Source: Kalmusia sp. IMI 367209
Lineage: Eukaryota > Ascomycota > Dothideomycetes > Pleosporales > Didymosphaeriaceae
DNA length: 64,000 bases
Reading direction: 5' to 3'
Assembly: GCA_027946365.1 (NCBI GenBank)
Contig: JAPEUQ010000005.1
Span: forward strand, 1,798,001 to 1,862,000
This document shows, piece after piece, positions 1 through 64,000 of this stretch. Positions within the stretch are counted from its first letter, which is position 1, and every line of letters starts with the position of its first letter. The notes beneath the pieces were generated by a model. That model was not told the DNA's origin and made no database searches. It worked only from the letters and a program-made list of their open reading frames with translations. The position numbers and the translations under genes were made by a program.

Positions 1-75
1 ATCCGGAAGCCTGGTTTTCATCCTATTGTGAGCGTTGTGAGCGTTTGACCTGCATTATTCTTGCATAGTATAGCT

Positions 76-2570
76 TCAATATAATGTGACCCACACTTCC
101 TGTTCCCTGCAAACATCGACCCAAGTATGCTGATGAGATACCAATTTAGATGCCCTTGATTGATTAGAACCAGCTGATCCGGGATCTGGAAGTTGTTGGC
201 GTTCGTCTTGCCGCTTCCACACCTCTTTCATCAGACGTCGCGAGATACCAAAGGTTTCGAGACCGCACTTCTCAAATCCCTTGTCTAACCATGCCATAAT
301 GAAGTCTCTGTACCGACGCGACAACGCCTCGCAACCAGCGATGAAAGCCGGCCACGCGGATCCGGGACCAGAGATACCTTCAGAAACCAGCGTCGCATCA
401 AAATCTTGGAGCGACTGAATAACCGAACCTACATGGCCTTGTAAAATCAGGGGATTAACGTTCCGGATGCGTCGATAGAAAAGAATTACAAGGGCCGAAT
501 TCATAGCTTGTAGCATATGGTGGTTCACTGAACGCGCCGTCGTAGTGATACCATCCTCCTCGCCATCGTCATCGGGGGGATCTTTCAGAGCAAACGAGCA
601 TACAATATTTTCCAAACGCGAAGCGCGTTTCTGCAAAAATTCAAGAAAGTGTCCATCGGTATCTTTAGCATATTTAGTGGCATCCAGTATATTTGCCAAC
701 CGTGTGGTTTGAGAAACTAAGCTCAGCCAAGTCTCCGATATACCATAGATTTCGTTATACATGGTGCCATGATACTGGCGGGAATCATTAAGATGTATAT
801 CACGAAGAGAAACTTCAGTTTCTTTGAACTCGTCAATGTCCAGGTCACTATCAGAGCCATGTGGCTCAAGCCGGAGGAAGTCGTCTAAGCGAGCATTGTG
901 ACCACTTCTTGGAGGGAGCCTCTCTGCGTGCTCAGGGTCAGAATGATGTCTTCCAGCCTGATAGGCAGCACTCATGTTATCCACAACAGAGCCATACTGC
1001 GCATAGTTTAGAAGGACGTAAGTACTTTCTCCTACTATGCGAATCCATGAGTACACGTGATGGAGAAGCCGACACCTTCGAGATATTTGACGCTTTGCGA
1101 GACCTTTAACCCGAACAAGGCGTTCGGCATCGATTATGAATCGTCGAGCATCTGCATGGTATCCGGAAATTGTCTAAGACATCATCTGTCAGCCAGTGGA
1201 GGCTCTATGAGCATCTCAAATATCGACTTACTGCGTACGAAAGCATAGCTAATATAGCCATCAACTGGTCTTTGTATTTCGCTTTCCTAGTGCCTCTCAA
1301 CTCCTCCCGTAATGAAACCTGCATATGCTTATTTGCTTGGGTCTTTAGACAAGTGAAGAGACTCATCCAGTATTCAGGCTCTTTTGTCGTTTGACCAGAA
1401 GAATTCACCGCTAGGTGATAAGCTGAGCAAGCTAGTATGCCGTAAAGATTTGCGGCATTCGCATGCTTCAATGTACCAGTCCGAAGATATGTCAGCTCGG
1501 AAAGCGATTTTACCGCATCCGGTAACTGAAAGATGATCCATGGCGATTTTGTATTTGAAGGCATGAATGACCATTGAGGAATGACGAAATCATGAAAATG
1601 CTTCAGGAGAAATTGTGCTTCGGTAGCTGAGTCGACCTCAGTAAGCGATATCCTACATGATTCTGTCTCCACAACGACATTCGAAGCAATTGTATCGTTT
1701 GGAACCTGAGTCGAGGCTGAAGATGGATGATCGTTTGCGACTAGTGGTATTGGTTCACGTAAGATCCCATCGGACAATATGACATCGTCGTCGGGTAGAA
1801 GCATTCCGAGTTCATGCTCGGGATAATTTGGAGCGTACTGAGGCATTAAGAGGCTATTTCCAGCGTCAAAATCAAGCGTGAACAGATCAGACCACTGCAA
1901 CGTGTCGTTAAATCCAAGAATTGGATCAAACCAATCTACAAGAGATGGAGCTGAATCAAAAGCTTGGGGGACTGCAACGTTGTCCGTATGTTGCTCAACA
2001 TTGATAGCGTTGTCAATTTGCGTGGGCATGATCTGCGTGGAGGGCTGATTCGTGATCTGTGCGGGGCTTGAATCCGATTCATGAGCTGAAATGGCGATTT
2101 TGAGGACACTAAAGGGCCCAATGGAAATATTCTCTTCGTGAGGTTGCAATTCTCTTGTTCGAGCATCGATTTGAGCGAGCGATTCATCTACGGAACTGGA
2201 TCCAAAGCATTGCCTCAAGCTTGTGGACATAGAAGCCCGTGAGGATACTACGGTTACCAATCAGAGACAGTTTACATTGGACGATAGTGTTCGAAGACCT
2301 ACCTGAGAAAAGATGATGCCTGGTGGTATTTTCGCTGGCAGTGTCATGATCTATTTGTCCTGCGTTTGCCGACGACAAAGTAGCAGGCGGCATCCATCTC
2401 ACGTCGGAAGCGTAGCCCTCACAGACGACGTTGATGGCTCTGCACGCCAGACACGCCGGTCTGATCTGATCACATTTGACATGTCGCCTCCGACAAGTTC
2501 GACAGCCTCCAAACGAATGTTTTCGTCGCCCTAGCCGCTTCGGTTTTCCCGCGCGTCCGGCTTCGGGCAT
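76..2570 (-). CDS. Zn(II)2Cys6 transcription factor with fungal-specific domain
   Basis: Three exons join in frame: 2570-2303, 2247-1232 and 1173-76, giving 793 residues. The introns are 55 and 58 bp. The ATG at 2570 is the first methionine before the zinc cluster. Cysteines 23, 26, 33, 40, 43 and 50 form a binuclear C6 cluster (CRTCRRRHVKC then CLAC), preceded by a basic stretch. The C-terminal two thirds reads as the large fungal regulator domain; the piece LDAER-like followed by RGLAKR-like residues around the third exon start resembles the DUF3468/Fungal_trans_2 group. Expected to be a nuclear DNA-binding regulator. It is divergent from the SDR gene at 2929 with 358 bp between them, so the SDR is a possible target; that link is inference. 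The zinc cluster is clear; the target is unknown. Confidence 0.9.
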
Positions 2571-2928
2571 CTTTGAGGCAAACAAAGGTGGATGACGTCA
2601 GGATCCTGGAACCGCTGGCACAACCGCTATGGGCGCACATTCAAAGCACGCGACTGTCATCGCATTTGGCATTCGTGATTTCTTGAGCAGGAGAGACTGG
2701 GTGTGCATTATTGAAAGGGCAGGATAAGCAAGCGATTCCGGCTGGGCTTAATCATTTCACGCTAATTCACGCCGTCCGGAACCGCCTTCCCTTCTCAGAA
2801 TCACAGTCACTAGTACTAGTGCCGACCAGACAAATGGCCTCGGAAGCACCTAATCTCAATAGAGATAATGAGACACTTTCCACGATCAACAAGTTGTGCG
2901 AAACGAAAGAGACGATATACACAGAAAC
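2571..2928. promoter_or_regulatory. Divergent intergenic region between regulator and SDR gene
   Basis: 358 bp between two start codons that point away from each other. It should hold both promoters. I see no TATA box or paired CGG triplets that stand out. Confidence 0.4.
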
Positions 2929-4105
2929 ATGGCGAAAATTCTATTGTAATGTGGCCACCAATGGCGCTTCCGCTGTTGAGAGATATTAATCCACGCCTAG
3001 GACCGGAGCGACGGGCTACGTGGGCGGTGATGTATTGCACCGTCTATTCGCACACGATACGCCCAAGCATACTATCTCTTGCCTAGTGAGAGATAGTGCA
3101 AAAGCCAAACAAGTATCGAACAGTTACTCGAATGTTCGCATAGTGCAGGGTGACTTGGACGACACTAAGCTTGTTGAAAAAGAGACGCGCGAGGCGGATA
3201 TTGTCGTACATTTGGCGGCGACTTCCCATCTTCCGAGTTGCGAGGCTATAGCACGAGGATTGACACAACCTGGCAGGGCTAGATCTGGTTACTGGATTCA
3301 AATTTCGGGTGCTACACTCCTCGCGGCAGATGAAATCAAACAAGGAAAGTTTGGATTCTCGACGGACAAAAAGTATGACGACGTCAAAGATATCGATGAG
3401 ATTCACTCTATCATAACTGCCAATCCTCAAAGGGCTGTTGACAATCTTGTCACATCTCAAGATAATATCAACACTGCTCTAATTATCGGCCCACATATAT
3501 ATGGTGTCGGAAGAGGCCCAGTAAACACTCGCAGTGTGAGTTCTCCGAACATTTCGTCGTGTGTAAGACGTAAACTGAACTCTGCAGGTACAAGCACCAG
3601 AGATTGCACGGGCGACTTTGAAGTTGAAGGAAGGTTTCAGACTAGGAGAGGGAAAGAACAGCTGGAGCAATATTCACGTGAATGACTTGAGCGATCTGAT
3701 CGTTTCCTTGGTCGAAACAGCTGCAGAGGGAAAGACGGGAAACAACCTGTGGAAGAGGAATGGAATATACTTCCCAGAGAATGGAAGCATGGTGAGTGAA
3801 GGTCTCATTCTGAGTCTGCTGACAAACTTTGCTAATTCATAAATTAGACCTTCGGAGATCTCTCAGCCAAGATAGCCAGTGAGGCCCATGCACAGGGATT
3901 TATTAAAAACCCTTCCGTCGAGAAGGTGATAGATGCAAAGGAAGCTGACGCACTTTCCGGCCATGCGTCGATTCTTTGGGGTACTAATGCCATTCTCACC
4001 GCTTCGAGAGCAAGGTCGCTTCTGAAGTGGCAGCCCTCTCGACCATCTTTAGCAGATGAGATACCTGGAATTGTCTCAAGAGAGGCCAAAGCAGCCCACC
4101 TCTAG
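2929..4105 (+). CDS. NAD(P)-binding SDR / epimerase-like protein
   Basis: Four exons: 2929-2945, 3001-3535, 3588-3791 and 3848-4105, total 337 residues. The 17 bp first exon is supported because splicing the 55 bp intron restores MAKILLTGATGYVGG, the glycine-rich Rossmann motif (TGATGYVGG) at the N-terminus. Without that splice the motif has no start. Later landmarks are the DIVVHLAAT strand-4 segment and an IIGPHIYGVGRGP segment typical of atypical/extended SDRs close to fungal nucleoside-diphosphate-sugar epimerase-like proteins. A classical YxxxK catalytic pair is not obvious, as in NmrA-like and other atypical members. Probably a cytosolic NAD(P)H-dependent reductase or redox sensor; the substrate cannot be told. 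Its divergent neighbour is a Zn2Cys6 regulator. Confidence 0.85.
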
Positions 4106-4360
4106 CTGATCAGAGATACAAAATATCCGTACAATGTTTATCGGGTATTTTCGTTGTTTATAAAATATAGTGACGTAGCATTGTACATTCACTTGTACCC
4201 CGTCTCACCTGTCTGAATCTTACCTACGTGTATCGGTTGTGCGCTGACAACATCTCGTGAGTAGCCAGACACTTCCTTTCGTAAACTTCAATTTGAAGAA
4301 GAATTTCAATACCCCCAGAAGAGCCAACTAGAATCATCTCAACACTATACCACAAATCAA

Positions 4361-4908
4361 ATGTCGAACGAAGAATTTTGCGGCGTTCCCATGGAACAGG
4401 CTCCGGACAAGGGCCCCACGTTCATGCGAATGCCGTCACAAGTCAGCGAATATGCTCGTTCCATACTCAACAGCTATACTCGACAGCTGGCTGCCCGAGG
4501 ACGCCAACTGACCGATAAAGCACGGGCAAATAGAGACGTTGTCCCCCTCCATTATGGCAATGGGTACTTTCCTCCGTACGGGTACGCCATTATGAATGAA
4601 CGGGAAAATTATCTGCTAAGCCTCTATGAACGAATGCATTCCGCGCGAAAAGTCTCGGTACCGCACGAGACTAGTGAAGAAAATGTCGACCATCTGGAGG
4701 GCCTCTCTCGGGAACAACGCATCAAGTCGGTACGCGAGGCGTTCAAGGAGAAGTGGTTTGCTATGGAAGTCTCGGGTAAGTTCAGATTCACATAAGGCAG
4801 TCCTGTAACGACAAGCTGCTGGAGTTTGCCGAAGATAACAGGGACGAAATACAAAAGTGGCATGAGCGCAGCATGGGACATACTGTGACTAAATATGCGC
4901 ATCCATGA
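4361..4908 (+). CDS. Hypothetical protein, 162 aa
   Basis: I do not recognise a family. Exons 4361-4775 and 4835-4908 join in phase 1 across a 59 bp GTAAGT...AAG intron. Reading through instead stops after 144 residues. The second exon adds a charged tail (DNRDEIQKWHERSMGH...). The protein is hydrophilic, with many Arg and Glu, no signal peptide and no membrane segment. The central segment is rich in Tyr and Gly (HYGNGYFPPYGYA). The open frame is longer than chance for this base composition, but support is limited to frame and splice signals. Confidence 0.5.
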
Positions 4909-5340
4909 CAATAATTACGCAGCAAAAAGAGCCGGGCTTCCAAAAAAAGCAGCGCACCCAATTTCATGTAGATTTATATTGTGTAAAAAAGGATCCGTTG
5001 TTAAAGAGTGTATATTGAAATTGTTCTAAAATTGTTGTACCACAAATACGTGGAAAAAGGTGCATACCTTATGTAGACACCTGGTCTGCGTAAGACCCAA
5101 AGAATTGTTGTTTAAGAACAGTTCAGGTGAATGCCAATGTCAATTTATATTGACAAAGAAGCCTTAGTTTCCTCTTTAATTCGTAGGACTGTTGTTCATC
5201 GAGTTATGCACAAAGTTTGCATCGAGAATGATAGATGATTTACCCTACATAATCCACTTCGTAGTCACCAAATAAAACCTCTCTTATTCTCCACCGAGAC
5301 AACTTCCTGGATCCTAGAGCTACATTCCAAAAATTTCAAG
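4909..5340. other. AT-rich intergenic stretch
   Basis: 432 bp, AT-rich, without a convincing coding frame. Nothing else recognised. Confidence 0.4.
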
Positions 5341-5565
5341 ATGCCGTCTAGATGGTATGAGCCCCAAATCAGCGCGCTTGACAGTGACTTCGTCGATATT
5401 GACTTGTATGAGCCAGACTCATCGTCGACACAGAGCGTCGCACGCTCACAAACGTCAGTCGACCACGGTGCTCCACGCAATCCTCCCACTGAATTCAGTG
5501 ACTTCTTAACTAAGGATAAAATGATAAACATGTCAGAAGATGATCAAGCGGAGAAGGAGAAGTAG
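5341..5565 (+). CDS. Small acidic ORF, 74 aa, doubtful
   Basis: An ATG-started open frame with an acidic, serine-rich product and a lysine/glutamate tail (DDQAEKEK). No known domain, no signal peptide. It lies in AT-rich DNA where such a composition is slightly unexpected, which is the only support. Confidence 0.25.
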   Translation: MPSRWYEPQISALDSDFVDIDLYEPDSSSTQSVARSQTSVDHGAPRNPPTEFSDFLTKDKMINMSEDDQAEKEK

Positions 5566-5820
5566 CGCCGCAGGCAGTACTGTTGCTAGGTACTCCATTT
5601 CTAAAGCAAGAAGCAATAAAGTGTATTCACAAAACAGTAAAATGTGGCTCAGGCAGTCCGAAGCTTGAAAAGAATGTAGTTATGTCGTTCATCCCTAGAT
5701 CGAGAGACGTCCCCTGCCGCAAGACAATTTTGCAATTCAGACCTCTGGAATTTCCCTTACACGAATTGAGTTAATGTATCATACATCCATAGACATTTTT
5801 GATTAGAGGACCAGTCTCCG

Positions 5821-6024
5821 GTGCAGAGCTCTGCATTGTTGGTCATATTGTCGATCGTTCCCGCGCTGTTAATCGCCACTTCAGCTGTACCTCCCTATTC
5901 AATCGCGAATCTAGCACTCTATCAAAAATTTGGAGACTGCAGAGAAGGTACATGTAGCAAAGATGACATTACTAAATCTAGTCTGACCTTAGAAATGTGC
6001 ATGCCGGGAGTTTCGGTCAGGTAG
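5821..6024 (+). pseudogene. Secreted cysteine-containing peptide fragment without ATG
   Basis: Frame opens at GTG, not ATG. It begins with a strong hydrophobic core (ALLVILSIVPALLIATSA) followed by a short mature part with cysteines (DCREGTCSKDD...EMC). This looks like the first exon of a small secreted protein whose start codon was lost or lies in an unfound upstream exon. A GTAG donor-like site follows at the end of the frame. Family unknown. Confidence 0.3.
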
Positions 6025-6149
6025 AGAAGAAGACGCTTCGAATCCTCCCAGCGTGAGGCGATATTCTAAATACATTACGGCGATGACAATACCCCGTATA
6101 GAATCGTAACAAATTCGAGCGCTAACATCTCCCACAAGGCATATGAAGG

Positions 6150-6355
6150 TTTTGATAGATTAGATAATAGTATTACTAGCGCTATAGCGATCTCTATCAT
6201 GAATTAGCGTAAGCATAGAGAGGTATAGCTACAATATTGTATGCTATTGATCACGGATATATATATATATATGCTCTATGATGATCCTTGACTTCTAGAT
6301 GAGGAAAGTGTCATGTGACTGTGTGTCTTATGACGTTGTAGGAGACTTCAATCTA
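6150..6355 (+). repeat. Dispersed repeat, copy A (decayed)
   Basis: Shares an ordered series of blocks with 8860-9065 in the same orientation: TACTAGCGC, GACTTCTA-ATGAGGAAAGTGTC, GTGACTGTGTGTCT and GACGTTGT-G-GAC. Most differences between the two copies are C/T or G/A, with copy A more AT-rich, as expected for a RIP-mutated repeat. No coding capacity. Confidence 0.55.
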
Positions 6356-7231
6356 GTTATTGTGTGCAGTAAGTGAAGTGTAATACCAGTGTGCACTGCG
6401 CACCCGCAACTGTTTACATGTGCTCTAGACTACATATGTAAGGCACGAAGTGGCAGGTAACTCGGATCAGGTTAAACGTCTATATTGAGTCAAACCCTTA
6501 GGTAATAGCCCTAGGATTATGTGGCGAAATATATATAATATGGCACGTGACCGATCCGTTCCTGGGGGCCGGAGGCGCTCCGGAGGAGATCCGGGTGATC
6601 ACCGTAGGCAGTCCGGAAATATCCCTGACAAGACTAGACTAGTGTACCACGCGCATCTCAGCATCGCACAGCAGGCAGAGAGGGGGAAAAAGCAGGTTTG
6701 GATTTGGTGGGTTAGGGAAGCAGGGGAGCCCCTATATTTGCAGAGCATGTCAGCAGCCTCTGATTGGTCGACTCATCCATCCTCTTTTGGACTAACGGGT
6801 CTCCTTTGGGCTTGACGTGTCCCATCTAGGACTAGCACGTCTCCATCCTGACAAGCTCCCACTGAACCCACCCTATTTTCCACCCACGCGGTACTGGTTT
6901 CACGATTATATGAGATCGACATGCTGATCGATGTACACTTGTTCAACCTGCTCCTACCTAACTTGTGTGCTCAGTGTAATCGATGTTATCAAACTATGTG
7001 ATTGATACCTCTGGTGGCTAGGACCGGAGTTGCCATCCCGCTTTATTTCCCAACGCTAATTAAATCCATAAAATTACGACCTAATCAGGGACTAGTTTTT
7101 TCTCAATTTATCGGAAAATTTATAATAAGAGTCTGCCGTTTAATAAATGAGACGCATAGGGGGTCAGCTTGTTCGCAGATTACGTCCTACCTCTCTAGGA
7201 TAAAGATTTTCGCACTTCGGAAACATCTGCG

Positions 7232-8498
7232 ATGAAGGTTTTGGACTACGCCCTCAGCGCGTTGGCAGCGGCCACTGATGTAGCACAACAACCACGTCAC
7301 CGTGCAGCTGTCAGTTACCCTACGCTCGGATTCGACTCTCCGCCAGTACCACATGCACCTCGTGAGCCCATACAGACACCTTCAGTAACTCCTCTTCCCT
7401 CCAAACCGCTAGCAGAGACGCACCATGAGATACCTTTGATAAAAGCACGATCTGTGGTCTCAAACAACCAGACTCCCGACGCGTCAAAGGTATTTCGCCC
7501 TATACGATTCCAGCCTGTGTTTTGCGAACCTACAGGAACTCACCATCGCTAACGACGTCCAGCCCATGCTAGGCCTTTATCCAGAAGACCAAGTTACAAC
7601 CGAAACCACAACATTCAAAGACGGAATTGATTCCACCAAATGGATCGTCGACACTAGAGGCTATGGCGGCTCCGTCGACAACCCTTACATGCGGCAGATG
7701 GATCCACGCAACGTCGAAGTTGTAGACGGCTTACTAAAACTCAAAGTCCCCGGCGGCCAAAAATACGACGCTCAAAGCACCGTGGGTCTGAGTTCCGCCC
7801 AGATAATGAGCACCAAGAAATTCTCTGTGGGCTCGCTTGAAATGACGGTCAAGATGAGTGCAGAGGATGGCACTTGTCAATGTAAGTTCCGTGGGTCCGA
7901 CCAAGCGATAGGATCGGGAGCTGATTCTACAAGGTGGTTTCCTCTACGGTAGCGACAACAACGAAGTCGACATAGAATATTTGACCCGCACCAATGTCAA
8001 CTGGGCAGTAGTGCAGGGATTGGGAAAAGACCAACCGATCCAGCAGGTCGACTTGAACGTCACTACAGCCCAGACGGACGATTTCCACACGTATAAACTA
8101 GTCCGGACGGAGTCCAAAGCGTACTTCTTGATAGATAGCCAGCTCGTGAATACGTTTGATAAGAACATTCCCACGGAACCGGTGCAGGTGATGCTTGCGC
8201 ATTGGTAAGTCTTTGTCGCATTCCCGTACATACTCAGCAGCTAATCATTTCTAGGACCGATGCCAATCCCGGCTGGACTGGAGGCCCTCCCGCGAAAGAT
8301 GCAGTAATGTCTGTTGAAAAGATTGTGGTGGAGTACGTGGGCGCGACCGAAACGTTTTCAACATCGACTGGTATGCCGAGTGCAACTCAGTCTCCAAGCT
8401 CTTCGCCTTCTGCAAAGAGCGCTGCCTCCCGAGGATATGGTTCAAAGGCAGGTCCATTATGGGCAATAGCAGCTTTATGTTTTTACTTCGCCTCATAG
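7232..8498 (+). CDS. GH16 family endo-glucanase/transglycosylase, GPI-type tail
   Basis: Four exons: 7232-7489, 7536-7881, 7934-8204 and 8255-8498, total 372 residues, introns 46-52 bp. The catalytic signature EVDIEY places the nucleophile, assisting Asp and acid/base at E212, D214 and E216 (ExDxE of glycoside hydrolase family 16). A late HWTDANPGWTGGPP segment is typical of fungal GH16 enzymes. The N-terminus has a weak signal peptide (ALSALAAATDVA). The C-terminus is Ser-rich and ends in a short hydrophobic stretch, consistent with GPI anchoring at the cell wall. Likely acts on beta-1,3(4)-glucans; exact specificity is not determined by sequence. The second junction gives an extra Cys (CQCGF where relatives have CQ-x-F), so that splice may be one codon off. 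It is flanked on both sides by copies of one decayed repeat. Confidence 0.85.
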
Positions 8499-9406
8499 CC
8501 AACAGCGAATACCTCATCGCCGCCTTCACCCTCAATAGCGAGAGGGTGCCACCTGGGGAACCTAGGAACATAGACTTCACTACCTCCATTCTTCATTCTT
8601 GTAGATACTACACTGTCCGCCGCTCTATATAGAATTCTAATGCACGGCCTTCGGTCGATGAATTAATGATAGCTGTCACAAACCAGAGTACCTGTTCTCT
8701 CTTCCCAGGTCAGGTGACAGAGGGGTAGAATAGCACTAGAGCTAACGAAGTTGTCCGGCAGGGATTCGTCTATTTATCTCCAGCCAGAATATACCTCTTT
8801 GCTCCCTCGATAATAGAAGCTACACTACTTGTACCCATTTCATGACATCTTACAACGTAGTATATAAGGGTATTAATAGATGAGGTAATACTAATACTAG
8901 CGCCACGACGATCCCGTTATAAAATAGTATAAAGATAGATATATACTATATATAGTATATCACTAATTATCGACATATCTATGCGCTCTAAAACGATTAC
9001 TGACTTCTATATGAGGAAAGTGTCTCGTGACTGTGTGTCTCGCGACGTTGTGGGGGACGTTATTCCTACAGCCAGCAATCGGAGGATGTATGGGCCCGTA
9101 GGCCCGACAGATTTAGGCAGCAGTAGAGTCCGCATCTTCGCGCTAACTACTGTATTTGGACATATTGGAGGCCGTTTTCTAAGGTCGATGGTCGTGATAG
9201 AGCAAGGAGGAAGATGAAATCATGATCTGCATGCTGCACTGACTTTATACAGTAATTCTATCGATAAGATTTGTAGTTCTCATTATATGTTTCGTTGAGA
9301 GACGTTAGCATTTTAAAAAAGACTTAATCTTCCAGCTCTCGTAATCCCTACACAGAAAGTGGACAAGTGCCTCCATCCTCATCAAGTTTCTAAATTCAAC
9401 CCACCC
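8499..9406. other. Intergenic region with repeat copy B
   Basis: About 0.9 kb between the GH16 and amidotransferase genes. It holds the second copy of the dispersed repeat and AT-rich flanks; no gene seen. Confidence 0.4.
8860..9065 (+). repeat. Dispersed repeat, copy B
   Basis: Pairs with 6150-6355 (same orientation). This copy keeps more CpG sites (GTCTCGCGACGTTGTGGGGG) where copy A has TA or AG versions, so it is the less mutated one. Confidence 0.55.
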
Positions 9407-10187
9407 CTACACCTCGATAGCCCACTGAACAATTCTCTTCCAGATTGCAATCCCATCGTGCGGGCTATTAATTTTGGTGTCCAACGCCTCCTTCTCCGTT
9501 GCATCAACGCCCATATACTGTGGCGTATCTTTCAACAGAAGCTTCGACAATTCTGCGGACATTTCTGGATGACCCTGGAAAGTTAATATGGTATTGGTGG
9601 CATTGATCAAGCACTGGTTATCTTCTGCCAGAGCGATGAACCCCTTTCCGGGAGTCTTGACTTCCAGCTCGTGGAATACGTGGATTTTACACTCCTCTGT
9701 TGATGGGAGGTAAGAGGAGAAGAAGGATGAGCCAGTGCTAGTTAGTGTGATGGGCGTTACGCCGACCTAGAGTATGGCATCAGCGACTACAGGCCAAGCC
9801 TTCACGGTTCAAGAAACTACACACCTCAAACTTATCCATAGGACCAACCACGCCTCCAAAAGCAATATTAATGAATTCATGGCTCCAGCAAATACCAAGA
9901 ATCTTCTGTGTTGGACACTTCTCTACCGTCGTTCTCAAGAACTCTTGCAGCGTCAGCATCCAAGGAATATCCTTCGCCATGACGTCTGCGGTGCCACCGG
10001 TCAGAACGAACAAGTCATATTGAGCTGGCTCGGGATATATCTGGGCTTCTATTGGATCGAAGAAGTCGACTTGCGCGCCGGGGCAGGCGCTGCTGATGCG
10101 TTCTTGAAACGCAGCTTTGAAGGCGTCGTCGAGCGCTGATTTGGCGTTGACCAGCACTGCTGCTTTGAAGGGTGTCGAAACTGTCAT
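9407..10187 (-). CDS. Class I glutamine amidotransferase-like protein
   Basis: Two exons, 10187-9825 and 9766-9407, 58 bp intron, 240 residues. It resembles the fungal stand-alone GATase1 proteins related to GMP synthase amidotransferase domains. The putative triad is C100 in GICWSHEF, H187 and E189 in FQGHPEM. The elbow departs from the usual GxCxGxQ: Ser replaces the second Gly and Glu replaces Gln, so glutaminase activity is uncertain. There is no synthetase domain, so it must act alone or with a partner, perhaps on gamma-glutamyl substrates. Cytosolic by absence of targeting signals. A (GAC)n tract lies about 80 bp upstream of its ATG. Confidence 0.85.
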
Positions 10188-10267
10188 GGTGATGAGAGGA
10201 AGGGTGTTTGAGGTATTTTATCAGTAATTGAAGACTTCTCAATGTTATATTCGTGAATCAAATTTGA

Positions 10268-10269
10268 GA

Positions 10270-10308
<39 letters not shown>
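10268..10308. repeat. GTC/GAC trinucleotide microsatellite
   Basis: About 13 uninterrupted GTC units on the plus strand, in the promoter or 5' leader of the amidotransferase gene. Confidence 0.9.
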
Positions 10309-12708
10309 TGTGTCATTGGTAATAGTTTCTTTTGAAGGATGATAGATCGTCAGCACAGCCATACGCCCGACATAAGGACTGGCTTAGCGTAAAATAAATT
10401 ACACGCCAGTGTCGCGCCAGCCGTATTAGGAAGCCGCTTCGGCTTAAAGTACCGACCAGAGTGACAATTCAGCATGAATATGTGCACTCAATCGCCACGA
10501 GGCCGGTAATGACTTCTCACCGTCATAGTGACACTCAGAAGCGTGAAAAAAAGTCGTTTTATTGATCTCAGAGGTAGATAGGGGCTAGCGATCGTGCTGC
10601 ATAGCATGGGCCTATATTCATGTGAAAGAGAAGGGCTCTACTTAGTCAAGACACCAAGGCATCAACACCACTGTAAATCATATATACAGGAGGATGAGAG
10701 CAGTCTAGAGTAAGTTCAAGATCTGACTAATAGGTGCTTTTAGGTAATTCCAACGCGTTGAGAGGATTAGAGATGCTTAATCTCGATGTACCTGTGGTTT
10801 GTCTTGCGATCCAAGGACGGACATTCAGACCTCTAGCCGTATATCTATATGAAAATTGCAATCTCATAGATGTCTTCTGGCACACGATATAAAAAAGGTG
10901 ACGTCCGTCTACCCGTAATCATGCAATCGCCGTAACGGAACGAAACACAAAGACCTCTACTTTCAAGTAGTAGGCTTTCCCCACAAGCTTTAAACTTTAT
11001 TATCTTTGATATAGGTCACATACTAAGACTATTTCTTAAGCACAATCTCACTGCTTATACATTCTACACTTGCATAGACACCTTCCCACCTCATTCGCGA
11101 AGAGCCCTCTTGTTAATGAAAACAAGCCTTGCATGTTAGCAGACCACTACTAGCTTGATCACTGTCATAACCCATCAAGCGTTTTTATTAAAAGGAGCGA
11201 GTCGAGTTCATTAAGAAATAATATGCAGCCATGAGGCTGCGTGTGTGGTTGAAATTATGTGCGATTGCTGCGCGACTTGGTACTTTGTCTTCAAGCCGTC
11301 CAATTAGAGCGATTGATGATTTCTTGCTAACAGGAACGTAGCGCTATATTTAACATTAGGCAATGACGCATTGCGTTCCTTGTGATTGCTCTTTCGTGCT
11401 GCATCCCCCCAACCGCGTGAGCGCGCTACAACAGCTGCATCAGCTATTCCATGTTTTCACCTTATCTTCACCACTCATGTGTGCGCCGGCACCCGTCGCC
11501 CATCTTCTTTGTATTGTTCTCTTCGTATCACCGAACTTCGGTAGCTTTGCGCACACGGAATCCGATCCCAACCGTGGCTGCCCCAGGAAACGCTGCCGAC
11601 ACCCATGGATTCGCTACTGACAACTATGTAAAGAGATCATCAACCTTTTAAGCGCCTTCTTGATATCTACGAAGCGAGTTGCACGTGGACGCGCGGGCTG
11701 CGCGGTGGCAAACGAGGTGCGGGCTGCACGTGAACGCGCGAGCTGCGCGGTAAGCGGTGTGCGAGCCCCCGCGCTGACGCGCCATCAGCGCGGCGGAACA
11801 CGTATAAAGTGCAAGCTTCCAGTCACTTATCGAGAGGACACTCCGTCTCCTTCTTCTAACTTTTATTTCGAATTTACGTCTCTTCTGACCGACCGACTAT
11901 GAACAATTGGGGTATGGACAACGTCAATCGTGACAGTGCCTACTTCAATGGAACCTACAGCGATGGGTGAGTTTTCTAATCATATCTATTTGACTATTAT
12001 TGCAGGTTCAGGGGAGTGATCAGAAGCGACAATACTACCAGATGATCAACACCAGTCCCACGCTCCCCGTTAATAAGAAGATGAATTGGAGACAACAGCC
12101 CTAGAGCAAGATGAACGTCCCCCTCGGAGAAAGCTACTTTCGAGTATTATCGACAACATTGCACGTCGCAATGGGACGAAGTGGCCTGCGCGCATTGAGC
12201 AGTACAAGGCAGATGGGACCCTGTACGACAAGTACAGGAAAATAGAGCTATGGCACATGCTTTCTCTGAGGATTTGAGGTAAGAAACGCGCTCTGGCACC
12301 GTGATTATCACTCTGTCTCCGCCATTATGCTCCGCGGCATTGGTTGAAGCCAACCTTGCAGCGTCCTGCCAAGCTCAACAGACATTGTCTGCAACCTGTT
12401 CGACCAGTAGTCATCAGATGCTGGTCTTGTCGCCTTGTTTGACTCTGACCTTTTCAAAGCTTTGAGGGTCAGATCGGAGGCCATGTTCGCGACCGCAGAT
12501 TTCAGTCGCAAGATGAAAGCAGTGTATCCTCCACAGATATACGGCACGATCAAAATTTGACAGAAGATGGTCGGTCACTACACCATAGATTACATTCAAG
12601 GATTGAGCTAAATTTTCTCCAGCTTCTACCAATGCGGAGGTTTCCTTGGTAGAACAGAATAGCAGGCTTTTCACTAGCCCCTATGTGCACGGAAGAGAAG
12701 ACTCGACA
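10309..12708. other. Gene-poor region
   Basis: 2.4 kb without a confident gene. At 11681-11765 a 45 bp GC-rich unit (GCACGTGGACGCGCGGGCTG...) is tandemly duplicated with divergence. From 11899 to 12277 there are exon-like open pieces: an ATG frame ending at a GTGAGT donor at 11967, then a basic frame around 12086-12277. They may be upstream exons of the zinc-finger-like gene at 12709, but I could not connect them in frame. Confidence 0.4.
11681..11765. repeat. Imperfect 45 bp GC-rich tandem duplication
   Basis: Two adjacent units start at 11681 and 11726. Both begin GCACGTG-ACGCGCG and continue GCTGCGCGGT; they differ mainly by G/A changes. Confidence 0.6.
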
Positions 12709-13183
12709 ATGACTCGACAACATTACCCTCCTTCCGACGTTGGGATCGCAAATAGCGTGCAGTCAACACAGACGTCAATTGGGTTAGTGATCATCCCCAA
12801 ATCTGATATGGCTTTTGGTTGACAGACGTGCCAGTGAAACGATTCTGCAAGAGAATGACTTGGTATTCTTCACACTTGGACAGCATCCTCTAGCGGTCAC
12901 TGTAGCAGCTGCCGAATCCGAAGTTGAATGGATTTCTGCAATCCGATACGTTGGAGCCAATCTCAATGGAAATTGGTTGGCCCCTAGACGGAACTACCCC
13001 ATTATCAAGGGACAGCCCTGTTGCCCGCAATGTTTTTATGATGCGTTTTGTACTTCGGTGACTTTAGGTGAACTCAAAAAGTCATCTATCCACTCGTACA
13101 CTCGTGGGACAGATGTCCGCCGACACTGGCGAAGAAAGCACAACAAAACAGGCAATCTTCAGATCGATGTGACAGCGTACTGA
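12709..13183 (+). CDS. Small zinc-finger-like protein, 143 aa
   Basis: Two exons, 12709-12782 and 12826-13183, joined across a 43 bp GTTAGT...CAG intron. The phase matches and the joined frame has no stop. The C-terminal third has CPQC followed after about 30 residues by HWRRKH, which resembles a stretched C2H2 finger. No other domain is visible. The ATG chosen is the first in frame, but further exons may lie upstream (11.9-12.3 kb). Function unknown; a DNA-binding role is only suggested by the Cys/His pattern and basic C-terminus. Confidence 0.45.
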
Positions 13184-14469
13184 GGGAGTACGCAGTTCAT
13201 AGAAGTGGAGGTGGAGCACTTTGGTATCTTTTTCTTAACAGATTGATTTTTGGCGTTGCATTTGCACGAGCTATAGACGTAGACTTTGCTTTGACTTGCT
13301 AATGTTATTTTTATTGCTTTATGAAAACTCTTTGGGGTTATTTCAAGGATAGTCCATGGATATCGCTATGATACTCATGCACGGTTCAGAAACCTGCTGA
13401 TCTAACTTCCTTCCTTAAGGCTCTTCTGGATGAACCGTCAGCGGTGTACGTTATATATAAGTTATCCCTAACGTGACGCCTTTTCGTCCTATTGGCCTAT
13501 GCAAATACACCAGGAGACCTAAGAAATGTGCAGCCACAGAGCAGCGGGTCGGGCATAGTGCATAACAATGTTTCTCTCATTCTAATAGTCATGTCTAATC
13601 ACATACAAGCCATGTGGCGATCCCCCCTTCTGCATGGCCAAACTCTCGTATTTCTAGTTTACAAGGGCTGAAAAGATTAGGACTCGTCAACGACATTTAC
13701 CTAGCTCGAATGGTCGTGGTGTAACTCCGAAATTCAGAAATATACTGGAATGTGTGATTAGGCAGGGGTTAATAGCTCAGGCGCGAATTGTTGCCGCGAA
13801 TGAATCCGTTCTTAGTATACCCAAGGCTGCCGTGCTCTCAACGTAATGTAAGCTGCAGAGTTGAATGGACGAGATAGAGAAGATGGTTATTTCTTCTTGG
13901 ACATCTAAGGTGCATGAGTTTATGTTGTTTTTCCGTCATAGCGGTTGTTCTTCTACGGGCGGATGCACGCTTTATGTTCATAACAGAAATGATCCTTACC
14001 CACTACGAAACCACTATGAAGCTCATGTAAGGATCGAAATTTCAAGCGCTTAAGTCTAAGCTTAAACATCTATAGCAGTGCCACAGATTGTAATTCATAG
14101 GACCGTAAGGCTGCAAAAAGTGCCCCGTTCAATATTACTACCCTAGTCAATATCTCCAATCCAAGCTCTGACTAGAGAGATTGATGGTCTCCGGTGACAC
14201 AGCTCCGAGAATCCCTCAATACGCTTTATTTTATCCTGGTAATGAATGCACCCCGACCAATCTATGTACCGCTCCTGTGGGCTGGAACAAAGAGTATCTG
14301 GGCTGCTGAGCCACCACTCGTGGTAGCCGAGCCTTGATTGGCATAGGACGCGCGCTACTAATCTGACACAGCCTACTGCTATCCTCGCAGTAAGACTAGC
14401 CTCAACGAGACTTCATCATTTCTACCCCACTTTTTCCTTCTTTGCTTTTCGCGAGAGTCCGACGCGAAG
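13184..14469. other. Intergenic, nothing recognised
   Basis: 1.3 kb without a supported gene. The open frame at 13865-14053 is short and has no recognisable features. Confidence 0.4.
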
Positions 14470-16371
14470 ATGGGGCAAATGTACCTCTATACGCCATTGA
14501 CAGGATCCTTTTCAATCCGCTTGCTTTTGCTTCAGCCCGCAGCGGCACTAGATGAGGCTATTCGCTGCAGCCTTGTGGAAACGCCCCTCGACTCCGCGCT
14601 CGAATACTCAGCCCTCTCGTATACTTGGGATGGTCAGTCTCCTTCCTGCCCTATCGAATGTGATGATGGAGAACTCAACGTCACTCCCAATTGTTGGGCT
14701 GCGCTTCGTAGACTTCGAGACAAACAAGAGCTTCGTAACCTTTGGATTGACGGAATCTGCATCGACCAGACATCGGTACAGGAGCGCAACCAACAAGTGG
14801 CACTTATGGGAGATATATATAAGCGGGCGCAGACGGTCACAGTATGGTTGGGCGAGGGTGATGATGGAGTCGAAAATGCAATAATACAATTGCGCGAGAT
14901 CGGATACCTCCATGATAAAAAGCCTATTAATGAAGAACAACGGAAAGAGATGACTGATGTATTGGCTCTAGTATTCGACTCTCGTCTTTCGTCATCCAAG
15001 GGCATCTTAGAGCCTGTATTTGAGCTCTCTTGGTTTTATCGAATGTGGACTGTTCAAGAGGTGACTTTGCCTAATGTGGAGAGTATCATGGTGCAGTATG
15101 GGTCGATCTCATTTTCATGGTTATATTTACTTTTAGCTATGAATCTTCTCAAAATCACTGAGTTCAAATGGGGGAAATGGAACGAAGCTACTCTGCTCCA
15201 AAGGAGTATTGCTACCTTAATTGTCGAGAAGAGGGACCCGAGTTGGGCAGGACTTTTTGGTGTCGAAAGCTCGGCTACTCAGTCATATCGGTCGCTTCTT
15301 GGATTGCTAGCTGGTATGAGACCTAAGAAAGCTACAGATCCAAGAGATAAAACCTTTGCTCTATATGCTGTGGCAAACGAATTGGGGTTTGCTTTGCCCC
15401 TTCCTGACTACGAAAAGTCGTTAGAGCAGACATATACCGACACTGCAATTGCTTGTATTGAGCAGGACAACAATCCGAAAATCCTATACGAAGCACCTTC
15501 AGACAAGCGTATTCCGGGCCTACCCTCGTGGGTTCCCGACTGGAGCGACGAAGAAGCGATATACACATATTCTGCCGAATATATCAACAAAGGCTTCAAG
15601 GCTGGGGGTGTACATGACGCGCAATGGTCCTTGAAGAATGGTAATCGATTGTTAGCACTTTGGGGAAGCCTTGTTGACTCTATCGACGCTTGCGGTCCCG
15701 TGCTCAAGTTTGACAAAACCTTTCTCGACGGCCGAGAAATGACAGGACGAGGTGGCGGATCACTCGCACCCTTCCAGCAAGAGCTAGCCAATGCTGTCAA
15801 TACGATGAAAGAATGGGTCAATTTGGCGTCGCTATGCAGCAGCTATCCTACAGGAGAACCAGTCGACGATGCTTTGCGGAGTTGTCTCATGGAAGTCGGA
15901 TCGACGTTCGACCCGAACCGACCACACGATGGCTCTTGGGAGACATGGATCCAATTCATGCGAATGAATCATGAACAGTTTTTGGAATCTCTCTCTACCC
16001 GCGCCCATCATGAATCCGGGTATGACAAAACAGGCGAACATTTCAAAGCCGGTAAAACGTTTTCACCTTTTTTGACCTTCCTCGGAATCGCTACCAGCTT
16101 CAAAGACACTTCGGCATGGGAATACAATAACACTGTAATCAAACAAGCAACAGGAAAGTGTTTTTTCCGTACGAAGAATGGGTATTTCGGACTTGCTATA
16201 AGGCCTGTAAACGTAGGAGATGAAATTGTGCTTCTAAAGGGCTTCGAGATTCCTTTCATAGTGAGGAAATTTGGCGAAGAATACGAACTGGTAGCGTATG
16301 GCAGCGTACATGGCATGATGAATGACGAAGTTTGGGAACGGCAAGCAAGCTCTGAGATACTGTTACGTTGA
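14470..16371 (+). CDS. HET-domain (heterokaryon incompatibility) protein
   Basis: A single 633-codon exon. Residues about 45-200 carry the HET domain blocks in order: YSALSYTWD, the LWIDGICIDQ block with QERNQQVALMGDIYKRAQTV, then FYRMWTVQEV. The long C-terminal region is the usual variable arm of such proteins. HET proteins act in non-self recognition between fungal individuals and trigger cell death when an incompatible partner is present. The gene is intact, unlike the NLR-like relic that follows at 18.2-21.9 kb. Partner and allelic specificity cannot be read from one sequence. Confidence 0.93.
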   Translation: MGQMYLYTPLTGSFSIRLLLLQPAAALDEAIRCSLVETPLDSALEYSALSYTWDGQSPSCPIECDDGELNVTPNCWAALRRLRDKQELRNLWIDGICIDQTSVQERNQQVALMGDIYKRAQTVTVWLGEGDDGVENAIIQLREIGYLHDKKPINEEQRKEMTDVLALVFDSRLSSSKGILEPVFELSWFYRMWTVQEVTLPNVESIMVQYGSISFSWLYLLLAMNLLKITEFKWGKWNEATLLQRSIATLIVEKRDPSWAGLFGVESSATQSYRSLLGLLAGMRPKKATDPRDKTFALYAVANELGFALPLPDYEKSLEQTYTDTAIACIEQDNNPKILYEAPSDKRIPGLPSWVPDWSDEEAIYTYSAEYINKGFKAGGVHDAQWSLKNGNRLLALWGSLVDSIDACGPVLKFDKTFLDGREMTGRGGGSLAPFQQELANAVNTMKEWVNLASLCSSYPTGEPVDDALRSCLMEVGSTFDPNRPHDGSWETWIQFMRMNHEQFLESLSTRAHHESGYDKTGEHFKAGKTFSPFLTFLGIATSFKDTSAWEYNNTVIKQATGKCFFRTKNGYFGLAIRPVNVGDEIVLLKGFEIPFIVRKFGEEYELVAYGSVHGMMNDEVWERQASSEILLR

Positions 16372-16761
16372 GGGATGTATACATAATCTGATGACTTGCC
16401 GCGAAGCTCAACAATCTTTTAGGTCAAAAGAGATGACAGCGGCTGTTCTATTCTGGTTTAATGTATGTTATATCATCTTGGTTGTCCAAAATTACAAATA
16501 TTGGCTTTGAAAATCCTTGTCTACGGCATCGTTGACTCACTAACCTTCCTCTTGTTTTAGAGTGCATGTTAACATTGTACCGTTGTTTCAAAGCCCTTTT
16601 CAATATTGTATATGCATAATACATTTTTTGAGACAGTTCAAATGTCTACATAAATAGCCTTTGTTCTCGTCCTCACTACTTCAATTACTCTCAAACCATC
16701 TCAGATCTTTTCGAATCTTCCATCAACAGAAGTGTCAACCCAACAACTTGACATAGCAAAA
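16372..16761. other. Intergenic, no gene seen
   Basis: 390 bp. CT-rich stretch just before 16740 fits a fungal promoter or 5' leader for the next gene. Confidence 0.35.
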
Positions 16762-17334
16762 ATGACACCGAAATCCGCCCTAAAGGTATTCAAGGATCGA
16801 TCAAACCCGAACTCACCCAAAACGGTCACTTTCGCGCCACTAAATACCATGGAGGTCCGTGAGTACCCCCGCGAAATGGACACATGGTACTCAGGGGAAA
16901 GCGCCCGGTATCCTACGGATTGGGAGCTTGACAACCAAGACAAGCTCACGGAGGAGACATTTGCGTTAATCGAGGCCCAAGAGAGGGATGAGGCTACGCA
17001 TTTACTAAAAAATAAGCCACTTCCAATGAATCCGCCCCAGCTGCAAACGGCTCGTCCTTTGCTCACTGCCGACAATTTAGGCCGAGCTGGTATTCACCGG
17101 CAAGGAAACAATAGGCGTCGCGGTACTATTGCTGTTCGCCGAGCTGCACCAAATCGTGATAATACTACATTCGAAGGAATTCTTTCCAAGGAGAACTTTT
17201 CTATTGATGAGCTATCCGGTGTCAAGCCACGTACTTCTTCTCTGACGTCTATCAACAGTATCGCGTCTATCAAAAGCCTGAGCAAGATGTTCAAGCGGAA
17301 GGTCGACGGGAAGAGGACGAAGCGTGGGCTATAG
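16762..17334 (+). CDS. Small basic hypothetical protein, 190 aa
   Basis: Single exon. The ATG at 16762 is preferred to an upstream in-frame GTG. Family not recognised. Near the N-terminus SPKTVTFAPL contains KTVTF, which fits the RVxF protein phosphatase 1 docking pattern. The middle is acidic and the C-terminus is Ser-rich then strongly basic (KMFKRKVDGKRTKRG), likely a nuclear localisation signal. No membrane or secretion signal. It may be a nuclear regulatory or scaffold protein; this is inference from short motifs. Confidence 0.6.
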   Translation: MTPKSALKVFKDRSNPNSPKTVTFAPLNTMEVREYPREMDTWYSGESARYPTDWELDNQDKLTEETFALIEAQERDEATHLLKNKPLPMNPPQLQTARPLLTADNLGRAGIHRQGNNRRRGTIAVRRAAPNRDNTTFEGILSKENFSIDELSGVKPRTSSLTSINSIASIKSLSKMFKRKVDGKRTKRGL

Positions 17335-17578
17335 TTGTAGACTCATATACCTCTCCCGGTCAAGAGCTTGAATGAAGAGTTGAAGAAAAAGCTAGGCGCA
17401 TATTGAGGACGCCTTAGACAGCCTACTATTTTCCAGCTGTTTTCTTACTTATGCATCATGTTCGCATTGTTAGTGGGGTCACTATATAATTGTCTCAATC
17501 AGTGGTAGACAGTGTCCTGCTTTGATTCATAGAATGATCCAATCGAGCATGTCCATGTACAAAAAGTGCTCTATCATC

Positions 17579-17624
17579 TAATATCGGTTCCTGTATCGCG
17601 AGCCACCCTATGTAGCGAGCCAAA
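17579..17624 (+). repeat. Left member of ~47 bp inverted repeat pair (transposon TIR)
   Basis: About 46 bp that match the reverse complement of 25759-25805 with only a few transitions or transversions. The core GAGCCACCCTATGTAGCGAG is identical. It begins at a TA, the target duplication used by Tc1/mariner/pogo elements. Confidence 0.75.
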
Positions 17625-17700
17625 TCAACGGTACTTTAGTTTCAAAGTAATTCGAACTGCTTATAGAGCTCTACAATTCCTTCTTTCTATATTAGTGATG

Positions 17701-17768
17701 TACTTCGACCTCTTAAGTACTTCGACCTCTTAAGTACTTCGACCTCTTAAGTACTTCGACCTCTTAAG
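17701..17768 (+). repeat. 17 bp tandem array, four copies
   Basis: Four perfect copies of TACTTCGACCTCTTAAG followed by a partial fifth (TACTT). It lies just inside the left inverted repeat. Confidence 0.95.
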
Positions 17769-18229
17769 TACTTTTAGAAAGTCTCCCTTGAAATCACATT
17801 AGCGCCGCTAATTTATCGCCAATGTACGGAGAGGCTTCATTTAGCGGTTATATAGAGCTGCTTCAGCACGTGTCTAAAATAATCATCTCGCTGTTGACAA
17901 GTCATCCAAAGGATTGTGGCTGCGGGGATGATTCATGCAAATTTGCCGCGCTGATCGGTGGCTCAGGATGTGGCACAGAATGAGGTGTGCCACATGTACT
18001 TTTACCCACCTAATTTCTATACATTCGAAAGCGTACAAGTTGAAACTCTCTCGCTAGTGCGGCTCAGCCATCATCTTTTCTAGTGGTCGCAACTCGAAGC
18101 ATCATCTCACATAAATTACATCTCGGCTGGACGCGTAGGCGAAATAGTACGCATTCTCTACGCCTTTGTGTACAGTATCAGCCGCTTCGAAGACGGTTGA
18201 TTTGCTACACCTCCTCTCTTACAGTGGTC

Positions 18230-21200
18230 TTAGTCGTCTAATTTCACCGCTTCTCGCTGCCATCCTACTAGAATTTGGTGAGATGCTATGATGTGAGGAT
18301 GTTGGGGTCCAAAGACCACTATTCCTGGCTTGCGGTACTTTTCCATCAAGGAAATTGCTCTCTTTGTAAGCCCCTGGCCTTTGAGCGTAAACGCGAGGCT
18401 AATCATAATAGACAGCGTGTCTGGATGCTCATCTCCAAGCACCCTTTTCCTCATCTCCAACACTTGCACAAATAGCTCTTCAGCCTCCTTCCACCGGCCT
18501 TGATACCTGTACGTCGACGCTAGGTTTGCCATACTAGATAGCGTAGAATGATGCTCGTCCCCAAGTACCCTCTTAAAAGTCTCCATTACTTGTATCTCCA
18601 GCTCTTCGGCCTCCTTCCACCGGCCTTGATACCTATACGTCGCCGCTAGGTTAGCTATGTTATTTAACGTGGAAGGATGATCATTCCCAAGCACCCTTTT
18701 CCTCATCTCTAACACTTGCACAAATAGCTCTTCAGCCTCCTTCCATCGGCCTTGATCCCTGTACGTCGACGCTAGGTTGCCCATGCTAGTTAACGTTGAA
18801 GGATGCTCGTCACCAAGCACCCTCTTGAACGTATCCATTACTTGCACCTCCAGCTCTTCGGCCTCCTTCCACCGGCCTTGACGCCTATAAATCGACGCTA
18901 AATTGCCCATGTTGGTTAACGTGGAAGGATGATCATCCCCAAGCACTCTTTTCCTCATCTCTATCACTTGCACAAATAGCTCTTCAGCCTCCTTCCACCG
19001 GCCTTGATATGCCTGCGTTGACGCTAGGTTGGCCATACTAGTCAGTGTGTCAGGATGCTCATCCCCAAGCACCCTTTTCCTCATCTCCAACACTTGCACC
19101 TCTAGCTCTTCGACCTCCTTCCACCGGCCTTGCTTACTATAAGTCGACGCTAGGTTGCCCATGCTAGTTAACGTTGAAGGATGCTCGTCACCAAGCACCC
19201 TCTTGAACGTCTCCATTACTTGCACTAATAGCTCTTCAGCCTCCTTCCAGCGACCTTGCTGGATATACGTTGAAGCTAGGTTAGCTATGTTAATTAGCGT
19301 GGAATGATGCTCGTTTCCAAGCGCCCTCAAGCTCGTCTCCATCACTTGTACTAACAGCTCTTCGGCCTCCTTCCACCGGCCTTCGTAATAATACACTGTA
19401 CCAACAGTGTACCATACAAACTCCTTCCTGTCGTCTTCTACGTCCAGCCCGTCCAGATACTCTTTCTTCACCGCTAGGATATGCGTAAGTAATTCTCGTC
19501 GAAAATCTGATATCGCCTCGTCTTTAGATAGCTGAACGCATCCTGCTAGGACAGTCATTAGAAGCCAAGATTCCCACGGCTACTACTCTTCGTACTTCTT
19601 CGCTCGCCATTATACCAGTCTATGCATGCTCACACTCTCCCACCTTTCCCCAGTCCGCTGCAGTAGGCTGTATTAAATAAGCACGTCGCAGCCCTGCCAG
19701 TAAAAAAAATCGTCCCACCCGTTTTCGTCAGACTTCAGAATATTACTAAGCTATGTCGGGAGTTCTTTAGTGTTTCCGTACAATCTCTGGGCTACAGTAG
19801 ATATGCTCAAGCTCGCCAGACGGAACATCTCATCCTGCACTACAATACCACGAAACCGTAACAGAAGGATAAGCAACAGGCCTGGTCGTAGATGCGCATA
19901 GCGCTGCTCAATCCTTTCAAGTGTCTTATCCCAGACTGTCCATACCGTCTCATCGCTCGCTGACAAATCGCAGAAGCGATCGTCCTGTAGTAGATAGTCT
20001 CAATGGTTCTCATAGTCTACAAGGTACCGCCATAAGGCTCATATCGGGTCTCTATTATTGCTGATGTACGCTCCGGCGAGGTCAATGGCAAGAGCTAGAT
20101 ACCCAAGCTCTCTTGCAATCTTGTCGCAACCTTCAAGGACATCTTCTATGGCGACGTCGACGTCTAGCTTGAGGTGTTTCAATAATAGCGTCTTCGCTTC
20201 TAACGGTTCCATAATACCCACTTCTATATCCTCGTAGCCTCTCATACGTTTCCACGGGTTACTATTTTGGCTGGTGATGATGATGCTCCCTTGATTGCCT
20301 TCTGGAATCACATCTCAGATTCCCATCTTATCATCATCAGCATTATCAATGACCACGAGCCACCTACCGTCCATCCTCTTTCGATTGCGGAACCATTTTA
20401 GCACTGCCTATATGACGGGAAAATCCCCAAGTTTAGAGGTCAGTACGACTCCCCAGTCCACTAATAGCTGAAGTTCAACTACGCATCGCTGGAAACTGGA
20501 TCGTACAGACTCCTCGTCCCTAGCATCGATCCAGAGGATAGGGTTATATTCGTACTTGTAGTCTTCGATATACTTTCGTGCCAGCTGGGTCTTTCCAGCA
20601 CCACCAAGTCCGTAGATAGCAACAGCATGAGGTACACTAGTTCCCTGATGATGCACACTCAGCTTCTCTTCGATTGCAGCCGAGAGCGAGTGTCTTTCGA
20701 CAAAGCTTTCGACTATAGTGAAAGGAACAGAGTACATCCAGTGCTGTTTCTGCAAGGCGATGGGTTTGAGTATCTCGAGAAGCGCGCCAAGGATTCTTTT
20801 GTAATTTACGTCTTCTCTTGATTTGTACTTGTTCAGGCCATAGTGGTCGACAGAGAGACCGAAGTTCTCTTTCCCATAAGTCGCCGATTGCTCTTTAACG
20901 CACTATTGATTTTCTTAGTAGTCAACGTATCTACATACTTGCGAATAACGAGGACAAGCCTACAAATTGCTTCCATTGGATGACCCGGAGAACCTTATGC
21001 CTTGTCGGGCGTTGTTCGAAGAAGTTCACTATCCGCAACGTTTTTCTTGTAGTTCTTTCGAAGTCTTTCTGCAAATCTAGTAGAAAATAGGAATCGGAAA
21101 CAAGTTCCTGTAGAAGTAACGGGTTCGATCCAAGCGGCCGTAGCAGCCGAGCAGCGATGCTCCCAAACACGCTGAAGCTTGAACCGCGGTGAGGTGTACC

Positions 21201-21938
21201 TAGAAAGATAACGGCTTTAGTAGAGTCGATAACACTGGCGCTGGCCAGTATAAGCGCCTAGTCCGATCAGCCCTCGTCCACGATGTCGCTTAGAGCAGCA
21301 CGAAAAAGCTGAGTCGCCCTTCCCTATTGATGGAAGAGCATGAGCCTACCTGCTTGATAACAAGACCTCCGTAGCTGTGACCGACAAACACTAGATTTCG
21401 CGTGCACTCCTACAATGCGTTTCAGCGCCTAGCCCTTGCTTTGTGCTGTCAGGTATACCAACGTCCTCTGTCCTACGAATACCGGAATTCATGTCACCAA
21501 GTAAGCTTTCACCGAGGTTCCGCAGTCGTGTCTGCACTGCATCCCTCTTCCAGTATGAGTCGTAATTGTAGAAGAAGATTCGAACGTCCTTGTGCAACGC
21601 AACAGGAATGTCTGTCGGGAGAAATTGACTGATCCAGTTGCTGTCCTTTGGTCCCCACGTCGTGTCAGGGTTCGATCCGAGACCGTGCACAAAAATAATA
21701 CTGGACGCTAGTGAGCATGTCTTCTAGGCCGACAGTCTACGTAGACTCACTCGATCCCATGCGGACTTGTGTGTTCGTCGAGTACACTAAATTTGTCCAC
21801 TCTAACAAAGCCAAAAGCACTCGCGGGTGCCTCTTGCGCCTGTAGTCGAGACGGTATCGATTGTATTAGTGCAATGTAGTAAGCTGCGAATGCGACGAAT
21901 ATGGAAAAGAAGGACCATCTGATAGTCCTCAAGTACAT
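18230..21938 (-). pseudogene. NLR-like gene relic: hydrolase, NB-ARC and TPR domains
   Basis: Read on the minus strand from 21938. First comes a membrane-anchored start (FFSIFVAFAAYYIALIQ), then, after a 50-odd bp intron, a lipase-like alpha/beta-hydrolase segment (VHGLGSNPDTTWG, later GHSYGGLVIKQ). Next is an NB-ARC/NACHT-type NTPase with P-loop GLGGAGKT near 20600 and Walker B VVIDNADD near 20350. Last are eight 42-residue kinesin-light-chain-type TPRs (GRWKEAEELxVQV...) plus a degenerate ninth. From 20755 to 18230 one frame is kept without indels, but nine stops interrupt it: codons at 20410, 20317, 20041, 20002, 19753, 19675, 19612, 19585 and 19582. All fit CAA, CAG or CGA changed by C to T. 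The last 442 codons (TPR part) have no stop. Intact relatives are fungal NOD-like receptors in non-self recognition. Confidence 0.85.
18390..19410 (-). repeat. 126 bp tandem repeats encoding TPR motifs
   Basis: Eight direct units of 126 bp (42 codons) plus a degenerate unit at the gene's 3' end. The units differ at a few codons, notably ELxVQV (L/E/F) and STL/DTL positions. Confidence 0.9.
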
Positions 21939-22614
21939 TTTTTCGCAGCGCCTTTACGGCCCGATCGTAGCGTTCAGGTGGTTCTATGGTAGTTGGTCAG
22001 CGGCCGCGCTGGTTGGCGTGCGCTACCTAGGACGAGATGGGCTCGAGATGCGAAGAAGCAGAGGATGTAGAGGGGGAACAGCAGCACCAGCATGCTGCAG
22101 CGCGTCTCTGGCGCAAGGCTGGGGCTGACTGCGGCTGAGGCTTTTTCCTGCGGGGCTAGCTGCACTCACCCAAGACCTGCCTCTGGACTCACCAATCCTT
22201 CATTCTCAATTATTCTTCTCGGCTTCTCTCTACGCTTCGATCAATTGAAAAATCTCAAAGATTGATGCTGTTTTGGCCAATTCGTATGCTGCATTGTTGC
22301 TCTTCCCAGGCTAGCCTGAGACCGGCCTGGGGCTGAGTTCCAGCGACTTTCCGACGCTGTCGAGGGCGTGCTCAGCCACATCCTACACCGGCTCCGATGG
22401 TCAGCCGTCCGCACCTCCTCCCTCTCTTCTTTGCTACTCTGATCCTGCTCTACATTGAATCCCCTTACCTCGACGTCTATCGTTCAGAACTTCAACGATA
22501 ACGTTCCCACCCCCATTTTCTAAGTCGAGTGCACTTTTTTGTCACCGCCTTGCCATTGCACCAGATTCTAACCCAAGTATTCCTAATAAGATATTACAGC
22601 ACACATCCAATGGA
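21939..22614. other. Intergenic part of the island
   Basis: 676 bp with CT-rich segments near 22390-22560; no gene recognised. A possible acceptor at 22601 (ATATTACAG) precedes the membrane-protein relic. Confidence 0.35.
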
Positions 22615-23535
22615 ATGTCGGACCAATTCCTATCTCATATTCCTAAAGAACTAAGCATAGACCTTTTCAAGACTACTATCAATGATTTTCTAGTCTCAGA
22701 GCTCAGTACTCCGGTCCTCGACGAGCTTTACTATCACCTATAGTTCATCGTACAAAGGCCTTGCCGGAGCATCGATTCATCGCACAAATAAAAGATAAAG
22801 GGAAGATCAATCGTCACCACCAAAGATGCAAGTCTCCATCTCGTATAGCACTACGATGAGATATACATCAAACCTATACCACTGTGCCTATTAAGCTACG
22901 ACTTCTAGGCCCAATTTCTGTCCACATCGGCTAACGGGAGAGAGCTCAAAGAGAAAAATAATGCCATATCCAAATCTTCCTATATGCCAACCTTTGACCG
23001 AACGGCTGCTCTCGGATTTAGGCAATCCTACTACTTGCTTGTACAGCACCGTGTCGACTTGATCCTCGCAAAGGAATCACATCTTTTTCCAGCTAAGATC
23101 GGTTGGATCAGATGGTCCAAGTTCATTAATCCTTTTCAAAAGATAGAAGATAAAGATATATCCAATCATTACCACTACGGCTAGCTCCACCTTTCGCGAT
23201 CAGGTTGGGCTGTTCGTGTATTTCGTCCTTCATCTGTAGCGACGAAATGGTTTTTACGAGATTCCCCACTAGTCCACAGGTATATTCGTGGAGCAAGCTA
23301 TTACACCACTAATTTTTGGATTTGCCAGCCTGAATCTAGTTCTATCATCCATGCAACTCCCACTATCAGTACCAAAGGAGGGTTTAGAGCTCTACAGCAT
23401 TAGTGATCTTACACTAGTATATATGAGGCGAGCGTTTTCAATATGTTCAGTTATTATCCTGCTTCTATCCAGGGCAATCTGGGTATTACCTTTTGTAATT
23501 CCATTCAGCGTGTTAATTTGGCAGCTCTCGTAGGG
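22615..23535 (+). pseudogene. Relic of a fungal membrane protein of unknown function
   Basis: From the ATG at 22615 one frame can be followed to about 23200, interrupted by stops at 22741, 22789, 22846, 22906 and 23182. In context these replace Trp (TGG to TAG) or Gln (CAA/CAG to TAA/TAG). After one frame change it resumes at 23288-23533 with two hydrophobic helices (ICSVIILLLSRAIWVLPF). The segments SHIPKELSIDLFKTTINDF and YYLLVQHRVDLILAKESH resemble a repeat-associated membrane protein family I have seen in dothideomycetes, with no assigned function. All nonsense changes are GC to AT, as from RIP. Confidence 0.6.
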
Positions 23536-24240
23536 GTTCCGAAATAGGAATAGACCTCGCCCTGACGCCAAGGGCTCTTGTGGACGGGAAGCTATACTTA
23601 ACGTAGGATTCAAGTGTTAATCTAAAGGAAAAAGAACAAAGAAGAAAGGAACTTTCGTTCAGGCATACCCTATGTGGGACGCGTATCCAGTGTCATGGAA
23701 GGATGGGACGATTAACTTACTACGTAAATTCACACTGCCCCCTGCCTCGGCACCTGTCGGTGACATTAAATGTATTTGTTGTTGGTAATATGTGCTTTTT
23801 TCATGTAGTCTACGTTGAGCCGACACCCTGCTATGCAGGGGAAACGAGCGGGAGTATATCTCTACATTCCCTCTTACTCTGCACGTGAGAGTCTACGCCA
23901 CTAATAAAAGCGTTACTTAATACCACTAGGAATGGTAGGTGAGGTTGTATAGATATTATATCAATCTAACACGCTTATTAACTAGTCGATCTAATGCGAT
24001 TTGCAGCACGATATTTGTTCAGCCTAGAATGCCGTGAGAGCCAAAGGACGTGGCGCGAACGGGTAGCCAAGGCAGTTTATGCATTCATGCAGGCTACGGC
24101 TGCTGCTGCTGCTGCGGCTGCGGCTGAGCGCGCTCTTGAGAGTAGACCCAGCTCAAAGCAGCAAGATAGACCTAGTACAAATTAGCATAGCTGAAGTACA
24201 GTAGGTCGTGAACTGATACTTCGAGTTGGCACCGCTAGCG
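23536..24240. other. Island DNA without gene
   Basis: Open frame 23994-24185 contains an alanine run coded by a (GCT/GCG)n tract; it may be low-complexity DNA only. Nothing else recognised. Confidence 0.3.
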
Positions 24241-25260
24241 AGGAGGATGAGCAAGGGGTTTTGTTATATCACTAAGTACCCTATCTGGATCAAAGGGGAA
24301 AAGGCCGGCCTTCGCCCATCCTGCCTGTACGTTCCTAGACGTAAACGCTTAATTCCTTGCAGGGCTATAAGATAGGTAAAGTGCTCCTTCCCTATTGTTC
24401 CTACAGATCTTCGCTCCAGCTGATAAACGTGTTCGCGGTAGGCTACCTTCAGCGGGCTGAATACTGAAACGTCGCAGGGCTAAGTCTTATGGGAGCTGTG
24501 AAGAGGGATACAGCAAGGGATAATGTTATTCTCGAAACTAAACTCCAAAATATCTAGGGTCTTGTGCGTCCCGAAGCAGTTGTATATTAGTACCCATAGT
24601 TTCTGCTTAGCTCGTTCCTTGGTCTGGGGATTAAACACACGCTTAAGCCACTGCAAGCTAAGGTATGAGTCGGTATAACCGCTCACTGAGAGCGCATAAT
24701 GCCATCTAGGGGTATGATACGTAGTCCAATTAGATTGATAAGTTAATACAAGTTAAATTATTATAAGGTTCAGATATCTACCGTTGGCACTCATATATTT
24801 GATAGCAGTTACCATTGTTCGCTTAATGAAGGCACCTCATAGCCTCGCTGATTATCTCTATGAACGGGGATATTTACAGAATTTAGTATGGCAAGCATGA
24901 CACCCGTCTTGTCCATATTATAGACATTTTCCTGTAGAACGGCTGGGCCCTGCAGGACCTCTCTAATCACCTCAAACCACTGTGTGAACTTGTCATAGAT
25001 ATTGTAACGGTTCCAGTCTAGCGCGCTGGCTTTACTTGGGTTGATGTCTGGATAACGTCTATAAAAGGACTGGGGCCAGTTCTTCCTGGGAGGCTTGCTC
25101 GGCCTGTTTGCAAGTCGAGCGAGACTGAAAGCTATCGAGCTCAAACACTTTATTTGGATAGGGCGGCCAAGAGCATCTTGACGTGCTATAAACTTAGCAA
25201 GGGGCTTTCTCTTTGATCGACTGGCGTCCGCGTTTACGATGCTGAAGAGTCGAGGACTGC
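24240..25260 (-). pseudogene. pogo/Fot1-type transposase relic (DDE_1)
   Basis: Minus strand. Pieces in order: KPPRKNWPQSFYRRYPD and WFEVIREVLQG (Tc5/CENP-B-type helix-turn-helix region), NVYNMDKTGVML (first catalytic Asp; the usual DETG has become DKTG, a G to A change), a corrupted central part with indels about 24690-24810, then YTDSYLSLQWLKRVF and GTHKTLDILEFSFENNI (second catalytic region). A TAG replaces the Gln in the conserved LQPCDV segment at about 24480, after which PCDVSVFSPLKVAYREHV and DRVLSDITKPLA follow. Clearly a dead pogo-family transposase. The right inverted repeat lies about 0.5 kb upstream of it. Confidence 0.85.
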
Positions 25261-25898
25261 ACTGCACCGCAACAAAGAGACCACTACAACAAATAGACAA
25301 AAATAGAAACAGTACGTAATCAGAGACACTTCTAGAATTTAAGCTACCATGCGCCACAGCCAGCTAATATATGATACGGACTAATATAGGCTCGTTTATC
25401 ATACTAAGGATCACGCCACGTTGTAAGGCTTTGAGACACCCTATGATTGATTCGGAGATACTCTCGGAATCTTTACTACAAGGCTCAAAAAGCTTAGGCT
25501 CGATCTCATACACTATTATATTAACAGCCTCTCCTCAAGACTCCGTTTTTACGAGGCTCTCCTCTTATCGTGTATTAGTAGGGGTAGTCAGGTAAAGCTT
25601 TAAATTATAGCGTGAATAAAATAATCGATAGTATAACTAAACCTCTAAATATTTCTTCGCTCAGCAGGATCTCAGTAGAGAACGTATAAAAGATTATAAG
25701 TCGTGAATTATACTTTTACTAGCCCACAAGGGGTCCTTCTAGGGGGTCGGATATTGAAATCTGGCTCGCTACATAGGGTGGCTCGTGATACAGGGAACGA
25801 CATTAATTACTTTCTTTTCCTTACAGCGAGAGTCACATCTATCTCATAAGCATCCTTGAAATTTGTATTTAGCTGAGAGGTGTCGACAAATTTGGTTC
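25261..25898. other. Transposon end and MFS gene 3' flank
   Basis: AT-rich. It contains the right inverted repeat, which ends 94 bp from the stop codon of the MFS gene. Confidence 0.4.
25759..25805 (-). repeat. Right member of ~47 bp inverted repeat pair (transposon TIR)
   Basis: Reverse complement of 17579-17624 with a few mismatches. It ends in TTA/TAA, consistent with a TA target. It lies at the 5' side of the pogo transposase relic, as expected for its own terminal repeat. Confidence 0.75.
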
Positions 25899-27648
25899 TC
25901 AATGTGTATTCCGTAATCCGGCATTGTAAGCGAACAAACTAGCTATTATAGCAACACCCGCTATTCCCGTCGAAGCCGCAAACGAATACCTGATACCGTC
26001 GTAGTATATCAATCGTGCTTTTAGCTGGATATCTGGAGGGAGGCTGCGGAGTGCAGTAACCGAATGTCTGATGTTGTCGATGACCTCCGTTCCGTTAGTG
26101 TCTTGAAATCTCAGGATTATGGGGCGAAATAATTTACCTGCTCCTTATTCGGAACCCCAGCGAGAGCATCTGGCAGCCTCCAATTGAGGGTATTTTGGAC
26201 GATAGCTGCGCTGATAGCTACGCCCCAAACAGTGCCCAATGATCTAATGAGGTATACGGTTGATGCAGATACGGCATGGTCTATGATATATCAGCGGATT
26301 ATCATCTTTCTTGCTCAGATCGAGTGCATACCCGAATGGTTGAAAGAAGCTAACGTAGTAAATAGCGTAGCTGGATAAATGATTCCTTGTCCAAGATTGG
26401 CAGGGAAAATATAGACCATGTACTTCCATGTGCTATCGGAAAAGGACAGAGACGTAACTAGACCATTTCCGATAGTCATAAGCAACGCGCCTATTCTGAC
26501 TAGAGTGATCAATTTTCCCCAGCGGGACATCACAATCCCTGCTATGAGGCCGCCGACAGGTGTGGCTAGTGACGGGATTGCGAGCCGAGCACCAGCTTTG
26601 GTAGCAGTATCAAGCAATACGACCTGGAAGAAAAGAGGAAGCATGAACAGATACGCATACGCTGCAGTTCCGGCACAGATGTTAGCAGTCTGGACTGCGA
26701 TCGGGTTCCTTCCACGTAGCTGCCGTAATGGTATTACGGGAATGGCAGTAGTTCGCGACTCGACGCAGATGAAGGCTGCAAGGAGCACAAAACTAATTAC
26801 CAGCGACCCGATGACCCAGCCATTACTCCATGGTAGTTCGTTTCCGCCTAAGCTCAAGCCAACGAGTTGTACTGAAATAGCAGTGACAAGAAGGAGGGCG
26901 CCTAAGAAGTCCACTTTGTCCCGTATCTCTTTCCACGTCGGATGTAACTCAATAGGATTCTTGACAACGATCCAGCCGAGGATGAATGCGATGGCTGAGA
27001 TAGGCACTTGAACAAGGAAGCACCAGCGCCAACCGATCGAGTCGGCAATTGAGCCGCCAAATGATGCGCCACAGATTGATCCAAAGCCGAAGATGCCGTT
27101 CTGTAAAGCTTGATACATTCCGCGCTTTCGGAAAGGTATCATATCCGAATTGACGATTGTAGCTGGATGAGTGCGTTAGTCACGTGTAAACCCTCATGTG
27201 CACGGGTCCTACCCATTGTCATAAGTCCTCCACCTCCAAATCCCGTCAACGCTCGCATCATATTTGCGACGACCATATTGTTCGCGAGACCGCACCCAAG
27301 ACATCCTGCCGCGAATGTGATGGTCGAAACAAAGAAGCACACCCGCCTCCCGAAAATGTCGCTGAACCGGCCATAGAGCGGTTGGAACGCAGTGCTGGTC
27401 ACGAGATAGGATGTTGTCAACCACGACGCGGTATTTGCAGCGTCAAACTCAGAGCTGATGACCGCATACGTCGCCGCCGTAATGGTACTGTCGAAGCCAT
27501 ACAGGAAGACGTTGGCGAAGATGGCTAGCTCGATCCAGAAGAAGCCCCGCGGCGGCTTCCAATTCTCCTCTTCCGGTGGCCTGAGTAATAGAGGCGTGCT
27601 CTCTCCAGGTCCCTGGTCACCGTTCTCGGTGTCACGAGGAGGCGGCAT
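25899..27648 (-). CDS. MFS transporter, 14-TM DHA2/Vba-like
   Basis: Four exons: 27648-27213, 27162-26332, 26280-26138 and 26084-25899, total 531 residues. The last intron uses a CACTAAC branch site 14 nt before its acceptor and restores NKEQVIDNIRHSV. Major facilitator signatures are visible: DSTITAATY in helix 1, GRFSDIFGRRVCF in the 2-3 loop, and GGSIADSIGWRWCFLVQVPI in the motif-C region. An N-terminal acidic, dileucine-like STPLLLR segment could direct it to the vacuole. The family exports drugs or natural products, or moves basic amino acids into vacuoles. It is the first gene left of the precursor-peptide gene and points the same way, so product export is a reasonable but unproven role. 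Confidence 0.9.
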
Positions 27649-28167
27649 GATTGTGTAGCATCGTAGCGACTCCTGTGGTGGGTGGGAAATGGAATTTGTG
27701 CTCTACCTCAATTTTCGGCTAAAAATTGCGACATCCCACGAGTTTTGAGACAAGCGCTAACATGCTTTTGCTGACTGCCGTTGACGCACGACATTGCCAT
27801 GTGGCGAAAGCTTCTAGCGACGCGGGGCAGGTTTGCGTGGTATGCCCCGCACCGTTATAATTACAAGCCTGGCTGTTTTTATGCCTCGCGAACTACCCCC
27901 CACAGGCGCAAACAGTACGTTGGTATTCACCAAGGCAGGGAAAGGTTTAGAGTTAAGATTTTTGAGTATTCAATATGCGCTGTCCATCTTGCTTCGTAAT
28001 GTGAACAGACATATCCAAATTCAAAAAGCTACAGGCGCCTCAGTACCTGGATCTTGCCGATTCCAAGCCTAGTTCTTATAGGATCATGTTTTTGAATCTA
28101 CCAAGCGACCTTAATACGACGGCCATGGCAGCATAAACGACTGGAGGACTGATCAAAGACCCTAGGC
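27649..28167. other. Promoter region of the MFS gene
   Basis: 519 bp between the precursor gene's stop and the MFS start. No gene or clear motif seen. Confidence 0.35.
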
Positions 28168-28608
28168 TTACTCCTCACGCCTATAAATGGTCCTAGAAAA
28201 ACCCTCATCCACCGTAGGAGCACCCTCACGCTTGTAGATGATTTTGGAGAATCCCTCGTCGACAGTGGGGGCATCCTCGCGCTTGTAGATGGTTTTCGAG
28301 AAACCCTCATCCACCGTTGGAGTATTCTCGCGCCTGTAAATGATTTTTGAAAAACCCTCATCCACTGTAGGAGCACCCTCGCGCCTGTAGATGATTTTAG
28401 AAAACCCTTCATCTACAGTAGGAGCAACATCGCGCTTGTAGATTGTCTTGGAAAAACCCTCGTCGATAGTAGGAGCAATGTCCCGCTTTCAGTGACTCTT
28501 GTTAGCTTTGGCTATAAGTCAGATATTCAAACTCACTGTCTCCGGAGTCGGAAGAGCATACGCGTGTACGGCAAGCAAAGCAGGGAGGAGGGTACTGATG
28601 AGCGTCAT
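28168..28608 (-). CDS. Kex2-processed repeat precursor peptide (RiPP precursor)
   Basis: Two exons, 28608-28537 and 28485-28168, with a 51 bp GTGAGT...GCTAAC...AAG intron; 129 residues. The signal peptide is MTLISTLLPALLAVHAYA, with a short LPTPET spacer after it. The rest is six tandem 17-residue repeats and a two-residue tail. Each repeat has the pattern [DE]-x-[AT]-P-T-[IV]-D-E-G-F-S-[KR]-[IT]-I-Y and ends in KR or RR, a Kex2-type dibasic site. Variation sits in the first three residues and in the K/R and I/T positions; the GFS-x-x-IY part is almost fixed, with Phe and Tyr conserved. Secretory cleavage would release six near-identical 15-17-residue peptides. Two UstYa-type genes are adjacent. 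It lacks the Trp/Cys pattern of alpha-pheromone precursors. The final product and its activity are unknown. Confidence 0.85.
28174..28482 (-). repeat. Six 51 bp coding tandem repeats
   Basis: The repeat body of the precursor gene. Units keep frame and differ mostly at third positions and at the variable first codons. Confidence 0.9.
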
Positions 28609-29210
28609 GATTGCAATTGTGGCGCTCTTGCTAACAGCAGATGGAGAGGCGAAGTAGTTGAGATGAAGAGCAATCAAGTCTCATCGTCAACATAGCAAAA
28701 GCAACATCCTTTTATAGGTTGATAAAGCTAGAAAAGGTCCGACAAGGCTCACATTGGATCGCTCGTAGATAATCATCGTAGAGGTATCGGCATTTACCTA
28801 GTATCAACTACCTGGCCGCTTTATCCTGGAATGGAAGGTGCGGATCCTTTTGTAAGGTTGAATGATAATCTGCCCAGACTTCTACAGAGTCAACTGATCG
28901 TTAAGGTCGGGTAGCAACGGCATGCTTACTCTACGAAGGCCCCATACCGCTGTCCCGCCCAGCCAAGAGCGGCCAGGACAATACAGAATCTTGCTTTACG
29001 GCCGTGTCCATAAATGGGGGCCATTTCGACAACACTAATGCTAGTGTAGGATCGCAAGATATTGCGTTATCATATCTGATACCAAGAACAATATCTCTTG
29101 GCAAGGTCGGAGTGGTACGATGCACTATCCTGAGGAAATTCCGCCTTTCACCTTATTATCAAGAAATATTTAGCATTTGTTGTTGCCTCATCCACATTCT
29201 TTTCGGCAAC
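28609..29210. promoter_or_regulatory. Divergent promoter between precursor and UstYa-like gene
   Basis: 602 bp separating two outward-facing start codons. A TATAAAAG box lies at 28716-28709 on the minus strand, about 100 bp before the precursor ATG. A shared region could co-regulate both genes; no cluster-specific regulator is present nearby. Confidence 0.5.
28709..28716 (-). promoter_or_regulatory. TATA box of the precursor gene
   Basis: TATAAAAG on the minus strand, at a plausible distance (about 100 bp) from the precursor start codon. Confidence 0.5.
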
Positions 29211-30183
29211 ATGGACCTATCACTCGGTCAGAAATATTTCTCTGTACGTCAGCAGGATTCTGATGATGCTGCCGACGATGTTGAGAAATTGAACAGGATT
29301 TCAATAGAATCTGATCTTCACGAGAATCCGCATTCCTGCAGCTCGAAGTGGTTACAATATGCACTTTACATACGTTGGACACCTTGGCTATGTGTTCTAT
29401 GTTTGCTCTTCTCGAACTGGTATACATGGACAAGGCTTAAGGCAATCAGAGGAGACGAGGCGATATTCTGTGAGTCAGTCGCAGGTTTTTGTTGCCATCT
29501 ATTTGCATTGACTAAAATATCATTACAGCTCCTGTATCGTCTGTAATAACATACAAGAACGTTGTCTGGACAGCTGGTGTAGAAGAAGACACTACACCTT
29601 ATCAAGGCTGGCCGAACGAAAAAAATGACCTCTTGTGGGAAGAACTCTACAATTGTACGTCAATAGTCGAAGGCTTTGTCATAATTCTGACATTTTTCGA
29701 GTTGGGGTCAGCAAAATACCCATAGACGAGGCTGCTCAATTGACAAACCGAACGACGCCGATACCAGATGATCCAGGCTACTACGTGGTAGCTATAGACG
29801 TATTTCACGAACTGCATTGCCTAGTATGCTACCAAATTTCCACAAATTGCTGCTCTTACTTACGTCATTTCCCATAGAACATGATGCGCAAACGAATCTT
29901 CTGGAACGAGACCCAGGGAGAATTGAACGATATGTACTCCCTGCATCACATGGATCACTGCATCGATTCACTTAGGCAAAGCCTCATGTGCTCTAGCGAT
30001 GTTACCCCCATACCATACGCGTGGTACCCAAAGTACAAGGAGGTTCTACCGACAACTGGGGTGACGCATACATGCCGCGACTTCGATGCGATAAGGAACT
30101 GGGCGAAGGAGCATCGCACTTTCTCAAAGGAGCTAGGAAAGTATTCCAATGACCCACTCGGTAACGTTGTGCATGAGAGTTGA
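29211..30183 (+). CDS. UstYa-family (DUF3328) oxidase-like protein 1
   Basis: Four exons: 29211-29469, 29529-29654, 29702-29823 and 29878-30183, total 270 residues. Each junction restores family consensus: SPVSSVITYK after exon 1, LYNFGVSKIP after exon 2 and HCLNMMRK after exon 3. A single membrane helix (WTPWLCVLCLLFSNWYTW) lies near residues 60-78. The two diagnostic HxxHC motifs are HELHC at 164-168 and HMDHC at 193-197, the second followed by IDSLRQSLMCSSDVTPIP. Members of this family install oxidative cross-links or macrocycles in ribosomal peptides such as ustiloxins and phomopsins, and also occur in other fungal pathways. Adjacent to the precursor gene and divergent from it, it is the likely tailoring enzyme. 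Confidence 0.9.
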
Positions 30184-31086
30184 ACCGTTGATGCTAGGAC
30201 ACCCGTTGGGGCCAGTAGTGCGAGATCGGAGATCCACCTCTTCTCCGCTTCTGTGGAATCATCGGAAGGCATGCATGACGAAGAAACCAGAGGTACTAGT
30301 CTTGTGTGTATATTGTTTTCGTTTCATACTATTTGCGCCTTGTGTATATTACCTCTTAGTCTTTTCAAGTTCGCATCTCGATCGTGAGTTCCAACAATTG
30401 ATCTACGAATCTTAGATCATTGTTGTGCGCTAGCGTCAATCAAGAAGGTGAATAGTCTAAGACATCATAGCTCGCTTGAGCATATGCGCTTTCCCAATTT
30501 CAGATCTACAGCGCGTGTATCGTACACTCAGACCTTCGCATGTTCGAAAGATACCCCGAGTTTATTTCTATATCAAATCCTTTTCCCAAGGTAAAGTGTA
30601 GGAAGTCTTACGATTCGTGTGTACCGAAAAAGCCAAAAATGTAAGTCCGTGGGCTGGTTTGTTCCTATTGTAGAAGGTAGCTACGTTATCGTGCAGATAC
30701 GGGTAAGCCTAAAATTTCTTGCTAGCCACTCTGTGCGGAAGGAAGCTGGGCAACGGACTGCCTGATCACAAGTACCTACGAACGATAATTTTACGATCAA
30801 ACGCCCCAGAGCCCCTGCTTTGCCTATTCTGCCCACTCTCCTCAGGACCTTCTCTTGAGCAATATTCTGGTGAGCTTGGAGCTTTAAACTTCCAAGCTTG
30901 TCACTGAGTAAACTGCAAGGAGTGGCTCAAAGCTCCAAGGTCGATTCACCATTTCACCTTCTCGCGCGTAGTGGCGCTGGCTGAGGTGGGGCGCTTGTCG
31001 GAAAGTAGGCCCTGGATGCCTACTTCTTATACACATTGGTTCCCTTACTTGTATCATTCCGCCACTTCCTCGAAAGACGCTGAACG
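30184..31086. other. Intergenic between the two UstYa-like genes
   Basis: 0.9 kb. No supported gene. The frame 30719-30907 has no family features. Confidence 0.4.
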
Positions 31087-31785
31087 ATGGCGGTCGAACG
31101 GGACTCCGCGCTTTCGACGCTCAACAATGAAGAGAAGTTCAAGGACTTCTCCGACGTAGACTCCGAAGAGCATGAGAACGCCCCATACCTATCGAAGTCA
31201 CGTCCCTACCGAACGCTATTCCTAATTATCTCCGCCGTCGCAGTCGCGATACTCCTCGCTTTCTTCGCCATATCTTGGACGAAATCGTCCCACCTGAAAT
31301 ATGATCAATGCGGCACCAACTCAGATGAAGCCCGCGCACGGGGCTGCGTCTTCGAGACAACTGGCTTCACATGGCTTGCGTCCGAATGCGCCGATCCTGA
31401 TACCGAAACCGAATTTCTCGAATATATCGTAAAGAACGAGTTGAAGCTCTACCGTACCGAGAACTACACGGAGGAAGTCAGCATTGAGGAGGTACGGAAA
31501 GGCAATGGACCGGGCTTCTTCGTACGACAGAAGTATCATCTGACGCATTGCTTGTTCTTGATGAAGAAATTGCATCGCATGCGGGATAAGGGAGCAATGA
31601 TCGATGGCCAGATTATGCCGCTGCATCATACAGAGCATTGCATGGGACAGGTTTTGCATGCGCAGGCTGAGACGGGATTCAGAGAGCATGATATCCAGTT
31701 CTCTTATACAAAATATCCGTACTGCGGGAAGCCAGGAGGGTACAACTTGCTTTGGCCGCAGCAGGGTATGTGGACGGACGAGTAA
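31087..31785 (+). CDS. UstYa-like membrane protein 2 with two HxxHC motifs
   Basis: A single 232-codon exon. Residues about 45-65 (TLFLIISAVAVAILLAFFAIS) form one membrane helix after an acidic cytosolic tail. The lumenal part begins CGTNSDEARARGCVFE. It carries HLTHC at 151-155 and HTEHC at 181-185, spaced as in UstYa/DUF3328 proteins, though the surrounding sequence differs from the classical members and fits the related CGxxxxEARxxGC group often found in fungal clusters. The paired HxxHC motifs suggest metal-dependent oxidation in the secretory pathway; this is inference from the family. Same strand as UstYa-like protein 1 and about 0.9 kb downstream. Confidence 0.8.
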   Translation: MAVERDSALSTLNNEEKFKDFSDVDSEEHENAPYLSKSRPYRTLFLIISAVAVAILLAFFAISWTKSSHLKYDQCGTNSDEARARGCVFETTGFTWLASECADPDTETEFLEYIVKNELKLYRTENYTEEVSIEEVRKGNGPGFFVRQKYHLTHCLFLMKKLHRMRDKGAMIDGQIMPLHHTEHCMGQVLHAQAETGFREHDIQFSYTKYPYCGKPGGYNLLWPQQGMWTDE

Positions 31786-32129
31786 GGTTTTGTGATCCTT
31801 TAAGTGTAAATACTAGGGCGATGTTTAAATTCTATATCCATAAGTTGAAGGTGACATAGCTGTTTTGTATCGGGTTTGCGAGCATAAACGTCATGAGGGG
31901 CACTGGGAAGTGTGAGCACGCCATTGCACGAGCGACTGACGCTTAACCGACCTTTAAAGACGGATACCCCTCTATCCCACTTCATCTCCAAACACGAATA
32001 CTCCACGAGACACGGTCATAAACGCAAAAGAATCTTGGTATAGTTCGAAAACCTTCGCAAGGTCAATGTACCCTTCCTGCAAAATGCTGAACTTAACGCG
32101 TTCTGACCACGGCAGTGCTGTTATCCACC
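31786..32129. other. Intergenic, no gene seen
   Basis: 344 bp spacer and promoter of the next gene. Confidence 0.35.
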
Positions 32130-33849
32130 ATGAAGCACTCTGTCGCTCTGACAACCATATTGCAACTCGTAGCTGCCGACTGGCAGTATAAATCTCGCCC
32201 TGACCTAGCACCTCCACGTCTGAATATCACGATACCTGCTGCCGACAATGTCGAGAAAGGTTATCTATTCGTAGCTCCCTTTGCCGGTTTCCCTGACACT
32301 GCCACCGAGCAGCATGGGCCTCGCCAGGCCGGACCGTACATCTTTCGCGATGACGGTGATCTGATCTGGTCCGGCTACGGGATCTATTCCATATGGGCAA
32401 CCAACTTCCAGGCGGCAAAGTGGAAGGGCAGGGATGTCTTGTTTAGCTTTGAAGGCGATCACAATGCCGGCTACGGCCATGGCCATGGACATACAACGTG
32501 AGCTTTTAGTTCCAGATTGGCGACGTTGACTCACATTTCATCAGAATCCTAGATCAACATTATGAGACCACTCGCGAGCTACGCGCTGGAAATCACAAGT
32601 TGACGGACAAGCACGAGTTCCATGTCGTTAGCGACAATACTGCGGTCATCCAGATTTACCAGCCTACTCCACAAAACTTGACAGCTTATGGCGCGAGCGA
32701 AGAACAGCAATGGATCGTTAATGCCATCTTTCAGGAGCTCGATATCACCACAGGAAAACTACTTGTCGAGTGGGCAAGTCTTGACCATGTGACCCCAGAT
32801 GGTAAGTCCAGCAAGAAATCGCCCTGTCTCATGCCTGCACCTCTTGCTTACCAAATATAGAGGCAATTTTGCCCATCAACCCGGGACAAGCTGGCTCTGG
32901 CTATAACTCATCCGATGCATGGGACTACTTTCATATTAACAGCGTCGACAAGAACTCTGATGGCGACTACATCATTTCAGCTCGCGATGCGTGCTCTGTA
33001 CACAAGATCAATGGCACCGATGGATCTATCATCTGGCGACTTGACGGGAAGAGGTCGTCATTCGCACTCGGGAAGAATGTGACGTTCTGCTTCCAGCATC
33101 ATGCGCGATTTCATCCCCAGCTCAAGTCCGAAGGAGAAGGAAACAATATTGAGTACATCTCCCTTTATGACAACTCCGCCCATGGAACTGAAGATGGGCG
33201 TGGGAAAGAGGTCGCAACTGCGCCTACGAGTAGTGGCAAGATCATCAAGTTGGATACTGAAGCCTAGTCTGCTGAATTAGTCCAAGGCTTCTACCCACCC
33301 GACAGTCTCCGTTCGAAGTCTCAAGGCTCAACCCAACTTCTTCCGAACGGCAACGTCATTGTCAACTGGGGATCTGAGGGCGCATTAACTGAGTATAACT
33401 CTAAGGGTGATGTGCTCTTCCATACATACATGGACTCCGGATACCTCGGTCTTGGTGTCGAGAACTATCGCGGCTTCCGCTACAACTGGACTGGGCTACC
33501 AAATGAAGACCCCGCTATTGTTGCTCTCCAGAATTACGTAGGAACAACAGTCTATGTCTCGTGGAATGGTGACACAGAGACGAGGATTTGGCGATTCTAT
33601 GCTCTCTCTCGCGAGCACGGTAAGAGGAGCTTTCTTGGGGAGGCTTCTCGTAAGAGTTTTGAGACTAGTTTCAAGATACCTAGAAAGGAGGTTCTTCACG
33701 TTGTTGCGGAAGCTGTTGATGCCAACGGGGGGGTATTGAGAACCACTGGCGTAGCGAAGTTGCAGCCAGAGGTCCAGCCTGCGAAGAAAAGTGTGGCGTT
33801 TTCGCCAATGTTTCTGCAGACTGAGAAACAAGCCTGGATGGAACTCTAG
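32130..33849 (+). CDS. Arylsulfotransferase-like secreted protein, interrupted by a stop
   Basis: Three exons, 32130-32497, 32545-32801 and 32861-33849, 537 codons, with an in-frame TAG at 33265-33267. A short hydrophobic start (HSVALTTILQLVAA) suggests secretion. The family match is the fungal Arylsulfotran_2 (ASST) group: PYIFRDDGDLIWSG, GHGHGHTTILDQHYE, AWDYFHINSVDKNSDGDY, SARDACSVHKIN, FQHHARFH and WGSEGALTEYN. The repeated His-containing blades fit a beta-propeller. The TAG sits where a Trp is expected (xxWxAELVQGFYPP), so a TGG to TAG change is the simplest reading; the 194 codons after it are still open and family-like. Either a recent pseudogene, a sequence error, or read-through. It lies directly downstream of the two UstYa-like genes. 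Confidence 0.75.
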
Positions 33850-34490
33850 TGAGCTATCACCACCTCAATTCGCGCGACCAGGCGATCAGTTTTTCCGTTG
33901 GCTTGTCGAGCAGTGCGGGAAGAATGAGGGCTCGTGGGTACTAAACGAGGTCACGCGTGCGTGATGGTGACAGAATACCGAGGTCTTGTGCAAGATGTCT
34001 CTCATTTTACTTCCAAATCTCTTGGGATTTGTTCTCTCATTGTCCAAGCTTTCGACTAGTATTGCGGGCGCAATGCTCCGACATTTGAAGCTAGTATCGA
34101 TTTAGTTAGTCGGCGTTGTCGGACGAAATGTATCTGCATGAGCCTCCGACCCCCATCTGAACCCATCCCAACTTGCGTATCCCATCCGCAACATTCTCTC
34201 GGTTCGTTCAACGACCTCGGCCCTGCTATCCTGTGTGTCGGTCGTTCCTAGCCCGATTTGTCTGTTAGCCGTTGTATTTTCCCGGTACTGGGCACGGCCA
34301 GGAAAATCCCACCAATTTAATCGCGCTCTAAATGTGGAGACCCCGCAGCTACCGAGTAAACGACATCGTCATATTTCGCTAGTACCTGGATTTCAATCTA
34401 AAGCGGAGCATAGCTCCGAGATGGGTTCGCTGTCAAAGTACCTCAAAATGCCTGTCGTACCCATTCTTCGATCCTCGTGCGATCGTAACG
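33850..34490. other. Intergenic, no gene seen
   Basis: 641 bp between the ASST-like and GH35 genes, presumably the GH35 promoter. Confidence 0.35.
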
Positions 34491-37400
34491 ATGAAGCTGC
34501 TACATGGGATTACATGGGCTTCGACCCTGGCCCTTTTGGATCTATCATCCGTGTCCTTGGGTGTGCATGCGCAAGCCAATTCGCCCAGTCAATACCCGCT
34601 TCATGACAATGGCTTGAACAAGGTCGTTCAATGGGACCATTATAGCTTCAAAGTCAATGGCCAGCGCTTGTTCGTGTTCTCTGGAGAATTGCATTACTGG
34701 AGAATACCGGTGCCTGAGGTATGGGAAGACCTTCTGGAGAAAATTAAAGCTGCCGGCTTCACTGCTTGTAAGATTTCCCCATCGAAGATCACTATTGTGT
34801 TCTAACGTCAGTTTCAAGTTGCCTTCTACGGCAATTGGGCATGGCACAGTGCTACAAACGAAACACTTGACTTCGAAACTGGCGCTCACAATTTCGAGCG
34901 ACTTCTCGAGACCGCAAAGCGTGTCGGCTTGTATGTGATTGTCCGGCCCGGACCATATGTCAATGCGGAGGCCAACGCAGGCGGTTTCCCACTTTGGTTG
35001 ACCACTGGAGCATACGGGACCCTGCGCAATGACGATGCTCGCTATACCGCTGCTTGGAAGCCGTACTTCTCTAAATTCTCCGAAATCACGAGCAAACACC
35101 TGATTACGAACGGCGGCAACGCTATCGTATACCAAATTGAAAACGAGTACGGCGAGCAGTGGAGCAACGTAGCCACGAAGACCCCGAATGCCGCAGCCGG
35201 TCGCTATATGCAAGCACTCGAAGATACGGCTCGTGCAAATGGAATCGACGTTCCTCTGATTCACAACGATCCGAACTTGAATACCAAGAGCTGGTCGGAA
35301 GATTTTGCGCCAAACGCTGTTGGGAATGTTGACGTTGCAGGTGTCGACAGTTACCCATCCTGCTGGAGCTGTAACTTGGACGAATGCACAGGCACAAACG
35401 GAAAATACGTACCTTACCAGGTGATCAACTATTATGATCATTTCGAAGAAGTGTCCCCCACTCAGCCGAGTTTCTTCCCTGAATTCCAAGGCGGATCTTA
35501 TAACCCTTGGGGAGGACCTGAGGGCGGTTGCCCTAGCGATATCGGCGCGGACTTTGCCAATCTGTATGATGAAGACTCCCTCTTTACTAAGATGTGCTGA
35601 CACAAATTAGATTCTATCGCAATCTCATCTCTCAACGGGTAACAGCTATATCGCTTTACATGATGTACGGCGGAACAAACTGGGGAGCTTTTGCCTGCCC
35701 TGTCGTTGCGACTAGCTACGACTACTCTAGTCCAATCAGCGAGAATCGTCGCATCGACAGCAAATACTACGAGACAAAGAACCTTGCTTTGTTCACACGG
35801 GTCGCCAAAGACCTCACAGTGACTAACCGAATAGGAAACAGCACTGCTTACTCTACAAATGCAGCGGTTACAGTCAGTGAACTTCGAAACCCGAAGACTA
35901 ACGCTGGCTTCTATGTTGCAATTCATTCCACGTCGTCTTCAGGTACGCGCGAATCGTTCAAACTTAAAGTTAGTACCTCAATCGGGAACATCACGATACC
36001 ACAACGTGCCAGCTCAATCGTACTGAACGGCCACCAATCGAAGATCCTAGTCACAGAATTCAGCATTGGAAAACAAACCTTGACATACTCTACTGCGGAG
36101 GTTCTCACTTATGCTCTTATCGATGGACACCCTACGGTCGTACTTTGGGTGCCGGCGGGAGAATCAGCAGAGTTCCATGTCAAGGGCGCACGTAAAGGCT
36201 CGGTCCAAGCCGCAGGTACATCAAAGGCTTCTTTCCAGACGGACCGAAACGGTGTCACAGCAAGCTTCCAGGCTGTAAACGGTCTGAACGTACTCCGTTT
36301 CGATAACAACGTCAGGGTCGTTGTAGCCGATAGGCCAACGGCTTACTTGCTCTGGGCACCTAATCTTTCTGACGACCCACTTGGTCCTGTCGATAAATCT
36401 GGTAAGTATCAATCCTCATTACCCGCAAAACATTTGTCTAATAGTTGTGCAGTCCTTGTGCAGGGACCTTATCTCGTTCGCGATGCGACCTCCCAGGGAA
36501 GTACATTAAAACTCACGGGTGATGCATCAAACACGACGTCCATTGAGGTATTTGCTTCGAAGAACATTGCCTCCGTTACCTGGAATGGCAAGAAATTACG
36601 AGTCACAAAGACCCAATACGGCAGCCTCAAGGGAACCATCAACGTCTCCAACACTGCCATCACACTCCCATCTCTAGGCTCATGGAAGATTCACGACACC
36701 CTACCAGAAAGACTCTCTTCCTATAACGACTCTGGTCCGGCTTGGGTCGAAGCCAACCACCAAACTACACCAAACCCTACAAAGCCAGCTACGCTTCCTG
36801 TCCTGTACGTCGACGACTACGGCTTCCACAACAGCTTCCACCTCTTCCGAGGCTACTTCGATGGAGCTGCTACAGGCGTCAACCTCACCTTACAAGGCGG
36901 CATGGCTTTCGGTTTCAGTGCTTGGCTGAACGGAGACTTTGTCGGCTCTTACATCGGCAACTCCACGGTCGGTAAAAGCAGCCTCGTTGTACCCTTCACC
37001 AACGGAACAATCAACAAGAATGGCACAAACGTCCTACTCGTTGCTCAAGATAACACTGGTCACGACCTCCGCGGAGGTGCCACCGACCCGCGCGGCATCC
37101 TCGGCGCAACCCTACAAGGCGGAGCTTCGTTCACGAAGTGGAAGATTGCGGGCGAAGTCAACGGCGAGCGACAACAGATTGATCCGCTGCGGGGTCCCCT
37201 GAGCGAAGGCGGTCTTACCGCTGAGCGTCTAGGCTGGCATCTTCCCGACTTCGATGACTCCGCTTGGAACTCTAGCTCCCCATCCGCCGGCTTCTCCGGG
37301 GCGGGTATCCAGTTTTACCGCACGGTCGTCCCGCTGAATGTACCCAAAGGTGTCGACGCAGCGTTCTCATTCGTGTTCAATGCGCTTACGTCTAAGAATA

Positions 37401-37669
37401 TCCGCGTGCAGCTCTTTGTCAACGGATACCAATATGCGCGGTTCAACCCGTCTGTTGGGAACGAAGTCCGTTTCCCCGTCCCACCGGGTGTGCTCAACTA
37501 CGCAGGCGATAATACGATCGGCGTCAGTGTCTGGGCGCAGACGGCAGAGGGCGCAAAGGTTGATGTGAAGCTAGAGCAAGAGTACGCTGTGGAGAGTAGC
37601 TGGAGCTCCAGGTTCGATTCAGAGTATTTGAGGCCTGGGTGGACGGAGGAGAGGTTGAAATATGCGTAG
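34491..37669 (+). CDS. Secreted beta-galactosidase, glycoside hydrolase family 35
   Basis: Four exons: 34491-34767, 34819-35563, 35611-36401 and 36453-37669, total 1009 residues, the usual length of fungal GH35 enzymes. The third junction is fixed by restoring [15 protein letters not shown]; the last intron is 51 bp, a multiple of three with no stop. The signal peptide ends near LGVHAQA. The catalytic residues are E202 in QIENEYG (acid/base) and E314 in FPEFQGG (nucleophile). Downstream follow the beta-sandwich and two jelly-roll domains, including GGTNWG and the C-terminal GRF-like carbohydrate-binding part. Expected to release terminal beta-galactose from plant cell-wall galactans and xyloglucans outside the cell. 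Confidence 0.95.
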
Positions 37670-38874
37670 TTGCTGGTCGGAGATAATCGTACTGTCAACC
37701 AGGTAGTCGAAGTCAATAGAAATCGATATCGTTCAACAATTAGACATGTACGAAACCTCGGTACTGAGCGTTTGCTCGCTGCCCGGCAAGTGTAAAGTGG
37801 CGCCCGCAACACTTGTGGTAACTCGCATTATGTCGCCGGACATATCCACGCGCACCCTTCGCTCTTAACATTCATTCTTCGTATGTATAACCAGCTGCTA
37901 CAGAATGTTGGCGTTGGCGAAGCCGGACTTGGCGCAATCGACCAGGCCGTTCGAAATGATTCTACGCTAGTAGTCAACTTAATCGCGCGTGCTATACTAA
38001 TGAACTCATTCTTTTTTGAAGAAGACATGCGTTGGGAGAACTTTTACACCTTCCATCAGCTGCGGATGCAGTCAAGAAGTAGACACAGGAAGAATTGGAC
38101 CGTCACCTGCTGGGTAACGCTTTTCCCTAAGCGAGTGCGAGATCCCTTTCCAGTATGGGTCTCCTGTACAGCTTGTCACCGAGAATGGTATATCTGGTTC
38201 CACCGGGAACGAGACGCACCAAAAGAGTTATGTTTAATGTATCCGCGTGCATATTGCCCCAGACATGTACTTTACAAACGCCGATCTTCTGCAAGGTTGT
38301 CCAGTTTCGGAAGTTTCTGCTTGCAAAATGAGCCTGGCCTATTTAGGTAGCACGTGTGCACCTCTAAGCTCCACTTCCGGAACGACGATGTGTATGTGTT
38401 ATTTTAGAAAAAAGCAAAGACCGAAGAAACATCACACCGTTTGGAAGTTTTTCTTTGGTTGCGCTCATCTACGCATCTTCTCATCCTTCTCACATGCTGC
38501 AAAGCTACCATCCACCTCAGCACTACGCGAAACATATGTCGCGGACGATTTGACTCGCTTAATGTGCATTCGAAACGTAGCGCCAGGATTCTTGTGTCTC
38601 ACTGTGATGGTGTAGCGCTAACGCGATATGGATGGACTGCGCCTCCTGCAGACCCCGCGACAACACACAAGGTCTTATTAATAGCTCGGCAAAGTGCTCA
38701 ACTTAGAACAACAAGAATGACCGTGGATCTTCGTGCTATGTCGATAGGAAAGCTATTTCGAGATGCGATATGCATGTGTATGGCACAGAGAAGTCAACAG
38801 ATGGAAGTTATATATCACAACTACTCTGGAAGATCAAGGAGTGGATATAGAATAGAGCATCTCATTCTGTAGCA
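37670..38874. other. Intergenic, doubtful small frames only
   Basis: 1.2 kb. The plus frame 37883-38350 (155 codons) starts plausibly but loses protein-like composition after about 70 codons and matches nothing I know. Confidence 0.35.
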
Positions 38875-40011
38875 ATGGATAGAGCGCCGGACTATTCCAA
38901 CACCTACTTTCCTCCTCCACCGGGCGCGGCAGGCGCTAGTTCAACATCAACAACCTACTATCCTCCTCCGCCAGATCGCGCGCCACTCCCAGTTCCACCT
39001 AATAGACAACATTATGTACCGCAAGCAGCACCGAGCTACATACCGTCAAGTCCTCCTGTATCACACGAAACTACCAACGTAAATGCAGCACAGCAACATG
39101 CTTCCCCGTATCTCAATCGACCGCGCGCACCATCCAGCCCATATCAACCACATGCGACAATCTACCAGACCTCGCCCCTCCCCTCCCCATCTCTACAGCC
39201 TCCCGCAGCACAACCAGCGCGTCCAACATCTCCAGCCTTCCGTACGCGCTTCGCCTCCTTCTCGCTCCATCAGTCGGACCGCATCCGCTTTCTCCGCTTC
39301 CCGCCCGCCCTCTATCCGCTCCTGCGCGCAACCATACAATCCGCCTGGACGCGCGGCATCCAATCCGAGCAAATGTCCTCAACCTCCCTCCTCGACATCA
39401 AGCTCAAGGGCAACCCATGGGGTATCAGGGGGATAGGCGACTCAGACATAACCGTGATCCGCAGCGCCTGGGACCGCGACGTAGAAGGCCAAGCAATCCA
39501 CGCGCAAAGGCTGATATGCTCGCTGCTGAGCGCTCTGCACGGCGAGGGATGGGTCCTCATGCAGAGCACCGACATCTCCAACGTCCTCTACGACGCCGAC
39601 ACGCTCCTCTTCCGGCACCAGATCCCCGCGCCTGCGCCCCAGCAGTGGTTCAGTCTGGTCTTCTACTCGCAGCATAAATTGCGCTTCGTCGATGCGCCGC
39701 GGGCGCTATGCCTGCGCGTCGTAGAGCACTTCGCTGCGCAGAAGATGGAGATGAAGTTCAAGGAGCATGGGAAGGTGGAGGGATGCTCTGAGATCAAGTT
39801 CGCGGGGCAGGGCTGGTCGTATATAAGCTACGATACTATGAAGAGTCGTATGATGTTCTTGGATCTGTTGGAGTGTCTTGAGGAGAGTGGGTGGACGCTG
39901 TATGCGAGTGTGGAGCAGAACACGAGGGGTGATGAGAAGGGCGTGACGGATACGTGGTACTGTTGTCGGCCGGTGGGATGGGTCGAAGGCAATCCAGTAT
40001 ATCACAACTGA
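38875..40011 (+). CDS. Proline-rich conserved fungal protein, 378 aa
   Basis: Single exon. Residues 1-125 are low-complexity, with PPPPG and YYPPPPD motifs and many Ser and Gln. Residues about 130-370 are a folded-looking domain with RIRFLRFPPALYPLLRATIQ, LKGNPWGIRG and RLICSLLSALHGEGWVL. Such proteins are common, uncharacterised orthologues in filamentous ascomycetes. No membrane or secretion signal. The proline-rich arm may bind SH3 or WW domains; that is inference. GC content is higher than in the island to the left. Confidence 0.85.
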   Translation: MDRAPDYSNTYFPPPPGAAGASSTSTTYYPPPPDRAPLPVPPNRQHYVPQAAPSYIPSSPPVSHETTNVNAAQQHASPYLNRPRAPSSPYQPHATIYQTSPLPSPSLQPPAAQPARPTSPAFRTRFASFSLHQSDRIRFLRFPPALYPLLRATIQSAWTRGIQSEQMSSTSLLDIKLKGNPWGIRGIGDSDITVIRSAWDRDVEGQAIHAQRLICSLLSALHGEGWVLMQSTDISNVLYDADTLLFRHQIPAPAPQQWFSLVFYSQHKLRFVDAPRALCLRVVEHFAAQKMEMKFKEHGKVEGCSEIKFAGQGWSYISYDTMKSRMMFLDLLECLEESGWTLYASVEQNTRGDEKGVTDTWYCCRPVGWVEGNPVYHN

Positions 40012-40143
40012 ACTTTACCAAGTCCGCATCTTGTTATGCGGTTACCAGCATTGGGCTTTCAAGATTGAGTTCTTGGTAGAGGTATTTACGGAGGTTGTTG
40101 GAGGGATAATTTGTATATCGAATGTAAGATAGCTTGCTTAGTT

Positions 40144-41211
40144 TCACGCCACTACCTCGGGCCACCCCGAAGAGAAGTCAATCCAGTTAAATCCGAATCG
40201 AAAATCGTTATACGTCCCATCCGCCTTGTTCACTGCATTATCTGTCAGCCATCAACCAAGTCCTTCCTCACATCGTAGAAACTCACCATAATGATAGTAC
40301 AGCGCAACACGATCCACATCAGGATCATGCGCCAGGCCCTGGCCACCAGGCGCATACACGTCTCCGTGACTGCCCAGCACCAACGACCCGCCATTCTCCG
40401 TCAGACAGTTCCTCCCATTCTTATCAACGAAGGGTCCCGACGCACTCTCGGCCCTGCAAACCATAATCTTGTACTCGTCTCCTGGTGCTTTGAGTCCCCC
40501 TTCGCTGCTGGGCGTATTGCAGCACGCGCCCGACGAGAAGAACATGTAGAAATACTTGTGTCCATTCACGTTCGGCAGCCACCACTGGAAAGAGCCCTCT
40601 ATGGCCGGATACGAAGTATTCTTCACCAGATTCGTCGGCGCCTCACCGCTCCACTTGAGCAGATCAGACGTCAACGTCGTCTGGAAGATGCCATCCCAGT
40701 ACGACCCGAAGTTGAGGATCTGGGTGCAAGTCTCGCATTCCCTGAAGAAGTTCGCGTCTATGCGGTTCCATCGGCTATCGGCGGGGAGGCCAATGCTTCC
40801 GTGGTCAGTCCAGTTACCCGGCTCGCCCGTCACGCTCGTTGCGACCCCGATGGCCGAGTTCTGCGAGCCGATGGTTGAGACGCTGTAGTGCGAGTAGAAC
40901 AGGCCTGAGCTGTAGAACACGTTCGGTGCCCACAGGCGCTGGTTGTCGTCGATGTGGATCACGGAGCCGCCGGGGAGCATGGCGCCCGCCTCGCCTGAGT
41001 TGCTAGTCCATGGGCCGCTGATGGATGGCGCTGTTGCGATGCGGAGGTTGCCTTCAGTGGTGAAGCGTAGCCATGTTCCATCGTCGCGACGGAGAACTGC
41101 CGGATCGCGAATTGTTCCTGTGCAGAGACCTGAGCATATGGGGTTGGGTTGGGCGTATGCTGTAGCAGCTAGTGCAATGAGGGACACGATGGTTGTTGAA
41201 AGGCGATCCAT
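40144..41211 (-). CDS. Secreted GH43 arabinanase-like enzyme
   Basis: Two exons, 41211-40287 and 40232-40144, with a 54 bp intron, 337 residues. The signal peptide is MDRLSTTIVSLIALAATAYA. The five-bladed propeller family GH43 is shown by the three acidic residues in order: D36 in RDPAV (base), D152 in RIDANFF (pKa modulator) and E205 in AIEGSF (acid). The second exon supplies the closing strand RFGFNWIDFSSGWP. Most likely an extracellular arabinan endo-hydrolase or related enzyme; substrate preference is uncertain. With the GH35 enzyme nearby it fits pectin side-chain breakdown. Confidence 0.9.
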
Positions 41212-42180
41212 GCTGGGCAGCCGAGCGAGTGACTAGGAGAGGTTTTCCACGATGACCTCAACAGAGTGGAGAACGTTACGTTAAGTACAAAGTGCCCAGA
41301 AATCCAGTCAGAAGCAGGGAGTCCGATGGGCTCTGCGCGTAGCCGCTTTTCTACGATCCTCAGGTGCACAGTTGCCGAGGGGGGGCTGAGAAGAAAGCCG
41401 TTGTATTTCCTTAAGATCCCGGCATTTACCTACTAAGGCAATTTCATAAGGTAAATATCCCTGCTCTTCACACCTTCATTGGAGTGCATAAATTAGCGCC
41501 CGGGAGTCATGCCTTTTGAAGAAGGAAAATTACAGGCGCGCCACGGTGATTGGGGAGTTCCACATTTGCGTGGGTTGCCGTACCGTCAGCTGTTTCGAGA
41601 CGATGTAACACTTGGGCTACGGCCGTACTCTTTTCGGATGATCCGGTGGCTGTGCGAGTGTGGCGCGAAAAACTTTGTGGGGTCGGACTTTGGGCGCTGT
41701 TGTTTCAGCCTATGCTGGAAGAAGAGAAAAGAGAACACTGTCTCTTGAGTTCGGTAATGTCGTGTTCGGAGTCCTACTCGCCTTTAACCCGGTCCCGAGC
41801 CTTTGCTCATATACTGCGCTCCTCCATTTTCGCGATGGTCTATAGAAATTCACGACAGCCACAAGCGAAATACAGTAACAAAAGTTTGGAGACAGCCCTT
41901 GTGTATAGTGTACCTGGGGTATTCAGTCCGTAATGAGTGTTCATGCTGTTGCCTTGGTACTATACTTATCTTAGTGAGGACCTTGTGGGCTTGGAAGAGC
42001 TAACGTGGTAATGTTCCTAGTGCTTTAAATGAACAGAGGTAGATATATTCACAACCTCCAGACGTATTAATAGCTACCCATACAAGAATATAGACTAAAC
42101 ATTGACGAGGCGCGATTGAAAGCGCATACTAGGCGGTAGTGAGTCCTTAATATACAATCGCCGCTCTTTCATAGCTCTTC
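41212..42180. other. Intergenic, nothing supported
   Basis: About 1 kb. Overlapping small frames near 41.5-41.95 kb have no features of real genes. Confidence 0.4.
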
Positions 42181-43062
42181 CTAATATCCCGTAGGATTTG
42201 CTGCTTCCCAATCTGTAAGGTTCTTCACCTGGACCCCTGCGCGTTGTCAGCGTCTCGTTCCCATGGAGACTCAAATATTACTCACCCCAGCCTTTCAGCT
42301 CTTTGATAGCTTTCGCTTTGTCTTCAGCGGAGATGCTCTCAGTCGCGTCTTCGATGAGAATAACCTCGTAGCCAAGCTTGATCCCATCGATAGACGTGCC
42401 CCTCACACAGGCGCTCGTGATTAAACCAGTAATAACGATTGTATTGATACTATGCAGTGACAATTCAGAATTAAGAGTCGTAAAACGGTGGTACTGGTTG
42501 TCTGCAAAAGCCGAGTACGAATCGACAGAATGGTCCTGGGCCTTTTTAATGTAATTGACAGGCGCACTGTAACCCTCCAGGTCCCATAGACGGGATTGGA
42601 CTCCGTTTTCGAGCTGAGCGCCCCAGGTCCCCGGCACGCAATGGTTCGGGTAAAGGCTCTGGTTCTCCGTCTTCAATGGGCTGTCGACAAACGGGATTTG
42701 CACGCTACCGCCAGCCTTGGACCCAGGGTGAGCAGACGCAAAGGACACATGACCGATAGGGTGCCAGTCTTGCGATGCTACAATGAATGGCCATTCGTGC
42801 TCGTCGAGAAGCTTGTACACCTTAGGCAGAATGGCCGGGGCGCGGGGGTTGCCAAGCGAGCCATTTATGAAGTCGTTTTGGATGTCGATGAGGACTAAGG
42901 CAGTGTTCTTGTGCAGCTTCGGTGAGTACTGCGCGCGCGAAATAATCAGTGCGTGGAATCTTGAAGATTTGCAAGGGGTAAAAGTACAGGAACGGCATGA
43001 ACTAGCGCTAAGGCTGACAACAGGGTCGCTGCAGCAGTAATATTCACGATACTAACCCTCAT
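42181..43062 (-). CDS. Isochorismatase / nicotinamidase-like hydrolase with signal peptide
   Basis: Three exons: 43062-42988, 42928-42286 and 42236-42181, total 257 residues. The first exon encodes MRVSIVNITAAATLLSALA, a clear signal peptide, and joins in phase 0 across a 59 bp intron. Family landmarks: D40 in LIDIQNDF, QDWHP (metal ligands near 79-81), NHCVPGTWG (121-122), a Lys pair at 153-154, and C199 in ITSACVRGTS. Asp, Lys and Cys form the catalytic triad. The QDWHP and NHCVPGT segments are closer to nicotinamidases than to true isochorismatases. Most fungal relatives are cytosolic, so secretion is notable. Confidence 0.88.
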
Positions 43063-43664
43063 CTCTGTTGAAATATCTTCTTGATGCGCCTGGTGGTTCG
43101 ATAACGACGTGCAAGAGACGAGATGGGGGTAAAAGGTGAAAAGTTCCTCAGCGGGGACAATGAATGAGCTCATAGGCTGTCACAGGCTGCTTTTGGGGTA
43201 GCGGCGGATTTCTCAGCTGGCGCTAAAGCTTATCGGCGGGAATGCCTTGTCTGTGCATAAACAGGGATCATCGCCTCGCAGTTGCGTCTCCCTCATCTTG
43301 TTCTTCGTGTTCGAAATGTCTGCCGCTAAACCTAGATGAAGTGTTATGGGTATCGAATGATCTAGGTCTCTGTGGCGCGCGAGCAACGATAACCGGTCGA
43401 CGTCGGTAAATAGTTCGGGATGCGCAACAACACAATACCTCAATGCCAGAATTTTGTAGCAGATAAGGCAGCATTGGAACCATTCGCCTAAATGGTACAC
43501 TAAACCAGGGCTCAATTCTCTCTCAGCCTCAGCCCGAGATTATTTGTTTTCTTCCTCACCGCAACGTTCAAAGAAATTGAACAAGGCAGCACAATCGCCT
43601 CAGACGCCACCAACCAGGGCTACCATGCTACCGGAACGCCGATATAATGATCGTCAAAGGCAAC
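43063..43664. other. Intergenic, no gene seen
   Basis: 602 bp. Minus frame 43213-43515 is low quality. Confidence 0.35.
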
Positions 43665-44920
43665 TCAGGCCTTCTCAACGCGGTCGATCTCACTGTATCT
43701 CTTGCTATCGAATGAGCCGGGGCTCATTGTACTGTCTATGGGTACGTCGTGGCTACTTTTAGTGCTTTTGGTCACATCGTCGAGCTCGACGTAGCCCACG
43801 GAGGTGTGGTTGCCAAGGGCTGCTGGAGGCGCAGGTTGTGGCGTGTGCACATTTCTGCTGGGAGACGACCCGGACGTTGTCGAGCGCAGTGAGTTCAATA
43901 TTTTGGGAAAAAGACCTCCTTCCTTGAACAACGGGCCGTATGTAGGCAAACAGGCAGCGATAACAGCAGCGTTTGGCTCGACCTCTGCCCAGATGAATGC
44001 GTTGGTGATGGAGGAATACTGATTCTTTCCGAAGTCGGTCAAGCGATACAACGAATTGAAAAGGTAGACGAAGCGAATGATGGATGAAACGCAGACGAAG
44101 CCACCGAGCCAGAAGATGCCGATGATAGATAGCTTCCTTCGTCGATTGACGTGAAGATTTTTGACGAGTGGTATTGGGAGGCAGAGGATGACGATGTCAA
44201 AGAAGATCGAGAGAGCCGAATATGATGTGTACCAAGCATTGAAGTCGTAGCGATGCTTTGCTTCCGTCGCATTCTTCCAGGCAGACTCGATCGGCGTTGT
44301 GGAACAAAATGCGAGCTACACGATGTTAGCAGTTACCCGTAAATACAGGAGATTATACGCACAATAATGGAAGAAGTCCACCATAGAGATATTATCACAA
44401 TCATCGCGACACATGTGCGTCGAAAAGTCGGACTAATTGCGAAGAATTTCCAGTAGAACAGAAGAATAGCGACTTTGACTGTGTAAAGAGAGGTGATCAG
44501 AAATGGTACGGAGATCCACAGCGTCTGTGTCGCATTAGTCCGGCGGTGCAAGATCCAACATACAAGTGAAGCTCACCCTTAAAGCTAGGTTGGCATACTC
44601 CCGCGGTGGCATGTCGATCGTGTTGATGCCACCGAGATATCCAGCAACTATGGTGTTAATTGCATGGCCCCAGCAAAGCACCTGAATGTCATCAGTTAGC
44701 CGAGATGTCCCACCGGTACTAGACGTGCACTTACCAAAGTGACCAAAATAGCCCAATCATCGCCACGTGTGCCACTGAAGTTCCTCCAGGATCCTGCGTA
44801 AAATCTGAGGGCTGCAGAGATGCTCGACAAGACTGGGAGTAGGATGGCGACTACCAACAGAGCTGTATCTACGAAAGAGTCGTTTGCGGCAACTGGGGGC
44901 GGGCCGCTATGTTCCGGCAT
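43665..44920 (-). CDS. Seven-TM rhodopsin-like fungal integral membrane protein
   Basis: Four exons: 44920-44735, 44681-44577, 44524-44363 and 44315-43665, total 367 residues, introns 47-53 bp. Seven hydrophobic helices can be followed, from ALLVVAILLPVLSSISAAL to ITNAFIWAEVEPNAAVIAACLP. Diagnostic features of the fungal rhodopsin-like domain family (related to PTH11-type receptors) include GDDWAILVTL after helix 1, PIESAWKN, and the WAEVEPNAAVIAACLPTYGPL block before a Ser-rich cytosolic tail. There is no N-terminal CFEM domain. The role is unknown; relatives include receptors and membrane proteins in secondary-metabolite clusters. Confidence 0.9.
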
Positions 44921-45810
44921 TGCGAATGTAAGGAATCCTCGGCAATCTGGTGAACGGTGAAGAATAGATGGAGCAGAACGTAGCAAGTAATGCTGCTTAT
45001 AAGGGTAACCCCTCGGCGAACAACATAGCCATCATTCGGGGCTACAAGCAAGCAGCTGCGGAGTTCCCTATACGCAATGCATGTCCGTCCGGTGTTTGAG
45101 CGCGTATACGCAAAAAGCAGGAGGGTGAAAAGGCATTTCAAGCGATAGAAAAGGGACCGAAATGCCGATTTAGGCTTCACCGAGGCAGTCATGGAAGATG
45201 CGAAGCTGTGTATAGTAACGTGTACATGAAGCTAGTCGGTTTGCAAGGGGGTGGGCAGCACTTTTGGGGACGCCTAGGCCCAGGTTAGGCGAGCTTGTGC
45301 TACACTGCCACGGACCATTACCGTAAATGGTCATTTATACGCACACTCTTTACGATGCATACCTCCACGACAGAACGGGTGAGGCTAATGATCTAAACCC
45401 GTTGATCATTGGCCGGCACCGAGATCATGATCAATCGATGATGCGTGGCACGGACAACGTGGGACCCTTGTAGCATGCGAGTGCGGCAAATCCACCGAAC
45501 AGGGGCGAGTAGTCTATTAAACTATTCAAATACCGACATGACTATACCAGCGCTCAACCCCTTTACCAAATTGTAGCGGATAATCCGTTGTGTCTCATTT
45601 CTACAATGCTTCTGCGATACTAGCACACAAAAGTCTACCAAAATGTATGTATGGCGCCGATCTTGAGACGTAATGCAATCAAGAAGATGGCTGGAAATTC
45701 GAGACCTGGAACTATTTCTATAGATTTACGATGGTGGCCATCGCTAACAAGTGAGCAGTTGATTGGGAAAGAAGACCATTTCGGCGCCCCACTGTCTCGT
45801 TGACTGCTCG
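44921..45810. other. Intergenic, no gene seen
   Basis: 0.9 kb between two minus-strand genes. A GATCAT-rich imperfect palindrome lies at 45400-45440; its meaning is unclear. Confidence 0.35.
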
Positions 45811-47268
45811 CTAGGCCCAGTGAGCTAATCGAAAATGCTGAGTAAGCTTACCCCTCAACAAGCAGGCCGGGTCGACAGCACAAGTCTCATGGGGAGGCAT
45901 TAATCCCACGTCAAGCTTACACAGGAAGCACTTCGGCCGTTCTTGCGCCTTGTAGCACAAGAACTCGATCCACGCCTCCTGGAACGCGAGCGTCAACTTT
46001 CGTGCTAACTCTTGATCGTGTATCGAAGCACAAAGCTTAGCCACCGACTCCCGAACCGCGTACCAATTCTCACAGATCCACGTCTGAGTGGCGGTGAGCT
46101 TATACGCACCCTTAGTGCTATCGCTCTTCTCGCTCTTCTTGCTGGGACTCTTTGCATTCGAAGTTTTCTTACCTAAGGCCTTCGTAACCCCATCCTCTGT
46201 CTCGGCTTTCATTACCTGAGAAAAGTGATTGAGGAGCTCCTTTGCATATACGACAAGATGCTGTTGCTCGAGCTCAACACTAGGCCACATGCTGTTCGAC
46301 AGCAGCCACATATCCATATGCTCCAGTCGCTTTGGAACATTGATGTCCTTCGCGACGTAGAACGCAGCGGAAACGGATGTGTCAATGCTCATGACGAGGT
46401 GCGACCAAAATGGTGGCAAGACAACTGTCTCGCCTGCCTTTTGCACGAAAGTAATTCCGTACTCCATTTGGTTAGGCATGATAACATCCTGCCACACCTT
46501 AGTTGCAGTTTCCCCATCTCCGGAGTATTTAGCCTCCCGTAGAGCCTTGTAAGCGTTATTGATGATCTTGAGATTTGCGGTCCTTGCTGGGAATACGATC
46601 CATAGTCTCTTCCCCGTCAGCAGCGCTGAGATGGTGTGGTGCTCGTGGTATACGGTTTCTAGAATCCCTTCATGTGGCATGACTGTAATTTGGAGAGGCG
46701 ATTGTCCAAGCGTGCCTTTTGCGCCATCTATCGCGAGGGTCTTCGAACGTTGGCGCTCAAACGTAGGAGAAGATAAGTGGATGATAGAGCTTTGCATTCT
46801 GCGATGCGCGACTGACTTAAGATTAGGATTTTTAGACCTGTTTGCCCAGACAAGTGGATGGATGAGCGTGGTTTGCTCCTGCGTTTGTATACTCTCCACT
46901 AGCTGCATTGCGGCTGCTCGCTTTTCCTCTGAGTTAGTCAGCGGGGGCACGAAACGAAGTTCCTTCGCTTTGATATCTTCTCTCAGTATCTCTTTCACTT
47001 CATGTGGTCCGAGAAGGTTTGCCCAGGGTAGGAAGTCGCTCGTGAGAAGGGGCAGCTGCCATTGATCCTTGGGAAACACATCCATCAGCACCTCCTTCGT
47101 ATCTTCATTGACTTTGACTGGAGCTTTATGCCCAGGAACATGCCTAGTGTTTAGAGGGAAAAGATGGCCTGTAGCGACGAGTTCTACGATAGCTTCTGCC
47201 CGTGGGCTCTTGCACTCCAAGATCTCGCCGACAATGTCTTCGAGCTCTTGGTCGTGCTTCTTTCTCAT
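45811..47268 (-). CDS. JmjC/cupin-like domain protein
   Basis: One open exon from the ATG at 47268, 485 residues. The core HEGILETVYHEHHTIS then TGKRLWIVFP and AGETVVLPPFWSHLVMSID follows the JmjC/cupin_8 pattern: a strand with the first metal ligands, the G-K-x-W strand, and the late His in FWSH. The first ligands read HEH rather than the usual HxD/E, so iron binding is uncertain. Residues about 375-395 are a Lys/Ser-rich linker, and the C-terminus has CFLCKLDVG and HETCAVDPAC, a possible zinc site. A GTAAGC donor-like site near the end suggests the last exon may differ from the simple read-through used here. Confidence 0.7.
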   Translation of the reverse strand: MRKKHDQELEDIVGEILECKSPRAEAIVELVATGHLFPLNTRHVPGHKAPVKVNEDTKEVLMDVFPKDQWQLPLLTSDFLPWANLLGPHEVKEILREDIKAKELRFVPPLTNSEEKRAAAMQLVESIQTQEQTTLIHPLVWANRSKNPNLKSVAHRRMQSSIIHLSSPTFERQRSKTLAIDGAKGTLGQSPLQITVMPHEGILETVYHEHHTISALLTGKRLWIVFPARTANLKIINNAYKALREAKYSGDGETATKVWQDVIMPNQMEYGITFVQKAGETVVLPPFWSHLVMSIDTSVSAAFYVAKDINVPKRLEHMDMWLLSNSMWPSVELEQQHLVVYAKELLNHFSQVMKAETEDGVTKALGKKTSNAKSPSKKSEKSDSTKGAYKLTATQTWICENWYAVRESVAKLCASIHDQELARKLTLAFQEAWIEFLCYKAQERPKCFLCKLDVGLMPPHETCAVDPACLLRGKLTQHFRLAHWA

Positions 47269-48265
47269 GGTGAAGGGCGGCAATTACGTGGCGCAGACAA
47301 TGAAGAACGAATTCGCAGGGCGACCGCGCAAACCAGGTCGAGGGTAGTCGTATCAAAGGTTGAGGAATGAGTGGATCGAGGGAGCTGAGCGCTTTGCTTT
47401 ATATTGTGGGCATGGTCTATCAAGAAATAGCGCCGTTGCTAGGGAAGTGACTTTTCACCTGACAGTGAATGTGTCCAGGCCATATAACTTAGACTCACTT
47501 TCTGGCTTCTACCACTTTCTTTCACTACTTCGAGCTGCTTTTCACTTCACCATAAACTCAATGGCTCGTTTCGGGCGTGTTTGATCAATATGAACAATAA
47601 AATCAACCGAGCACGGAATAATCCCTGTACTAGGTGAGTAGGCTACAAAAAAAAGAGCACGCTATTTTGTTGGTGGGAAGTTGAGGAGACCCCATTCTTA
47701 TCACCATCTACTATGCGCTATGTATTTAGTTTGGACGAGGAATACTTGCTTGAGCGTTGACAACGCTTTCTGAGCTCGAACGCTTATATCCATTGGCTAA
47801 AGATGATGCCTGTATTTTCTTTCACATCGACAAAGACATCTTTTGTCTAGACTTTATGCTATCCTCCAACATCTAATAATGTAAGAAGATGGTGAGATAT
47901 GTATTGTAATAAACCGCAGACTCAACTAGAGTATTCCTTGACTCTTGAACCCGGATGCCACTCTGAACTGCACGTGTATAGCCCCCACACTAGGCTCAGC
48001 CAAGTAGGTCGTTGAACCGCTACAGATTAATGGCACATATAGCCGAACACAACCTTGGCTATGTGCCATCTCATGCATATCGAAATTAGAAGTCGACACA
48101 AAGGGGAAAGACAGGCGCAAATACTGGTTCCTCGCATGTGGCACAGCAAGCGGATATGAAACGCGCTCTTCATAAGCTCCCTGTGTCCCCAAATGTGTGG
48201 GCCCCAACCTGATCCAATTTCCCCTATCTTTATTGTTGGGCTGTCTATGGGCAGCGACGTGCATC
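47269..48265. other. Divergent intergenic region
   Basis: 1 kb between outward-facing genes. A missing 5' exon of the following gene may lie in its right part (48.0-48.26 kb). Confidence 0.35.
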
Positions 48266-49546
48266 ATGTCAGCTAATAATGGCACAGGAGCATGTTGTAC
48301 ATGGGACCCGTTCACAATATCAGCACCCACCAAAGCACTTTGGTGCACTAGTAATCATAATATATGCAATATACTTTGCAACTCGGACACCTCTGAGAAT
48401 ACATGCGTTCTTGTATGTAAGGCCCACTCGTATATGTACGAGCGACCGGACTTGCTAATTTCTATGTCAATTCTCTAGAGCACATTGGACTACACATGTC
48501 GATGCCACAATCCCTCCTTCTCGGATGCGGACCTCGAGCCAGATCTGTCCGAATATGCGGACACAATCCCTTCACTGCTGTGCATTGAGTGGCAGAAAAA
48601 TTGCATCGCAGACAACCCAAACGATTCTTCGGCACAGCAGCAGTGTCGCGACACGGCGGCGTGCGGGAGTAGAACGGCAGAAGCAGTTGTGTCAGTGACA
48701 GTGACAAGATCCACAGGATCATCCCAAACGTCAACGAATCCTTCTGATCCGAAGCTATCAGCGCCGTCTACACAAGGAAGCGGAACAACGTCCGCGACAC
48801 CAAAGTTGAGATCAAGCGATACTGCGTCACCAACGCAAGCTACAGACACTACAAACCAGAACGGCAACTCCACAGAGATAGACACTACACCTGCAAGCTC
48901 TGGAGGGTTGGGCACTGGTGCGAAAGCTGGATTAGCAGTCGGTGTGATTTTCGGAGTGCTGATGATCGCACTTGTGGTGATTTTGCTACGCAGAAGATCA
49001 AAGATGAAAGCCCTTGGAGTAGGAGAGCCGCACGAGGCATATAAACCCAGCAACGAGAAGGAGGTCGCTATACCGGTCGCGTCGGAGATCTCGAAGAAGC
49101 CGGAGTTGTACAGTGAACCGGCAGCTGAATGTAATTCGAGTCGCGCATATCATCAGTATGCAAATTCAGGCCAATGGCAGCAATCTCAGAACCCATCAGA
49201 ACTAGACAGCTCAAACGGATACCTCGCCCAGTTACGTGGCACAGCGGATCCTGTGGAGCTACGTTCATCGCTGCAGGGCGGGAATGTGGAGCCAAATGCA
49301 ATTCCGCAAGTTTCTCCACTAGTGCAGACACCATACGAAAATTCACCTCCCATACCAACATCACCAGCTTCGCCGCATTCGCCCGCACCAGCACTAGGAA
49401 CCAGGCGACCACTTTATGCAGGAGAGATCGAGGCACTGGAAGAAGAAGAGCGAAGGATAGATACGGAGATAGCGGACGTCGAGAGGATGAAGGAATTGAG
49501 AGAGCAGAAATTCGCGATACAGCAGAAGTTAAGAGATGCTAGATGA
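48266..49546 (+). CDS. Cysteine-rich, Ser/Thr-rich single-pass membrane protein
   Basis: Exons 48266-48412 and 48479-49546 join in phase 0, 404 residues from the first ATG. The N-terminal cysteine module (ALWCTSNHNIC...TCRCHN...LLCIEWQKNC...CRDTAACG) resembles the fungal DUF7707-type extracellular domain. A Ser/Thr-rich stalk of about 90 residues follows, then GLAVGVIFGVLMIALVVILL as the membrane helix and RRRSK as stop-transfer. The cytosolic tail is Pro-rich and ends in a coiled coil (EIEALEEEERRIDTEIADVERM). The layout is that of wall sensors or adhesion proteins. The true start is unclear: a signal-like stretch (FPLSLLLGCLWAATC) precedes the ATG in frame but has no ATG of its own. Confidence 0.75.
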
Positions 49547-49629
49547 CGATGACAGCAATCCTGCTGAACGAGAAGGAAATACTGGCATGAAGCCTTGAAT
49601 AGGCCTGAAATGCACTCCATCGCGAAGCG

Positions 49630-50012
49630 CTAGTTTTTGACGAAAAACAGCCGGTCCGGCCAATTTCCCCTAACGCTATGGGAGTATCTAGACTCAATGA
49701 CTCCGGGGAAAGTATTAGAGCGTTGACCACGCACGGAGAAGGTGCGGTGGAATTTGCTGATCAGCTCTTGGACGGTGTATGTGTACAAGATGGTGTCAGT
49801 ATCAAATATGGGAGATGGGGCTGAAGTGGAGTTGGACAAGGAACGTGGGTCAGCAGGGAGAAGGCGCCGAATGTGCAATTGGCAGGGACGTCTACGGGCG
49901 GAGAAGTCTTGAGCGATGGCGTAAGAAGTTCTTTCGGATCTGCTATGCTACCTTGCCGCTCGCTTGAAGTATCCGCACTACGATGAGGTAACGAGAGAGG
50001 TATTTCGAGCAT
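49630..50012 (-). CDS. Possible small orphan gene, 112 aa
   Basis: Tentative. Exons 50012-49952 and 49907-49630 join in phase 1 across a 44 bp GTAGCA...AAG intron. The second exon reads as a plausible protein (YTVQELISKFHRTFSVRG, then VIESRYSHSVRGNWPDRLFF). No known family. It lies tail-to-tail with the cysteine-rich membrane protein, 83 bp away. Confidence 0.35.
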
Positions 50013-50966
50013 AGTGGGTTGTGAAGTAAGCTTCTACTCTATTTTATTTGATATGTCTCTCCGGTGACTAGAATCATTATATTCTATTTACATGCTTGGA
50101 TAAGATCGTGGACATCCATATCTCTTGGCCTGCTTCAAAGATCTGTAAATCAGACACAAGTGCTTCTAGAGCATCGATGCATGTCAATAAAACAGTTTTA
50201 GCATTGAAGTATCACGATCGCAGTATCGTTACATTTGTTTAAATATCCAGTAGTATGCCAAATGTCTAGGTGCTTCTATGAAGCATTCATGTAGAGCATT
50301 GTATCCGTGAATCCCGAGGCGAAAATTCCGCTCCTTTCTCTAAATAGCTTGGCATCTACATTCGTACAATATATCGCGATTGACCAAATCTGCGGTGTAA
50401 GCAAGCGATACTGCTATCGAGAACCATACCATTCTTTCGCATTAAGTCAATGCAACAAGTAAACGAGAATCGCCTATCTGTAGGCGGAAGGATGCCTATC
50501 TATAGTGGAGATACTTGAGTTTCAATCTGATATCAACAGCGCGGAAACCCCATCTGCGAGCAGCATCATCGCAGGCGAAGCGGAATATGGCCGTCAGCCA
50601 CCTTCACTTTGAGCCTCGCGCCACGCCATAAGAGGCATGGGCTATCCGCCGCCCACCATGCCAGGCCTGCTTCAAGGAATGAAGACCGTAATTACTGCTT
50701 CTTGATTTGCTGCCTGCTGCACGGCCCGAATCTAGCGTAAAGATAAGCGTTGCGTCGGGGAAAATGGTCTTGTGCGCGGAAACTTCCCGCGCCCAGGGTT
50801 TCCCCACACTCACCCTTGTCGCAAAGTGGACCAACGCATATCAATGCTCCAGAACCAGTGCTTGGGTAGATAGAGTGTGGCTCGAGTCTTTTAAAGGCTT
50901 GGTTCTGTAGCACTGTCATACCATCGTTTTACCAAGTCATTATTTCACGAGCAGAGTCTCCTCAAG
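50013..50966. other. Intergenic, promoter of the permease gene
   Basis: 0.95 kb, AT-rich on the left and more GC-rich near 50.6-50.9 kb. No gene seen. Confidence 0.4.
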
Positions 50967-52656
50967 ATGAAGGACACAGAGGAGATCAACTCAAAATCCG
51001 CCTGGCAACAATCCGATGCTGCGAGCTACGCCAATGGGAAGCTCGAACCGGTCCTTACCCTCGATGACGACGATCGACTTGCTCAGATTGGACATACGCA
51101 GGAGTTGAGGAGAGACTTTTCAGTATGGAGTGTCATAAGTCTGATACTGTGTTTGATGGCAACTTGGGAAGCCCTGAGCACCGTCATTGCAACGGCTCTG
51201 ATGACAGGTGGTGCCCCTTGTTTGTTTTGGAATATGTAAGCTTGGTTTCATGCTCCGTTAGAATAAGTGAATGCAGCTGATTTCGCATAGGGTAGCCTCT
51301 GTCATTTGCTCGATAGCCATCGCACTCTCGATGGGTGAGATTGCTTCTATCTATCCAACTGCAGGAGGTAAGTACCCAGTACCACTGTTAATTCATCCCA
51401 AAGCTGATTGCGATGTAGGACAATATCACTGGGTTGCCGCACTATCCCCACCCTCGACACGTTCTATTGCATCTTGGTCAGTTGGCTGGATTAATGTCGG
51501 TGGCCAGATCGTTCTCAGCGCCGCAGCCGCATTCGCCGGGGCTCTTCAACTTCTCGGCATCGTCATACTGAATGAAGAAACCTATGTGCCCAAGCGGTGG
51601 CAGGGACTCCTTCTCTACTGGGCTATTCTCTTGTATGGCGCAGCCATCAACATTTGGGGCTCGAGGCTCCTCCCCGCTACCAACAACATATCCGGAGTCA
51701 TTCATTTGGTCGGCTTAGTTGCCATAATGATAGTCCTCGGTGTCATGAGCGAGAAGAACACCGCCCACTTCGTTTTCTTGGAGGTAACCAACAGTAGCGG
51801 CTGGTCTAACACTGGAGTCTCGTGGCTCGTCGGTCTCCTGTCCACCGTCTACCCATTGCTCGGTTACGATGCGGCCTGCCATCTCTCAGAAGAAATGCCC
51901 CACGCCACGAAAAACGTACCTCTAGCAATGGTAGGTTCGGTGACAGTAAACGGCGTCATCGGCCTCGGCTACTGCGTCCTTCTTCTATACTCGACTGGTC
52001 CGCTCGACGAGCTCCTCTCTACACCGACCGGGTTCCCTTTCATCCAGATCTTTTACAACGCCACGAAGTCATATGCCGGCGCAACGATTCTGTCTCTTCT
52101 TCCTGTTATCATCGCCATTGCTGCAACAGCGGCAGTAATAACGTCCGCGTCCCGCACATTCTGGGCGTTCGCTCGGGACAAAGCAACACCGTTTCCGCGT
52201 TACTTCTCGCATGTCAACAAATCTTCCCAGATACCCGTTCGCGCTGTCGCCGCGGTAACCATTGTGCAAATGCTTCTTGGATTCATCTACCTCGGCAACA
52301 CTACCGCTTTCAATGCCATCATGTCGATGTCGATTCTCGCCATCTACGCGTCGTACCTCGTTCCCATTGTTTACTTCATGATATACGGGCGACCAAAATT
52401 GTTAAATCATGAGCTTGGACACTTTCGATTGCCGAAAACTCTAGGTCTCAGCTTGAATGTTCTGTCCTGTTGCTGGTTGGTACTGTCAATGGTGTTCAGT
52501 ACTTTTCCAGGTGTAATGCCAGTCACACCACAAAATATGAATTATTCGTCCGTTGTCATGGTAGGATGGATGGCCATTGGATATGTGTTTTATGCGGTAA
52601 AAGGAAGGAAGGAATTTGAAGTGCCTGTTGTCACCAATGAAGCTCGAGGCTTTTGA
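50967..52656 (+). CDS. APC-family amino acid / GABA / choline permease
   Basis: Three exons: 50967-51235, 51291-51367 and 51419-52656, total 527 residues. The second intron is 51 bp, a multiple of three and open. The soluble N-terminus (about 55 residues) leads into the first helix pair (SVISLILCLMATWEALSTVIATALMTGG), then SMGEIASIYPTAGGQYHWVA, the consensus 'E-x-A-S-x-x-P-x-x-G-G-x-Y' of eukaryotic GABA/choline-type permeases. About 12 helices follow. It probably imports an amino acid, GABA or choline at the plasma membrane; the substrate is not fixed by sequence. Confidence 0.93.
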
Positions 52657-52909
52657 TAGTACAGTCGCCTAGTCGATTGAAATGCAAGTCGCTGGAAGTA
52701 GCACGATATTGTTGTGATAATTTCCGGTTTCCTATAGCAATCGAAACCTATATTTCAACTTTTTGGAAGGTGCTTATTCTGTTCATTTTTTCACAAGGCT
52801 CTACAAAAGATGACCTATACTTTTAGATGTAGTACACTACTATACTGGATCTTAAGTGTAAATCCGCGTAAAGTTGTCTCCAGATCTTTCCGATACATTG
52901 CAACGAAGT

Positions 52910-54793
52910 TCAGGGCATGGTGTCAGTGCTTCTCATCAGAGAATCGAAGAAAGCTAGATCCACGCCTTGAAACGCCCAGTCCTCACCCGCAGCAGTCATT
53001 TCAGGATAAGTGTCAAGTTGCAAGGTAGGATCAGACAACCCATGGTGAATTAGCGATGGATGATCCTCTCGAGCAATCTTGATGATACCGAAGTATGGGA
53101 TATGCATACTGACAGATCCATCGTTTTCTTTTTCTTGTAGCATTGTTCCGGATCCGGCTTCCTGTACGCTCACCTTCTCACCGCCGTGGCGACCATTCGC
53201 TAGATTGATTTCGATAGATAGTAAGCGTCGTAACAATTCGGCGCTTTGCGCTGAAAGTGCATCTGAACTAAATCGATTGATTCCTCTCATGTTTTCTTCT
53301 GTCTTCTCGATCATAGCACGATCACTTAAATACTGGTGTGCCAACAAATTAGGCTCTGAGCGGTGGCTATCGAGGTGAGCTAGCAACAGAGTCATCGCGG
53401 CCATGAGGGCAAGGAAATCGATTGTGCGACAGCTGTATGCATTTTGATTGATGCCGCGTAGCGTTATGAAGCGCGAGAGTACCTCACGCGAGGCGTTGAC
53501 ACAAGTGATTCGTGAGTATTCGTAGGCCTTATCGGCTGATGAAGAGCGAAGCATATGGGGTAGATGAAGCTGGTTGAGGAGGTTATAATGAAGTACTTGT
53601 ACCGTCAATCGGTGCGTGTCCCAGAACAGAGCCTCCGAGTCACTCGTAGTGACATCTAGCTTTGGTGACAACCACCACTGACTGGGGAGAGACCGGGCCG
53701 CTATTTGGAGCTCCATATCAAGTGTCTGTGTCAACGCGAGATCGCCTGCACTCGGACCAGATTCATTGCGTTCTAGGATACGAGATGCAATGACGCAATG
53801 TATTCGCTCGAGGCGCCCCATAGACGTATCGCTTTCAAATAAAGGCCCAGAAGCCATACTGCGGTCGACACAGCCCTGTGGTAGGCCCAACATGAGACAC
53901 AGGAAGCGGTCCAGAAACACGATCCGAAGCCACATTAAACCGGGATGGTTTTCTGTCATAGGATCTAGCACTTTATATTGTGCACGATTATGAGGCCTAT
54001 CCAGGCCCATGAGCTGTGCGATGCCCATGGCCCTACGGCCAGCTACCCAGCTTCGTCGCAGATTTCCAATATTAGCCTGATACATGCCTTCGATCATGAC
54101 GCACTCCAGCGCCTCGATACTTCCAAGGAGTTCATCATTTGTGGTTACGAGTCTGATCGAAAGACCTGCCAGTCGCTCTATAATGATCGATGGTGATTCA
54201 GATAAAGTCTCGGCATCTTCTTTGAGGTTTGGGAGAACCTGTTGGAGGAAGATAGCGAGTCGAAGCATGTGTCTTGCAATGAGGACAGGGTGCGCATTCG
54301 GTTCTGGGACGTCAAGCAAGCGGTGTGCCGTTTTAAAGCCGTTCTGGGCGAGATAAGAGTATGGAAGAATCAGCGCGTCATGTACGAGGATGCAAGAATG
54401 ACGGCGAGCTTTGCATATCGTTTCCATGTCTTGTCGCGAAGGTAGCGAGCTGTGCAGGGTTCGTGACAAGTTCTCGAATTTTCCTTGCGCCGCATCATTC
54501 TCAAGTGAGCGGTACTGTCCAGCAATATATTCAGACACGGTTGATGCAGGCGTCGGAATGCCCTGATCTAAATGTTCACCGTGCTCCGCCGGGTTTGTAA
54601 TCGGGCTATTGTCGTATTCTTGGCTAAGACATGCGGAGCCTCTCCGACTGCAGCTACTGCAAATTATACTAGAAGGTGACTCGAAAATGCATTTCATTTT
54701 TCGCCTCTTGCATTCCCAACAACTGCGAGTGCCCTTGCGGACCTTTCTTCGTTTGGTCTCGGACGGGTTTGGAACAGATGTTTCGTGAGCCAT
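52910..54793 (-). CDS. Zn(II)2Cys6 transcription factor, divergent from efflux pump
   Basis: A single exon of 627 codons from the ATG at 54793 (an upstream GTG in frame is not needed). Cysteines 25, 28, 35, 45, 48 and 55 make the zinc cluster: CWECKRRKMKC then CSSCSRRGSAC, preceded by KRRKVRKG. The Fungal_trans (PF04082-like) domain covers roughly 180-400, with RRSWVAGRRAMGIAQLMGLDR and the GLMWLRIVFLDRFLCLMLGLPQG block. It shares a 489 bp divergent promoter with an MFS drug pump, the standard layout for a pump and its own regulator. Confidence 0.92.
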   Translation of the reverse strand: MAHETSVPNPSETKRRKVRKGTRSCWECKRRKMKCIFESPSSIICSSCSRRGSACLSQEYDNSPITNPAEHGEHLDQGIPTPASTVSEYIAGQYRSLENDAAQGKFENLSRTLHSSLPSRQDMETICKARRHSCILVHDALILPYSYLAQNGFKTAHRLLDVPEPNAHPVLIARHMLRLAIFLQQVLPNLKEDAETLSESPSIIIERLAGLSIRLVTTNDELLGSIEALECVMIEGMYQANIGNLRRSWVAGRRAMGIAQLMGLDRPHNRAQYKVLDPMTENHPGLMWLRIVFLDRFLCLMLGLPQGCVDRSMASGPLFESDTSMGRLERIHCVIASRILERNESGPSAGDLALTQTLDMELQIAARSLPSQWWLSPKLDVTTSDSEALFWDTHRLTVQVLHYNLLNQLHLPHMLRSSSADKAYEYSRITCVNASREVLSRFITLRGINQNAYSCRTIDFLALMAAMTLLLAHLDSHRSEPNLLAHQYLSDRAMIEKTEENMRGINRFSSDALSAQSAELLRRLLSIEINLANGRHGGEKVSVQEAGSGTMLQEKENDGSVSMHIPYFGIIKIAREDHPSLIHHGLSDPTLQLDTYPEMTAAGEDWAFQGVDLAFFDSLMRSTDTMP

Positions 54794-55282
54794 GTTGCCA
54801 GGGATATTTGGGTCGTGCACAGTGGATGCCTATCAAGAGGATGCTAGAGATATAGGACCATAGGGAGGAAGGGTTGTGAAGAGCAAAGAGCATGCATGCG
54901 GCGGAAGTAAAGGAGGAGGAGATGACTAATTCGAAGCTCCAGCCAATAGCCTGCCATTGGGTGGGGACATTACGGTCGAATCGCCCGTGGCCTCACAGAT
55001 TTCGACCGCGTCTACAGCCGCGACCCGCAACACTACGGTCGAGCAGCCCCAGGAACCCGGGCTTTTGTGCAAATGAGGCCTTTTGCTATTGGTGACAGTT
55101 GCACAAAAGCCCTGTTTTTCGGGGCACCGCCGGCCGTAGTGAACTCGCATATCAAATCAACCTTCTTGTAAGCTTCATAAGTAGAAACGATTGCGCCTCG
55201 AAAATTAGCCTCTTCAGAAGTCCACAAGTTCTATCTCTCTTCACCACGGAAGCCTAGAAGCAAAATACAACAAAATTCTAGA
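54794..55282. promoter_or_regulatory. Divergent regulator/efflux promoter
   Basis: Holds an inverted CCAAT pair (CCAAT at 54943-54947, ATTGG at 54956-54960) and another ATTGG at 55088-55092. The heptamer CGGTCGA occurs at 54973 and 55036, with its inverse TCGACCG at 55002. A perfect 14 bp inverted repeat is also present. CCAAT boxes fit the HAP complex; the CGG-containing heptamers fit half-sites of a Zn2Cys6 protein. Confidence 0.55.
55059..55112. promoter_or_regulatory. Perfect 14 bp inverted repeat, 26 bp spacer
   Basis: Arms GGGCTTTTGTGCAA (55059-55072) and TTGCACAAAAGCCC (55099-55112). Located between the regulator and pump genes; either a protein-binding site or a small hairpin. Confidence 0.7.
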
Positions 55283-57103
55283 ATGGCTAGCAACGCTCCT
55301 GCATCTCCAACATCTCCTACTAGCTCCAGCGACCACCATGAGCCCACCCCTACTCTTGAAAAACAACCTAGCATTGATGGCCATCATACTAGTGAAGAGC
55401 CTGAATATGCGACGGGCTTGCGGCTCTTCCTTGTCATGACCACCATAATCATGGCTACCTTCCTAGCTGGACTCGAAATCGGTATCATCGCGACGGCAAT
55501 TCCCGGTATCACCGATGCTTTCCATCGACTCGATGACGTTGGATGGTACGGAAGTGCCACCTTTCTCCTCGGCGGTGCGGTCTCCCCTATGTGGGGCAAG
55601 TTCTACAAGTATTTCAACGTCCAGTATATCTACCTATCTACTATCGCCTTATATATGATTGCGAGCATCGTGGGCGGATCAGCCAGCAATAGCACTTCAG
55701 TCATTGTCGGTCGAGCCATTCAAGGCTGGGGAGCCACTGGTACCCTGGGTGGGTCGGTGCTTATCATCAGCTACGTCGCTGAGCCAAAGCTTCGCCCTAT
55801 GCTCATTGGTACATGGATGAGCGTACTGCTGGTCTCGACTATACTGGGTCCTATCGTTGGCGGCGCTTTCACGAGCGAAGTGTCTTGGCGGTGGTGCTTT
55901 TGGATCAACCTGCCGCTCGGAGGACCCATTGTCGTCATGATACTTCTTTTCCTTCGAATGCCGAAACACGTAAAGCCTACCCCTGCTACATGGAAAGAAA
56001 TTCTTCAGCAGCTCGATCTTCCGGGTTTCAGTTTACTGCTCGGATCGCTTATTTGCTTTACTTTAGCATTACAATGGGGCGGTCAGAGTAAAGCATGGAA
56101 GTCAGGCCCCGTCGTTGCCACCTTGGTTCTTGGGGTATTCTTGACTGGGATGTTTTTCATCGTCGAATGGCTACAAGGCCCACGCGCAATCATTCCTTTG
56201 TCACTGCTCAAGCCCCGGCTCACATGGACCAATGCGTTATACTCGTTCATGTAAGTAATCCTTCTGAAATCTTACAAGTTGCCCTAGATTGCTGATAATT
56301 GCATCTTTCAGAATCAACGCGGCCATGTATCAGACTTTATTCTATCTCCCAATATATTTCCAATCCATCCACGGCCAATCAGCCATCACCAGCGGGGTGA
56401 ATAGCATCCCATTCTTGGCCTTCTTTGCTCTGGGATCTTTGACCATTGGTGCAGCCATCAGCAAGACACGTCACATGCAGCCCTACCAGCTAATGAGCGC
56501 GCTTCTGATGACAGCCGGCATGGCGCTTTTCTATACTCTAGAGGCCGAATCATCTAAGGCACGATATATCGGCCCTGAGGTACTATTCGGCTTCGGTCTC
56601 GGGCTCGGTAGTCAGGTACTCAATTGTCAACCCCTTTGCAAAAGATTGCTGACACTCTCTAGGTGCCAATGACAGCAGTCCAAGGCTTTTCAACGCTCGA
56701 AAATGTTGCAAGCTCTACCGCGATCATGCTCAGTGAGTACAGTGCAGTGGCAAGGAGAACAATGCTGACTGAGATACCAGCGTGTCAAGCCATCAGCGGG
56801 GCCTACTTCGTTCCAGTCGCGCAATCCATCTGGGCAAACCGCATGCTCCACGAGCTACAAGCTGTCGCACCCAATCTCGATGTCGGCACTGTGATCAGTA
56901 CGGGCGCGTCCGAGATCCAACACGTTTTCAAAGGCGGAGACCTGGTCGCGGTCGTGGATGCCTACATGGTAGGCATCAAGGACGTCTTCGCTTTCTCGCT
57001 AGCTTGCTCGGCATTCGCGGTTCTTCTGGCTCTAGCAATTCCCATGAAGAAGCTCCCGGATCATGGGGACAGCATAGAGAAAGATGACACTGAACTGGCT
57101 TAG
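55283..57103 (+). CDS. MFS DHA2 (14-TM) drug/metabolite efflux pump
   Basis: Four exons: 55283-56250, 56312-56615, 56663-56732 and 56781-57103, total 554 residues. The acidic, Ser-rich cytosolic N-terminus is followed by ATFLAGLEIGIIATAIPGIT (helix 1, motif D1), GAVSPMWGKFYKYF (2-3 loop), and GWGATGTLGGSVLIISYVA then LGPIVGGAFTSEVSWRWCFWINLP (motif C, antiporter signature). Proton-driven export at the plasma membrane is expected. The adjacent divergent Zn2Cys6 gene is the probable regulator. Confidence 0.94.
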
Positions 57104-57519
57104 GTTCTATGGTTGTCATTTCCCTGGGTGCAGTTGTATGCAATCAGTAAGGTGCATCCTCATCGACAAACCTTTAAGCCACACAGAAATCTCCTTTTTC
57201 GTACATCACAAGAGAATCATCTCAATTTGGTCGCGGTCCATTAAAGCCTATCGCACCCAACACTGGTCATCACCATTTATTTCGTATCAGTCTATAGAAG
57301 TGGATAGATCGATCACAGATCAAATAATATCCAGTAATTTACACATAATGCATCTCATTTCTCCGCTATCACAGAGGCCGCCGTCTACGCATTCGGGCAT
57401 AGTCCCAGCCCTGTACCACTTCGCTGCTGCCTAACGACCTCAATCCAGTACTAAACCTACCCACACACTATAACCCCCGCCAATCAAACACCACCCACCT
57501 CCAATCCATCACCAACACC
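57104..57519. other. Intergenic, no gene seen
   Basis: 416 bp; a C-rich segment just before 57520 fits a promoter leader. Confidence 0.35.
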
Positions 57520-58275
57520 ATGTCCCAACACCCCTCCCACCCTCCCCTTTCCCTCCTCCCAACAATCATCCCCATCCCACCTCTCACCGCCACCCACCGC
57601 AAAGCGACCTTCAACTACTTTGGCCCCCTCTCCTCCTCCCCGCTCATACCCCAAGCCGCAAAATTCCTCGCGCACAACACCAACGCCCCAGAAGCCGAGT
57701 CAGCCCGAGCCCTGCAGACCTTCCTGGATATATCTCAGGCCGACTGCGTCGGAGCCCCGTCGGAGAAATCATGCTGCTGGTTCACCATCCGCGTGACGAA
57801 ACAAAACGCATACTTCGACGTCCCGCGCTGGCACCAGGATGGCCGGATGTATGCTTACGACGCGGGTCGCGGGGGCGTTGTACGCAGTAAATACGCGCTT
57901 ACGCTTCTTGGACGGCCGACGTTACTGCTTCCGGTTGAAAGTGCGGTGTTTAACACTGTGGCTCAGGGTGAGAAGGAATTCCTTTGGTGGCGAGGGAATA
58001 GCGGCGTTGAAAGTACGGAGGAGGAACGTGACAAAGCGCATGAGGCGATGCGTGCATGACTAGCGGATGAATTCAAGGACTTGCAGCGCGTTGCTGTTAA
58101 TGAGGGGCAAGTGGTGCGGTTTAGTTGGGGGAGGGACGATAGCCCTGTGCATTCGGAGCCGAGGATGAATGGGGATAGGGTGTTTATGACGGTGCTTTTT
58201 GGGAGTGAGGCCGAGCTGAGGAGTATGTGTGAGATTAGGGGTGCTGAGTTCGGTGTTTTTGATGGTGCGTCGTAA
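57520..58275 (+). CDS. Conserved protein with WHQDG motif, interrupted by TGA
   Basis: One frame of 251 codons with a single stop, TGA at 58057-58059. Before the stop: CWFTIRVTKQNAYFDVPRWHQDGRMYAYD; after it: DDSPVHSEPRMNGDRVFMTVLFGSEAEL. WHQDG and the later HSEP...R could be the His-Asp...His ligands of a 2-oxoglutarate-oxygenase-like or DUF1826-like fold; that is tentative. The stop replaces what is probably Arg (CGA to TGA), as the sequence around it reads normally. It may be a recent null allele, a sequence error or a read-through codon. Confidence 0.65.
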
Positions 58276-58831
58276 TGTGAGGGGAGACATGGTCCATGAA
58301 GGCTGAAGTGATTGTTTTGGAAGCAAATTGCCGCGGTGTACTTATGCATCGACTAGGGGAGTCAGCATACAAACCTAGGAAAGAACAAAGCTTGAAAATC
58401 CAAGTGCAGAAGCATGCAGACTAACAAAGATTGGACGTAAGATACGAGTTACCATAACGAACTCGTCAACCAGCGTCAGAGGTAATCCCAAGCATCTCGA
58501 TGATCTCAAAACGAAGACATGACACGGAAGATTTTCACTTGCTCTCACGCATCATAAGTAATTACAAATGGTAAGACTGGATCGCCATATCAACTGCGCT
58601 ACTACAAATTTCAACAAAACGAGAGCCGCCCAGGGGTATAGAGCTCAGAAGTTGTACGCCACGCTATGCGAAGAAATGAAACAAATGATGCGTCCGCGCA
58701 CACACGAAATCCAAACGTCAAACTGAGAGTACCTTTCTGTCCACGCTAGCTCCTAGAAACAGATCGACCATGCTCAAATGCCCGTGCATAGTTCAAAAAA
58801 GATCTGAAATCGGGAAGACTTCGCGTCAAAC
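58276..58831. other. Intergenic between convergent genes
   Basis: 556 bp, 3' flanks of two convergent genes; nothing recognised. Confidence 0.35.
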
Positions 58832-61800
58832 TCAGTTTGATGCGTCTATGCTGACCTCACCAAACCCTTCCGGCGCCTCTGTCATCTCAAACGAAAAGTC
58901 CTCAGCAACTGGTGACAAGTCGACAAAGCTCAAGTCTTCAAAGTGTGCAAATGATCCCAGGGTATCCAGTTGCGTTGTCTGGATAGGAGCAAGTGTAAAA
59001 GGAGAAGCGCGATGGCTGGAAGCAACTCTTGCTGCTGATTTTCGTGTAGGATAGGACCCAGACTTCCAGTCAGGCATCGAGTTGTTGCCTGCGAAGTCGT
59101 CATCGTATGTAGACCTTTGTAGAGTTTCTAGGGGTTCTGCAACCCCTAGCAGACGCGTGGTGAAAGTCATTTCTAGCATCTCCGCAGCTCGTGCTTGCTT
59201 ATGGCGCGAATCTGCCCTGACATGGGCTGCTTGCTCGGTGCGTAGTTTGGCAAAGACAGCTTCAAGATTGGAACCGAACACATCCGAGTTCTCACGCTGG
59301 CGAAGCCAGTGGTTCTCGTCCTTAAGGGCATTGACAAATGTAGCGAAAGTGCGGGAGGCGTTGATACGGGCTTGGGCATCTTCAGGTCGCTCAACGTGGG
59401 GTTGTGGGGTCGGCGGCATGTAAGCAGTGCTCTCGTCCACACCTGGGTGTTTGAGGGTTTCAGACAGGCGCGAAATCTCCGCCTCTTGAGTCTCCGTCTG
59501 TCGCAGGTATGCATCCCGCTCAGCTCGGGCCTTGGATAATTCAGCCTGTAAGGACTCAATAGCATTTGCCTTAACGGTTGCCTCCTGGTTCCGGGCCTTC
59601 AGGTGCTCAATCTCGAGTTCCTTAGTGTCAATGGTCTCCTCCCGTTCGCGCATCTGGAGCAATGCCGACTGAAGCTCGGTAGTCATGAGTTGAAGTTTCT
59701 TGTCAGCATCGATGGCTTGCTTCTTGTTCGCCTCTATCTGCTGAGCCTTGACAATCCATGGGGCCGGTGGAAGTTGTACTTCGACGCAGTTCATCAGCAC
59801 GGAAGCATGGTCGTGCCACTGTCCAATGCGTATCTTGGATTCATTCAAGGATTCCTCAAGGCTATCTGGCAGATCTACTTTGAAAGATTGCACTTGGGCC
59901 GACATGAAGGAGGCATCAAAGCCTTCTGGTTCTTTTGCGAACTTGCCTAAAACGGCGCGGAAGAAGCGTTCTGCGGCTTCTTGCGCTCTGTTGGCAAATT
60001 GGCCTAAAGAGTTGCTATACTCAATGAGGCCATCCACTCCGTCGGGTAAGGCAGGGTAGAGACCGTCTTTCTGCAGTGCGGTCAAGACATTACTGAACTT
60101 AGTGACGACACTGAGAACTTCGGCAGCCATCTTCCCTGGTTCCAACAACGCGTCAAAGGCTGGGCGACCATTTTCTTCCTCGTCAACAAGTTCGATGCGC
60201 GAAATGAATGTCTTGACGGCATCAAAAATTGAACGTATACGATCGAGACTCGCTCGAATGATGGATGCCTGTAAGATCAAGGCGCTGTCAGGGCGTGCAT
60301 TGAACAAGTATCCATTCGTTCGGTATATAGCACCCATAACCATGTAAGATCCCCGTGTGGAGTCTGCAGACTCTTTGAGGTTTAGTGTATCCTGCTTCAA
60401 CGAATTCATGCAGCCCTCGACGGTCCGAAGGACACTCTCGAATTCCTGGAAGAGTCCACCAGCATTGACAAAGTCGTCCAAGGTACAAGATGCTATCGTT
60501 GTCCAGAATTGCTCAGCGTAGGTGTGAATGTAGGTAAGATGGCCGACAATGTCTTGGGACAGGAGAACGTCCAGAAGTTGTTCCGGACCCTGTGTAGTGC
60601 CAAACTTGTCCGTGGTGGTGGTCTTCAGTAGTGAGCCCGCCAATCCAGCCTTGAAGCTAATAGCCTTGCTTCTGAAGTAGGCTTTGATGGATGTGCTATG
60701 GAAATCATTGTACGAAGATTCCGTCAGGTAGTACTTGATCATATCAAGCTCCTCTTGTGCCTCTTCTGCTGCCAACTGCCGCAGCGATGAATCAATATGG
60801 CGAACCGTGTCGTTCAGATCGGCATTTCTGAGACGGCGATGAAGATCCATGACTTCATTAAAGCGGCCAGTGACGTCCTTAACTTCTTCTTCTGTCATAG
60901 CCTTGTCTGCTTCCAACTCTCGGAGTCTAGACTGCAATTCCATAGAAACCTCGCGATGCTTGGAAAGAAGGACCCGGAGTTCAGCATTGTCCTCTTGGGT
61001 CTCATCGCGCTCGCGAGTGACCTCAGCGAGTTGAGAATCCCTAGCCCCAAGCTCTGCTTGCAGCTCGTCCGCGTGTTCCGCGTAGTCATTGATGGTCTCG
61101 TTGCTGACTTCGACGATGGTTGAGAGCTCTCTGCGCTCAAGCTCAAGGCGGGAAATCGACTCTTCTAACGTTTGGTTCTTTTCGATGAGCTCTACGTTCA
61201 TATCTTCCCACTCATTACTTGCGTCCACCTGTTCCCGCAAATCTTCCACCCAAGCCTCAAGCTTGACGACATTTGCGGTCGCTTTGGCAAGTTCGGCCTC
61301 GATATCTTCTGTGTGAGCGACTTGCGCCTCAAGCTCGTGAATGCGTGCGTCCCTCTCTTTGATTTGCTCTCGAGTCATGTCTCGGAGTCTGATGATGCCA
61401 TCCCGATATCGGTCTCGTTCACCCTGTGCCTGCCGAAGCATTGCTGCTTGCTTCTGGTCTTCAGGCATGTCGTCAGTGATGAACGACGCCTCTTCTTGAT
61501 TGATCTCCAGCTCGAGGCGGAGTTCCTCGTTAACAGCCCGTTCGTTCTCCAGCTCAGCTTCAAGCTGTTCCTTCTGTTCTTCAGCCATCTCTCTATCGAT
61601 AGTAGCGAGCTCAACCATAGTGTCGCGTTCCTGGATGGCTTTCGCCTGCTCTTCATTTTCGTGCTTGAGGCGGGTGATGTCGTCCTTGAGACCTGAGACA
61701 TCGTTGTGGTATTGCTGGCACTTCGCTTGCAGTTTGTTGAGAATGCTCTTGACCTTGTCATTCTCGGTGCGCAGCTGCTGGGCTTCTTCTTCAAGCGCCG

Positions 61801-62594
61801 ATGTGTCCGCTTGGATTTTTTGAAGGCGGCGGTATTCGACTTCTGGTATTTGACGAGTGCCGGGCGCAGGTGCTCTGGAGCTTGAAGCGTTGGTGGTGGT
61901 CGGGGCCGCAGAGCGTGTTTCGAGAGAGTTTGCGGAGGAAAGGGATGGCTTTCGAGTAGTACGGACACTACTAGCAGCTGATTGTGCTGAACCTGCAACG
62001 GACAGGCGTTTCGGTTTTACAGGCGAGAGAGCAGACGCCCTCGATGCAGTGGACGTCGGTCGTGTCGTAGTAGACGGTGGGCGTGTAGTGGTAACAGACG
62101 GCGGGCGTGTAGCGGATGACGGGCGTGCTGGTGGTGTTGCAGTTGCTGGTTGCGAAGCCTTTCCAGCGGTGGAGAGTCTAGATGAAGCCGCAGTGCTTTT
62201 AGTAGTCCCAACCGTCGAAAGTCTAGAAGATTGCGAGGTACCCCTCGAGATACCAACGCTTGAAGGCCGAGGTTTTGAGGTGGTTGTGGCCGTCTTTGGC
62301 GCTGCGGCTTTAGGTGCGGCCGGGCGGGCGGCTGCCTTTGGTGCCGGCTGTGAAATGATCTGGGATATGTTCATAGGCCGTGTGAAAAAGACCATGCAGA
62401 GGCTTGCATTGGAAGTAGCGCTCGCCCCTTACCGAACCATCGTTCTTGCCAGAGGGTCCTGGGAGTTCCAGGCCAATATAGTCTCCCTCCTGTCCGGTCG
62501 CGGCGACTTCACCGATGTACCGGACAATGCCGCGATGTGTGGTTCTGCCCTGATCAAGCTTGGCTTCGACCGTCTGGCCGATTTTCAGATCCAT
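58832..62594 (-). CDS. Dynactin p150Glued large subunit, with one-base frame break
   Basis: Minus strand from the ATG at 62594. Residues 1-70 are a CAP-Gly domain (GDYIGLELPGPSGKNDGSVRGERYF; GKNDG at 49-53), which binds microtubule ends. A Ser/Thr/Ala/Pro-rich basic linker follows, then long coiled coils and the dynactin domain (AGLAGSLLKTTTTDKFG...SQDIVGHLTYIHTYAEQFW). The total is about 1250 residues, normal for filamentous fungi. The CAP-Gly frame and the remaining 1187-codon frame are offset by one base. The break is at a run of five T on the coding strand (62385-62389), where four would give HGLFTRP. Dynactin activates dynein in nuclear migration and vesicle transport. An assembly or sequencing slip is the first explanation. 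Confidence 0.9.
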
Positions 62595-63315
62595 TGCGGA
62601 TGGACGGTTCGTGGGGTTGTGCGGAGGTTTTGAAGGAATTGAGAGCTTCCTAATTCAACACAGCTGGAAATCTAAGTGGCGAGGTTCCGCAAGCAAGTCG
62701 CAGTCGAGACTGGGGTCCGTAACGGGCAGTCTCAAGGCGAAGGAGACGCTGTACTCGAGGACCTCGGTCGCAGCGCCCTCAATTAAGGCAGAGTAAAGCG
62801 AGACGAAAGACCGACCAAAAGCAGTAGCGGAGCAAGGACCCGATGAAAGCAGGGCCACAACAACGTCGTAGAAGCTGGGCGGGAGCGCAGCTGCATTGGC
62901 GTGGGGCCGCAGTGTGTGGAGGGAAGAATAAAGGGACGACGCCAGATGACGCTACTGGAAGAACGCGTTGTTGTCGGAGCTTGTGCCAAGTGCCGCGCTT
63001 ATCAGCCTTACCTGCGTCTAACGGCTCGGACCGTGCACATGATTGCGCGATAGCGCGTCTTCCAATATGTGCTCTATTATGCATCAGACACCGCGTGCTC
63101 ACGTACGCTGCAATGCTCATACCGTAAACACACAGGACGCAGACAATGCAGCAAGAACGGCTTTACATATATCTTCACTATAGATCTCCCAAGTATGTCA
63201 ACAACACTCACATCTTCCCTCTCACAGCACTCCTGAACAAACCCAACCGTAGATAATACACTCTTCTCGGAGCCTGCACTTCAAGATGCCCAGCGCCACG
63301 TATGCGCAAACCCTC
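62595..63315. other. Intergenic, overlapping small frames only
   Basis: 0.72 kb between two minus-strand genes; short frames on both strands at 62.65-63.13 kb have no protein features. Probably the dynactin promoter and leader. Confidence 0.4.
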
Positions 63316-64000
63316 CTACGCCCCGACTTCCAACTCCCGTATTCTCTCCTCGATATCCGGCACCGCACGAAGCTGCAGCTCAATCTCATCCTTCTCACTA
63401 CTTACTGTTAGTACCATCCAAACTCATCTCTTCTAGAAGAAAAATGCAGATAGGATCATCGAAAGGGATAGAAAGAAAGTGGGCAAGACTCACTCCTCCA
63501 ACTCTAACCTCCTCTCAGCATCCAACCCTGTGAACACAAACCCGCCCTGCCCATCAAACTGCAAAATCTTGCTGTGATACTTCCACAAGCTCCTCCTATG
63601 ACTAACGGTCATAAGCGTAATACCCAGCCTACATCATTAGCAATCTTCCTTAAGAAAAAGGAATTAGGGAAAACCTTACCTCTTCGCCTCCTCATACATC
63701 ACCCTCTCAACCTCCAACGTAACACTACTCGTACATTCGTCTAGAATCGCATACCGCGGCTTATGGTAGAAGAGTCTTGCCATAGCCACCCTCTGCTGCA
63801 ATCCCCCGCTCAACACATCCGTCCATTCCTGCTCTGCGTCCCAGCCCCCAGGCCGATCTACTATCCCCTCGATCTCCACAACTTCGAGGATAGCTAAGAG
63901 ATCCGCGTCAGTTATATTTTTATCACGCATCTCACGCAAACTGTCAGGATAAATAATCTGCTGGCGCAGCGTCCCGCGCGATAAATATGGGCGCTGCGGA
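63316..64000 (-). CDS. Peroxisomal ABC (ABCD) half-transporter, 3' end only
   Basis: Partial; the gene continues beyond the right edge. Exons visible: 64000-63680, 63628-63494 and 63397-63316. The readable part starts at [18 protein letters not shown], then the ABC signature [16 protein letters not shown], Walker [12 protein letters not shown] and the switch His in [15 protein letters not shown]. The Ser in CTSSV and the H-loop SHR fit the ABCD family, which imports long-chain acyl-CoA into peroxisomes (PXA1/PXA2 type). The last intron is 96 bp and ends at a TAG that restores [22 protein letters not shown]. The transmembrane half is outside the window. Confidence 0.92.

Follow-up and report, generated by a model that had tools for sequence, protein, structure and literature searches.

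A predicted dikaritin-type RiPP locus in Kalmusia sp. IMI 367209 pairs a six-unit repeat precursor with a divergent UstYa gene

The window analysed here, a stretch of 64,000 nucleotides from the genome of the plant-endophytic fungus Kalmusia sp. IMI 367209, contains a small locus in which a gene for a repeat precursor stands head-to-head with a gene for a UstYa (DUF3328) protein. With a probability that we would put at about 0.85, the precursor is a substrate of this neighbour: Kex2 likely cuts it, and UstYa is predicted to introduce an oxidative cross-link into the released cores, probably from a Phe to the Tyr five residues on. The locus is most likely of the dikaritin RiPP type and as simple as that of asperipin-2a, a reading that draws on the UstYa neighbour, a linked second gene, and a sister locus that matches in layout, donor position and core pattern. 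As judged from these features, it is a further member of a known fungal peptide class, with a core for which our protein search returned no relative. The genome paper gives the organism as 'cf. Kalmusia sp.' among 15 endophytes, with 30 contigs and 42.78 Mb (PMC10027605).

The features of the locus are as follows.

25899..27648, minus strand: MFS transporter gene of several exons, adjoining the precursor gene
28168..28608, minus strand: precursor gene, 129 aa, two exons, splicing predicted
28168-28485, minus strand: exon 2, carrying the six 17-aa units
28177..28482, minus strand: six tandem 17-aa units with the core PT[VI]DEGFS[KR][TI]IY, each closed by KR or RR
28486..28536, minus strand: predicted 51-bp intron with a GTGAGT donor, a GCTAAC branch-like site and an AAAG end
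28537..28608, minus strand: exon 1, hydrophobic leader, signal-peptide-like as judged from hydrophobicity
28609..29210, no strand: 602-bp intergenic region separating the two divergent start codons
29211..30183, plus strand: UstYa (PF11807/DUF3328) gene, predicted exons 29211-29469, 29529-29654, 29726-29823 and 29878-30183
31087..31785, plus strand: single-exon UstYa-like gene encoding a hydrophobic helix and a pair of HxxHC motifs; it reaches 13.3 bits against PF11807, whose cut-off is 25

Results

A precursor with a conserved core

An earlier note on this DNA had placed a repeat precursor at 28168-28608, with a signal peptide, a 51-bp intron with good splice signals and six repeats of 17 residues, each closed by KR or RR. 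The coordinates and the minus strand proved correct, and the predicted structure bears out the rest: the frame is interrupted by stops when left unspliced and open when spliced, the exon 1 leader is hydrophobic and signal-like, and all six units lie in register. The spliced product consists, in order, of the leader MTLISTLLPALLAVHAYALPTPET, a single Arg, the units DIAPTIDEGFSKTIYKR, DVAPTVDEGFSKIIYRR, EGAPTVDEGFSKIIYRR, ENTPTVDEGFSKTIYKR, EDAPTVDEGFSKIIYKR and EGAPTVDEGFSRTIYRR, and a final EE. Unit 1 is thus preceded by a single Arg (PETR) and not by a dibasic pair.

The 51-nt array has a TRF score of 326 and is the sole direct-repeat family within the 2 kb examined around it. In a scan for dibasic repeats it scores 59.1, compared with a maximum of 5.2 in 100 Markov-randomised 10-kb stretches and of 9.5 in a small control set of five cytochrome P450 stretches. 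The scan is not specific for precursors, for it gives the window's TPR protein (18233-19579) a score of 159; its matches were therefore judged by eye. The surrounding region, 18233-20902 on the minus strand, is an NLR-like frame pair that matches NB-ARC weakly and includes an array of TPR units built from near-identical 126-bp repeats.

Nei-Gojobori estimates over all 15 repeat pairs give pN 0.05 and pS 0.74 for columns 4-15 of the unit, and pN 0.32 and pS 0.19 for columns 1-3. The earlier note had pointed out a near-invariant GFS-x-x-IY part and variable first positions. Low pN combined with high pS indicates a coding core under selection: the protein sequence PT[VI]DEGFS[KR][TI]IY is maintained, and the three residues ahead of it vary freely. 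Such conservation, together with dibasic sites in register in six of the six units, argues against a structural repeat protein or an artefact that yields no peptide product; the UstYa neighbourhood and the sister locus point the same way. That the protein search found no annotated relative would fit such an explanation, which we nevertheless regard as highly improbable.

The protein search with the precursor covered 6397 candidates, none of which reached E <= 10; since it needs common exact 5-residue words and annotated proteins, it would miss diverged or unannotated precursors. The repeat part searched against its own genome matched only the window's own array. Motifs reported in one KEP survey include EDYXI, DADAATXYV[A/V]D, YVW[G/A][G/S], SPPHKT and QKLKVD (PMC6339444), and the core resembles none of the motifs compared from two KEP surveys (PMC7329392, PMC6339444). 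The repeat had previously not been recognised as any described product, and a search with the repeat unit had been proposed; within the scope of these searches and motif comparisons, that judgement stands. Neither the precursor nor the UstYa query returned a Kalmusia entry, while a dynactin query from the same window (58838-62428) returned the Kalmusia entry N0V90_005941 at 100% identity over 98% of the query. Both genes may therefore be absent from the public annotation of the genome.

UstYa and UstYa-like neighbours

The start codon of the UstYa gene lies 602 bp from that of the precursor gene, in divergent orientation, and the region in between possibly acts as a shared promoter. The spliced UstYa product matches PF11807 with 148.1 bits over profile positions 3-220 of 220 and has an N-terminal hydrophobic stretch and the motifs HELHC and HMDHC; where its second intron begins and ends is uncertain, with 15 in-frame choices listed. 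Among 34 matches to related proteins, the best show 46-47% identity and come from Paraphaeosphaeria minitans, P. sporulosa and Periconia digitata, and both HxxHC motifs are invariant across 20 aligned homologs. A structural model built for a Paraphaeosphaeria homolog (pLDDT 79.8) had no match in the PDB at E <= 0.001, and a sequence search for a solved relative had none at E <= 1. The immediate, divergent UstYa neighbour lends support to the reading of the array as a Kex2-processed RiPP precursor, already favoured in the earlier note, which had overlooked the putative maturation genes: UstYa and the MFS transporter adjoin the precursor, and the UstYa-like gene lies close by.

In the protein encoded by the second gene, the two HxxHC motifs lie at a distance of 30 residues, compared with 32 in P. 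minitans UstYa, but the protein stays below the PF11807 cut-off. The gene has 11 matches in the genome, at six places. All nine of the matches tested, the window's own included, have a PF11807 match no more than 10 kb away. The zone so defined makes up 2.7% of the genome, and none of 20 P450 matches falls within it. This count used nine of the 11 UstYa-like matches (the two omitted are further exons) and 73 of the 102 PF11807 matches (those omitted are mostly further exons of listed genes and the weakest matches); it also took in the first 20 of 104 P450 matches, 21 of 37 tyrosinase matches and 5 of 8 ASST matches. A profile comparison between UstYa and the second protein is weak (probability 2%, E 0.021), with both HxxHC motifs aligned in register. 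The single-sequence model of the protein is poor (pLDDT 49.2), and the similarity of its helix and strand order to that of UstYa is, at this confidence, only suggestive. We therefore label the product of 31087-31785 UstYa-like, not UstYa.

Other genes in the window

The adjacent MFS transporter is a putative cluster member, included on the basis of its position. As far as seen, the maturation set thus comprises one UstYa, one UstYa-like partner and this transporter, and is as small as had been suspected. A whole-genome search found no tyrosinase in the window, confirming an earlier remark; the sole match on contig C26 (1466357-1466956) lies outside it. Among the 21 tyrosinase matches used for the linkage count, two lie within 10 kb of UstYa, neither of them in the window. 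The accompanying remark that no methyltransferase is nearby holds for the 36 of 123 stop-to-stop frames of at least 100 codons that were scanned, none of which carries a methyltransferase domain. Within this set of 36 long frames, the closest match to a transcription factor lies at 52.9-54.8 kb.

The ASST gene at 32.1-33.85 kb was considered as a cluster member and rejected: of five ASST loci, only the window's own has a UstYa match within 10 kb. This arylsulfotransferase-like (PF14269) gene (32097-33846, plus strand) has one in-frame TAG just past 33264; the gene may be a pseudogene, or the TAG may lie in an intron or stem from an error in the sequence. A HET-domain (heterokaryon incompatibility) gene is located at 14362-16368 on the plus strand. 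To the left of the locus, a stretch without clear genes contains a weak match to a Tc5-type transposase DNA-binding domain (24812-25363, minus strand, E 0.052), a possible transposon remnant.

A sister locus in the same genome

A second Kalmusia locus, L037 on contig C27, was chosen for the resemblance of its second gene to the window's and is not a random sample.

L037:2690-3330, minus strand: precursor of the sister locus, six cores of the VDQAFVNVAYFG type, with one UstYa gene and one UstYa-like gene next to it

It has the window's three genes in identical order and orientation, with the precursor on the minus strand and UstYa and the second gene on the plus strand. The last exon of its UstYa gene is 56% identical to the window's over 97 residues, and the two parts of its second gene show 54% and 60% identity. 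The leader ends with PTPDT directly before the GTGAGT donor in L037, and with PTPET directly before GTGAGT in the window; the acceptor of the L037 intron is ambiguous, with seven in-frame choices, four of which use a GTGAGT donor. No counterpart of the MFS gene was found in the L037 stretch fetched. At another locus, L012, the three-gene layout is also present, with a core unrelated to the window's.

The L037 precursor carries six cores of the SVDQAFVNVAYFG type. Compared with TVDEGFSKIIY of the window, they keep V-D-[EQ]-[GA]-F-x4-Y (VDQAFxxxxY and VDEGFxxxxY, respectively). A unit similarity of this size was equalled in 85 of 20000 shuffles and appears modest when taken alone, but it is joined to the common gene structure of the two loci. 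Both precursors retain F and Y in every one of their six repeats, with variable residues in between.

These observations bear on the idea that the product is a linear secreted KEP peptide, a signal or an effector, cut by Kex2 and left unmodified, with UstYa serving something else. Peptides of this kind are common, as 78% of the KEP genes in the published survey have no DUF3328 gene nearby (PMC7329392), and the window's unit is long (15 residues), with a Tyr directly ahead of the dibasic site. However, UstYa is here the divergent next gene, the layout recurs at L037 and L012, and F and Y remain constant in the six repeats of the window and of its sister while the intervening residues change. 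We therefore consider an unmodified linear product unlikely and favour oxidative cross-linking of the core.

UstYa loci and repeat precursors across the genome

The 102 PF11807 matches in the genome correspond to 54 loci after merging the 73 that were used. In eight of 20 UstYa stretches (L012, L014, L018, L020, L021, L025, L027 and L028) we found a dibasic repeat ORF with a score of at least 17, compared with none of the five P450 control stretches, where no score exceeded 9.5. One further stretch, L022, only equals the best control at 9.5, yet has a signal-like exon. The other 11 of the 20 yielded no precursor, even in a looser scan. Since 12 of the 20 UstYa stretches lack a precursor above the control level, UstYa is not always found beside a repeat gene. 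In all 10 tabulated loci, the repeat ORF has a divergent UstYa match 5' of it, at a distance of about 1.0-2.1 kb; L014 has an additional, nearer match on the 3' side. Example cores are TNIYPGIKYLGDED (L014), TPIGQFISIWYGEDGDD (L018), STYAPLWYVGGLKR (L021) and DEDAAKY[GS]KR (L025).

Two UstYa loci elsewhere in the genome (G000:C7:87660-90016 and C28:1915195-1917997) have a tyrosinase match within 2 kb and are candidates for ustiloxin-like chemistry. One of the P450 control stretches holds an ORF (L033:2289-2900, minus strand) that starts in a signal-like manner, contains loosely repeated ANDKR and scores 9.5. It may be a repeat precursor, on a contig (C12) for which no PF11807 match is listed.

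The abundance of such repeat genes beside UstYa also bears on a possible alpha-type mating pheromone precursor. A signal-like leader, repeats and dibasic sites are typical of pheromone precursors too. On the other hand, the pheromone-annotated KEPs in the survey have, with three exceptions, no DUF3328 gene nearby (PMC7329392), whereas in the window UstYa is the next gene, and the genome holds many further repeat genes with such a neighbour. A pheromone role is thus extremely improbable.

A recurrent aromatic-Tyr spacing

The spacing between the conserved F and Y is not confined to the window and its sister. The pattern [FY]-x4-Y is present in seven of 11 precursors (window, L037, L018, L020, L014, L021 and L027) and absent from L012, L022, L025 and L028. 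Shuffling gives an expectation of 0.50, and seven was reached in none of 20000 shuffles, even when any spacing from 1 to 12 was allowed; the test used one hand-chosen unit from each of the 11 precursors (the low-scoring L022 included) and is post hoc, the pattern having been noticed beforehand. Leaving out L037 and L021, which are kin of others, five of nine precursors keep the pattern against 0.37 expected, a number that any spacing reaches in one of 20000 shuffles. An occurrence count that took in nine of the 11 precursors, with L025 and L028 left out, gave 6 in the window, 6 in L037, 3 in L018, 5 in L020, 11 in L014, 2 in L021 and 5 in L027.

The recurrence of [FY]-x4-Y in seven of the 11 precursors suggests a cross-link between residues five apart. 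The published asperipin-2a core, FYYTGY, fits the same pattern (PMC6514808). In the literature consulted we met no prior statement of a five-apart aromatic-Tyr rule, although our search was not designed to exclude one. Tentatively, and with distinctly less confidence than in the locus itself, we propose that [FY]-x4-Y might be a substrate code for many DUF3328 copper cyclases, giving this fungus a library of outwardly dissimilar peptides with one common cross-link span, and that the PF11807-negative double-HxxHC protein might be a dedicated UstYa partner at a subset of loci. If the rule were true, the sequence would reveal the core and the ring span for part of the class.

Discussion

Our results suggest a likely route from gene to product. 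The spliced precursor would enter the secretory pathway, where Kex2 would cut it at the KR and RR sites (the genome has one P_proprotein match), and the basic pairs would then be trimmed off the released cores. UstYa would oxidise the core in a copper-dependent reaction, by analogy with CctR, a DUF3328 protein described as a membrane-associated dinuclear copper enzyme (PMC12435403). The conserved F and Y suggest a Phe-Tyr bond spanning four residues, which would make the product lighter by 2 H. For the 15-mer DVAPTVDEGFSKIIY, the calculated [M+2H]2+ is 827.4221 for the linear form and 826.4143 at -2H; for a trimmed FSKIIY, the calculated [M+H]+ is 770.4447 and 768.4290, respectively. The second double-HxxHC protein might act as a partner of UstYa or as a second tailoring enzyme; a partner role is suggested by ustiloxin, for which ustYa, ustYb and the tyrosinase ustQ are reportedly all required (PMC6514808). 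The MFS protein may export the product, and our default guess for the latter is a secreted metabolite directed against competitors or acting on the plant. The locus is attractive as a compact case: its genes are few, its core is narrowed down by selection between repeats and by the sister locus, and the masses to expect are explicit. Two features deserve to be followed, namely the spacing of aromatic residue and Tyr and the linked UstYa-like partner.

How the locus relates to dikaritins depends in part on the definition. A 2022 review counts only five reported dikaritins (PMC10512285), while the KEP survey lists 1758 repeat precursors that have a DUF3328 gene in the vicinity; such a gene lies near 22% of KEP genes, most often as the next gene (PMC7329392). 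A later definition, as cited in PMC12048977, takes DUF3328 as the class-defining enzyme. The older five-gene definition, cited in the same paper, includes multiple DUF3328 proteins, a tyrosinase and a methyltransferase. The window offers repeated cores between Kex2 sites behind a signal peptide (judged by hydrophobicity), a nearby DUF3328 protein with two HxxHC motifs and an adjacent transporter of predicted role, a transporter or peptidase gene being among the features of the class. In terms of genes, it has the sequence-testable features of a dikaritin under the later definition; it lacks the tyrosinase of the older one, and as to multiple DUF3328 proteins it has one canonical gene and the sub-threshold double-HxxHC gene.

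Among characterised systems, the ustiloxin and phomopsin loci share with the window a Kex2-type repeat precursor, DUF3328 genes and more than one double-HxxHC gene. As described, however, they need a tyrosinase, which the window lacks, and many more genes, and form a bond of the Tyr-Ile type in cores such as YAIG and YVIP, whereas the window has no YxIx core (PMC7329392, PMC9233826). Victorin and the epichloecyclins likewise derive from multi-core precursors of plant-associated ascomycetes and are side-chain cyclised (PMC9233826, PMC6514808); their published descriptions set them apart by other cores and other bonds. At the level of whole repertoires, Venturia inaequalis, also a plant-associated Dothideomycete, is reported to have nine dikaritin clusters, found through DUF3328 together with repeat precursors, and by this description its repertoire is much like that of Kalmusia sp. 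IMI 367209 (PMC9632046).

The asperipin-2a locus of Aspergillus flavus (aprA, aprY, aprT and aprR) resembles the window in combining a transporter with a repeat precursor and just one canonical DUF3328 gene, and its four genes, as reported, include no tyrosinase either (PMC6514808). In its core, as in the window's, F and Y are five residues apart. The two differ in sequence and in unit length, 17 residues in the window and 8 in asperipin-2a. The window has the additional UstYa-like gene, and the scan of its ORFs recognised no isoflavone reductase of the aprR type. In simplicity, the asperipin-2a locus is the closest known counterpart of the locus described here.
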